Source: a virus. Taken from it: 37,814 bases of DNA. Under the pieces are notes generated by a model that saw only the letters and a program-made list of their open reading frames with translations, was not told the DNA's origin and ran no database searches. This document shows, one piece after another, positions 1-37,814 of the stretch (position 1 is the stretch's first letter; each line of letters starts with the position of its first letter). The translations under genes and the position numbers were made by a program. Location: positions 1-37,814 of the IMG/VR virus record IMGVR_UViG_3300049914_000198; one strand, 5' to 3'.

Positions 1-194
1 GGATATACTCGGTTTTACATAGGCAGGTTAGGTTTAGCCATTTAACTTATTTACTTGTAAAGGTTTACGTGTCCTATGTAAGGTATACCATACATAGCCC
101 GCATAGACCATACCCAGAATATCTTGAATTATATCCTACATACCAACTGGTCGGTTTGTTCTGAAAATCCCGCATAATCTTGTCGGTTTATCGG
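1..194. other. Gene-free left end, rich in short palindromes
   Basis: No open frame with a plausible ribosome site is visible on either strand. The stretch is AT-rich and repeats two short words: ACATAGG or its complement (around 18-24 and 73-79, with variants near 91-97 and 134-141) and GGTTTA or GGTTAT (several copies). A near-perfect 24-bp palindrome is listed separately. It lies downstream of the leftward small-gene cluster, so it could hold operators, a replication or packaging site, or simply trailer sequence. The function is not known. Confidence 0.5.
74..97. promoter_or_regulatory. 24-bp near-perfect palindrome, candidate operator
   Basis: The arms CTATGTA and TACATAG enclose AGGTATACCA, whose core GGTATACC is itself palindromic. 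Only one symmetric pair (positions 81 and 90) fails to match. The AT-rich dyad lacks a T-run, so a protein-binding site is more likely than a terminator. The half-site word ACATAGG recurs in the palindrome just before the rightward operon (1725-1740), which suggests that one dimeric regulator may bind both. This is inference. Confidence 0.45.
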
Positions 195-443
195 TTATTC
201 CTGATTAAAATTAAGGATTTCTACCTCTTCCGCAAACATCTCAATAGCTTGTTCCGCCAGTTCAAAAAATCCCGATTCTGTTATAGCACCGTCTTCGTCC
301 CGATAAAAACCTTCATCATCAGTAAACCGATATTCCTTTTTACCCATAATTAGGTCCTCATCATCGTTTTTTGATTGCACCGATAAAACGGTATCCATTG
401 TTCCATCGTCTTCTAAATAAACCATATAATGCTCTATGTCCAT
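195..443 (-). CDS. Hypothetical acidic 82-aa protein
   Basis: A small, strongly acidic protein (many D and E, few basic residues) without a recognisable motif. It begins MDIEHYMVYLEDDGTMDTVL and ends in a run of E, I and F residues. The ATG at 443 follows an AAGAAGG-type ribosome site. It is the last gene of the leftward cluster downstream of the promoter at 1172-1199. The acidic character would suit a DNA-mimic or host-takeover protein, but nothing seen here proves that. Confidence 0.7.
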   Translation of the reverse strand: MDIEHYMVYLEDDGTMDTVLSVQSKNDDEDLIMGKKEYRFTDDEGFYRDEDGAITESGFFELAEQAIEMFAEEVEILNFNQE

Positions 444-472
444 TTTACACCTTCTTTCTTTAAAATACTGGT

Positions 473-610
473 TTAATCAAATTCCTCTGGGTCTTGGATA
501 TAGCCGCAAGCACAATAATAACTTATCTCATTATTATCATCAGCTACATCACTGGTTAAATCCGCAAAGGTATTTTCTTTGCCACATTCCATACATTTTA
601 CAGTACTCAT
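473..610 (-). CDS. Tiny zinc-ribbon-like protein, 45 aa
   Basis: Forty-five codons read on the minus strand from ATG at 610 to TAA at 473-475. The protein begins MSTVKCMECGKEN and carries two cysteine pairs, CMEC (residues 6-9) and CAC (33-35), the layout of a very small zinc ribbon. The C-terminus is acidic (DPEEFD). The ribosome site is weak. It sits in line with the other leftward small genes. Its role is unknown; small phage zinc ribbons often bind nucleic acid or host proteins. Confidence 0.5.
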   Translation of the reverse strand: MSTVKCMECGKENTFADLTSDVADDNNEISYYCACGYIQDPEEFD

Positions 611-625
611 TTTAAGTCTCACTTT

Positions 626-736
626 CTAATCAAAATAACTACATTCATACAGCGATTCACAAAGATTATCATACTCTTGCTCGCTGATTTTATGCTCTTG
701 CAATAGAAGATACAGAATAGAGATAAATTCATACAT
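626..736 (-). CDS. Hypothetical 36-aa protein
   Basis: The frame starts MYEFISILYLLLQEHKISEQ at 736 and stops at TAG 626-628. It is preceded by a strong GAGGGGTGA ribosome site that overlaps the end of the gene upstream of it, which is the main argument that it is translated. The first half is hydrophobic and probably helical and the second half is acidic. No family is recognised. Confidence 0.45.
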   Translation of the reverse strand: MYEFISILYLLLQEHKISEQEYDNLCESLYECSYFD

Positions 737-742
737 AGTTTT

Positions 743-847
743 TCACCCCTCTTCCTCTACGTCAATAGTACACGCACTAAAATTAAGTCTTTTTACTTGT
801 TTAACAAAGTCAATAGACAGACATAAACTGACACTATAAGTTTTCAT
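743..847 (-). CDS. Hypothetical 34-aa protein
   Basis: The frame begins MKTYSVSLCLSIDFVKQVKR at 847 and ends EEEG at 743-745. A very good GAGGTGA ribosome site lies five bases before the ATG. Its own stop codon is the TGA of the GAGGGGTGA ribosome site used by the next gene, a typical compact phage arrangement. No function can be read from the sequence. Confidence 0.45.
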   Translation of the reverse strand: MKTYSVSLCLSIDFVKQVKRLNFSACTIDVEEEG

Positions 848-850
848 ATA

Positions 851-919
851 TCACCTCAAAAACATTATTATAAAATACGTCCATACAGTTAGGAACACGA
901 TTAAACGCCAGTTTTGCAT
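851..919 (-). CDS. Possible 22-aa membrane peptide
   Basis: A 22-codon frame (MQNWRLIVFLTVWTYFIIML-like, ending in FLR) between the 72-aa zinc protein and the 34-aa gene. It is almost entirely hydrophobic, as for a single membrane helix, and its TGA lies inside the GAGGTGA ribosome site of the next gene. Its own ribosome site is weak and its ATG overlaps the end region of the upstream gene. It may be a real translationally coupled micropeptide or chance. Confidence 0.25.
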   Translation of the reverse strand: MQNWRLIVFLTVWTYFIIMFLR

Positions 920-923
920 TAAA

Positions 924-1142
924 CTATCGTTTTAATATAACTGATTTTCGCTGTAAGCGGCACAAGGCAATATCATCGCTGCCGCAGTCCGGACAAACAA
1001 ACACATGGTCCATAGGACACTGCCAATAATCGCCCCTTGTGCCGCCGATAACCTCGCCGCACTCTTGGCACTCCATATATTCACCCTGTTTTATGTTGTA
1101 GTTTTTGTCGCCGATGTCTGTTAAATCTTTTCTTTTAATCAT
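924..1142 (-). CDS. Zinc-ribbon protein, 50 or 72 aa
   Basis: First gene of the leftward cluster, directly after the promoter at 1172-1199. It has two clear cysteine pairs, CQEC (residues 25-28) and CPDC (51-54), plus C42 and C61, as in small rubredoxin-like zinc ribbons. Two starts are possible. ATG 1142 has AAAGGA before it. ATG 1076 (residue 23, MECQECGEV) has a stronger AGGGTGA site five bases upstream and would give a 50-aa protein that is all zinc-finger. Both may be used. The basic C-terminus (RLQRKSVILKR) fits nucleic-acid binding. The target is unknown. Confidence 0.65.
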   Translation of the reverse strand: MIKRKDLTDIGDKNYNIKQGEYMECQECGEVIGGTRGDYWQCPMDHVFVCPDCGSDDIALCRLQRKSVILKR

Positions 1143-1171
1143 ATATATCCTTTTAGTTAAACACTATAACC

Positions 1172-1199
1172 ACTATAACATTATCATCGTCTATGTCAA
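1172..1199 (-). promoter_or_regulatory. Sigma70-like promoter for the leftward small genes
   Basis: On the minus strand TTGACA (1199-1194, a perfect -35) is followed after 16 bases by TATAGT (1177-1172, five of six matches to -10). Initiation near 1165 would place the start about 20 bases before the first leftward ATG at 1142. A second ACTATA just downstream offers an alternative -10. The call rests on motif and position only. Confidence 0.7.
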
Positions 1200-1245
1200 G
1201 TGTTTTCTCCAATCTTTTCTGCAAGTTTAATAAAATAAATAAACA

Positions 1246-1274
1246 TCGACAAACAAAGCATATAGTTATATAGT
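1246..1274 (+). promoter_or_regulatory. Sigma70-like promoter for the rightward operon
   Basis: TCGACA (1246-1251), a 17-base spacer, then TATAGT (1269-1274). Each hexamer matches consensus at five of six positions with ideal spacing. Transcription would start near 1281 and run into the first rightward gene at 1743, leaving a leader of about 460 nt. It is back to back with the leftward promoter, with 46 bases between the two -35 boxes, so one regulator could control both. Confidence 0.6.
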
Positions 1275-1440
1275 TATGCAACAGTCCCCCTGCCCCAATC
1301 CAATAGTATAGGACAAGGGGTATCGGGTAGTACCTTTCGGTTATGCCGAACCCCAGAGCCGCACCTCCATTCTCAGACGAAGAAGATAAACCAGAATTTC
1401 CCTTCTCTCCTTATCGGATACAGATTGTTGAGTAACACTC

Positions 1441-1465
1441 GTTAACCAGCGACCCACAGGTTAAC
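1441..1465 (+). other. Hairpin GTTAACC/GGTTAAC
   Basis: A perfect 7-bp inverted repeat (1441-1447 and 1459-1465) with an 11-base loop in the leader. It lies directly after the small GAGT/ACTC hairpin (1430-1440). There is no T-run, so it is not an intrinsic terminator. Confidence 0.4.
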
Positions 1466-1485
1466 AGGCCGGCAGAAAAAAAATT

Positions 1486-1516
1486 GGGGAAAAAATTCGG
1501 GATTATCCCGCGCCCC
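1486..1516 (+). other. Nested GC hairpin followed by an A/T run
   Basis: GGGG (1486-1489) and CCCC (1513-1516) enclose the hairpin CGGGA-TTA-TCCCG (1498-1510). It is followed by GTAAAAAATTTTTAG. The T-run starts after an A-run, so terminator strength is doubtful, but an attenuator is possible. The inner hairpin resembles the one at 1665-1679. Confidence 0.4.
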
Positions 1517-1638
1517 GTAAAAAATTTTTAGAATTATTGTATTTTCCATGGAATTATTCCTGAAACCCATCAGTTTTGGGGGTATTCCCGTGTTTAAGTG
1601 GAGGGCACTATACGAAAATGTATATTTTCGATAAAGGG

Positions 1639-1699
1639 GGCGGGGAACACCGTAAGCCGTTGAACGCGGGAATCCCGCGAGAGATGCCGTGACCCCGCC
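1639..1699 (+). ncRNA. Candidate structured RNA element before the rightward operon
   Basis: GGCGGGG (1639-1645) pairs perfectly with CCCCGCC (1693-1699), closing a 47-base interior. Inside, CAC (1648-1650) can pair with GTG (1689-1691), and a GC-rich hairpin CGCGGG-AAT-CCCGCG forms at 1665-1679, leaving purine-rich internal loops. I do not recognise a riboswitch or ribozyme consensus: the conserved cores of hammerhead and twister are absent. It ends 43 bases before the first rightward ATG. It may be a regulatory RNA or cis-acting DNA element. No homology search was possible. Confidence 0.4.
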
Positions 1700-1724
1700 A
1701 ACCTCCTTTCCTAAAAACTGCGTA

Positions 1725-1740
1725 TTTCCTACATAGGAAA
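1725..1740 (+). promoter_or_regulatory. Palindrome over the ribosome site of the first rightward gene
   Basis: TTTCCTACATAGGAAA is a perfect inverted repeat apart from its central CA. It contains the AGGA ribosome site (1735-1738) four bases before ATG 1743. As RNA it could fold TTTCC against GGAAA and hide that site. As DNA it looks like a dimeric operator, and its ACATAGG half-site recurs in the palindromic left end. Confidence 0.45.
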
Positions 1741-1742
1741 AT

Positions 1743-2147
1743 ATGGCAAACTACGAAAGAAAATTTCAGAAGGCAACCAGAAAACAGTTGATAAACTGTA
1801 TCCGTTGGTGCCAGAATTATCTGAACCTGCGGGACTGGGAGATAGAATTTTATATCGGGCCAACGAATAAAGACCGTGACGAATATGCGTCCACAGAGGT
1901 TACTCCGGGGAATAAATGGAGATATGTCGCAGAGATATGGCTGGATTATGAGTTATGCGAAAAACAGGATATAAACCCATATCGGGCGGTTTGTCACGAA
2001 ATGGTGCATGTATTGGTTTTGGGAAAATGTCGAATTGAATGTGCTGGTGATGAAGATGAACACATCAGTTGGGCATTTGAAGATTTACTCTACGAAAAAT
2101 TCTGTCGGGAAAATCATATAAAACCCATGGAGGTGAAGAAACTGTGA
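1743..2147 (+). CDS. Putative zinc metallopeptidase (HExxH), SprT-like
   Basis: First gene of the rightward operon. The 134-residue protein has HEMVH at residues 85-89, the zincin HExxH motif, inside a helix preceded by a strand-like YVAEIWLDYEL segment. H107 or E113, in the acidic segment DEDEHISWAFEDLL, could be the third metal ligand. Small SprT-like or putative metallopeptidase-domain proteins of this length are common in phages and are thought to cut proteins, but the substrate is unknown. The ATG lies just after a palindrome covering the AGGA ribosome site, so its expression may be regulated. The stop codon overlaps the GTG of the next gene. The zincin call is firm; the subfamily is tentative. 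Confidence 0.7.
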   Translation: MANYERKFQKATRKQLINCIRWCQNYLNLRDWEIEFYIGPTNKDRDEYASTEVTPGNKWRYVAEIWLDYELCEKQDINPYRAVCHEMVHVLVLGKCRIECAGDEDEHISWAFEDLLYEKFCRENHIKPMEVKKL

Positions 2148-2320
2148 TTGACGAGCCGAAAAAACCGTTTCTGTGCTCCGAGTGTAAAACGGAAATCCCG
2201 CGGGAACTGTGGAACACGTGTCCGCGGTTCGGGGGTGCGAGATTTCACAGTGAATCGTGCAGAACCACGTATATAGAGAAATTTAATGCCGGCAAGGGGT
2301 TTGTGAGGGTGGAGAAGTGA
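2144..2320 (+). CDS. Small zinc-finger protein, 58 aa, GTG start
   Basis: Fifty-eight codons from GTG 2144 to TGA 2318. The start overlaps the previous stop and has an excellent GGAGGTGA ribosome site eight bases upstream. The product has CSEC (residues 11-14) and two further cysteines, C26 and C39, with H35, a plausible single zinc site, and a basic C-terminus (KGFVRVEK). Its stop overlaps the GTG of the following gene. It looks like one of the many small zinc-binding phage proteins; the partner is unknown. Confidence 0.6.
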   Translation: MIDEPKKPFLCSECKTEIPRELWNTCPRFGGARFHSESCRTTYIEKFNAGKGFVRVEK

Positions 2321-2508
2321 TACCCGGAATTATAGGTTCTGGGAAAAATGTCGACCCCGTGGCCCTGAAGAAAATATATGACGGGTTTACCACGAAGGAT
2401 ATGACGTTTGAAGCGTTCCAGAAGGAAATTGAGGGTTTAACAGACCCTGTAAGAATGGCCGGTGACCTCATGAAAATTCGCAGTCAGATAAGGCCGGGAG
2501 GAAAATAA
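2317..2508 (+). CDS. Hypothetical 63-aa protein, GTG start
   Basis: Starts at GTG 2317, overlapping the TGA of the zinc-finger gene, with a GGGTGGAG ribosome site. The sequence is mostly helical and amphipathic (DPVALKKIYDGFTTKDMTFE), with a basic C-terminal tail (RSQIRPGGK). No known motif is seen. Its last base is shared with the ATG of the next gene (TAATG). The position among small virion-type genes makes a structural or assembly accessory possible, without proof. Confidence 0.6.
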   Translation: MIPGIIGSGKNVDPVALKKIYDGFTTKDMTFEAFQKEIEGLTDPVRMAGDLMKIRSQIRPGGK

Positions 2509-2834
2509 TGCGTACCCACGTATTTTTAAGTGATAAAGATGGTAATTTAGTTAATCCCACGTTTAAAAGTTGCCCCGCTGGTGGTTACGCCGCGGTAACG
2601 ATTGCTAGTAACGCAGGTCGTGGGCCGGACGTAGCGTGTTTGTATTGTCGGCTCCAGTCGAGGAGCGGGAACGGTGCAATTAGGGTTAGAATAGGTGGGG
2701 CCTGTATTTCGTCAACTGGAATATTGCTCCCTGATAGTCCTACGGTGTTGCCGTATGCCGTAACGAATTTATCGCAATTATTTTTTTATGGGGCTACGAA
2801 CTCGAATATTGTGGATATTGAGTATTTTATATAA
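2508..2834 (+). CDS. Small beta-rich virion-type protein with VFLSD N-terminus
   Basis: A 108-residue protein beginning MRTHVFLSDKDGNLVNP. The same opening (M-x-R-x-x-VFLSD-x-x-GN) occurs in the 119-residue protein at 3645-4004, so the two share an N-terminal module and are probably paralogues. The rest is rich in G, S, T, I and V, with predicted strands and few charges, typical of an exposed capsid or fibre protein. A good GGGAGG ribosome site precedes the ATG. TAATG coupling joins it to the LamG-like gene. A virion decoration role is inferred. Confidence 0.6.
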   Translation: MRTHVFLSDKDGNLVNPTFKSCPAGGYAAVTIASNAGRGPDVACLYCRLQSRSGNGAIRVRIGGACISSTGILLPDSPTVLPYAVTNLSQLFFYGATNSNIVDIEYFI

Positions 2835-3643
2835 TGGGTATCTGGGATAATATAAAATCGTTTTTTGGGTCTGGCACTCCTGCCACAGGTAGTGATTCAC
2901 GTCCTCCCGTTATTCCATTGGGAACGGTAGCCGCCGATAATTTGGTTGCGTGGTATAAAATGGATGATAATGCCGCGTCCACGGTTGTTCTGAACGAAAA
3001 AGGTGATGCGGGTACGTCTGTAAGAAATACGAACCTGATGCACGTACCTGGAAAAATCGGCGGGGCGTTGAGTTTTGACCCTGATAATAATGATTATGTA
3101 GATTGCAATAATAGTTATCAATCGACTTTTGATAGTAATTTTACGATAAGTTTATGGGCAGAACCCAATGATGGAAACCATGATAGTACACAAAATTTAA
3201 TATGCGAGATTCCGCCAAATGATTCTTTCTATCTCGAATTTGATGACAGTGGCAAATTACAATTCGGTTATTATGTAGGAGAGGCCGAAGTTATTCAGGA
3301 CAGCAACACGGGTTTTTCTAACGGACAGGAAACTTGGCATCATATAGTAATAACATTAGAACAAGTTACAGCATCAAAAGTTACTCTCTGTTTTTATTTT
3401 GATGGGCAAAGTGCAGGAACATATACGAATTTGTCGATGGTAATGTCTGGTTATACTAATGCCAATAATTTAAGAATGGGTAGTAGGGGAGGTGTAGAGT
3501 ATTTCTCCGGTTCTCTCGATGATGTGAGAATTTACAACAAGGCATTAACGGCGGGTGAGATACTGCAATTATACAACGAGAGTAAAACAATAATGCAATT
3601 ATCAATAGCAGGTGAAAATTTATTTAGTATGATGGGAATATAA
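2834..3643 (+). CDS. LamG/concanavalin-like carbohydrate-binding protein
   Basis: A 269-residue protein. Residues about 33-245 match the laminin-G-3/concanavalin A-like jelly-roll pattern: LVAWYKMDDNAAS near the start, then GGALSFDPDNNDYVDC, FTISLWAEPND, WHHIVITLEQ, FYFDGQSAGTY and GSLDDVRIYNKALTAGEILQ at the end. Such domains bind sugars and on phage particles often serve in adhesion to host glycans or surfaces. The first 30 residues (GIWDNIKSFFGSGTPATGSD) may be a virion-anchoring segment. The gene is coupled by TAATG to the small VFLSD protein, which suggests that the pair acts together on the particle. The fold call is confident; the location on the virion is inferred. Confidence 0.8.
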   Translation: MGIWDNIKSFFGSGTPATGSDSRPPVIPLGTVAADNLVAWYKMDDNAASTVVLNEKGDAGTSVRNTNLMHVPGKIGGALSFDPDNNDYVDCNNSYQSTFDSNFTISLWAEPNDGNHDSTQNLICEIPPNDSFYLEFDDSGKLQFGYYVGEAEVIQDSNTGFSNGQETWHHIVITLEQVTASKVTLCFYFDGQSAGTYTNLSMVMSGYTNANNLRMGSRGGVEYFSGSLDDVRIYNKALTAGEILQLYNESKTIMQLSIAGENLFSMMGI

Positions 3644-3644
3644 A

Positions 3645-4004
3645 ATGGCAAGAAGTGAAGTTTTCTTATCAGATAATGCGGGAAACAGGTCAGCTCCTGT
3701 TCCTGAAGCGTCCCAACCAAAAACCCCTCAGACCGCGCAGAAACTTACACAATCCAGCGCGGGAACTGATACTTCGGCAACTGTTGTGGCAGGACAGAAA
3801 TACAGGTTTACTGCACAGATAACTGGAGGGTTTGTTTTCGGGTTGGCAACAGTGGCTACTGGTTCGGAGGCGAATATTCGTTGGGCGTGTCCCCTGGGAA
3901 AATCCATAGAGATACAGATACCTGTTGGCTACACCACATTGCACTATACCACTGATACAAATAGTGCGATAGGTTATCTGGTAGAACTTATACAGGGGGG
4001 TTAA
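3645..4004 (+). CDS. Small virion-type protein, paralogue of the VFLSD protein
   Basis: 119 residues starting MARSEVFLSDNAGNRSAPVP, sharing its opening with the protein at 2508-2834. A threonine- and serine-rich linker (residues 16-45) leads to a compact beta domain (KYRFTAQITGGFVFGLATVA ... SIEIQIPVGYTTLHYTTDTN). That pattern of small hydrophobic strands with IRWACPLGKSIEIQIP resembles trimeric decoration or fibre-tip proteins by eye, but no family can be named. It lies two bases after the LamG-like gene, so the three genes probably form one adhesion or decoration module. Confidence 0.6.
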   Translation: MARSEVFLSDNAGNRSAPVPEASQPKTPQTAQKLTQSSAGTDTSATVVAGQKYRFTAQITGGFVFGLATVATGSEANIRWACPLGKSIEIQIPVGYTTLHYTTDTNSAIGYLVELIQGG

Positions 4005-4007
4005 ACA

Positions 4008-4184
4008 ATGGCTTTATGGTTATGTGAGAATTGTGAATATTGGTTGAAGGCAGTTAATGGAATTGGAGAGTGCCATAAAGGACCCCCACTTGTTATTCCT
4101 GCGAATCCGAGTTTTACAGAAACTAAATATGCGTTCCCGAAAACCGCAGGAGATGATGGTTGTAGCGGCGGGAAAGATGCATAG
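4008..4184 (+). CDS. Small cysteine-rich protein, 58 aa
   Basis: ATG 4008 with a GGGGGG run as ribosome site, stop TAG 4182-4184. Four cysteines (CENC at residues 6-9, C22 and C52) with H23 give a possible zinc site. The motif WLCENCEYWLKAVNGIGECH resembles small phage zinc-finger proteins often encoded near terminase genes. The second half (PPLVIPANPSFTETKYAFPK) is proline- and aromatic-rich and ends in a GDDGCSGGKDA tail. The role is unknown. Confidence 0.6.
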   Translation: MALWLCENCEYWLKAVNGIGECHKGPPLVIPANPSFTETKYAFPKTAGDDGCSGGKDA

Positions 4185-4192
4185 GAGGGTAT

Positions 4193-4336
4193 ATGCCGGC
4201 AGTAAGTAAAAAACAAAGAGTTGCCGCAGCTATTGCGGAGCACAACTCGAAGAAATTGTATAAACGAAATCGCAGTATGAAGGGTATGACGAAAAAGCAG
4301 TTACACGACTATGCTAGCACGAAGGGATGTAAATAA
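4193..4336 (+). CDS. DUF3008-like small basic protein
   Basis: 47 residues beginning MPAVSKKQRVAAAIAEHNSK and ending KKQLHDYASTKGCK. This matches what I know of DUF3008: short basic phage proteins that open MPA-x-SKxQ and close with a (K/E)xQLxDFASTK motif. The molecular function of the family is not established. The ribosome site is GGAGGGTAT. The last base overlaps the ATG of the next gene. Position just before terminase is usual for this family. Confidence 0.7.
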   Translation: MPAVSKKQRVAAAIAEHNSKKLYKRNRSMKGMTKKQLHDYASTKGCK

Positions 4337-4713
4337 TGGCCGCTAAATCTACAAAAGGTGTAAAGACAAAAGCCGGCCAACTTTTATCAAAGTTCCTGCG
4401 GCAAATAGCTGAAGAGGTAACGGAGCTTGACCAGAAGGACGGGGAAGATGTCCTCGTTTCTAAGGCTGAAAAAATGGCCAGGATTATGTTTAAAGAAGCA
4501 TTAGGATACACCGAGGTAGAAGTAAATAAAAATGGTGGGCGGAAAGACATAATTCACAAGCCGGATAAAACTATGATTGGTCTAATCTATGAGAGAATAG
4601 AAGGTCGCGCGCCGTTGGCGCAAGAAGGAACTGGCAAACAGGAAATTCCTGATAAAGTGGATGAACAGGCGAAGAAAAGAATAGAGGTGGCTGGTGAGTC
4701 AGAACCTGATTGA
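4336..4713 (+). CDS. Probable small terminase subunit
   Basis: 125 residues directly upstream of, and overlapping by 20 bases, the large terminase gene. That position and the size suit TerS, which recognises the packaging site and regulates the large subunit. The N-terminus is basic (KSTKGVKTKAGQLLSKFLRQ), the middle is helical (AEKMARIMFKEALGYTEVEV) and the tail is highly charged (KVDEQAKKRIEVAGESEPD). I see no canonical helix-turn-helix, so the assignment rests mainly on context and could equally be another accessory protein. Confidence 0.5.
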   Translation: MAAKSTKGVKTKAGQLLSKFLRQIAEEVTELDQKDGEDVLVSKAEKMARIMFKEALGYTEVEVNKNGGRKDIIHKPDKTMIGLIYERIEGRAPLAQEGTGKQEIPDKVDEQAKKRIEVAGESEPD

Positions 4714-6625
4714 AATCCCCAGACCCGTGTTGTCTACCCCGTTCCCCGATATCCCTCGGCTGTGGACGTGCCCGAAGACCGGGTTGAAGGTTCCTAAAGG
4801 GTTACAAGAGAATCTTGATTGGCGTTCTTCGTTGCTTAGAAAAGCTAAAAATGATATAATCCTGCAACGGGATTTACTCGCGGCTTGTAAAGTAAGCCAG
4901 TTGTTCTGGATAAATGCGTTTGCGTGGACATATCATCAGTTCGAGGTGGACATTGCCACAGGAGAACGAAGAGAATGTAAACACCCCCACATGCCGTTTA
5001 TAACGTGGACGATACAGGATGAACTGCAAAATGATTTTGAAACGTGTTTTTTAAACGCAAAGGATATCCTGATTGATAAATCCAGAGACATGGGGGCAAG
5101 TTGGTGCTGTGTGAATTTTCTGCATTGGCTGTGGCTATTTAATCCTGATTCGCAGTTACTGGAGATGTCGCGTACGCGGGAATATGTTGACCAGCCAGGA
5201 AATATGAAAGCGTTGTTTCAGAAACATGATTATATAAATGAATGGCTCCCTGATTGGATGCGGCCTGAAGAGTGTATGCAGGGCGAAAGAAACCGCACGA
5301 AGATGCACATGAAGAATGTTTGGAACGGCAGTACAATAGACGGTGAATCCACGACGGAACATGCGGCTAAAGGTGATAGGCGTAAGGTCGGTTTGCTGGA
5401 TGAATTTGCTATGGTAGAATACGGTGCGGCTATGAACCAGGCGACAAGAGATGCCTGTTTAATGAGAATTTTTAATTCCACGGTTTGTGGCGCAGGAACA
5501 GAGTATAGTAAACTTAAAAACTCTGGTAGGGTTAAAGTTTTTATAATGCCGTTTTATGAGCACCCGGAAAAAGGTAAGGGGCGTTATGTTAAACCCACGG
5601 ATACAGGAGGGTTTGATATTTCTTCTCCGTGGTTAGAACAGGAAATGTTGGTACGTTCTCCCAGAGAAGTAGCCACAGAAATTCTAAGACAGGATATAGA
5701 ATCAGGTGATAGATTTTTTACCACGCATAATATAGATAAACATAAGGTTATGTATGGTAAAGAACCTCTTACCGTTTGGAATATAAATCTAAAACCGAAT
5801 ATTGCGAAATCCGCGGTACGAGATATTATCAGGAGTAAGAGCCAGGATTCCTACACCTTGTCGAAAACTTCGCAGGGAAATTTAAAAGTATGGGTTCCGT
5901 TAATTCTGGGAAGACCAGACCAATCAAAGGCATATATTTTTGGTATTGATTTAGGAAAAGGTCAGGGGGCATCGAATTCTGTTGTTTCTATAAAGTGTAA
6001 AGAGACCGGGGAAAAAATAGCTGAATGGTGTTGTGCCACAGTTCCACCGTATGATATGGCCTATGTTGTTGTGGCGTTGGCTTTATGGTGTGGTGGGAGA
6101 AAACCACATGGTATCCCGTTTTTAAAATGGGAGATGAACGGCCCAGGTTGGGATTTCGGCAGGATAATGGTAAAGGAATTTTATTATCCGTATTACCATA
6201 GGAATATTTCTCCTGGAAAATTGGTTGATGAAAAATCAGATAGTTATGGTTGGCACAACCACACCCAGAGTAAGTTTGAATTGCTTGCTCTTTATGACCG
6301 AGTCCTTGCACACGGGGGATATGTTAATCACTCGGTAGAAGCATTGGAAGAGGCAAAATATTATGTACATCTGTCCGAAGGTGGAATAGGGCCGGCATTT
6401 TTAACAGAGGAAAGTGCGTCTGCCAGAAAAACCCACGGAGACAGGGTTATGGCCGATGCGCTTACTCTTGAAGATTCTGATATTCCGAAGAGGTCTAGTA
6501 AATATGATGGTGATGTAATCCCTGAACGGTCTATGGGTTTTAGACTACAACAGGAAATTGCCAAGAAGAACAGAAAAAATAAATCATGGCGAAGAGAATA
6601 TGATTTTAGCAGGGCGGTAAACTAA
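4694..6625 (+). CDS. terL: Terminase large subunit
   Basis: 643 residues, the usual length for the ATP-driven packaging motor and nuclease. The ATPase domain shows a Walker A-like KSRDMGASW (residues 129-137) and a Walker B LLDEF with D236 and E237. The nuclease domain has the RNase H-like FGIDLGKG (D419) and a late acidic pair in HGDRVMADAL (D583, D588). The GTG start at 4694 has AGAGGTGG a few bases upstream and lies inside the preceding gene, so the two are translationally coupled. The protein docks on the portal and cuts concatemers into genome lengths. The stop shares a base with the next ATG. Residue assignments are by eye; the family is certain. Confidence 0.95.
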   Translation: MSQNLIEIPRPVLSTPFPDIPRLWTCPKTGLKVPKGLQENLDWRSSLLRKAKNDIILQRDLLAACKVSQLFWINAFAWTYHQFEVDIATGERRECKHPHMPFITWTIQDELQNDFETCFLNAKDILIDKSRDMGASWCCVNFLHWLWLFNPDSQLLEMSRTREYVDQPGNMKALFQKHDYINEWLPDWMRPEECMQGERNRTKMHMKNVWNGSTIDGESTTEHAAKGDRRKVGLLDEFAMVEYGAAMNQATRDACLMRIFNSTVCGAGTEYSKLKNSGRVKVFIMPFYEHPEKGKGRYVKPTDTGGFDISSPWLEQEMLVRSPREVATEILRQDIESGDRFFTTHNIDKHKVMYGKEPLTVWNINLKPNIAKSAVRDIIRSKSQDSYTLSKTSQGNLKVWVPLILGRPDQSKAYIFGIDLGKGQGASNSVVSIKCKETGEKIAEWCCATVPPYDMAYVVVALALWCGGRKPHGIPFLKWEMNGPGWDFGRIMVKEFYYPYYHRNISPGKLVDEKSDSYGWHNHTQSKFELLALYDRVLAHGGYVNHSVEALEEAKYYVHLSEGGIGPAFLTEESASARKTHGDRVMADALTLEDSDIPKRSSKYDGDVIPERSMGFRLQQEIAKKNRKNKSWRREYDFSRAVN

Positions 6626-6786
6626 TGCTAACGACAAAAGACCTGAAAGAAATGTTGATAATAAAAGTTGGAAAGATTGGCAAAATGATAGCCTATCTAA
6701 AAACTGAGGACGATACGATAGATGTGGCCTATGACCTTGAAGAGCTACAACAAGAAATTTTAGGTCTTCTTGGAGAGTTAACCTAA
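6625..6786 (+). CDS. Small helical protein between terminase and portal
   Basis: 53 codons, sharing one base with the terminase stop and one with the portal start (TAATG at both ends). The sequence is nearly all helix, with heptad-like leucine and isoleucine spacing (LKEMLIIKVGKIGKMIAYLK, then DLEELQQEILGLLGEL), so it probably forms a coiled coil. No family is recognised. Its placement suggests a packaging or portal-assembly accessory. Confidence 0.6.
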   Translation: MLTTKDLKEMLIIKVGKIGKMIAYLKTEDDTIDVAYDLEELQQEILGLLGELT

Positions 6787-8645
6787 TGCGTGATAATATA
6801 AGTAATAGTATAGCGACCTCGGCCAACCCTATTGTGCCCACGAAGGTACAGGAAATTGTGAAACAGGGTTATGAGCGTATGCGGAATTACCGTTTAGCTA
6901 CGGCTATGTTTATAAAGGAATACGTCGGCAGTTACTATCGGAACGAGGCCGGCCTTACAGGAGAGGAACCATTAAACCTAGTATTCCACAATATCAGGGC
7001 TATGGTGCCTACACTTGTAATGCGAAACCCGATAAATAAAGTTGTTACTCCGATTCTTCAGAATAGACCCTATGCAGAACTTTTAAGCCTGGGGCTTAAC
7101 ACGATAAACAAACAGATGAAGTTGGATAAGATTCTCCGCGGTTGGGTTACTGCCGCTTTATTCGGATGGGGCATTATAAAAGTAGGGCTTTGCGCCAAGG
7201 GAGAATTTTTAGAATTCGGTGATATGCGTGTAGACCCAGGACAGATTTATGCAGCCCTGATTGATTTGGATATGTTTGTTCTTGACCCGCTTTGCAGAAG
7301 TCTTGAAGAGGCGTTGTTCCAGGGTCATAGAACTATGGTTCCGCGGCAACTCCTCTTGGACACCGAAGGATACGACCACGATGAGGTTGCAAAACTCCCG
7401 CCCACGCGTTCTATTTTTAGACCTGATTATATCGCCAATATGACCAGAAAATTTATCGGCATGTACCAACAGATATCCATGCAGGACATGGTAGATGTTG
7501 TGGAATTGTATGTGCCGGAATCTAATGTAATAGTCACGATACCAGACCCCTATCAGACCTACTCACATAAATATATTGGTGTGGTAGATTACGAAGGACC
7601 GAAGGAGGGACCATATGTTCATTTGTCTTTTACACCCCCTGTCCCTGGGAATCCGTTTCCTGTTGCTCCTGTGTCTATGTGGTTTGATTTGCACCGTATG
7701 GCTAACAGGATGCTCTCGAAAATAATGGACCAGGCCGACCGCCAAAAAGATGTGCTGGTTTATAACCCCGCGCAGGCAGATGAAGCGCAGGAAATTGTTG
7801 ACGCAAGAGATGGTGATTCTGTAATGTCCACGAATCCTGAAGGTGTTAAGGTTATTAGCTACGGTGGGCAGGAACGAAATAATGAAATAATGTTAAACCA
7901 GTTGCAGATGTGGTATAATTATATTTCAGGAAATCCAGATGCTACCACAGGGAATATGACAGCGGCCACTAAAGGTTCACAGGACACAGCGACACGGGCG
8001 CAGATTATGCAAGCTAATGCCGGCATTACCGTGGAAGACGCAAAAGGAATTTTATATGATGCCACCGCTGAGGTAAACCGAAGATTTGCGTGGTATCTAC
8101 ACTATGACCCGTTTATAAATTTGCCGATGATAAAACGTACTACGGATAATCAGGAAATGCAGGTTTCTCTTACACCAGAACAGAGGTGCGGGGAATTCGA
8201 CCAGTTTAATTTTGAAATTGTTGCCCGCTCCATGAGTCCCGTAGACCCAGGCGCGAGAGCGAAAGCATTGTTGGATTTTTGTTCCACGGTATTGCCCGCG
8301 GCTGTAGCATCAGCGATGCAGATGATGCAGTTGGGACAACAATTTAATTTGCAATTATATTTAGGTACTGTAGCTGAAGAGATGGGGATTAGTGATTTAC
8401 TCGCAGGGATATTCGAAGACCCGTTATTTATACAGAAGATGCAGTTGATGGTAACTCTGGGCATAAAAGACCCTGGGAAAGGAACGTACAGTGGTGGCGG
8501 AGAAAGTGGTTTACCGAATACGATGGCAGGTATTTTACAGAACGGTGGCTCTCCAGTGAGCCAGGTAAACGAAGGTTTTAGTACACAGGTTAGACAGAAC
8601 GCCCAAGAGGTTGCGGCTGTGGGGCCTGGGCAGATGAATAGATAA
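6786..8645 (+). CDS. Portal (head-tail connector) protein
   Basis: 619 residues following terminase, the normal length and place for a portal. The N-terminal part (YERMRNYRLATAMFIKEYVG, LNLVFHNIRAMVPTLVMRNP) and the central region with WGIIKVGL, MRVDPGQIY and FVLDPL match portals of phages with large divergent connectors. A glutamine- and alanine-rich stem with TATRAQIMQANAGITVEDAK follows, and a C-terminal glycine- and serine-rich tail. The protein forms the dodecameric ring for DNA entry and exit at one capsid vertex. It overlaps its downstream neighbour by one base. The call combines context with typical sequence features. Confidence 0.85.
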   Translation: MRDNISNSIATSANPIVPTKVQEIVKQGYERMRNYRLATAMFIKEYVGSYYRNEAGLTGEEPLNLVFHNIRAMVPTLVMRNPINKVVTPILQNRPYAELLSLGLNTINKQMKLDKILRGWVTAALFGWGIIKVGLCAKGEFLEFGDMRVDPGQIYAALIDLDMFVLDPLCRSLEEALFQGHRTMVPRQLLLDTEGYDHDEVAKLPPTRSIFRPDYIANMTRKFIGMYQQISMQDMVDVVELYVPESNVIVTIPDPYQTYSHKYIGVVDYEGPKEGPYVHLSFTPPVPGNPFPVAPVSMWFDLHRMANRMLSKIMDQADRQKDVLVYNPAQADEAQEIVDARDGDSVMSTNPEGVKVISYGGQERNNEIMLNQLQMWYNYISGNPDATTGNMTAATKGSQDTATRAQIMQANAGITVEDAKGILYDATAEVNRRFAWYLHYDPFINLPMIKRTTDNQEMQVSLTPEQRCGEFDQFNFEIVARSMSPVDPGARAKALLDFCSTVLPAAVASAMQMMQLGQQFNLQLYLGTVAEEMGISDLLAGIFEDPLFIQKMQLMVTLGIKDPGKGTYSGGGESGLPNTMAGILQNGGSPVSQVNEGFSTQVRQNAQEVAAVGPGQMNR

Positions 8646-9010
8646 TGGTAATAAAAATTTATAAATGTGTTTGTGGGTGTGAGTTTGAGAACGATGAAAC
8701 GCACACCAACGATTTTCCTGTGTGCCCGAAATGCGGATATCAGCAGACTATAAAAGAATTAAAACGTGTTGTACAGAAACCTTTTAGTAATAGCGATAAT
8801 AGTGTGGCCCACAGACACGGGGATTTTGAATTAATCTCTGATTCGTTGGCGGTACCTGTAGGGCAGATTGCCGAACACCGACAGAATTTTCCTGATGTGG
8901 AAGTTAGACCAGATGGAAGACCGAGATTCACCTCGATAAAGCAATATGATAACTACATGAAGAAGACTGGCTTTCTGAAGCAAAGCCACGGAAAAATAGT
9001 AGGTCCATAA
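8645..9010 (+). CDS. FmdB-type zinc-ribbon protein
   Basis: 121 residues with an N-terminal zinc ribbon of CVCGC (residues 8-12) and CPKCGYQQT (about 27-35), the FmdB/putative regulatory zinc-ribbon arrangement. The C-terminal half includes VEVRPDGRPRFTSIKQYDNY followed by MKKTGFLKQ, a segment I recognise from phage proteins encoded next to portals. It is coupled to the portal gene by TAATG. It could act in capsid or portal assembly or bind nucleic acid; the exact role is unknown. Confidence 0.65.
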   Translation: MVIKIYKCVCGCEFENDETHTNDFPVCPKCGYQQTIKELKRVVQKPFSNSDNSVAHRHGDFELISDSLAVPVGQIAEHRQNFPDVEVRPDGRPRFTSIKQYDNYMKKTGFLKQSHGKIVGP

Positions 9011-9015
9011 GCAAC

Positions 9016-9031
9016 GCTAGCCGACGCTAGC
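9016..9031 (+). other. GCTAGC hairpin between zinc ribbon and scaffold genes
   Basis: Two copies of GCTAGC separated by CGAC form a 6-bp stem with a 4-base loop, inside a duplicated ACGCTAGC word. The sequence after it (TTTACCCTT) is not a proper T-run, so it may be a weak pause site, RNA-processing site or mRNA 5' stabiliser for the abundant scaffold and capsid transcripts. Confidence 0.35.
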
Positions 9032-9059
9032 TTTACCCTTAATGGAAAAGGAATATAAA

Positions 9060-10205
9060 ATGGCAGATGAAACAAAAGTAGAAAAAACCGCTGAAGAAAT
9101 TGCCGCAACAACGGCGAAGGCGGAACAAGTAGTGGCTGATAAAAAATTAGAGGCCACTGTAAAAGAAGGTTTAAGTAAGGCGTTTACTGACTCTAATTCT
9201 ACCCCGGCAGAAGAACCCAAACCGGCAGAAGAATCAGACGGAACCGATGAATCTACCCCGGATGAACCGGCAGAGGAATCGGATGATGCTGATGATTCTA
9301 CCCCAGGTGAGGAACCAGAACCGGCAGAAGGAGATGAACCTGAAGAGGATGCGTCTACCCCGGAGAAAACCCCGGCAGACACTGGTGAAGTAAAAATCCC
9401 AGACCAATACATCCGAGCAGCGATTCATCAAAAATGGTCAATAGGAGATATAAAGGAATTGCAAGAGGCAAATCCGAAACTTGCACTAAAGACATTTAAG
9501 AAACTGTACGATGATACCAATAGATTATCTCAGGAATTCGCATCTATTGGGCGTAAACGTATGGAGGATGCCAGGAAACCAGTAGAGAAAAAGGCTGAGG
9601 AAAAACCTAAAGATTTTGCTATAGACCTTACAAAGGTTAAAGCAGAGTATGGTGACGACCCGATTGTGGGGGTAGTAGAGGCGTTGGCAGAACACAATGC
9701 CGAGTTGATGAAAAAACTCGAACAGGTTGTTCCAGTGGCCAAACCTTCAGGAAAGTCCGAAGCCGAGATTCGTGCTGAAATCAGAGAGAACCAGGCTGTT
9801 GAAAAACAGGTCAATGCTTTCTTTGGTGACAGGACGATGGAACTCTACACTGATTTTTATGGTACAGTTTCCAAGGGTTCTGTTGATTGGTCTTCGTTGA
9901 CCGGCGAACAGCAAACCAATAGAATGACTGTATTAAATTTGGCAGACCAGATATGTATTGGTGCACAGTCACAGGGCAAGAACATGACCGTTGAAGAGGC
10001 TATGGAAAAGGCTCATCTTATTGTGAGTGCCCGTGTGTTAGAGAGTATTGTCCGTGAGGACATTAAAAAACAAGTAAGTAAATTTAGTAAAGCTAAAACC
10101 CTGCACCCGCATGCTACTACCACGGTGGCGGATAGTAATAAACCGAAAACCGAGGAAGAGTTAAATGCTAAGGTTGCTTTAGGGTTAAAGAAAGTTTTTG
10201 GCTAA
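9060..10205 (+). CDS. Scaffolding protein
   Basis: 381 residues from ATG 9060 (MADETKVEKTAEE), chosen because AAAAGGAA lies just upstream. An in-frame ATG at 9042 would add six residues but has no ribosome site. Immediately before the major capsid gene, it has the character of a scaffold: very acidic, low-complexity N-terminal third with imperfect repeats of (E/D)ESTPxEEPxPAE, then coiled-coil helices (RAEIRENQAVEKQVNAFFGD) and a basic C-terminal helix (EELNAKVALGLKKVFG) that would contact the capsid shell. It guides procapsid assembly and leaves before or during packaging. No protease is recognisable nearby, so exit without cleavage is possible. Confidence 0.8.
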   Translation: MADETKVEKTAEEIAATTAKAEQVVADKKLEATVKEGLSKAFTDSNSTPAEEPKPAEESDGTDESTPDEPAEESDDADDSTPGEEPEPAEGDEPEEDASTPEKTPADTGEVKIPDQYIRAAIHQKWSIGDIKELQEANPKLALKTFKKLYDDTNRLSQEFASIGRKRMEDARKPVEKKAEEKPKDFAIDLTKVKAEYGDDPIVGVVEALAEHNAELMKKLEQVVPVAKPSGKSEAEIRAEIRENQAVEKQVNAFFGDRTMELYTDFYGTVSKGSVDWSSLTGEQQTNRMTVLNLADQICIGAQSQGKNMTVEEAMEKAHLIVSARVLESIVREDIKKQVSKFSKAKTLHPHATTTVADSNKPKTEEELNAKVALGLKKVFG

Positions 10206-10219
10206 AGGAAAGGTAATGT

Positions 10220-11305
10220 ATGGCTATTAAACAAAGTGCATTACTCGACCTAATTGCCACGACTATAAATGACCTGCCGCATCAGGAATTTGAAGTAGGC
10301 TGGGATAACCAGGATTACGAGTTCTGTAGGATTTACCAACAGGAACGTATGGTTATTGACGGCGGTACTCAAATAGAACGTAAAATCGTTTTTGATGAGT
10401 CAGGTAATGCCAATTACAGACGGGTTTACGATATTGACAACCCAAAGGTTGACCAAATCGTAAAGACAATTAAAATCCCGTGGACTCTAATTGGCACGAA
10501 TTATTCGTGGGATGAGTTCGAGTTATTGCAACAGAAGAATTCAGTAAAGGGATTCGTTCAGGTAATTAAGGTAAAGCGTTTGGATGGTCTGTGGTCTCTG
10601 GCAAACCTCATTGAGGACAGAGCCTGGAAGACACCAACGTCTGCTACTGACGACCTGTATCCCTATGGTGTTCCGTATTATTTGAATATGTTCAATGCGG
10701 CTGGTAGTATTAACTCCAGCGCGGGTTTCCTTGGTGCTACAGTTGTGTACCAGGACGCTTCAACGGGTACAGTATGCGCCGGCATTGACGCAAACACGGA
10801 ACCGAAATGGAAAAATTATTGTGCTGTTTACACGGCGATTGACAATTCCTTCTTGAAGGCTTGTCGTTTGGCGTTGATGTACACGAACTTCAAAGTTCCG
10901 ATGTTCATTAATGACCCGCAGAGTAAACGGAACGCTGCAAAGAGAATTTACGCTGGCTTCGATACCGTTGCCGAATTAATGAATCTTGCAGATATGAGGG
11001 AAGATAACCACACTGGTAAAGAGTTGCTTGGTACCCTGACAGTTGATGAAGGCGGCATGTGCTTCCTGAATCGTCTGCCGGTTGTTCCGATTCCACAACT
11101 TAACAGCGCGAGTTATACCCCAGTTTATTGTGTCGATTTCTCGAAGTTTGTGCCTGTTGTTCACGATGGCTATTGGATGGAAGAAAAAGAGCCGATGGTC
11201 AGCAGGGGTCAGCACACTACTTACACTGTTTATCTTGACGGTGCACACAATAACTTGTGCCTTAATCGGCGTACCGCCGGTTTTGTTATGCACAAGAGTG
11301 CTTAA
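10220..11305 (+). CDS. Major capsid protein
   Basis: 361 residues after the scaffold, 15 bases downstream, with an AAGGAAAGG ribosome site and ATG 10220. The sequence begins MAIKQSALLDLIATTINDLP and has long stretches without low complexity, with WTLIGTNYSWDEFELLQQKN, DRAWKTPTSATDDLYPYGVP and LNRLPVVPIPQL. The pattern matches HK97-fold major capsid proteins of podovirus-like metagenomic phages known to me, including the Y-W-rich C-terminal part (HDGYWMEEKEPMVSRGQHTT). Cysteines at several positions are unusual for a capsid but not disqualifying. The assignment also rests on size and position. Confidence 0.85.
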   Translation: MAIKQSALLDLIATTINDLPHQEFEVGWDNQDYEFCRIYQQERMVIDGGTQIERKIVFDESGNANYRRVYDIDNPKVDQIVKTIKIPWTLIGTNYSWDEFELLQQKNSVKGFVQVIKVKRLDGLWSLANLIEDRAWKTPTSATDDLYPYGVPYYLNMFNAAGSINSSAGFLGATVVYQDASTGTVCAGIDANTEPKWKNYCAVYTAIDNSFLKACRLALMYTNFKVPMFINDPQSKRNAAKRIYAGFDTVAELMNLADMREDNHTGKELLGTLTVDEGGMCFLNRLPVVPIPQLNSASYTPVYCVDFSKFVPVVHDGYWMEEKEPMVSRGQHTTYTVYLDGAHNNLCLNRRTAGFVMHKSA

Positions 11306-11317
11306 AGGAGACTGACA

Positions 11318-12100
11318 ATGACTATAGGAAACTATAAGACCCAATACTTGGGTGTGCAGGGGGAGATTAGGTCAGGGACTGCTCCGAGTTATGACTTCCT
11401 GAAGGAAACTTATGTTACGTTACCTTCAGGTCGTAATGTGGGCGACAGAGAAGAATTGCCCAATGGTAAGGTATTTCGACTCGCTAAAGCTGGGGCGGCT
11501 ATTGCCACTACTGACTTAGCATGTTCGTTTGCCGCGGCTACTAAAATCGCTGCTGAGGCATTTGCGGCTGTCTCATTGATAAATACAAATGTTGTGTATA
11601 TTAATGAAGCTGGCATTACTGCCGACCAGTTGCGTGGTGGTGAGATAATCATTTATAGAAATGGTTATAGTACACATTTTAGTTGTGGTGTAATCGGTAA
11701 TACCGCGTCTGACGCGAGTAACAATGTTACTGTGTATCTGGATATGAGCCTACCATACGCATTAACTACTAGTGATACCTTCGAGATGATGTTAAATCCG
11801 TGGTCTGATTTAAGACAGACTAATTACGGCGGAAGAGCTTCATTTGCCGGCATGCCGGTAGTTACAGTCGCATCAGGTTCATACTTCTGGATTCAGACCT
11901 ATGGCCCAATTTGGTGCGCCCCACAATCAGGGGTCGGTGCAAGTGCCTATGTTCGTTCCGTGTATTTCAGACATGATGGTTCGCTGGACATTCGTGGTAA
12001 TATCGGAACCTATGTTACAGACCAGCTTGCTGGTTTTGTAATCGAATACGACGCTTCTGCCCAAGGCCCGCCATTAGTTTGTTTAACAGTTTGGAAGTAA
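11318..12100 (+). CDS. Capsid decoration or minor head protein
   Basis: 260 residues directly downstream of the capsid gene with an AAAGGAGA ribosome site. Alanine-, glycine- and threonine-rich beta composition, no charged clusters, features such as LPNGKVFRLAKAGAAIATTD and GGEIIIYRNGYSTHFSCGVI, and a conserved-looking WSDLRQTNYGGRASFAGMPV segment. In related genomes proteins with this character sit beside the major capsid protein and are taken to be head decoration or a second shell component. No enzyme motif is seen. The function is inferred from position and composition. Confidence 0.65.
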   Translation: MTIGNYKTQYLGVQGEIRSGTAPSYDFLKETYVTLPSGRNVGDREELPNGKVFRLAKAGAAIATTDLACSFAAATKIAAEAFAAVSLINTNVVYINEAGITADQLRGGEIIIYRNGYSTHFSCGVIGNTASDASNNVTVYLDMSLPYALTTSDTFEMMLNPWSDLRQTNYGGRASFAGMPVVTVASGSYFWIQTYGPIWCAPQSGVGASAYVRSVYFRHDGSLDIRGNIGTYVTDQLAGFVIEYDASAQGPPLVCLTVWK

Positions 12101-12110
12101 GGAGAGAAAC

Positions 12111-12254
12111 ATGACAGATAAATCAACACAAGAAGAGGTGGCCACAAAACCACCTGTAAGACCTGCGAGTTATGATTTCTCCAAAGATATGCCGAAGTAT
12201 CTGGCGAAGAAATTGGCGGATTCAAAGGCTGCGAAGGTAAAAGTGAAGAAGTAA
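12111..12254 (+). CDS. Small basic protein, 47 aa
   Basis: ATG 12111 with a perfect AAGGAGAG ribosome site; stop at 12252. The N-terminus is acidic and polar (MTDKSTQEEVATKPPVRPAS) and the C-terminus is strongly lysine-rich (LAKKLADSKAAKVKVKK), which fits nucleic-acid or capsid-interior binding. It is the last gene before the strong terminator at 12262-12309, so it closes the capsid transcription block. No family is known. Confidence 0.6.
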   Translation: MTDKSTQEEVATKPPVRPASYDFSKDMPKYLAKKLADSKAAKVKVKK

Positions 12255-12261
12255 GTTCGTT

Positions 12262-12309
12262 GTCCTCCCCCGATTCTTCTCAGCGAGGAGTCGGGGGTAG
12301 GACTTTTTT
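12262..12309 (+). terminator. Strong intrinsic terminator inside the late operon
   Basis: GTCCTCCCCCGA (12262-12273) pairs with TCGGGGG-T-AGGAC (12291-12303), giving 12 bp with one bulged T. CTTCTC/GAGGAG continues the stem to a short AGC-type loop, and TTTTTT follows at 12304-12309. This is a textbook Rho-independent terminator. It separates the head genes from the tail genes and would lower tail-gene expression unless read through or bypassed by a promoter. Confidence 0.85.
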
Positions 12310-12337
12310 AGAAACCTTAGCTGAGAGGAAAAATATT

Positions 12338-12676
12338 ATGAAGATTAATTTTGAACAAACTTTAAAAGACATGGACGGCAAGGACATTACTGAGGGCAAA
12401 GAGAAAAAAGTTCTCACCCTGGATAAAGTCTGTGTGAACGCTCTCCTATCTGAGAATCAGGATGACCGACAGAGCGGCGAGGACAAACTAAAAGTTTTTC
12501 AACTTGCCAAGAAAATCTATGGGGCAGGAGAAGTTGAAGTTACCGCTGAGGAAATTGTTTTAATAAAAAATAAAGTGGGGAGATTTTATCTGCCATTGGT
12601 GGTAGGTCAAGTCTACGAAATTCTTGAAAAGACCCCGATTGTACCGCGCAGAACACCGAAAAAATTAGAGGAATAA
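12338..12676 (+). CDS. Hypothetical 112-aa head-tail region protein
   Basis: 112 residues from ATG 12338 (MKINFEQTLKDMDGKDITEG), preceded by GAGAGGAAA. An upstream TTG-led extension would run through the terminator hairpin and was rejected. The protein is charged and largely helical: a beta-hairpin-like start (KINFEQTLKDMDG), then EDKLKVFQLAKKIYGAGEVE, VTAEEIVLIKNKVGRFYLPL and VVGQVYEILEKTP. The form recalls small proteins encoded between capsid and adaptor in Gram-negative phages, sometimes linked to neck assembly. No specific function can be assigned. Confidence 0.65.
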   Translation: MKINFEQTLKDMDGKDITEGKEKKVLTLDKVCVNALLSENQDDRQSGEDKLKVFQLAKKIYGAGEVEVTAEEIVLIKNKVGRFYLPLVVGQVYEILEKTPIVPRRTPKKLEE

Positions 12677-12679
12677 TAT

Positions 12680-13969
12680 ATGGCCGAACCCAGTAGCCGA
12701 CATTCGATGTATGACTGGTTGTTGCACGTTGCGAGGGAGGGTGGACTCGCGTATTATGGTGTTGACGGACAACAGCGGGCGATGCCCCCTATTGACCAAC
12801 ACGACCTTGATTGGTGTAAGGAAATAATAAATCACGGCATTTCTAATTTTGTTTCTGATTGTCCTGCGACAGGTTGGCGGTGGCAGAAACGAATATTACA
12901 ATTACCTCTCACGGGAACGCGGGTAACAGGAACCATTGACACTGTTGATACACTAGATGTAATAGACGCTTCTCTTATTACAAGTTATCCTGATGATGAT
13001 TCTTTGAATGGCTGGTATATTTATATTACCAGTGGAACAGGAATTGGTAGTTGGGCAATAATTACGGATTATGAAAGTAGCACAGGAACTATCTCTGTTG
13101 CCGAATGGCTAACTCAATCTGGGAATCCTGGTGGTACTTCTCCTGCCGCAGATAGTGGATATGCAATCACTCCTGTAGAAACTGTTGGTGGTAATATAGG
13201 ACGATATCCATTGCCCGAAGATTGTGTCGGAGCGGATGGTCAAATAAAATATGCCGCGGATTCTAACGTATCAGTTGATATCCAGTGGGTGAGTGAATCT
13301 TATATCCGAGGAACTAGGGCGATTACTACGGACGCGGGATACCCCACGAAGGCCGCAATACGCAGGTTAGAACCTATTGCCGGTACTCTCGGCCCTAAAC
13401 GCAGGTATGAGTTACTCGTAGACCCTAATCCATATTCTAATTGGGTTCTGGAATTCCCGTATACCGCGATGTTTAACGCGTTGGATTGTGAGACAGGACT
13501 CGCGGATTCGGCGGGTTCCACCACGTTGGTTGATTCCGCACGAACCGAAGTTGATGGTTATTTTATTGATTGGATTATAAGTATAGTAAACGGTACAGGC
13601 AAGGGATTATATGCCGTAGTTACGGATTTTGCTTCTGGGGCATTTACTGTGACCGAATGGTTAGGAACCAGCGGGAGCGGGACACCCGATGAAAATAGTG
13701 TGTATTATGTTGAACCAATGAATAATCTGCATCCCGCAGGGCAAAGATTTGATGCCTGTGTCCTTGCTGCGATTCTTGCTAATGCCGAAGACCATTTTGA
13801 AGATATGCAGAGTCAGGGCAATAATACAAAATACATCCAAAAGTTTTTGCCACAGGCTTACAAAATTGACGCGATGTCTGCGCCAAGAAAATTAAATACG
13901 TGGAACACTCGCCCGCATGAACGGACGAATATTTATCGAAACGCGAATTACGTTATTTTTGGAGAATAA
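12680..13969 (+). CDS. Head-tail adaptor protein with duplicated insertion domain
   Basis: 429 residues with a GAGGAATAA ribosome site. The N-terminus (LLHVAREGGLAYYGVDGQQR, DWCKEIINHGISNFVSDCPA) and C-terminus (LHPAGQRFDACVLAAILANA, EDHFEDMQSQGNNTKYIQKF) look like the helical bundle of portal-adaptor proteins (gp4/gp6/gp11 type), which seal the connector. Two related beta inserts break it up, at about residues 87-175 and 274-350: WYIYITSGTGIGSWAIITDY versus DWIISIVNGTGKGLYAVVTD, each followed by (A/T)EWL. Adaptors of this class are usually half this length, so the inserts are an expansion. The adaptor role comes from context and helices, and the repeat is seen directly. Confidence 0.65.
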   Translation: MAEPSSRHSMYDWLLHVAREGGLAYYGVDGQQRAMPPIDQHDLDWCKEIINHGISNFVSDCPATGWRWQKRILQLPLTGTRVTGTIDTVDTLDVIDASLITSYPDDDSLNGWYIYITSGTGIGSWAIITDYESSTGTISVAEWLTQSGNPGGTSPAADSGYAITPVETVGGNIGRYPLPEDCVGADGQIKYAADSNVSVDIQWVSESYIRGTRAITTDAGYPTKAAIRRLEPIAGTLGPKRRYELLVDPNPYSNWVLEFPYTAMFNALDCETGLADSAGSTTLVDSARTEVDGYFIDWIISIVNGTGKGLYAVVTDFASGAFTVTEWLGTSGSGTPDENSVYYVEPMNNLHPAGQRFDACVLAAILANAEDHFEDMQSQGNNTKYIQKFLPQAYKIDAMSAPRKLNTWNTRPHERTNIYRNANYVIFGE

Positions 13970-13971
13970 AA

Positions 13972-14139
13972 ATGTCTAAAAGTGCGGCGACCTTGGTAAT
14001 TCACAGGGCAAGTGAAATGACTCCCAAGGGCAGAGAAAATATTGCTAAGTGGCTGCGTAAACAGGGTGCGGCACTTATAAACGACGGGCATCTGTATTCT
14101 AAAATCACCACAATAAAATACTTATATAAGGAGAAATAA
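13972..14139 (+). CDS. Hypothetical 55-aa basic protein
   Basis: ATG 13972 after TTGGAGAAT, stop TAA 14137. Highly basic and probably helical (MTPKGRENIAKWLRKQGAAL), with a small polar C-terminus (KITTIKYLYKEK). It lies between the adaptor and the tandem small virion-type genes. No family is recognised; a nucleic-acid-binding or assembly role is possible. Confidence 0.6.
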   Translation: MSKSAATLVIHRASEMTPKGRENIAKWLRKQGAALINDGHLYSKITTIKYLYKEK

Positions 14140-14140
14140 A

Positions 14141-14398
14141 ATGAATTCACCAGGCACACATTATCTAACCCATGAAACTATGATTGCTGCACCAGCCGGA
14201 GTTGCCACGCCGAAGATAATCTATAAATCACAGGACGGAATTCTGTTATGTTACGGAATTACCGCTCCCAGTTCAGCCGAGGGTTACGCTCCAGGTTGTA
14301 TATTTATAGATGTAAATGGTTCCAGTACGACTACAGTTCTGGCGGTAAATGTCGGCACTAAGGCGTCTTGTACCTTTACGTATGTGACCATAAACTGA
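14141..14398 (+). CDS. Small virion-type protein, tandem copy 1
   Basis: 85 residues starting MNSPGTHYLTHETMIAAPAG, preceded by AAGGAGAAA. It and the next gene are close paralogues: about 57 of roughly 82 positions are identical by eye, including ATPKIIYKS, DGIL-CYG, GYAPGC-FIDV and LAVN-GT. The motif GYAPGC(I/L)FIDV with a late VN-GT-A repeats in small structural proteins I recognise from phage head or fibre regions. Mostly beta, with two conserved cysteines. A surface or decoration role on the head or tail is inferred. Confidence 0.6.
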   Translation: MNSPGTHYLTHETMIAAPAGVATPKIIYKSQDGILLCYGITAPSSAEGYAPGCIFIDVNGSSTTTVLAVNVGTKASCTFTYVTIN

Positions 14399-14412
14399 GA
14401 GGAGATTTTACG

Positions 14413-14661
14413 ATGGATAGTCCAGGAACTCATTACTACACGCATGAGAGTATGATTAATGCACCCCCAGGAAATGCTACACCGAAGATAATCTATAAAT
14501 CAGAGGATGGAATTTTGATATGTTATGGCACGACAATTCCCACTGATAATACCGCAGGGTACGCTCCGGGTTGTTTGTTTATAGATGTCGACAGTTCGAG
14601 TCTTGCTGTAAACAGGGGCACAGGTGCGTTGTGTAATTTTGATTATAAAACTATAGATTAA
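14413..14661 (+). CDS. Small virion-type protein, tandem copy 2
   Basis: 82 residues from ATG 14413 (MDSPGTHYYTHESMINAPPG). The start was placed there because GAGAGGAGA lies upstream and it aligns with copy 1; an upstream in-frame ATG at 14368 lies inside copy 1. Compared with copy 1 it lacks a short TTTV insertion after the serine run. The adjacent head-to-tail duplicates suggest recent gene duplication, perhaps to make a two-component or dosage-increased surface layer. Confidence 0.6.
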   Translation: MDSPGTHYYTHESMINAPPGNATPKIIYKSEDGILICYGTTIPTDNTAGYAPGCLFIDVDSSSLAVNRGTGALCNFDYKTID

Positions 14662-14671
14662 GGAGGTCCCC

Positions 14672-14905
14672 ATGAGACTTGATTTTCCCTTACAGGGGTT
14701 ACATCAGGGACTTCCCGCAGTTGACCAGCCTTTACAGACATCACCGATGATTAGTAATTGTCGGCCTACAGATGTCGCCGAGGATAGAATCCGTGGTGGT
14801 CAGCGTCCAGGCATGGTTAAGGCATATTCCACACAAGTAGGTGGAGACCATCCTATTATAGCGATGGTATCCTTGGAAACTACTTATATAGAACCGGAAC
14901 CATAA
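14672..14905 (+). CDS. N-terminal piece of split tail propeller protein
   Basis: 77 residues with a perfect AAGGAGG ribosome site. The sequence LDFPLQGLHQGLPAVDQPLQ followed by TSPMISNCRPTDVAEDRIRG and GQRPG is the characteristic start of a long neck/tail-hub or propeller-like tail protein in related phages, as I remember that family, where it runs straight on for hundreds of residues. Here it stops after HPIIAMVSLETTYIEPEP, and the expected body appears at 16666-18264. TAATG couples it to the next gene. It is therefore read as a detached head domain, able to rejoin the body by assembly. A homology search would test this. Confidence 0.6.
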   Translation: MRLDFPLQGLHQGLPAVDQPLQTSPMISNCRPTDVAEDRIRGGQRPGMVKAYSTQVGGDHPIIAMVSLETTYIEPEP

Positions 14906-15762
14906 TGGCGTTATTTGATTATTATAATACTGGAAAAGATGATGTTGTATATCTAGACAATATCAACTGGCTGGCGCAGACTTTTACCCCATCGGAGAAT
15001 TACACTATAACCAGTGTAAAATTGCTTATATGGCGAGTTTACACGCCTGGAACTGTTACAGTAAGCATAAAAGCGGTGGATATAGACGGGAAACCCACTG
15101 GCGATGATTTATGTTCCGGCACTATAAACGGTAACACCCTTTCTGAATCAGACACAGATACTTATACGGAAATAACTTTTGGTGATGGCTGTTCGCTTAC
15201 GAGTGGAACTCAATATGCTATTGTCGTAAGGTCGGCGGCAGGAACGGTTGAATGGGATTACGATAACAGTACTCCCGCCTATGCCGGAGGAATGCAAGCA
15301 GGTTCGCTTGATGGCGGCTCCTCTTGGGCTTACACCTACGATGGCGGCGATTTTATGTTTGAGACTTACGGAACGGCAACCGAAATGGTTGCGGTTCCTG
15401 ATATCGTTGGGATGACTCAGGCTGCTGCGGAATCTGCGCTTACGGAAGCGGGGCTTATTGAAGGAGATGTAACAACGGCATATAGTAATGCCGTCGTTGT
15501 TGATTTAATTATAAGCCAAGACCCTGCTGCCGAAACTGTAGTAGACGTGGGTTCTGCGGTAAATTTTGTAATATCCCTTGGGCCGAGAATTACGTCTAAC
15601 ACTAATAGGCCAGAAGGATACAATCCTGATGTAGCGTGGGATGAAGAAACAAGAACATGGGTCGGTGTTGCCAGTAGTGGCGGAGGCAGATACGGGGAGC
15701 GTCTAATTGCCGTGGGAACTGACGATAATGAATACGGTGTGATTTACTGGGGCGGTGTGTAA
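14905..15762 (+). CDS. Tail protein with beta-sandwich, PASTA-like domain and repeat module
   Basis: 285 residues. Residues 1-160 form a beta sandwich of carbohydrate-binding type (WLAQTFTPSENYTITSVKLL, then GTQYAIVVRSAAGTVEWDYD). Residues 163-227 match a PASTA domain (VPDIVGMTQAAAESALTEAG, ending SQDPAAETVVDVGSAVNFVI). PASTA domains bind cell-wall muropeptides in bacterial kinases and penicillin-binding proteins. Residues 235-285 (RPEGYNPDVAWDEETRTW, then GGGRYGERLIAVG) recur at the end of the 158-aa protein. The gene overlaps both neighbours by TAATG and sits inside the split tail protein. It is probably an adhesin that contacts cell wall or surface glycan. Domain calls are by eye. Confidence 0.65.
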   Translation: MALFDYYNTGKDDVVYLDNINWLAQTFTPSENYTITSVKLLIWRVYTPGTVTVSIKAVDIDGKPTGDDLCSGTINGNTLSESDTDTYTEITFGDGCSLTSGTQYAIVVRSAAGTVEWDYDNSTPAYAGGMQAGSLDGGSSWAYTYDGGDFMFETYGTATEMVAVPDIVGMTQAAAESALTEAGLIEGDVTTAYSNAVVVDLIISQDPAAETVVDVGSAVNFVISLGPRITSNTNRPEGYNPDVAWDEETRTWVGVASSGGGRYGERLIAVGTDDNEYGVIYWGGV

Positions 15763-16187
15763 TGTCCAATTTTAGAAATGTACAGAATAATGGGTATTGG
15801 GAACCTGGTGGGATTTATACATTTGAGGTCGCTGGAACAAAGGTTGGTTTAGAAAATCAAACGGGCACATATTTTAATCCATATCTTGGAGCTTGCGATA
15901 CTTCTGATGTATTAGACTATTATGAAGGATTTCAGTTAATTTGTGATACACAATCCGCGGGTGATTCCTGTGGAAATGTATATGTCGTGGGGCCTGTATC
16001 TGGTAATTATTTATTTGACAACAATGATGAAAATTTCGCAGGGGGCATCGAAGTAATTACGGTCTTGGAACACATAATTTTGGAAGACGGGTGGTGGCGT
16101 TATACAGTCCAGGTGGAAGAAACTGTTCCATTAGGGACATATTATCTTAAAGGTAGAGAATTTCATTATTATACTATGTTGGTGTAA
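15762..16187 (+). CDS. Hypothetical 141-aa tail-region protein
   Basis: Starts MSNFRNVQNNGYWEPGGIYT at the shared base with the previous stop, with no separate ribosome site, so translation is probably coupled. The sequence is beta-rich and aromatic (GGIYTFEVAGTKVGLENQTG, WWRYTVQVEETVPLGTYYLK), without charged clusters or membrane segments, suiting a compact surface domain. No family is named. Location between the two copies of the RY-LIxVG module suggests that it belongs to the same adhesion insert. Confidence 0.55.
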   Translation: MSNFRNVQNNGYWEPGGIYTFEVAGTKVGLENQTGTYFNPYLGACDTSDVLDYYEGFQLICDTQSAGDSCGNVYVVGPVSGNYLFDNNDENFAGGIEVITVLEHIILEDGWWRYTVQVEETVPLGTYYLKGREFHYYTMLV

Positions 16188-16188
16188 T

Positions 16189-16665
16189 ATGGGTTGGGAA
16201 TTTTTCCCCATAATATTTGAGTCGTTGCCGCCTGAGAAACCTGTCTGTGTTTCCCCTTTAAATAGCTCCACAGGGGTTTTAAAAAACGCCGGATTAGAAT
16301 GGGCAGACCCAGGTAGTGAAACTAATCACGCTGCCACAGGGTTTAATTTATATTTTAGCACTAGCATTGCGGGGCTTGTACAAATAGGTGAAGCCCATGA
16401 GTCTGATGCCGTGACAGAAACTGCCAGTAATCTACTTGCTCCTGATAGTTTATATGGAGAAGGGATAACCTATTATTGGCGGGTAGATGCGTTTAATGAC
16501 GCAGGGACAACAACAGGGGACGTGTGGAGTTTTACGGTCGAACAATTTTCCTTCCCTCCTGATAGACCAGATGACTATGACCCAGATATAGGTGGGGGTG
16601 GAAGGTATAACCAAAAATTAATAGTTGTGGGGCATAAATGTATTTATGTGGGCAGCGAGGAATAA
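16189..16665 (+). CDS. Fibronectin-III-like tail protein with repeat module
   Basis: 158 residues. Residues about 15-118 show the FN3-like pattern: PEKPVCVSPLNSSTGV, a central LEWADPGSETNHAATGFNLY, then YYWRVDAFNDAGTTTGDVWS and FTV. FN3 modules occur often on phage tails and may bind carbohydrates. Residues 126-158 (RPDDYDPDIGGGGRYNQKLI, then VVGHKCIYVGSEE) repeat the C-terminal module of the 285-aa protein and look like a blade of the following propeller. The gap before the 532-aa gene is zero, so the repeat may hold the two products together. Confidence 0.65.
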   Translation: MGWEFFPIIFESLPPEKPVCVSPLNSSTGVLKNAGLEWADPGSETNHAATGFNLYFSTSIAGLVQIGEAHESDAVTETASNLLAPDSLYGEGITYYWRVDAFNDAGTTTGDVWSFTVEQFSFPPDRPDDYDPDIGGGGRYNQKLIVVGHKCIYVGSEE

Positions 16666-18264
16666 ATGGCTTTACCAACATTAACTCCGTTAGACGCGAC
16701 CAACAATTTTTATCCAGAGGAAGATGATTTGGATACCAGCGGATATCTGACCATGGTCCCCGCCTGGCAGAAAGTTTGGTTTGCTGATGGCAGACCCTAT
16801 GACACAGACCCACACATAACAGGTTATCATAAATTAGATTTTATAAATACAAGAATCGTGTGCGAGGTTACGGATGGCCCGCTAACTAAAGGTTACACGT
16901 TAGAACAGGCAACCTCTGGGGCAAAAGGAATTGTCGACGAGACAGTTACCGTAGAAGATGAAACGTGGGTTTTAGTTTATAGAACTACGACCACAGAGTT
17001 TGATACAACCAATTTAATCACTGAATATGACCCCGAAGGTGTAGCCAGCGGAGCAACGATTGCAACGATTAGCGATGTTGTTGCACCACCCCATTATTTA
17101 CCGTGGATTTTAACTACGGACAAAGGACTGTTCCCTGATGGTGGTTCTAATATAATGTGTCTCGCGTTTGGTCGACTTTTTATGAACAGTGTTTACAATC
17201 CAAATCAATGGTTTGCTACGCGGGCAGGAGACCCGTTGGATTTATTAGAAGCGCAGGATGATATCCAGACTGCTGTGTCCAGTCAGAGTTCTAAAGCTGG
17301 ACTTGTAGCTAAGCCCTTAATTGCTTTAATAGCATATAAAGATAACTATGTAATATTCGGTTTGGATACACAGATGTGGGTGCTTCGTTCTGACCCTGCG
17401 GCTGGTGGTATTTTAACACAAATTTCTGATGAAACAGGAATATTTTCCCCAACATCTTATTGCTGGGATGATAAAAACAATTTATATTTTCTGGGGATGA
17501 ACGGCTTATACGCGATATCAGCAGATGCGATAGTAAACGCCCAGTCTCCGCAGAATATAACCAAGCAACATTTGCCTAAATATATTGGGTCTCTTGGTTT
17601 AAACCGCAGGACAGACCGCGTAACAATGACCTACGATAAAGAACGATTCGGAATAAATATTTCTATTTCCCAACAGGATGGGCAATGGGGTTCGGCATTG
17701 TGGTGTGACCTAAGAACAGGTGGTATGTTTCCAGAAACTTATGCCCCTGGTTGTATGCCGGCCTCGATGTTATATTTCGACAGCAGACGGGCAGACTACA
17801 GAGGTTTACTATTAGGATGCTATGATGGTTATGTCAGAAAATTTGATGAGACCATAAAATCAGATGAAGACGCTGATGATGTTTCCGTGGCAATTACCAG
17901 TTACGCTGTGATAGGGCCTGTTACTTCAGGACAATATATAAAAGCGTCTAGCCGTGTAGACCCGAATAAACCCAGAGCGAAAATAAAAGTTAGTAATATT
18001 TCTATTACTACTGGTGTGGGCACCGATGATTTAGAAGTTTCTATCTACACAAATAAAACAGCGGCGGGGTTAGTTAATGATTTACTTACGGGAGTAAATC
18101 CCAAGATAGCAAAAGTATTTACCGGCAGTAAATTATATCCCACGATACGTCAGGACGTAAGTGACGGGGCAATAGCCATAAAAGTAGGAAATACAACCGT
18201 GAATCAGGAATGGTCCATGGAAAGTATAAATGCAAACATATCCCAGAGAGGCAGGGTTAAATAA
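16666..18264 (+). CDS. Tail propeller body (P22 gp10-like / tail stabilisation)
   Basis: 532 residues. Its repeated blade-like motifs (GRLFMNSVYNPNQWFATRAG, ALIAYKDNYVIFGLDTQMWV, TSYCWDDKNNLYFLGMNGLY) and an N-terminal WFADGRPYDTDPHITGYHKL match a beta-propeller tail-hub protein such as the P22 gp10 type, which closes the portal channel. It lacks the normal N-terminus, which is encoded at 14672-14905. An insert at residues about 65-140 (GYTLEQATSGAKGIVDETVT) resembles extra domains in other neck proteins. The ATG follows directly on the FN3-like gene stop. The blade region is supported by pattern, and the exact family is a best guess. Confidence 0.65.
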   Translation: MALPTLTPLDATNNFYPEEDDLDTSGYLTMVPAWQKVWFADGRPYDTDPHITGYHKLDFINTRIVCEVTDGPLTKGYTLEQATSGAKGIVDETVTVEDETWVLVYRTTTTEFDTTNLITEYDPEGVASGATIATISDVVAPPHYLPWILTTDKGLFPDGGSNIMCLAFGRLFMNSVYNPNQWFATRAGDPLDLLEAQDDIQTAVSSQSSKAGLVAKPLIALIAYKDNYVIFGLDTQMWVLRSDPAAGGILTQISDETGIFSPTSYCWDDKNNLYFLGMNGLYAISADAIVNAQSPQNITKQHLPKYIGSLGLNRRTDRVTMTYDKERFGINISISQQDGQWGSALWCDLRTGGMFPETYAPGCMPASMLYFDSRRADYRGLLLGCYDGYVRKFDETIKSDEDADDVSVAITSYAVIGPVTSGQYIKASSRVDPNKPRAKIKVSNISITTGVGTDDLEVSIYTNKTAAGLVNDLLTGVNPKIAKVFTGSKLYPTIRQDVSDGAIAIKVGNTTVNQEWSMESINANISQRGRVK

Positions 18265-18265
18265 C

Positions 18266-18811
18266 ATGGCGGATGTAACAAATATTTATAATACAGCGTT
18301 AGGAAATTGGCTCGCAAACCAGAAAGCAAGTCAAGCAAAATACGCCGAGGCCGAATCACCGCTAATATCATTGCAGGGAGAATTTGCTCCAGGAGGTACA
18401 TGGCAAAAAGGCCAAAACCTTATAGCCGAACAAGCGGGGAATAAAGCGGGAGCCGCAGGTATGTCCCAACTTGTTTCTACCGGGATGAGCAGTGGTTCAT
18501 TGGCTGTAGGTTTGGGTAGTCGTATTGCCAGTGATGTCGCTAATGTGAAGACTGGGATAGAGGGAACCAGACTTACTAATTTAATGGATATCATAAAGTC
18601 TCTTGCGGGAGTTAGAACCGCAGCAGCAAAACAATTAGGTGATGCCTCTGACCCATTTGCGAATACCTATATGAATATACAAGGAAGTCAGCCAGAAGAA
18701 TTTCATGGGTTTACGGTGGGAGACCAGTCTAAATTGCCGTCTCAAACAATGTGGAACACGCCAGTTTCTTCGGATTCTGGAAAAAATACCTCCTTTAATT
18801 TTAATTACTAA
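18266..18811 (+). CDS. Probable internal virion (ejection) protein, 181 aa
   Basis: 181 residues from ATG 18266 (MADVTNIYNTALGNWLANQK). A longer reading from 18230 overlaps the preceding gene and lacks a ribosome site. The sequence is glycine-, alanine- and serine-rich and largely helical (QAGNKAGAAGMSQLVSTGMS, ASDVANVKTGIEGTRLTNLM), without charged clusters, resembling small ejection proteins of podoviruses (P22 gp7 or T7 gp14 type) that are pushed through the tail into the host envelope. It precedes the fibre and the giant internal protein, the usual place. The assignment is inferred from composition and position. Confidence 0.5.
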   Translation: MADVTNIYNTALGNWLANQKASQAKYAEAESPLISLQGEFAPGGTWQKGQNLIAEQAGNKAGAAGMSQLVSTGMSSGSLAVGLGSRIASDVANVKTGIEGTRLTNLMDIIKSLAGVRTAAAKQLGDASDPFANTYMNIQGSQPEEFHGFTVGDQSKLPSQTMWNTPVSSDSGKNTSFNFNY

Positions 18812-18814
18812 TAT

Positions 18815-20200
18815 ATGGCTGTAAAGGATAGAGCAAATTATAGTATAGTCCCGCATGATTGGACAAATTTAGAGTCTATTATTAATGACCTAAGTTCCAG
18901 AGTACTCACACTCTCCCTGTTATCCATGGGGAAAATCTCTGCCGAAGATAGTACATTTATGGTGGGCAATGGGACCGAATGGGTGGGGGAATCAGGTGCC
19001 ACGGCGAGGACCTCTATAGGTCTGGGAACAGTCGACAGTCCTTCGTTTACGAGATTAACCCTAGCGGAACCCACGTTATCGCCTCTTGTAGTTACTTCAA
19101 CTGCGGTAAATACAAACTTTAATGCAGATTTACTTGATGGCCAACACGGCACTTATTATGCGTCCGCAGGAAATTATCTAAAACTCGACCAGACTGCATC
19201 GCAGGATATTTCAGGTGGTCAACCTGATTTTCTTGCGGGTTTTCGAGCAGGTTCTACAAATCAATTATCAGTCGATTCTTCAGGTAATTTTCACACAACC
19301 GGCACAGGACGATTTGATAGTGGGATAGGGATAGGAAGTGCCGCACTAAGCAATACGGGAATAAATGTAGGTGTAGCTTATTCAAGTGCTTCAAGTATTA
19401 TAACAGGCATATTTGGTGCGGCCACTCAAACAAAAGGTACAATTACTGTAGGAAATGTGCAAGGTCTTAATTTTAGTGCGAACTGGACACCAACCGATGT
19501 TGTAGGCAACAGAACGATGTCTATTTTGGCGGGCGCGAAAGTTGGTGTTACTGCAACTTCACCTGCCAGTGAATCTAATAATATGACTATCACTAATGTA
19601 GAAGGATTTTCTACTTATGGTAGTACCGCTTCCCTTATGTCTTTGAAATTAGGAAGTGGCGCTACTAGTTTAATCACCGCAACAGATGTTTATCATTTCA
19701 GGGCAAGTGATATTGTTCTTACGGGTGCAGGTGTTACAGCAACAACCCAAACTGCTTTTTATGCCCCTGCAATGACAGCAGGAACTACTAATTGGGGATT
19801 AGGTATAAATGTTGCTAATAATTATGTCAACGGTTCACTAAGAATAGGTTCTGCCGTTGCACCGACTGTTGCTCTTGATGTAACAGGTGCGGGTTTAATC
19901 TCAACTACTCTGGGGGTTACTGGAATACTCACCTGTACTGTTGCTCCGATAGTAAATACCCTTACCGCCGGACGAGTAATTTTTGCGGGTGCGAGTAAAG
20001 AACTCGTTGATGATGGAGATTTAACTTTTGTAACAGATACTTTAATTTCTACCCATATCCAAATAGGAACTGCACCCACAGTAAACAGTACAGGTGCAGA
20101 TACCATATTAGACAGAACAATTACTCCAGCAGTTAATGCAGGTTGGTTGCCCATAAAAGATAATACCGGAACAGTTAGATATGTGCCCTATTGGGCGTAA
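18815..20200 (+). CDS. Tail fibre protein
   Basis: 461 residues with tail-fibre repeats: ARTSIGLGTVDSPSFTRLTL (a collar-type repeat), FNADLLDGQHGTYYAS (the classic phage fibre LLDGQHG-YY motif), then threonine-, glycine- and alanine-rich beta repeats (TISV, TSILAG, GVTATTQTAFYAPAMTAGTT). The N-terminus (MAVKDRANYSIVPHDWTNLE) would anchor to the tail, and the C-terminus (ITPAVNAGWLPIKDNTGTVR) is a short polar cap without a chaperone domain. It determines host recognition. The ribosome site is weak. The call is strong from the LDGQHG motif. Confidence 0.8.
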   Translation: MAVKDRANYSIVPHDWTNLESIINDLSSRVLTLSLLSMGKISAEDSTFMVGNGTEWVGESGATARTSIGLGTVDSPSFTRLTLAEPTLSPLVVTSTAVNTNFNADLLDGQHGTYYASAGNYLKLDQTASQDISGGQPDFLAGFRAGSTNQLSVDSSGNFHTTGTGRFDSGIGIGSAALSNTGINVGVAYSSASSIITGIFGAATQTKGTITVGNVQGLNFSANWTPTDVVGNRTMSILAGAKVGVTATSPASESNNMTITNVEGFSTYGSTASLMSLKLGSGATSLITATDVYHFRASDIVLTGAGVTATTQTAFYAPAMTAGTTNWGLGINVANNYVNGSLRIGSAVAPTVALDVTGAGLISTTLGVTGILTCTVAPIVNTLTAGRVIFAGASKELVDDGDLTFVTDTLISTHIQIGTAPTVNSTGADTILDRTITPAVNAGWLPIKDNTGTVRYVPYWA

Positions 20201-20209
20201 GGAAATTAT

Positions 20210-21343
20210 ATGCCTACATTATATGATAGAGTAAGAGATTCTGATATTTATAGTATAACTCCTGGTTCAGAACTCCAAAAGAAATTGGAAAAACCTAATA
20301 CCACTGGAATAATTATGAAACCGGACAAAGGTTATAGAGTTATTGAAGGTGGGGGTGTAATCTCAGATTATACACCGGGTGGTTCCTTTAGGGCGATGAC
20401 AATACCCACAAATGAGTTTGCTGGAAATTCTAATCAAGGATTAGAAAATACCACGCCCTACAGTATCATAGAGCAAAACCTCGCTGATTTAAAAACAGAA
20501 TATCGTGGGATAATCGCAGACCTGGAAAAACAGTCTGAAGGTGCAGACCCTGGGCAAGTGAGGGCGATATTTAACCGCCACCAACAAGCCTATAACCAGA
20601 AAAAAGCCGCGATTCTCGAAGGTAAAAATCAGTTAGGTATGATAGATAAACTGGAGGCCGAAGGACAGATAGATTCGGCAGGGGCAAATAAAGCAAGGTG
20701 GGGATTAGTTGTGCCACCGGATGTCCATAAAGAGATGTTTCCCACAGTACGGGCAGACACAAAATTTTCTATCGCGCAGATGAAACAAATAATCGGGGGA
20801 CCCGCAAAGGACAAAGAAACCGGGGGCATTGTTCTAAAAGGACCTATTGCTGAATGGTCTAATCCGTCAAATATCCCGGTAGAACCGGCCAATAGATATT
20901 GGTTTACTAAACGAGAAAACGAACCTAGGACGCAAGAACAATTAATTACACAATATCAAGGTGCCATAGAACAAGTGGAATCTGACGTTCTCGGCATGCC
21001 TATGACAAATACTCAACGGGAACAGTTCGATACTGCGTGGGATGCTAAGATGAAGGATTATCCAAATTATCAGTGGGACCCAAATTCCGGCGAAATTCAG
21101 GCACTTAGAGCCAGAGGACCATTGAGCATGGCAGGAGGCAAACAGATTTCTCCGTTTGGAAAACACCTGATGAATTACCCTGTTGAGAACCAGGGGATTC
21201 CTGATGAGAGAAAACCTGCGGCTACACCAGCGGCTACAATACCCCCGAAACCCGCAGAATATCCTGATGCTGTGTGGAACGAGCAGCATCAAATGTGGAC
21301 TGTGGTTAAAAATGGCAAACTTATTGGTTTGAGAAATAAATAA
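20210..21343 (+). CDS. Hypothetical 377-aa virion or ejection protein
   Basis: 377 residues starting MPTLYDRVRDSDIYSITPGS after AAGGAAATT. A central helical, coiled-coil-like segment (EQNLADLKTEYRGIIADLEK, RHQQAYNQKKAAILEGKNQL) suggests elongation. The C-terminus PAEYPDAVWNEQHQMWTVVK followed by NGKLIGLRNK matches a motif found at the ends of phage tail proteins: Y-x-D-x-V-W-x-E and W. The 285-aa protein has a similar YNPDVAWDEETRTW stretch. The TAATG overlap with the giant protein suggests that both are made together, as ejection proteins often are. No enzyme motif was found. Confidence 0.55.
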   Translation: MPTLYDRVRDSDIYSITPGSELQKKLEKPNTTGIIMKPDKGYRVIEGGGVISDYTPGGSFRAMTIPTNEFAGNSNQGLENTTPYSIIEQNLADLKTEYRGIIADLEKQSEGADPGQVRAIFNRHQQAYNQKKAAILEGKNQLGMIDKLEAEGQIDSAGANKARWGLVVPPDVHKEMFPTVRADTKFSIAQMKQIIGGPAKDKETGGIVLKGPIAEWSNPSNIPVEPANRYWFTKRENEPRTQEQLITQYQGAIEQVESDVLGMPMTNTQREQFDTAWDAKMKDYPNYQWDPNSGEIQALRARGPLSMAGGKQISPFGKHLMNYPVENQGIPDERKPAATPAATIPPKPAEYPDAVWNEQHQMWTVVKNGKLIGLRNK

Positions 21344-24300
21344 TGCCAGTTGAAGAAATTCTATTGGGTGATGCGCCAACACAGTCTAGTACTCAGGAAA
21401 TTGATTTAGGCAACGTACAAACACAATCTGGTGTCCAGGAAATTGATTTAGGCAACGTGGAAGAACCCCAGAATGTTGTATCTATTGCCGCCCATTACAT
21501 ATTAAAATATGGTTTAAGACCCGCTTTGGGAATAGACCTGGGCAAACCAACACCAAAAAGATTTGTCCAACAAATTTGGAACATGGGTGTGGCCCAGCCA
21601 ATACACGCATTGGCCGAAGACCCTGAAGAAAACCATGCTATGATGAAAGCCCATGAAGTATTTGCTGAAATAACAAAGGGCAAAGAATTATCCTATGAAT
21701 TTAAAAACCAATTATATAAGGATTTATACAAAGAATTATTGTTACCCCCAGGACAAAGGGAAACTCCTGAATTAAGAAAATACCGACAATTTACTCCTGG
21801 CCAAAAACCACCTCTTACTGTAAAACCACAAGATACCGGAATACCTTTTATAAATGAAGTTGTTGATATAGGGGCAGGACTAAGTACATTTGTTGGCCAG
21901 TTAGCAATTACAAAAAGGTTTTTACCAGGCAACACACCCACGGCACTTATATGGGAAATTCAAAATTTACTTACAGGTGGTAAACCAGGAAAGGGTGCTA
22001 CTATGTACGCCCTTTATGGAACAGGTGGTAAAATTGGAGAAAAAATAGCCTCTAAAATCCCAGGAAAAGGATTATTAAGCAAGATAGCAAGATTTGCCGT
22101 TAAACCCGCACCTACATCCCTCATATTCGAGGAACAGGCCCGTCTATCCGGGGCCACACCTACAGAACGTATGATTCAGGCGGGTATTCCGTATGGCTTT
22201 GCTGTTCTGGACCTTGCCCATCAGAGAACTATAGACATAAAACCCACAGAATCCGCCCCAGAGATAAAACAGATTTTAGATACAACCCAGGGGATAAAAG
22301 ACGTTGTTGATACCTCCGAAACCCTGACCCCGCAGGAAAAAGCATTTGCCCAAAAATATATCGGGGATATAGAAACTAAAACTGTTAAGACTGTAGTTGA
22401 TAAATTCCCTGACCCCGTGACAGACCAGGAATCACTGGAGCGTGTGGGCAATGCAATAAAGGAACATTTGGGGATTACACAGGATATTAAGTGGGTGTGG
22501 TCGAACAGAGTCGTTAAGAAAAAAATGGGAACCCACGACCAAGGAACTATTATAGTCTATGGAAAAGCTCCTAGCCACATTCGAGATGGACAACCTCAAA
22601 TAAAGGATACCATAATCCATGAACTGGGGCATTTAGAAACGGTTAGACCCCCTATTCTAAAAGGTAAACTGTTTGAGTTCCCCGGAGATGCTAAAATAAG
22701 GCTTTCTAGTATCGGGGACGGAGTATACCGAGTAAGATACGGGGGGAAGTTTTATAGGGTGAAGGGCACGTCTTCAGAATCTGCTGCTAAAGAAAAGTTT
22801 GTTAAATATTATAATGAGGGTAGACAAGTCCATCATCCTGAATTCGTTAAATGGGTCAACGATTCTGTTAAAAAACTCTACGAGGAACAAACCAAAAAAC
22901 TTCCTGTGGAGCGACCTGAAAACCTGGGAACAGACCCACGCATCCAGAAATTAGGAGACCTCGTTGAAGAAGCAAAAAATTATCAGGTGGGTTCTCCCGA
23001 ACACACGCGCCTGAAGGCAGAGGCTATGGATTTAGCCCTAAAAATAAATCCTGATTCCGCGACCTGGAGACAAGCGTTTCCTACGATGAGTGAGTTCCTC
23101 GGACAAGAGGGTTTAGAAACACTCCGTAAGGCTAACCTCGCTAACGCAGAAGCGGAGAAGTCTGCCCCTGAAAAGGGCGGGGGGATAGAAACCCCGACTG
23201 AATACTTTTTCAATAAAGAAAAACCTATAAAAACTATGACAATAGCAGAAAGGACAGACAAAAATGTTCCTCAAAGAAAAATAACTTTAGAAGAATATAA
23301 AGACCGGTTACTTGCACAGGAAGGTCAACAAATAAGGGTTTTAGAATCACAACCAGATGTCCCGCACGAATTGGCAAAAATGGCGATAATACGAGCAAAA
23401 TTAGGTGATATAAAACTTGCCAAAGAAGAATTGCAATCAGCAGAAACATTTGCTAAAAAATATAAGACTACATCACCTTTAATAGACGAGGCCAGAAAAA
23501 CAATACAAGAAGCTGAACTTCACCCCACTCCCCCACAGGCACAGACGCAGGGAGAAAAATTAATATATAAAGGCGGGGCATACCGCTATGAAACTGGTAC
23601 GGAAATTCACCCAGACGCTAAAACTGCTGCTGATGTAATCAGATATGAACAGGAAGAATTGGGGAACACTGATTTGGGTGTCTCTCCTGAAAAATTAAAA
23701 GAACTGGAGAATAGACCCGCGTCTGATATTGTGTGGGTTACTCGGACGAAAGAAGCCGCTGCTAAATACGGCGACCAGCGGGAAGATATCGGGGCCGAAC
23801 CCACCCCAGAAGAAGTAGCAAATGTTCAAGACTATTCTAAAGTTGTTGGTGGTGGAGAAATTATATCAGAGATTGGCCCCGATGGGGTTCTGGTTTTAAA
23901 ACCCCGCGTTTCTACCGGACCCAAAACTTCCGGTATCCCTAAACCCAAAGACGTTTCCGCGCAGTTAATTAAGGACGGCCACAGTATCCCAAAGAAATTA
24001 GGCTGGGACGATAAAACCCGCAGAACCTTTATGAAGGAAACCACGGGAAAACGCTCTATGTCTGCGATGAGCCTAGCGGAAAAACAAACGTATGTGGATG
24101 CGTTGAAAGCTGAAGCTGATAAACAGGGTGTAGATTACACGACTGCCAAAAAATCTGGGTTTAAAGAACTGGTAGATTCCTTAATAAACACCATCAGAAC
24201 TGTGGGCAAAAAACAAGTGCGAGGAGTTATAAACCCAGAGGATACAAAGGCTTTATACCCCAATAAAATCCGCAAAATCTTGCGCGCTATGAAATCCGGT

Positions 24301-26295
24301 TCGTTAAACCTGGAAGATTACATAGACAAACCAGAAAAAATAATGGAAGAGTTTGATGGCGGCAAACCCATGAGTGGGCCGTTCTATAAAACTTTTGTAG
24401 AGCCATTAAATTCTGTCGCTAATGCTGCTGTGAATAATAACGCTGCGACTAAAGAGAACCTCATTAAATTTATGCAGGATACTGTAGGGATAGACAAACT
24501 GGATGACTTTGTTTTTAAACCCAAACCCATAAAAGGTACAAACTTAAAACTCACAGACGCAGACCGTATTGGTATTGGTATGGCCGATATAGATGAACCC
24601 ATGATGCGGCATTTAACAAATGGAAATGGTTTTACCGTAGAACACATACAGGCCATTAAAGCCAGCATTACGCCCGAAGATATGGTGGTGTGGAAGCATA
24701 CAAACGACTGGTTCTTGGAGCACAGGACACCACTATTGACAGTATTGGACATTGCTGCCAAGGCTGGCCCCGCAGGAAAAATAAAGATAGATGCTGAGCA
24801 ATTAAGAAAACAATTTATGAAAAATTATTTTGGCTTGATGCTGAGGGATTCTTCTACTGATGCCGCACCAGATTTCTTCGATGTGCTCACTACACCTTTT
24901 GAAAAGGTAGAGATTTCTACCCCCAGCAGGGATGTTATCTCTGAACGTACTGGTTCTGATTCTCCCATAGAAACCAATTACCTAAAAGTTTTTCTACACA
25001 AATCAGCGAGGGTAGAACGATTTATTCAAACTGCCCCTACTGCCGCTAAATTAGCGAAACTCATGGGGAATAAAAAGCTCAGGAGAGAAATTAATTCAAG
25101 AACTGGCGGCAAAGGAGTGGAGTTAGTTGAAAAATATATTGCGGACACTATTAGGGGAACTCGTTCTGTGGATTCAGAAATTACAGATAGTACACTGGAA
25201 TACATGAGACAAGCCGGAGCGGCCTATGCCATAAAAGATAATGTTTTGTCCGTATTGCGGCAATCCTTTTTAGGCGGGTTTAATACATTGTCCCAAACAC
25301 CGGAATTAATCCCGCATATTATAAGGAATCTGGTAGAATACCCAAAATTCTTCGGTCTTAACAAACTTAGAAAATTTGTATACGCCCGCTCTGAACAAAT
25401 GAAGGCTAGGGAAAATTTACCCCTCACAAAGTTAAAGGCGGGAGACAGGGCATTAGTGGACATGCTAAAAGGCAAGTCCTCGATACAGCGAGGTTATAGG
25501 ATGATTAATCTGGCTGATGAAGATGCCGCCCTGCATGCGTGGAAATGGGTATACGACTACACTATGGAGAAAACCGGAGGTAATGAGCTAGAAGCTGTGA
25601 AACAGGCTGATTATGATTCCCGTACACGACAGTCCAACCCTGCCCCGCAGAACCTGCCAGGAATATTTAGAAGCAAGAGTATCGCGGCTAAAATGCTTAC
25701 CACATTCAACACTGAAATGGCTCCGCTATTAAACATATATAAGAACGAAATTATCAGAGCTAAGTATCGCGGGGAAATAGGCTGGGGCAAAGCGGGGTAT
25801 AAGGTTATAGTAGCTCATGTATTGCCGGCCACAATAATGGGAATAATCAGTCGTGGTAGACTCCCTAAAGACTGGAAGGAAATAGCCAAGGACATGATTT
25901 ACTACGCCGTAAGCCCTACATTGTTTCTGGCTAACCCTATACAACAGGCTATTACTGGAGTTCGCACAGGCTTGGTGGCTATGGCAGGGCCGGACGCATT
26001 AGTTGGTTTGGCGGGAAATATTAAAAGATTGGGAGACTGGGACGAACTCACGCCAAAAGAAAAGGATATTTTACTGCGTTCCCTATTAAAAAATACCACT
26101 AAGGCTGTAGGCGGATTCACTGGAAAAGTTTCTGCCCAACATATAAGAAGTATAGAAGGATTATTTGATTTAATCACTAGGAAAACTAATGATTGGCGTA
26201 GGTTGGTGTGGAGCGAGAAGGCGTTAGAAGAACCAAAAGGAAGCGAGCAAGTTACAGGAAATACTAGCAGGGCTGCTATGAGAAAGGGAAGATAG
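21343..26295 (+). CDS. Giant internal virion protein with HELGH zincin domain
   Basis: 1650 residues, the largest gene here. A zinc-peptidase motif HELGH lies at residues 426-430, with E433 nearby. The long middle is a mosaic: an ART-like stretch (KLIYKGGAYRYETGTEIHPD ... VWVTRTKEAAAKYG) and helical regions. The C-terminal quarter has membrane-active segments (VIVAHVLPATIMGIISRGRL, VSPTLFLANPIQQAITGVRT). This fits a polyvalent internal or ejection protein, which is injected into the host with the DNA and may cut host proteins or wall. The N-terminus has two copies of QEIDLGNV. The position after fibre genes and before the holin-like gene suits this. Zincin: good. ART-like: weak. Confidence 0.7.
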   Translation: MPVEEILLGDAPTQSSTQEIDLGNVQTQSGVQEIDLGNVEEPQNVVSIAAHYILKYGLRPALGIDLGKPTPKRFVQQIWNMGVAQPIHALAEDPEENHAMMKAHEVFAEITKGKELSYEFKNQLYKDLYKELLLPPGQRETPELRKYRQFTPGQKPPLTVKPQDTGIPFINEVVDIGAGLSTFVGQLAITKRFLPGNTPTALIWEIQNLLTGGKPGKGATMYALYGTGGKIGEKIASKIPGKGLLSKIARFAVKPAPTSLIFEEQARLSGATPTERMIQAGIPYGFAVLDLAHQRTIDIKPTESAPEIKQILDTTQGIKDVVDTSETLTPQEKAFAQKYIGDIETKTVKTVVDKFPDPVTDQESLERVGNAIKEHLGITQDIKWVWSNRVVKKKMGTHDQGTIIVYGKAPSHIRDGQPQIKDTIIHELGHLETVRPPILKGKLFEFPGDAKIRLSSIGDGVYRVRYGGKFYRVKGTSSESAAKEKFVKYYNEGRQVHHPEFVKWVNDSVKKLYEEQTKKLPVERPENLGTDPRIQKLGDLVEEAKNYQVGSPEHTRLKAEAMDLALKINPDSATWRQAFPTMSEFLGQEGLETLRKANLANAEAEKSAPEKGGGIETPTEYFFNKEKPIKTMTIAERTDKNVPQRKITLEEYKDRLLAQEGQQIRVLESQPDVPHELAKMAIIRAKLGDIKLAKEELQSAETFAKKYKTTSPLIDEARKTIQEAELHPTPPQAQTQGEKLIYKGGAYRYETGTEIHPDAKTAADVIRYEQEELGNTDLGVSPEKLKELENRPASDIVWVTRTKEAAAKYGDQREDIGAEPTPEEVANVQDYSKVVGGGEIISEIGPDGVLVLKPRVSTGPKTSGIPKPKDVSAQLIKDGHSIPKKLGWDDKTRRTFMKETTGKRSMSAMSLAEKQTYVDALKAEADKQGVDYTTAKKSGFKELVDSLINTIRTVGKKQVRGVINPEDTKALYPNKIRKILRAMKSGSLNLEDYIDKPEKIMEEFDGGKPMSGPFYKTFVEPLNSVANAAVNNNAATKENLIKFMQDTVGIDKLDDFVFKPKPIKGTNLKLTDADRIGIGMADIDEPMMRHLTNGNGFTVEHIQAIKASITPEDMVVWKHTNDWFLEHRTPLLTVLDIAAKAGPAGKIKIDAEQLRKQFMKNYFGLMLRDSSTDAAPDFFDVLTTPFEKVEISTPSRDVISERTGSDSPIETNYLKVFLHKSARVERFIQTAPTAAKLAKLMGNKKLRREINSRTGGKGVELVEKYIADTIRGTRSVDSEITDSTLEYMRQAGAAYAIKDNVLSVLRQSFLGGFNTLSQTPELIPHIIRNLVEYPKFFGLNKLRKFVYARSEQMKARENLPLTKLKAGDRALVDMLKGKSSIQRGYRMINLADEDAALHAWKWVYDYTMEKTGGNELEAVKQADYDSRTRQSNPAPQNLPGIFRSKSIAAKMLTTFNTEMAPLLNIYKNEIIRAKYRGEIGWGKAGYKVIVAHVLPATIMGIISRGRLPKDWKEIAKDMIYYAVSPTLFLANPIQQAITGVRTGLVAMAGPDALVGLAGNIKRLGDWDELTPKEKDILLRSLLKNTTKAVGGFTGKVSAQHIRSIEGLFDLITRKTNDWRRLVWSEKALEEPKGSEQVTGNTSRAAMRKGR
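21394..21458 (+). repeat. 23-bp direct repeat encoding QEIDLGNV
   Basis: An identical 23-base word occurs at 21394-21416 and 21436-21458, period 42 bases, inside the start of the giant gene. The peptide QEIDLGNV is thus repeated with a QTQSGV-type spacer, and a degenerate third unit (VEEILLGDAPTQS) precedes it. Perfect DNA identity suggests recent slippage-type expansion. Confidence 0.7.
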
Positions 26296-26297
26296 AT

Positions 26298-26486
26298 ATG
26301 AGTAAACAAGGGACTAACAGCGAAAAATTGGCGGCATTATGTACCGATATGAAATGGCTTAAAGAACAGATGAGTAATCACCTGCACGCCCATTGGAATG
26401 TTACATGTATCCTGTTGTCCGCGATAGCGATTCAAACAGCCGTTCTGATATTCGGCATCGTTAAATCCTTACTCTCCGGTAATTAA
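26298..26486 (+). CDS. XhlA/holin-like membrane protein
   Basis: 62 residues: a polar, helical N-terminus (EKLAALCTDMKWLKEQMSNH) followed by a single membrane helix at about 36-57 (TCILLSAIAIQTAVLIFGIV) and a short basic tail. This matches the haemolysin XhlA family layout, which acts with holins or endolysins in host lysis in Bacillus-type phages. It is the last rightward gene, and its 3' end overlaps the convergent 75-aa gene by 18 bases. The XhlA match is by pattern; a holin of another class is possible. Confidence 0.65.
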   Translation: MSKQGTNSEKLAALCTDMKWLKEQMSNHLHAHWNVTCILLSAIAIQTAVLIFGIVKSLLSGN

Positions 26487-26696
26487 CCTTGCTGTTTCCG
26501 CAGGAATCTGGTATCCATCAGACCAACGCGCTTGAACGAAATGTGGGTCAGTCTGTGTAAACATAGCCGCAGGAAATAGCTTGTAGAGACCTTCATTGTT
26601 CCAAAGTAACACTTCTGGCTGCCCTTCTTTAAAAATATCTACTGTGGCGTAATCCTCGTTGTTAATCAGATATTTAATTCCCAGCGTTTTTAACAT
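26469..26696 (-). CDS. Hypothetical 75-aa protein
   Basis: 75 residues beginning MLKTLGIKYLINNEDYATVD, ending the leftward operon. A compact alpha/beta protein by appearance, with aromatic residues (LLWNNEGLYKLFPAAMF, FVQARWSDGYQIP) and no known motif. It overlaps the upstream zinc-type gene by 23 bases and the convergent holin-like gene by 18 bases. Function unknown. Confidence 0.6.
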   Translation of the reverse strand: MLKTLGIKYLINNEDYATVDIFKEGQPEVLLWNNEGLYKLFPAAMFTQTDPHFVQARWSDGYQIPAETARLITGE

Positions 26697-27072
26697 TTTC
26701 TATTTTCTCCTTTTCTATATAATTGTGCACTAATTTTTTCATTTTGCCGAAGTCAAGATTAACCGCTTCTAACTCTGAGATTTTAAAGGACACTTCTTTT
26801 CCGCAATTACAAATCCCTTTAATAACTCTTTCATTAGGTTGATAGCCACCTGTATCCGTCAACCTATAACTGTGGCTCCTAGTTATCCAATGCCACAATT
26901 TTATGTACCAATGCGGGTCAGAGGCATCATAAGTAAGCAGATGCGCGAGTCCACATTTTTTGCAATATACCATTATAGGAACAGGATACCCGTTTACCAA
27001 TGCTACCCACACAGCGTTTCCGAAGGGATACTTATGCTGGCATTTTTTCCTAGGTCTTAGAATTTTTAACAT
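26674..27072 (-). CDS. Hypothetical zinc-finger-like protein, 132 aa
   Basis: 132 residues from ATG 27072 (MLKILRPRKKCQHKYPFGNA). That start is preferred over 27105, which lies deeper in the preceding gene, because GGGAGAAGG precedes it. Two cysteine pairs, YCKKCG and CNCG, could form a zinc site, with C11 and H13 possible. The C-terminus is helical and charged (DFGKMKKLVHNYIEKEKIEN). The gene lies between the HTH protein and the operon end. A regulatory or nucleic-acid-binding role is plausible only by analogy. Confidence 0.5.
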   Translation of the reverse strand: MLKILRPRKKCQHKYPFGNAVWVALVNGYPVPIMVYCKKCGLAHLLTYDASDPHWYIKLWHWITRSHSYRLTDTGGYQPNERVIKGICNCGKEVSFKISELEAVNLDFGKMKKLVHNYIEKEKIENVKNAGN

Positions 27073-27304
27073 GCCCTTCTCCCACTTCTCTGATAAAATC
27101 AGCAATCCATTCCTTTGTAGTAAACAGTGTCCCCAGACGCTTCGTGGTTTTTAATTTAACCACGGTGTTATCATAACGTCTGCGGCCAAATTTACACCAC
27201 TGATACACAGCGATATAACTCCGCTTTACCCCTGTAAGTTCTTCTACCACAGGAGCCGCGTCTTTTACACGGATTAAATCTTTATTTTTTGGTTTATCAC
27301 CCAT
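27050..27304 (-). CDS. Excisionase-like or DUF1580-like HTH DNA-binding protein
   Basis: 84 residues. A short N-terminal arm is followed by a winged-HTH pattern, IRVKDAAPVVEELTGVKRSY, then IAVYQWCKFGRRRYD with a GTLFTTKEWIADFIRE helix. This is the layout of MerR/Xis-like small DNA-binding proteins and especially of DUF1580 (LKDAA...YxWxxxGxRG...TxxEAL). DUF1580 is typical of Planctomycetota, which hints at the host. With no integrase in view, an excision role is unlikely, and a repressor or copy-control role is more plausible. Overlaps its neighbour at both ends. Fold confident, function not. Confidence 0.6.
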   Translation of the reverse strand: MGDKPKNKDLIRVKDAAPVVEELTGVKRSYIAVYQWCKFGRRRYDNTVVKLKTTKRLGTLFTTKEWIADFIREVGEGHVKNSKT

Positions 27305-27627
27305 CGTTTTATCCTTTCGTAAATCTCTGGCCTATCCCCACGGTACAGGATTCCTTGCCCCTTGTCCCCGTCCCAGTGTCTCCACGGGATTTTATCTAAG
27401 CAACGAACAACGAGTTCGTGGCTAATATCCTGGGGCGTTATTATCCCCACGTAGAATTTTTTCCCTGTCCGCGAGGTTATTCTCACACACCACCCTGGTC
27501 TGTTCCCAGGAGGAATATGCCCGAAACCCCCCAGAAATTCTATGGGCCGCCCCTCGGAAATAGCCCGCCCTATCGCCGGACGCGGGGGGTGTTCTACGAG
27601 GAAATCAAGTAGGTCGGTATGGGTCAT
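27274..27627 (-). CDS. Hypothetical 117-aa protein
   Basis: 117 residues starting MTHTDLLDFLVEHPPRPAIG. Contains a glycine-proline-rich turn region (FLGGFGHIPPGNRPGWCVRI) and a beta/alpha tail (FYVGIITPQDISHELVVRCL, ERIKRWVINQKIKI). No motif I recognise. ATGA coupling joins its start to the stop of the 40-aa membrane peptide upstream of it, and its 3' end overlaps the start of the HTH gene by 31 bases. Confidence 0.55.
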   Translation of the reverse strand: MTHTDLLDFLVEHPPRPAIGRAISEGRPIEFLGGFGHIPPGNRPGWCVRITSRTGKKFYVGIITPQDISHELVVRCLDKIPWRHWDGDKGQGILYRGDRPEIYERIKRWVINQKIKI

Positions 27628-27746
27628 CTAACCCCCGTTATAAAAATTCTGTAGGCTATTGCCGGAACAGCCAATAAAAAGAACAGCCCTATTCCAGCGA
27701 ATATTACAGAAATTATTTCTCCCAGGTAATCTTTGGGCGTATACAT
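27624..27746 (-). CDS. Single-helix membrane protein, 40 aa
   Basis: Forty codons from ATG 27746: a polar start MYTPKDYLGEIISVI followed by a hydrophobic stretch (FAGIGLFFLLAVPAIAYRIF) and a basic tail. It fits a single-pass membrane peptide. The stop overlaps the next ATG (ATGA). The ribosome site is weak. It sits in a run of membrane genes that is probably the lysis or envelope module. Confidence 0.5.
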   Translation of the reverse strand: MYTPKDYLGEIISVIFAGIGLFFLLAVPAIAYRIFITGVR

Positions 27747-27749
27747 GCT

Positions 27750-28010
27750 TTACATCCACAGCAACAAATGACCGGCCAATCCCACACCAATAGAAGTTAC
27801 TCCCGCATTGGCACCAAGGAGCCACCAAATTATTCCCACGATTACACAGAACAAAACCACAGACACAACCTTATTCAGTTTATTCCTAACGATACTGGTA
27901 ATTGTAGGTATGCCCTTAAACACACGCCATAAGTCCCATACGCCCAAACTGATAAAACCAATCAGGGAGATTAAAGCTATTAGGTTCATACCAAATAATA
28001 TTTCTTTCAT
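27750..28010 (-). CDS. Small membrane protein with about three helices (holin candidate)
   Basis: 86 residues from ATG 28010 (MKEILFGMNLIALISLIGFI), chosen over an upstream TTG because GGAG lies six bases before it. Hydrophobic segments at about 6-24, 48-66 and 68-85 (VVSVVLFCVIVGIIWWLLGA) with a basic loop between the first two (RNKLNK). Size and layout suit a class I holin, which makes the holes for lysis, but the sequence has no diagnostic motif. A tail anchor or superinfection-exclusion protein is an alternative. Confidence 0.55.
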   Translation of the reverse strand: MKEILFGMNLIALISLIGFISLGVWDLWRVFKGIPTITSIVRNKLNKVVSVVLFCVIVGIIWWLLGANAGVTSIGVGLAGHLLLWM

Positions 28011-28132
28011 TCTACGCTCCAATAATTATAATCTGTTTTAATACCGTTTCTGCGTTTAATCTCTAAGTAACCGTCGTTAAACGCCCAGTAAACTATCTTA
28101 CGTAGCAGCCAAGTGGGAATTAATTTTATCAT
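28007..28132 (-). CDS. Hypothetical 41-aa protein
   Basis: Forty-one codons from ATG 28132 (MIKLIPTWLLRKIVYWAFND) with an AGAGGTGG ribosome site. Amphipathic and basic in the middle (EIKRRNGIKTD), ending NYWSVE. The ATGA at its end overlaps the next start. No family. It could be a short membrane-associated peptide. Confidence 0.5.
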   Translation of the reverse strand: MIKLIPTWLLRKIVYWAFNDGYLEIKRRNGIKTDYNYWSVE

Positions 28133-28665
28133 GTTACCACCTCTTTCTTTTCCACCACGATTTTAGCAGCGGCCACTGTTGCGGCATTTCTTTCCCGCTG
28201 ATACTGAACAGCTTTATAAATTAAAACCCCTAGGGCAACAGCGAATACCCCTAACCCAATCCATTTTATATATTCCGCGGCCTGAACAATAAACACTAAA
28301 GCCGCGAGTCCTCCGCCGGCAACCGTAGGTATAATCCAACCCCAGGACGATTTTGTAAGAACAGCGAATACCACACCGCCTAGCATTACCAGAAATAAAA
28401 CCATAAACAATAGGGAGTTATACTGGAATAGGTCTGATAGCCTCGCGGCTTCGGTCTTGATATTATCAGCGAGTTGTTTGGCCAGGGTATCCGCGGCAGA
28501 ACCTGTGGCTTCTACCTGCCCCACAGGAGCGTTAGCATCGTTGGGGTCTTGTTTCAAGTTATTGGTGCTGTTAAATTTAATGTAGGACTGGCCGCATCCT
28601 GACAACATACATGTAGTAATTAGTAATAGGGCACACAACATAAATGTAGTAAAAAGATTTCTCAT
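28129..28665 (-). CDS. Lipoprotein with three membrane helices (lysis-region candidate)
   Basis: 178 residues from ATG 28665 (MRNLFTTFMLCALLLITTCM), with AAGGAC upstream. The N-terminus is a classical lipoprotein signal, with lipobox LSGC at residues 21-24 and Cys24 as the modified residue. A polar, helical linker follows (KQDPNDANAPVGQVEATGSA). Then come three hydrophobic segments at about 84-104, 107-127 and 130-150, and a basic cytoplasmic-type tail (YQRERNAATVAAAKIVVEKK). A lipoprotein plus membrane domain could bridge envelope layers in the final step of lysis, but it is not a standard Rz/Rz1 pair. The lipobox implies a diderm-like or monoderm host with lipoprotein sorting. Confidence 0.6.
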   Translation of the reverse strand: MRNLFTTFMLCALLLITTCMLSGCGQSYIKFNSTNNLKQDPNDANAPVGQVEATGSAADTLAKQLADNIKTEAARLSDLFQYNSLLFMVLFLVMLGGVVFAVLTKSSWGWIIPTVAGGGLAALVFIVQAAEYIKWIGLGVFAVALGVLIYKAVQYQRERNAATVAAAKIVVEKKEVVT

Positions 28666-28748
28666 AAAATGTCCTTTCTGAATACCCAGGCACAAATAAT
28701 GAGGAAAATTATTATGCCGGAAATTATGCCGAATAAATAGTTAACCAT
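28662..28748 (-). CDS. 28-aa single-helix membrane peptide
   Basis: Codons from ATG 28748 to TGA 28662-28664: MVNYLFGIISGIIIFLIICA then WVFRKDIL. One strong membrane helix with a basic end. AAGGAG is eight bases upstream, inside the primase gene's 3' end. It overlaps the primase by 8 bases and the lipoprotein start by ATGA. A small holin or antiholin is possible. Too short for homology claims. Confidence 0.5.
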   Translation of the reverse strand: MVNYLFGIISGIIIFLIICAWVFRKDIL

Positions 28749-31050
28749 TAAAATACTCCTTAAACGCTTCTTTCGTTATTCTTAAACCCGCGAATCCGTA
28801 CACACGCAGCCCGCCCATATTCCTGCGGCTAACAATTATCTGCGGGCACGTGGCCAAAAAATTCCGGCAGAAACTTTCCTTGAACCCATGCTGTCTTCCC
28901 TGATTTATGCACCACAGTTTCCACAAATCAAACAACTGGTCTTTAGAAACCCATGCTCTTTCAGGGTCTTCAGGTGGTTTAACCAGTTCTATACAATCAT
29001 TCGCAAAGGCAAACGTGGGTGAGGCTATATCTCTATAATTTAAAAAGGCTTCTTTCGATGCCCCTGGTATGCAGAACCTCCCTGAAAGTCGCAGGTCTTT
29101 TAGTCCCCGTAGGGCGAAGTTAATTAATTTTCCTGCTGCTGCGTCTTGCTCTAATCTAGGTTTTAGGGAAAAATCTTCCCTACCCTCATAACTGTTTTCA
29201 AAGGTTATAATATTTAATCTTCGTTCAAGTGCCCTTGCGTGGTCTGTAAATGCGGGCAACTCATTCATAGAAATTGTAAAACGACAGGGGAGCCGACCAC
29301 TTATTATGTCCTTAAATTTTTGATTTATGGCTATTTTATCACCAGAAACAATACTAAGCAATTTTTCTAAAACTACCTCGGCTTCTCCTTTTCGCGGGCT
29401 TCTTGCGTCGCCAACAAGAATAGACAGTTTGCCAAGAAGAAGGGAATTTCCAAATTCACCCGCCATAGTGGTGAAAGAAGTTGAAGAACATTGTCTCTCT
29501 CCTATCATAGCCTGGAACGCGTCCAATACCGTTGACTTTCCTGAAGAAGTCCTACCATGAAACAGCATTAATTTTTCATATGACCTATCGGGGACACAAT
29601 TATAGCCGAACCATTGAGCAAGTAGTCTTATTTTTTCTGTGTCATTGTTAAAAATTTCTCCCAAAAACTTATCCCATATCATACTCTCTGCGTTTTCATC
29701 GAAGTTGTATGGTAATACATAAGTGGTAAAGAATTCTGGCGTGGGGTCATATAAAACTATTTTTCCTTCGAGATATTCACGGAAATCTAAAATCCCATTT
29801 TGAAAGGTCATCAAATCTAGAGGAGCGGGGCGGGGTTTGTCGGTGAACCAAATTGGGGCCACGACTTTCGGGGGGCACCACAGGCCAAAATCTTTATTGG
29901 TCATTGCGTCTATTATATCACGTATTTTTGCACTTGTAGGTTTATAGGGTTGGACAGTTATATCACCACTTAGAGATTTGTGATAATAGTTCTTCCCCGA
30001 AAGAAAGCTATATATTTGCCCTTTAAGTGTGTCCATGTCTATCTGGTCATAGCATTTTCCAGTGAACTCGACCCACTGTTGTTTATAATTTCTGATAAGG
30101 ATGTGTCCATTTTTCATTTTCTCCTGTTTAATCCATGCTTCGGCAATCGTTGAGGCCACATCGTCCTCAAAGATATCTGGGTTGCTGGTACTATTACCAG
30201 ATTTTAAAATATAATCCTTTAGGATTTCTGCTATAAGCCCGTGTTGGTTTTTCCACGCTCGTAAATCTTTCACACCTTCGGGGGGTAAAACTTTAACAAC
30301 ATTCTTACAAATATCCTTCAGGGCAGCGAAAGCAGATTCCATACCCTTTACGCCGGCACCGGAATCATTTTCTCCAATGATTACAACATCTCTCCCAGCG
30401 AGTAAATTCCGCAATAGGGGGATACCGCCTTCTGCACTTGGTCTACCAACAGTTGTGAAACCCAAATCCTGACCAGCGGCAACATCAGAAGCACCTTCAA
30501 CAACCAAGATGGGCGATTCAGAGGGAATGAGAACTGTCTTCTGGCCTTTACTATAATTGGATTGTGGTCTAAGAATATGGAGATGTCCCAATTCGAGTGT
30601 CTTAACGCTTCCTTTGGATATATGAACACAAACGATTGCACCTGGGTTATCGGGATTCGCCGCAGGTAAAAGACATCCGTCCGCTTTCCCACAAAGAGGA
30701 CATGGCTGTTCTTTGCTAACTCTAATCCAGTTATGTTTCCCGCTGACATATTTTTCTCCTGTATCCTGGTTATTTAAAACGTAGGTTAGACCCCGCTTCG
30801 ATTCGCTGCCACGCAGCATTAATTTTTTCCCGTTGTCGAACCGCTCCATCAGGCCGATAATTTTTCCGGTTTCATCACGCTCAGGAAAAATCCAGGACTG
30901 GTGTTTTGGGTAAAACCCCACCTCTAAAAGCTGAAGAGACTCTATGGTTACTCCGAGTTCCTCAGAGAGTAATTTTAAAATCCCTGGGAAACGGAGCACG
31001 TTGTTTTTAAATTTATTATGTAGCTCTGATAAGTTTGGCTTATCGGGCAT
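28741..31050 (-). CDS. Primase-helicase (TOPRIM plus SF3/D5-type)
   Basis: 769 residues with a strong AAGGAG site. Residues about 105-145 hold a zinc-type segment (CPLC at 117-120 and CVH at 141). A TOPRIM domain follows: LVVEGASD (E185) and VVIIGENDSGAG (D229), the catalytic pattern of DnaG-like primases. The C-terminal half is an SF3 helicase: Walker A GRTSSGKS (499-506, K505), Walker B-like LSILVGDAR, motif C FTISMNELP, and the arginine-finger-like RALERRLNIITF. It would unwind DNA and make primers at the fork with the family A polymerase. Fused primase-helicases of this kind are typical of phages without a separate host-type DnaB. The call is very firm. Confidence 0.93.
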   Translation of the reverse strand: MPDKPNLSELHNKFKNNVLRFPGILKLLSEELGVTIESLQLLEVGFYPKHQSWIFPERDETGKIIGLMERFDNGKKLMLRGSESKRGLTYVLNNQDTGEKYVSGKHNWIRVSKEQPCPLCGKADGCLLPAANPDNPGAIVCVHISKGSVKTLELGHLHILRPQSNYSKGQKTVLIPSESPILVVEGASDVAAGQDLGFTTVGRPSAEGGIPLLRNLLAGRDVVIIGENDSGAGVKGMESAFAALKDICKNVVKVLPPEGVKDLRAWKNQHGLIAEILKDYILKSGNSTSNPDIFEDDVASTIAEAWIKQEKMKNGHILIRNYKQQWVEFTGKCYDQIDMDTLKGQIYSFLSGKNYYHKSLSGDITVQPYKPTSAKIRDIIDAMTNKDFGLWCPPKVVAPIWFTDKPRPAPLDLMTFQNGILDFREYLEGKIVLYDPTPEFFTTYVLPYNFDENAESMIWDKFLGEIFNNDTEKIRLLAQWFGYNCVPDRSYEKLMLFHGRTSSGKSTVLDAFQAMIGERQCSSTSFTTMAGEFGNSLLLGKLSILVGDARSPRKGEAEVVLEKLLSIVSGDKIAINQKFKDIISGRLPCRFTISMNELPAFTDHARALERRLNIITFENSYEGREDFSLKPRLEQDAAAGKLINFALRGLKDLRLSGRFCIPGASKEAFLNYRDIASPTFAFANDCIELVKPPEDPERAWVSKDQLFDLWKLWCINQGRQHGFKESFCRNFLATCPQIIVSRRNMGGLRVYGFAGLRITKEAFKEYFNG

Positions 31051-31144
31051 AAATCTCCTTTAAGGAAAAATAGATGCCTGTTGGGTCAGGCCGACAGGCA
31101 GCGGCCAATCAACGTATTTATCACGCCACCGATAAATACGGGGG
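31051..31144 (-). promoter_or_regulatory. Two-hairpin leader of the primase gene
   Basis: On the transcribed minus strand two hairpins precede the primase ribosome site. The first is a perfect 10-bp inverted repeat CGTATTTATC/GATAAATACG (31113-31140, 8-base loop). The second is GCCTGT/ACAGGC (31076-31099) followed by ATCTATTTTT, which looks like a weak intrinsic terminator or attenuator. It may lower primase expression relative to the upstream replication genes. Confidence 0.5.
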
Positions 31145-31351
31145 CTAATCCACTTCTTCCATAGTTACCTTGATATGTGTACCAAGCGGCCTATATTTAA
31201 AAGCACTAATCATAAGATGCAAAGGCGAAAGACTCGCAGAGAAAGATGCCTCACCCTCATCCACATATCCTTTTATCCTGTGGCACCCGCCTTCATAAGA
31301 AGATAGTATAAATGTTTTTTCTATTTTAGTGCGTACATTTTCTGTTGTCAT
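31145..31351 (-). CDS. Hypothetical 68-aa protein
   Basis: 68 residues, MTTENVRTKIEKTFILSSYE, preceded by CAGGAAA. Mixed alpha/beta, basic N-terminus, GTHIKVTMEEVD C-terminus. No known motif. It lies between the DUF669-like protein and the hairpin leader of the primase gene. It could be a small replication accessory. Confidence 0.55.
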   Translation of the reverse strand: MTTENVRTKIEKTFILSSYEGGCHRIKGYVDEGEASFSASLSPLHLMISAFKYRPLGTHIKVTMEEVD

Positions 31352-31369
31352 ATTTTCCTGCCTTTTCAG

Positions 31370-32173
31370 TTAAAACACAAACACCAAGCTCGCTACTTTT
31401 TCCTTAATCTTATACCACTCGTCTGGAGTAATATCGGCATCGGCTTTATTTCCGGCGATTTCCTCAATCACACAGAGCCGAGTATCCTCGACCTTTTTCT
31501 GGTCAACATCTTTCTGCCAGAGTTCCTGGTTAGTTATGTAAGCAAATGCCTCTTCCATGCTGCATTTACCGCCAGGTGCAGCCGGAACTTTTGGGGTCGT
31601 GGGTTTTCTCATGGGTACTTTTCCCGGAGCTACAACCGGATTTACAACCGGAACCGCGGGCTTTTTACCCGGAACTGCGGGCGTAGCTTTCGGTGCAACC
31701 GCGGGCTTCATAGATTTTCCACCGAGGGCTTTAGCAAATTTCGCTTGCATTGCTTTTACGGCATCAGGTTCCAGTTTGCTAACCTTACGGCCTGGAATAG
31801 CATCGTATTCGGAAAGCCAAGTTACCTGAATCTGTTGCTTACCGTTATACTCCCGTTCTTCAACGCGGAACTGAACCTGTTTTTCAGCGAATTCCATGTT
31901 ATCCAAATCAACGAGGCTAACTCCGTCCCAGCCAAGCACAGTCTCAACCTGTTTACAATTCAGAGTTTTATCGCCCTTACCATCTACCAAAACCATATAG
32001 GTGTCAATTTCAGGTTTATCCTGGAGGCCGACCCACGCGGGTTGTTCTCCGTCTGTGTCCCAGAATTCATCAGCGACTAAATTTGCTGCGAGTTGCGGAA
32101 ACCCATTTTTCGATGAATTTACTGCCGCGTTTAAAACTCTCCCGCGGTACGTTCCTGCATTACTAATTCTCAT
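31370..32173 (-). CDS. DUF669/SSB-like single-strand binding or recombination accessory
   Basis: 267 residues with AAGGAG before ATG 32173. An N-terminal beta-rich domain ([53 protein letters not shown]) resembles the OB-like domain of phage DUF669 proteins, encoded next to Sak4-type ATPases. Residues about 153-203 form a proline-, lysine- and alanine-rich linker ([20 protein letters not shown]), then a helical acidic-end domain ([20 protein letters not shown]). It is likely to bind single-stranded DNA for replication or recombination. Direct neighbour of the SEC-C and Sak4 genes. The class is inferred from pattern and context. Confidence 0.6.
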
Positions 32174-32498
32174 TGGTTTGCTCCTTATTAATTTCTTCTG
32201 GTTTATTTTCTGTGAACGACGGACTATTACAACACGGTGTTAGCGGTTCCGTGGAGATTACCCCAGGAACCGTTTCGTCGAACTGTTTCTCGCAGATATC
32301 ACAGGTGTATCTCATCTTGGTTAATCCTCGGCGTTTTTTCTCGTCCATGATTAACTGACACATTTTCTCGTTGGCCACACGGTTGCACACGGCACGTTTC
32401 ATAGGGTCGCCATGACACATTTTGAATTTTAGCCCACTCGCACACGGACACGGTTCGTTTCTCCCTGGTTCGTTACTCGATTTTAGCTGTATTGCCAT
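32163..32498 (-). CDS. SEC-C zinc-motif protein with second zinc ribbon
   Basis: 111 residues from ATG 32498 ([20 protein letters not shown]), with AAGGGAAA upstream. [19 protein letters not shown] is the SEC-C motif, a zinc site known from SecA and many phage proteins, thought to bring metal-dependent recruitment. A second ribbon, [11 protein letters not shown] then TPCCNS, follows at about residues 64-97. The tail is glutamine- and glutamate-rich. It lies between Sak4 and the DUF669-like gene and overlaps the latter by 11 bases, suggesting a joint role in replication or nucleic-acid handling. Function unproven. Confidence 0.7.
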
Positions 32499-32500
32499 TT

Positions 32501-33403
32501 TTATTTCCCTTCCGCGAACATAAATTTCCACAGGGAATCATCCCGCATATCTGCAAACGAAATCATCGGCGGCAGGAAATTACCTGATTTTAACTGCCGG
32601 GTCTTTGCCCTGAAGTAAACCTCAGGCTGCGTGTATATCGCCCGCACAGAGCCTCCCGTGGCCTTTTTCTGCTTCGACACTGTGACGTCCTGATAGTTTA
32701 TATAAAGTATATGGTCACTCCACTCGCAGAACAGGGATTCTATTGAGGGTTTTCCCGCATAGAGCCTTGGCCCCTGGCACAAGAAATCTTCTCCGCCGGG
32801 ATTAGCGATTTTATTCGGATTTGCTTGGGCAATCAGGACAACATTTTTCCCTTGTCGAGCGAGGGCATCGCAATCCTGGAGGATAAATCGCATGATATCA
32901 TAAAGATGTTTGTAACCTTCCTTGTAGCCGTAGCCCTCAATATTAGAGGCATACTGCCCACCCTTCATAGGTATTGATTTACACACCTGTTGTTCTGCCA
33001 TGTCCTGAAGGACAGTGACATTATCTATTACTACAGTGTCAAAGTCCTTAAAAATATCAGGCTGCTGCAACACGGCACGCACATCGGCAAAGCTCTCTAC
33101 CCCAGGAATAATTTTCAGGGGTTCTCCTGTAACCGGATGCCTTAGTTTAGTGCAGCCATTATCAAGGTCTAAGAACACAGATTTAGGGCTAAGGGCTGAA
33201 AGAGTTGATTTTCCCATGCCGGTATCAGCATAGAGAAGAACTTTTTCTCCGGCAAATTCCGGCCTGATAGAAGCCACGGAAAATGTTTTCTTCGGCGTGG
33301 CAGAGGCCGCGGGTTTTGCTATCTGGGTCGAGGAGATAGTTCTCTTGGGAACGGACGGCAAACTCGTTGTTTTTTCAGGGGGTTTTCTTTTAGGAATTTC
33401 CAT
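32501..33403 (-). CDS. Sak4-like RecA-fold ATPase
   Basis: 300 residues. The ATPase core shows Walker [10 protein letters not shown] (59-67, K65), Walker B TVVIDN (123-128) and a later NVVLIAQAN strand, as in phage Sak4 recombinases and related AAA_24 proteins. The long N-terminal low-complexity arm (residues 1-40, rich in P, S, K and T) is unusual. The family promotes single-strand annealing together with an SSB. The DUF669-like neighbour fits that partnership. The gene is preceded by a tiny gene and a GTGAG ribosome site. The Sak4 assignment is by motif order; a RecA-like repair role is the alternative. Confidence 0.75.
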
Positions 33404-33404
33404 A

Positions 33405-33524
33405 TTATTTACTCACTTTCTTACGGGGTTTATTGGCCTTTTTCTTTTTCTTATACATCTCTGGATACATCTCAGGAAATAACTTCCACGGTCTGCATCC
33501 CCAGAGAGGATTATCATCGCTCAT
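33405..33524 (-). CDS. Small lysine-rich 39-aa protein
   Basis: 39 codons from ATG 33524: MSDDNPLWGCRPWKLFPEMY then PEMYKKKKKANKPRKKVSK. An aromatic, acidic start and a polybasic tail, possibly DNA- or RNA-binding. It lies between the nuclease and Sak4 genes. The ribosome site is AAAGGAAAA. No known family. Confidence 0.5.
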   Translation of the reverse strand: MSDDNPLWGCRPWKLFPEMYPEMYKKKKKANKPRKKVSK

Positions 33525-33525
33525 A

Positions 33526-34707
33526 TTATTTTTCCTTTCTGGTACATTCAAATCCCTGCGGGGGATTTTCGGGGTTAATGACTACATGATTATAACACAG
33601 AGATATATACGGGCACTTGTATTTATTTTCGCAGCTATTTTCATTACACCACCAGGCATTAGTTTTATCCATCGTCCTGATAGTATTATACATATTAAAT
33701 AAATCTTTCTCGAACTGCTGTATATCAGCATCGGTGCGGGCAATTTCCTTCGTGCAGAAATAAAACGTGGGTCGCTCCGTAATATCCTGTAGTAAGCGGG
33801 CACCAAACATTTCGGGGGTTTCCCGCAAAGCAAAGGTTCCTTCTTTTTTACCGGGTTCTATTTCGGCAGATGTTCCATTTATAACAGCTACTTCATGGGT
33901 GTTATCTCCTTCAGTTCTCACTTCGAATTTCTGCCCGCAGTAATCCCCCGTTTCCACAAACGATTTACTCTCAGCCTGAGTCAACATCTTCGGCCTAATC
34001 TGCGGCCTGTGCCAAACATCATAGAGCAACTGAATATCGGGATAACCCAACTGTCTTCCCGCCCACATATATAATAGTGTCTGTGTATCCAGCGTAAGAT
34101 GTCTCCAATAATCAGAGTCAGGCTCTACGGAATTACTTGTTGATTTTAACTCTTTGATAAAAACCCCGCGGCTATCAGAAAGAATCTTATCTATTTTTCC
34201 GTTCACACAAACCCGCGGTAATTTTCTCTGCGAGAACGGAGATTTCAGCGGGAGAGAAAATGCTAGTTCCTGGGCAACAACATTCATGTGCTGCGTGCTG
34301 TTAGCCAACGGGCCTTCGGAATCTGCCCCACCACCGTAATACCAGTTATATCCTATCAGGGAATACAACAGGGTTATTCGTTCTACTTCAGCGTCCTCCG
34401 GGGTTTTATTTATAGGCGGCGTAGCGTAGGCATGGTTTAAATATCTGATTACCGCGTCCATGCCGCCGTCGTCCACGAAACCGTGACCTCCGCAAATAGG
34501 ACACTCTCTTCTATCCACTTTGTCTTTACAATCAGGGCATTTATCCCCAGGATTCAGGTTTACTATTTCCTGTATCTTATGCCACGACGTACCATACCGC
34601 TGCGAGTCTGTGTCCTCAATAGGAATTATTCCTTGCCCGTATCGTTTGTGGTAACGCTCTGGGCATGCTTTAAAAGTTCCTATGTGTGTTGCTGATAGAA
34701 TTTGCAT
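33526..34707 (-). CDS. PD-(D/E)XK exonuclease with Fe-S cysteines and DnaJ-like zinc insert
   Basis: 393 residues from ATG 34707 (MQILSATHIGTFKACPERYH), a start that matches Cas4/RecB-type nucleases, where the first cysteine (C15) joins three C-terminal ones (CNENSCENKYKC near the end) to bind an iron-sulfur cluster. Catalytic features: H43, E147, D173 (GKIDKI), E186-L-K188 and Q209 (TLDTQTLLYMW). Residues 57-76 (CPDCKDKVDRRECPICGG) look like a DnaJ-type zinc insert absent from standard Cas4. The enzyme would resect DNA ends for recombination with Sak4. The nuclease class is firm; the zinc insert is read by eye. Confidence 0.8.
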   Translation of the reverse strand: MQILSATHIGTFKACPERYHKRYGQGIIPIEDTDSQRYGTSWHKIQEIVNLNPGDKCPDCKDKVDRRECPICGGHGFVDDGGMDAVIRYLNHAYATPPINKTPEDAEVERITLLYSLIGYNWYYGGGADSEGPLANSTQHMNVVAQELAFSLPLKSPFSQRKLPRVCVNGKIDKILSDSRGVFIKELKSTSNSVEPDSDYWRHLTLDTQTLLYMWAGRQLGYPDIQLLYDVWHRPQIRPKMLTQAESKSFVETGDYCGQKFEVRTEGDNTHEVAVINGTSAEIEPGKKEGTFALRETPEMFGARLLQDITERPTFYFCTKEIARTDADIQQFEKDLFNMYNTIRTMDKTNAWWCNENSCENKYKCPYISLCYNHVVINPENPPQGFECTRKEK

Positions 34708-34708
34708 A

Positions 34709-35176
34709 TTATTTTCTTTCCAGCCAAATATTATAATAGTAATCCAGTTCTTCAACGGAATGTACCAACATATAAATCCCGTTGCTTTTTTCTATCTCCA
34801 ATTTCCTCGCCATCTGGCCGGCAGACCAACGGCCACCCTTCGATGCCTTACACTCGATTTCTATGTGCTGCCCCGTAGGAAGCAAACCAATCAGGTCTCC
34901 ACCGTCGGTAATTCCATAGTGGTAATACCCGCTGATTCCCAACGTACCAGAACCTGTGTTATTTCTCCACACTAAAACCCCGTTTTTCTTGCACCACGCA
35001 ATACAATCAGCGAGTACTTCTGATTCGGGTTTTTCCGGTAGCCCATCGAAAATCGGGTGTGTCGGTATCGAACCATCCTTATGGGTTTCTCGTTTCACTT
35101 TTTCTCCAGTAAGCAAGCATTTAAAAACTGTGTAGCAATCTCTGAGTTTATCGGCTTTAGTATATTTTTTAGGCAT
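34709..35176 (-). CDS. VRR-NUC type nuclease
   Basis: 155 residues. The C-terminal 100 residues follow the VRR-NUC pattern: SEVLADCIAWCKKNGVLVWR, NNTGSG, YHYGITDGGDLIGLLPTGQH and IEIECKASKGGRWSAGQ, with catalytic D (GGD), E and K in the order of the PD-(D/E)XK fold (EIECK). Standalone phage VRR-NUC enzymes cut branched DNA such as Holliday junctions or flaps. The TAATG overlap joins its start to the end of the 58-aa KOW-like gene and it lies just before the Fe-S exonuclease, forming a DNA-processing group. The fold is firm; the substrate is inferred. Confidence 0.8.
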   Translation of the reverse strand: MPKKYTKADKLRDCYTVFKCLLTGEKVKRETHKDGSIPTHPIFDGLPEKPESEVLADCIAWCKKNGVLVWRNNTGSGTLGISGYYHYGITDGGDLIGLLPTGQHIEIECKASKGGRWSAGQMARKLEIEKSNGIYMLVHSVEELDYYYNIWLERK

Positions 35177-35352
35177 TAAATCTTTTTCACCCCGCCAGCC
35201 AAAACTTTAACCACATAGCCTTTTTCTATTTCAAGCGAGAGCACACTTCTTTCAAAACTGTCGTCGCTGCCCGGTTCAATAGCTATAACTTTAGCAAACT
35301 GGTCAAATATCACAGTGTCTCCTACGTTTATTGTGTCATTTTTTATAGACAT
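35176..35352 (-). CDS. KOW/SH3-like 58-aa protein
   Basis: 58 codons from ATG 35352 (MSIKNDTINVGDTVIFDQFA) overlapping the polymerase's last bases. The strand-turn layout INVGDTVIFDQFAKVIAIEP, then YVVKVLAGGVKKI, resembles a small SH3/KOW barrel, used for nucleic-acid or protein binding. AAGGGG is near the start. It is coupled to the VRR nuclease by TAATG. It may assist polymerase or nuclease; not proven. Confidence 0.5.
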   Translation of the reverse strand: MSIKNDTINVGDTVIFDQFAKVIAIEPGSDDSFERSVLSLEIEKGYVVKVLAGGVKKI

Positions 35353-37327
35353 CTGATATTACCCCTTCCACATCCAGCGGCAAACCCTCTGCCCACGCTG
35401 GTTTCGATTTCATAATATTTTTGGCAACCCGCAAACCCATTTTCGGCAAATCTGATAAAATCACAACCTCGTCATGCGAGTGTAAAACCACAGGAAGTTT
35501 TGCTTTTTCCAATTCCAGAATCCAATAACCCAATAGGTCTCTGGCAACAGCCTGAACGATATTCTCCGTTATAGAACCACCCCACAGGTTTCCCCATTGC
35601 CATTTAATCTGGCCCTCATTGTTTAATCGGGTGTGTCTGTAATAAAGTACACGGCCTGAAGGAAGCTGGAGATTTACGGTGCCATTGTGGTTCCAAAAAC
35701 TTAATAACGCGTTTTTTATCGCGGGGTCTATAGCTATTCCAGGCCAGTGGTCTATATTATCAGAAAGGATACTAATAGGTTGATTAGGATATTTTATTAC
35801 TTCCTTAAAACATTTTTCCACAGCCGTCCAAAAATCCGGTATCCTCGAATAAGTACGCCGATAAGTTTTAATAAGACTATCAATAAAATCGAAGTTAAAC
35901 TCACCAGAATCAAATATAGGCCGAAGCTCGTCATTTTCCAGACATCTCTGATAGAACTTTTTACCCCCCATACCAAACCCGCATCCAAGAATCGCGTCTT
36001 TTCCAAATCCTCGTCTGACATCGAGTGTCTTTCTATCGGTATCATTATCAGTCTCCACGGATTTTCTGACCTCAGTACCAAATAATAATGTAGCAAACCG
36101 TGAATAAATATCCTCTCCATTTTTAAACCCTTCGAGCAGGTCGTTTTGGCCGGAGAGCCACGCCAGGATGCGGGCTTCAATCTGTGCAGAATCCGCGATA
36201 ATAAACTGGGTTCCTTCAGGTGCACAGAGTAATTCTCTGACCGCCCGAATGAGTGCGTGTGTTCCTTTTCCATGGCCTTTGCCTCCAAAATTCTGCGGGT
36301 TTATCTTTTCTGTACCACCCCAGCGTCCTGTATGGCCACCATAATAATTCAGCGGTATGCGGAGCAGACCGCCGCTGACCGCGGCCTGTTTGCCTAGGTT
36401 CTCTACTCGCTTAATGTGGAGCGGCCAAGATTTTACGGCCTGTCGCCCGCGGACGAGGTTGCGGACTTTTTCATCAGGATGAGCGAGAAGATATTTTAAT
36501 CCCTCGTCGTTTTTAGCGAGAGCAGGAATGTTTCCGTTTTTCCCCTGCTTCATGGGGATTAGCTCGTCTGCTGGCAATGCGGCAGTAAGTAATTCCACAA
36601 AGGATTTATTTCCTGATAACTCTTTTCCTGTTGCACCTGATTCCTGAACAACGTGTAGCTCTTCCACTATCATATCAGCCTGTAAATCTTTTGCCTTTTC
36701 TACATTGAATTTTATCCGCGGGTTTAAATATAAATCCAGTGTATGCCTTGCGAGTTTTAATTCTGTTTCTGGGTTAGTCAGTAGTGGGAGTAAAATTTTA
36801 AACATCTCAAATATGTCCATCAGGTCTGTTTTATTATAATCACACATTGCCTGTTTTAATTCCGGTGTGAAGTCTTTCCAATGAAGCCCTTTAAATTGTG
36901 CCGTATCCCCTTTTGGCGGCAGTTTATACATTTTAGCCAAATCTTTTAGCTTGTGGGACATGCGGGCATCGTAGTGCTTCGCTAAATCCTTTATATCTAT
37001 TATATATTTAGGAACGATTCCATATTTTTCTTTGAGAACAGTAATGTCGAAGAAAGCGTTGTTGACGACGACTGTGTGTTCGTTCCACGCTCTCGAATTA
37101 TTAAATGCTTTAATGTGTCCAGGTTCTACCCAAAATGGGAATAGCCCTGATTTATCAAAAAATAACGCCCCCAGCCCCAAACATCCCCACCGCGGGTCGC
37201 AGATATATTCTATTGTGGACATTTTCGTTAGGGAGTAATCAGTGTCGTAAAAACTTTCAAAGTCAACGACGAGAATATCTTCGGGGTATCCCACGGAACG
37301 TAATATTTCCTGATAGGTTTGGGTCAT
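35336..37327 (-). CDS. DNA polymerase I family (family A) with 3'-5' exonuclease
   Basis: 663 residues. The exonuclease domain has VDFES (D22, E24), NNAFFD (D94) and Y164-N-K-T-D168. The polymerase domain has motif A ADSAQIEAR (D379), motif B R439-x3-K443-x3-L447-x3-F451 and motif C HSHDE (D619, E620). Position 447, equivalent to E. coli Pol I Phe762, is leucine. Leucine there has been linked to temperate phages and slower, more accurate copying, while Tyr766 is phenylalanine here. The ATG overlaps the HNH stop (ATGA) and has no good ribosome site, so translation probably depends on HNH. It copies the phage genome with the primase-helicase. Family certain. Confidence 0.95.
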   Translation of the reverse strand: MTQTYQEILRSVGYPEDILVVDFESFYDTDYSLTKMSTIEYICDPRWGCLGLGALFFDKSGLFPFWVEPGHIKAFNNSRAWNEHTVVVNNAFFDITVLKEKYGIVPKYIIDIKDLAKHYDARMSHKLKDLAKMYKLPPKGDTAQFKGLHWKDFTPELKQAMCDYNKTDLMDIFEMFKILLPLLTNPETELKLARHTLDLYLNPRIKFNVEKAKDLQADMIVEELHVVQESGATGKELSGNKSFVELLTAALPADELIPMKQGKNGNIPALAKNDEGLKYLLAHPDEKVRNLVRGRQAVKSWPLHIKRVENLGKQAAVSGGLLRIPLNYYGGHTGRWGGTEKINPQNFGGKGHGKGTHALIRAVRELLCAPEGTQFIIADSAQIEARILAWLSGQNDLLEGFKNGEDIYSRFATLLFGTEVRKSVETDNDTDRKTLDVRRGFGKDAILGCGFGMGGKKFYQRCLENDELRPIFDSGEFNFDFIDSLIKTYRRTYSRIPDFWTAVEKCFKEVIKYPNQPISILSDNIDHWPGIAIDPAIKNALLSFWNHNGTVNLQLPSGRVLYYRHTRLNNEGQIKWQWGNLWGGSITENIVQAVARDLLGYWILELEKAKLPVVLHSHDEVVILSDLPKMGLRVAKNIMKSKPAWAEGLPLDVEGVISDVYKK

Positions 37328-37662
37328 GAGTTATGTAATTTTCTGTGGCATCTTTGGCACAGCCACACTATAGTTGTAAGTTTTAAATAATTAGGGTGAT
37401 GGGCCTCTATTTTGAGGGCACCTTTACAGTCACTACAGTATTTTGGTCTTTTTAATTTCCCGTCTCTAATTGCATTGCTTATTTTATGGTGTGCCCTTCT
37501 TTTCAATGGGTGCCTTTTATTGTATAACCTACTGTGTGTATTATGCTCCGGTTTGTGGGATAGATAATATTTTCTGTCCGCCTTCTTTTTCTTATCTGGG
37601 TTCCTCTTGCGGTATTCCCGCATATATCTAGCATGTTTTCTTTTTTCTTTTTCTGTTCTCAT
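37324..37662 (-). CDS. HNH homing-type endonuclease
   Basis: 112 residues. The basic N-terminus (RKHARYMREYRKRNPDKKKK) is typical of phage HNH nickases. The catalytic region reads CSDCKGALKIEAHHPNYLKL then TTIVWLCQRCHRKLH, with HH as the first H, N (HPN) and the last HRKLH, plus two zinc pairs (CSDC, CQRC). Such enzymes are mobile genes or help packaging. Here it lies directly upstream of the polymerase gene, overlapping both neighbours by ATGA and TAATG. Because the polymerase ATG has no site of its own, this insertion is integrated into the operon's translation. Confidence 0.85.
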   Translation of the reverse strand: MRTEKEKRKHARYMREYRKRNPDKKKKADRKYYLSHKPEHNTHSRLYNKRHPLKRRAHHKISNAIRDGKLKRPKYCSDCKGALKIEAHHPNYLKLTTIVWLCQRCHRKLHNS

Positions 37663-37814
37663 TACATCACATCATTTAAGTTCACAGCATCCAACTCCGA
37701 CACCGCACCGTTTTCTATCCGCTTTTTATTTTCGTAAACATCAAGCACAACTCGCTTATATTCGTCCAGGGCATCCTGCAACACACTTTTTCCCAGACTG
37801 CGATTTTCGTAGCC
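37662..37814 (-). CDS. Partial gene at right edge, 3' end only
   Basis: The final 50 codons of a minus-strand gene that runs out of the window. It ends RIENGAVSELDAVNLNDVM then TAA at 37662, overlapping the HNH ATG. The visible part is helical and charged (LQDALDEYKRVVLDVYENKK). Function unknown. Joining position 37814 to 1 keeps the frame open for ten codons to a TAA without a start, so the true start lies in missing sequence. Confidence 0.6.
   Translation of the reverse strand, partial: GYENRSLGKSVLQDALDEYKRVVLDVYENKKRIENGAVSELDAVNLNDVM

Follow-up and report, generated by a model that had tools for sequence, protein, structure and literature searches.

A podophage tail nozzle encoded in separate pieces around adhesin genes that appear to carry part of its propeller

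The window analysed for this report (the whole stretch of DNA, a 37.8-kb virus record) encodes in two separate genes the front (77 aa, the N-piece) and the body (532 aa) of a podophage tail nozzle with the fold of SU10 gp17, P22 gp10 and T7 gp12. Nozzles of this kind form a hexamer below the adaptor and close the DNA channel. Three genes lie between the two pieces, and from their sequences it seems that a portion of the propeller is encoded in these insert genes. Our preferred reading, to which we assign a probability of about 70%, is that the nozzle is made in pieces and rebuilt non-covalently, and that adhesins are plugged into it through a C-terminal strand tag. The features on which the argument draws are as follows.

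14672..14905, + strand: 77-aa N-piece, the tail nozzle front, with putative platform strands and first (velcro) propeller strand; HPIIAMVSLETTYI
14905..15762, + strand: 285-aa adhesin, with an N-terminal beta domain, a PASTA domain and a C-terminal propeller-strand tail
15388..15576, + strand: PASTA domain (PF03793), aa 162-224 of the 285-aa protein
15607..15753, + strand: C-terminal tail of the 285-aa protein, found with the tail profile and assigned to the upstream type by its position; RPEGYNPDVAWDEETRTW...GGGRYGERLIAVGTDDNEYGVIYW
15762..16187, + strand: 141-aa protein without a tail
16189..16665, + strand: 158-aa protein, with a fibronectin-III-like domain and a C-terminal propeller-strand tail
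16594..16653, + strand: C-terminal tail of the 158-aa protein, of the body-proximal GH type, found with the tail profile and aligned by profile to the strand that precedes the body in tail-fused relatives; GGGRYNQKLIVVGHKCIYVG
16666..18264, + strand: 532-aa nozzle body, comprising the remainder of the propeller together with the C-terminal platform
14903..14907, + strand: junction 1, a TAATG stop/start overlap, the predicted fission point after the velcro strand
16663..16668, + strand: junction 2, TAAATG, where the tail strands are parted from the body

The five ORFs lie where a preliminary description of this DNA had placed them, with overlaps or gaps of no more than one base at every junction: in order, a 1-base overlap (TAATG), a second 1-base overlap (TAATG), a gap of one base (TAATATG) and a gap of zero (TAAATG). 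From the stop of the 77-aa gene to the start of the 532-aa gene there are 1,760 bases. Since a terminase gene (4694-6622) and a portal gene (6786-8642) resembling the SU10 portal, with a score just below the Pfam cut-off, occur upstream, the nozzle genes are set in a podophage structural block. The Shine-Dalgarno interaction predicted for the N-piece (-10.8 kcal/mol) is the strongest among the 15 window starts checked, and the values for the 285-aa start (-3.5) and the 158-aa start (-1.5) are near background (median -1.9, 5% quantile -6.5). The weakness of these two sites, taken together with the stop/start overlaps, points to coupled translation, and the five-gene region is probably translated as a coupled operon.

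Identification of the two pieces came from structure prediction and from relatives in which they are joined. The N-piece and the body gave no significant match in Pfam or PHROG, tblastn of annotated phages with the N-piece, the body and proteins of the contigs L036, L037 and L039 yielded no match, a sequence search of solved structures with the queries A1 and A2 returned nothing meaningful, and L037 and L039, used as single-sequence viral queries, matched themselves only. A model of the window body alone was weak (pLDDT 64.5, pTM 0.42), and its Foldseek search of solved structures had the nozzles of SU10 (E=2.4e-11), Pan3 and VP1 on top and T7 gp12, Kp9 and P-SCSP1u further down. The model of the joined homologue in L037 was better (pLDDT 79.4, pTM 0.75), with a confident strand at residues 69-80, N-piece blocks with pLDDT values of 79-95, strands at the position of the tail (282-292 and 295-299) and a body that from about residue 450 is mostly above 88. 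It matched SU10 (E=9.5e-19) and also the Pa223, VP1, P22 gp10, Sf6, GP4 and T7 nozzles, with target-normalised TM-scores of 0.66 for Pa223, 0.62 for VP1 and 0.55 for P22 gp10. The large beta-propeller and platform domain of these podophage nozzles (T7 gp12, P22 gp10, Sf6, SU10 gp17, GP4, VP1 and Pa223) are thus seen in the joined L037 protein, which supplies the good model, the window body being modelled with low confidence. The "tail propeller" or "tail-hub" protein of the preliminary description stands as a propeller, and its identity is sharpened by the Foldseek matches to that of a podophage tail nozzle.

In T7 gp12 the N-terminal 45 residues provide three strands of the platform, and the propeller begins with a strand that acts as a velcro and closes the ring (PMC6702177). 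By analogy with T7 gp12, the N-piece would consist of the platform strands and the velcro strand, an assignment of blades based on secondary structure and the published T7 description. T7 gp12 and SU10 gp17 are each described as one polypeptide, whereas in the relatives considered here the gene can be cut once or twice, with other genes between. A single chain is usual for such nozzles, though it may not strictly define them. Because the window and its clade have the pieces as separate ORFs, we refer to a "split nozzle" and not to a canonical one.

That both proteins are parts of one propeller protein, as had been proposed, is borne out by single-ORF relatives. A homologue whose start matches the 77-aa protein and whose body matches the 532-aa protein had been named as the evidence to look for, and such ORFs were found in L037, L039, L099, L105 and L107, each matched by both the N-piece and the body profiles; what are separate genes in the window are one gene in these relatives. 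In the joined ORFs of L037, L039, L097, L099, L105 and L107, the match of the N-piece profile (A4) covers the first 70-80 residues. In L097/L098 the N-piece is joined to most of the body and the break lies further down. The split point follows directly on the first propeller strand, at a site that in joined forms can be occupied by a carbohydrate-binding-like domain in frame: the L037 region between N-piece and body contains a CBM66-like domain (Foldseek, target-normalised TM-score 0.45-0.49), the insert of L105 differs and is propeller-like in our own reading of its sequence, and L107, a 572-codon open frame, is essentially without an insert. An intermediate organisation is found in L036, L089, L090, L093/L094, L096, L101, L102 and L103, in which a separate N-piece adjoins an ORF that starts with an adhesin-like region and continues through the strand to the body, with no gene between the two ORFs in L036, L089, L090, L093, L096 and L101-L103. 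The gap is occupied by a beta-helix protein in L038 and by another gene in L106, and in L104 a lectin domain lies within the N-piece. The second cut, at junction 2, is confined to the window's clade. A second insertion point, at the end of the propeller where it meets the platform, is occupied in L038 by an in-frame LamG domain and in L036 by a gene for a pectate-lyase-like tailspike. Judged by the order along the chain, this point would correspond to the fibre dock in the description of T7 gp12 (PMC6702177).

The layout of the window is shared by 27 contigs (the window and 26 others holding both pieces), and a tree of 40 bodies groups the cassette forms into one clade (support 100/100), with the joined forms on one side of a branch with support 92/84 and the once-cut forms between. 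The split is therefore an old, inherited, clade-wide architecture and not a break peculiar to this phage: homologues of the 532-aa protein do begin as it does here, an observation that the preliminary description had listed among those that would refute its reading. Among the matches in genome collections, six of eight are contigs of Planctomycetota MAGs and the others are labelled Neptuniibacter and Lokiarchaeota; since these matches are bins, they make for a weak host assignment. An assembly error or a decaying gene, in favour of which no evidence was found, is scarcely credible as an explanation of the split, given that the 27 contigs come from different metagenomes and MAGs and that, among four close relatives, dN is well below dS for the N-piece, the tail and the body, which implies selection to keep the pieces.

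The root of the tree of 40 bodies was placed by midpoint only, and split forms are the majority of the contigs found, so that one might take the pieces as the older state and the joined genes as secondary fusions. This order of events is improbable in view of the solved nozzles of T7 and SU10, which are described as single chains, of the platform strands that the N-terminus of the T7 protein contributes, and of the closest predicted viral structures, which are long single proteins. The history looks instead like one in which an adhesin domain came to reside in the loop, the gene then underwent fission, and the adhesin genes multiplied, because joined forms carry an in-frame domain at this place and insert-free splits exist. 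The same two observations speak against the proposal that a receptor-binding cassette broke an intact gene; the alternative offered with it, that the protein assembles from pieces, presumably holds, since the pieces are joined in relatives.

We also considered whether one covalent nozzle might still be produced by programmed frameshifting or stop read-through at the junctions. Junction 1 is a 1-base overlap, and at junction 2 the 158-aa and 532-aa genes share one frame, interrupted by a single TAA, as such a process might require. In split relatives, including the insert-free ones, the N-piece ends at the corresponding point, but the next start lies anywhere from -4 to +12 bases away, so that the frame at junction 1 is not conserved, and in other phages unrelated genes, among them genes of the endonuclease VII type in L002 and L004, stand between the pieces. 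Frameshifting and read-through were rejected on the variability of the junction offsets, and we regard them as very improbable.

The 285-aa and 158-aa proteins have in common a C-terminal motif, GGGRY..xLIxVG...IYxG, which had escaped the preliminary description and which occupies the position of those propeller strands that neither piece supplies. The tail profile matches the 285-aa protein with E=1.2e-14 and the 158-aa protein with E=4.8e-6, and these matches stop short of the last codon's end by 2 aa and 3 aa, respectively. In the 27 contigs of the window's clade, the body is without the strands that in joined forms follow the insertion loop, and each of the 27 intervals has at least one gene ending in the motif (two in the window). 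All 59 matches of the profile lie between an N-piece and a body, 54 of them 0-4 aa from a stop. Free tail genes are found in 27 of 27 contigs with a strand-less body and in none of 19 in which the strand is kept in the body or joined ORF, a contrast that is confounded by ancestry and by the origin of the profile, the absence of tails from fused forms being partly a detection effect because the profile was built from the cut clade. Since hmmsearch of the tail profile directly against the tail-fused ORFs gave no match, profile-profile alignment was used; with no positional prior, the best match of the tail was the expected strand in both sets, at E=7.5e-4 to 1.5e-3 for the tail-fused forms and E=0.02-0.09 for the joined ones, the match to the joined strands being short (about 19 columns) and the E-values modest.

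These results can also be accommodated by supposing that the 77-aa and 532-aa proteins reassemble by themselves, that the genes of the cassette encode ordinary fibres or adhesins that attach elsewhere, and that the motif serves generically as a beta-hairpin anchor or a tag for folding and not as a nozzle strand. The shortness and weakness of the homology between the tails and the joined strands would fit such an arrangement, as would the existence of two sequence classes of tails, at least one of which may dock elsewhere, and the presence in the cassette of untailed genes, such as a 138-aa gene in the corresponding interval of L010 that matches PF23140, the fibre I protein gp80 of podophage GP4 (9e-16). 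Set against these are the agreement of two separate profile sets on the expected strand as the best match, the restriction of the tails to the space between N-piece and body, in every contig with a strand-less body, and the fibronectin-III-like domain and strand segment that stand in frame with the body in L036/L038. We consider attachment elsewhere rather unlikely and favour the view that the adhesin tails dock as nozzle strands. The number of tailed genes per locus (two or three) exceeds the one slot per subunit seen in joined forms, which counts against this view. In loci with several tails, the GH motif is lacking from 27 of 31 upstream tails and present in 21 of 28 tails that come last, and this difference in sequence class fits distinct sites better than free interchange.

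Of the two surface-binding proteins recognised in the preliminary description, the 285-aa protein is upheld by its PASTA domain (E=2.9e-12), with remote matches in PHROG, and the case for the 158-aa protein is weaker, its fibronectin-like part having no match in Pfam. The 141-aa protein, for which Pfam and PHROG had no match, resembles the head of a tailed 174-aa protein (L016, 4132-4656), with which it has in common the start MSNFRxxQNNGxW and a segment DDGW...YYLK. The GP4 gp80-type gene of L010 is without a strand tail, and the window has no such match. Comparison of close relatives indicates that the heads of these predicted adhesins are replaced, the tails, N-piece and body being kept: L005 and L007 are 80% identical in the N-piece, 83% in the tail and 87% in the body, and their heads are 19-21% identical with negative alignment scores. 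In L006, with a body 95% identical to that of L005, the first position is taken by a tail-only gene of 53 aa.

A mechanism can be proposed in which the loop after the velcro strand, able in joined relatives to hold an in-frame domain, would have been the first site to be cut, and in which a second cut, in the window's clade, would have made the propeller strands that follow into the C-terminal ends of adhesins. The pieces would be made from one translationally coupled operon and refold together non-covalently, the N-piece pairing with the C-terminal part of the body. Because the N-terminal strands of T7 gp12 complete the platform and its velcro closes the ring, a separate N-piece would have a ready-made socket in the body. 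An adhesin tail might likewise enter the open blade that follows, thereby completing it and anchoring a receptor-binding head to the nozzle of the virion; exchange of heads upstream of a kept tail could then change binding, and perhaps host range, and leave the nozzle untouched. Only tentatively would we go on to suggest that the nozzle is assembled by strand complementation, its six subunits acting as sockets for several adhesins with C-terminal copies of a blade strand; adhesins of different types might then share one virion, and their heads be exchanged with the nozzle unaltered.

As a rule, phages attach their receptor-binding proteins by docking domains made for the purpose, and the tail that bears them is intact. 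In the window's clade, a nozzle gene cut in two places has remained stable over many members, and the missing strand seems to reside in the adhesins between its pieces. Should the docking be borne out, host recognition would have a built-in plug and socket, and the phages of this uncultured, short-tailed family might change their adhesion in plug-in fashion. With joined, once-cut and twice-cut forms at hand, the route from domain insertion through fission to a multi-gene cassette is directly testable. A description of a split nozzle was not found in the open-licence literature searched. Genes in pieces are known to arise in phages by the insertion of homing endonucleases, ribonucleotide reductase being one case. 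The pieces in such cases apparently still work together, as those of the nozzle may, and endonuclease VII-type genes occur in the intervals of L002 and L004. The window's interval, however, has no endonuclease gene at the split, the intervals hold mainly adhesin genes, the split also occurs insert-free, and the neighbouring genes would themselves contribute to the fold of the protein that is split. Modular receptor-binding proteins such as those of Klebsiella phages have an N-terminal anchor and an exchangeable specificity head (PMC8262889). A conserved anchor with exchangeable heads is common to those proteins and to the window's clade, but the anchor here is a short C-terminal tail that matches a nozzle strand.

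A fibronectin-like domain of the nozzle cassette (the adhesin-type genes lying between the 77-aa front piece of the tail nozzle and the nozzle body) occupies a single ORF in the relative contig L004 (2640-3875), but is divided in other relatives, at 4481 in L002, 5615 in L005, 4646 in L006, 5608 in L007 and about 1391 in L012. The break in these relatives consists of a TAATG or TGATG overlap, and the divided ORF is an additional fission within the cassette. The nozzle body itself has a second insertion point, where L036 (6862-8712) carries a tailspike gene that divides the body once more and L038 (7022-9826) carries a LamG domain in-frame with it. L097 (7938/7942) and L098 (2392/2396) have an otherwise joined nozzle ORF whose downstream part is interrupted, the break falling near position 323-332 of the profile; the ORF lengths are identical in both contigs.

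Directly 5' of the front piece, the window carries a tandem pair of similar small genes:
14141-14398, small gene 1, 85 aa
14413-14661, small gene 2, 82 aa
Their products share the motif ...GTHYxTHExMIxAPxGxATPKIIYKSxDGILxCYG..., and several relatives inspected have a single copy at this place rather than two.

Two further genes of the window are:
2834-3640, LamG_3 lectin-like gene (PF13385, 2.8e-25)
20210-21343, 377-aa protein with a short W-rich C-terminal segment, YPDAVWNEQHQMWTVV
The former is a separate gene 5' of the terminase, distant from the tail genes. The segment ending the latter is reminiscent of the YDPD.YWDEET..W portion of the C-terminal tails of cassette proteins, to which it is possibly unrelated. 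L100, a member of the window's clade, sits in a Lokiarchaeota MAG bin, which may reflect either a binning error or an archaeal host.

One domain links the nozzle bodies of relatives to another protein of the window:
12680-13969, adaptor-position protein, 429 aa
This domain is present twice in the protein (about aa 66-171 and 246-361) and is also found as an insertion in the nozzle bodies of L015 and L016, with 50% and 43% identity.
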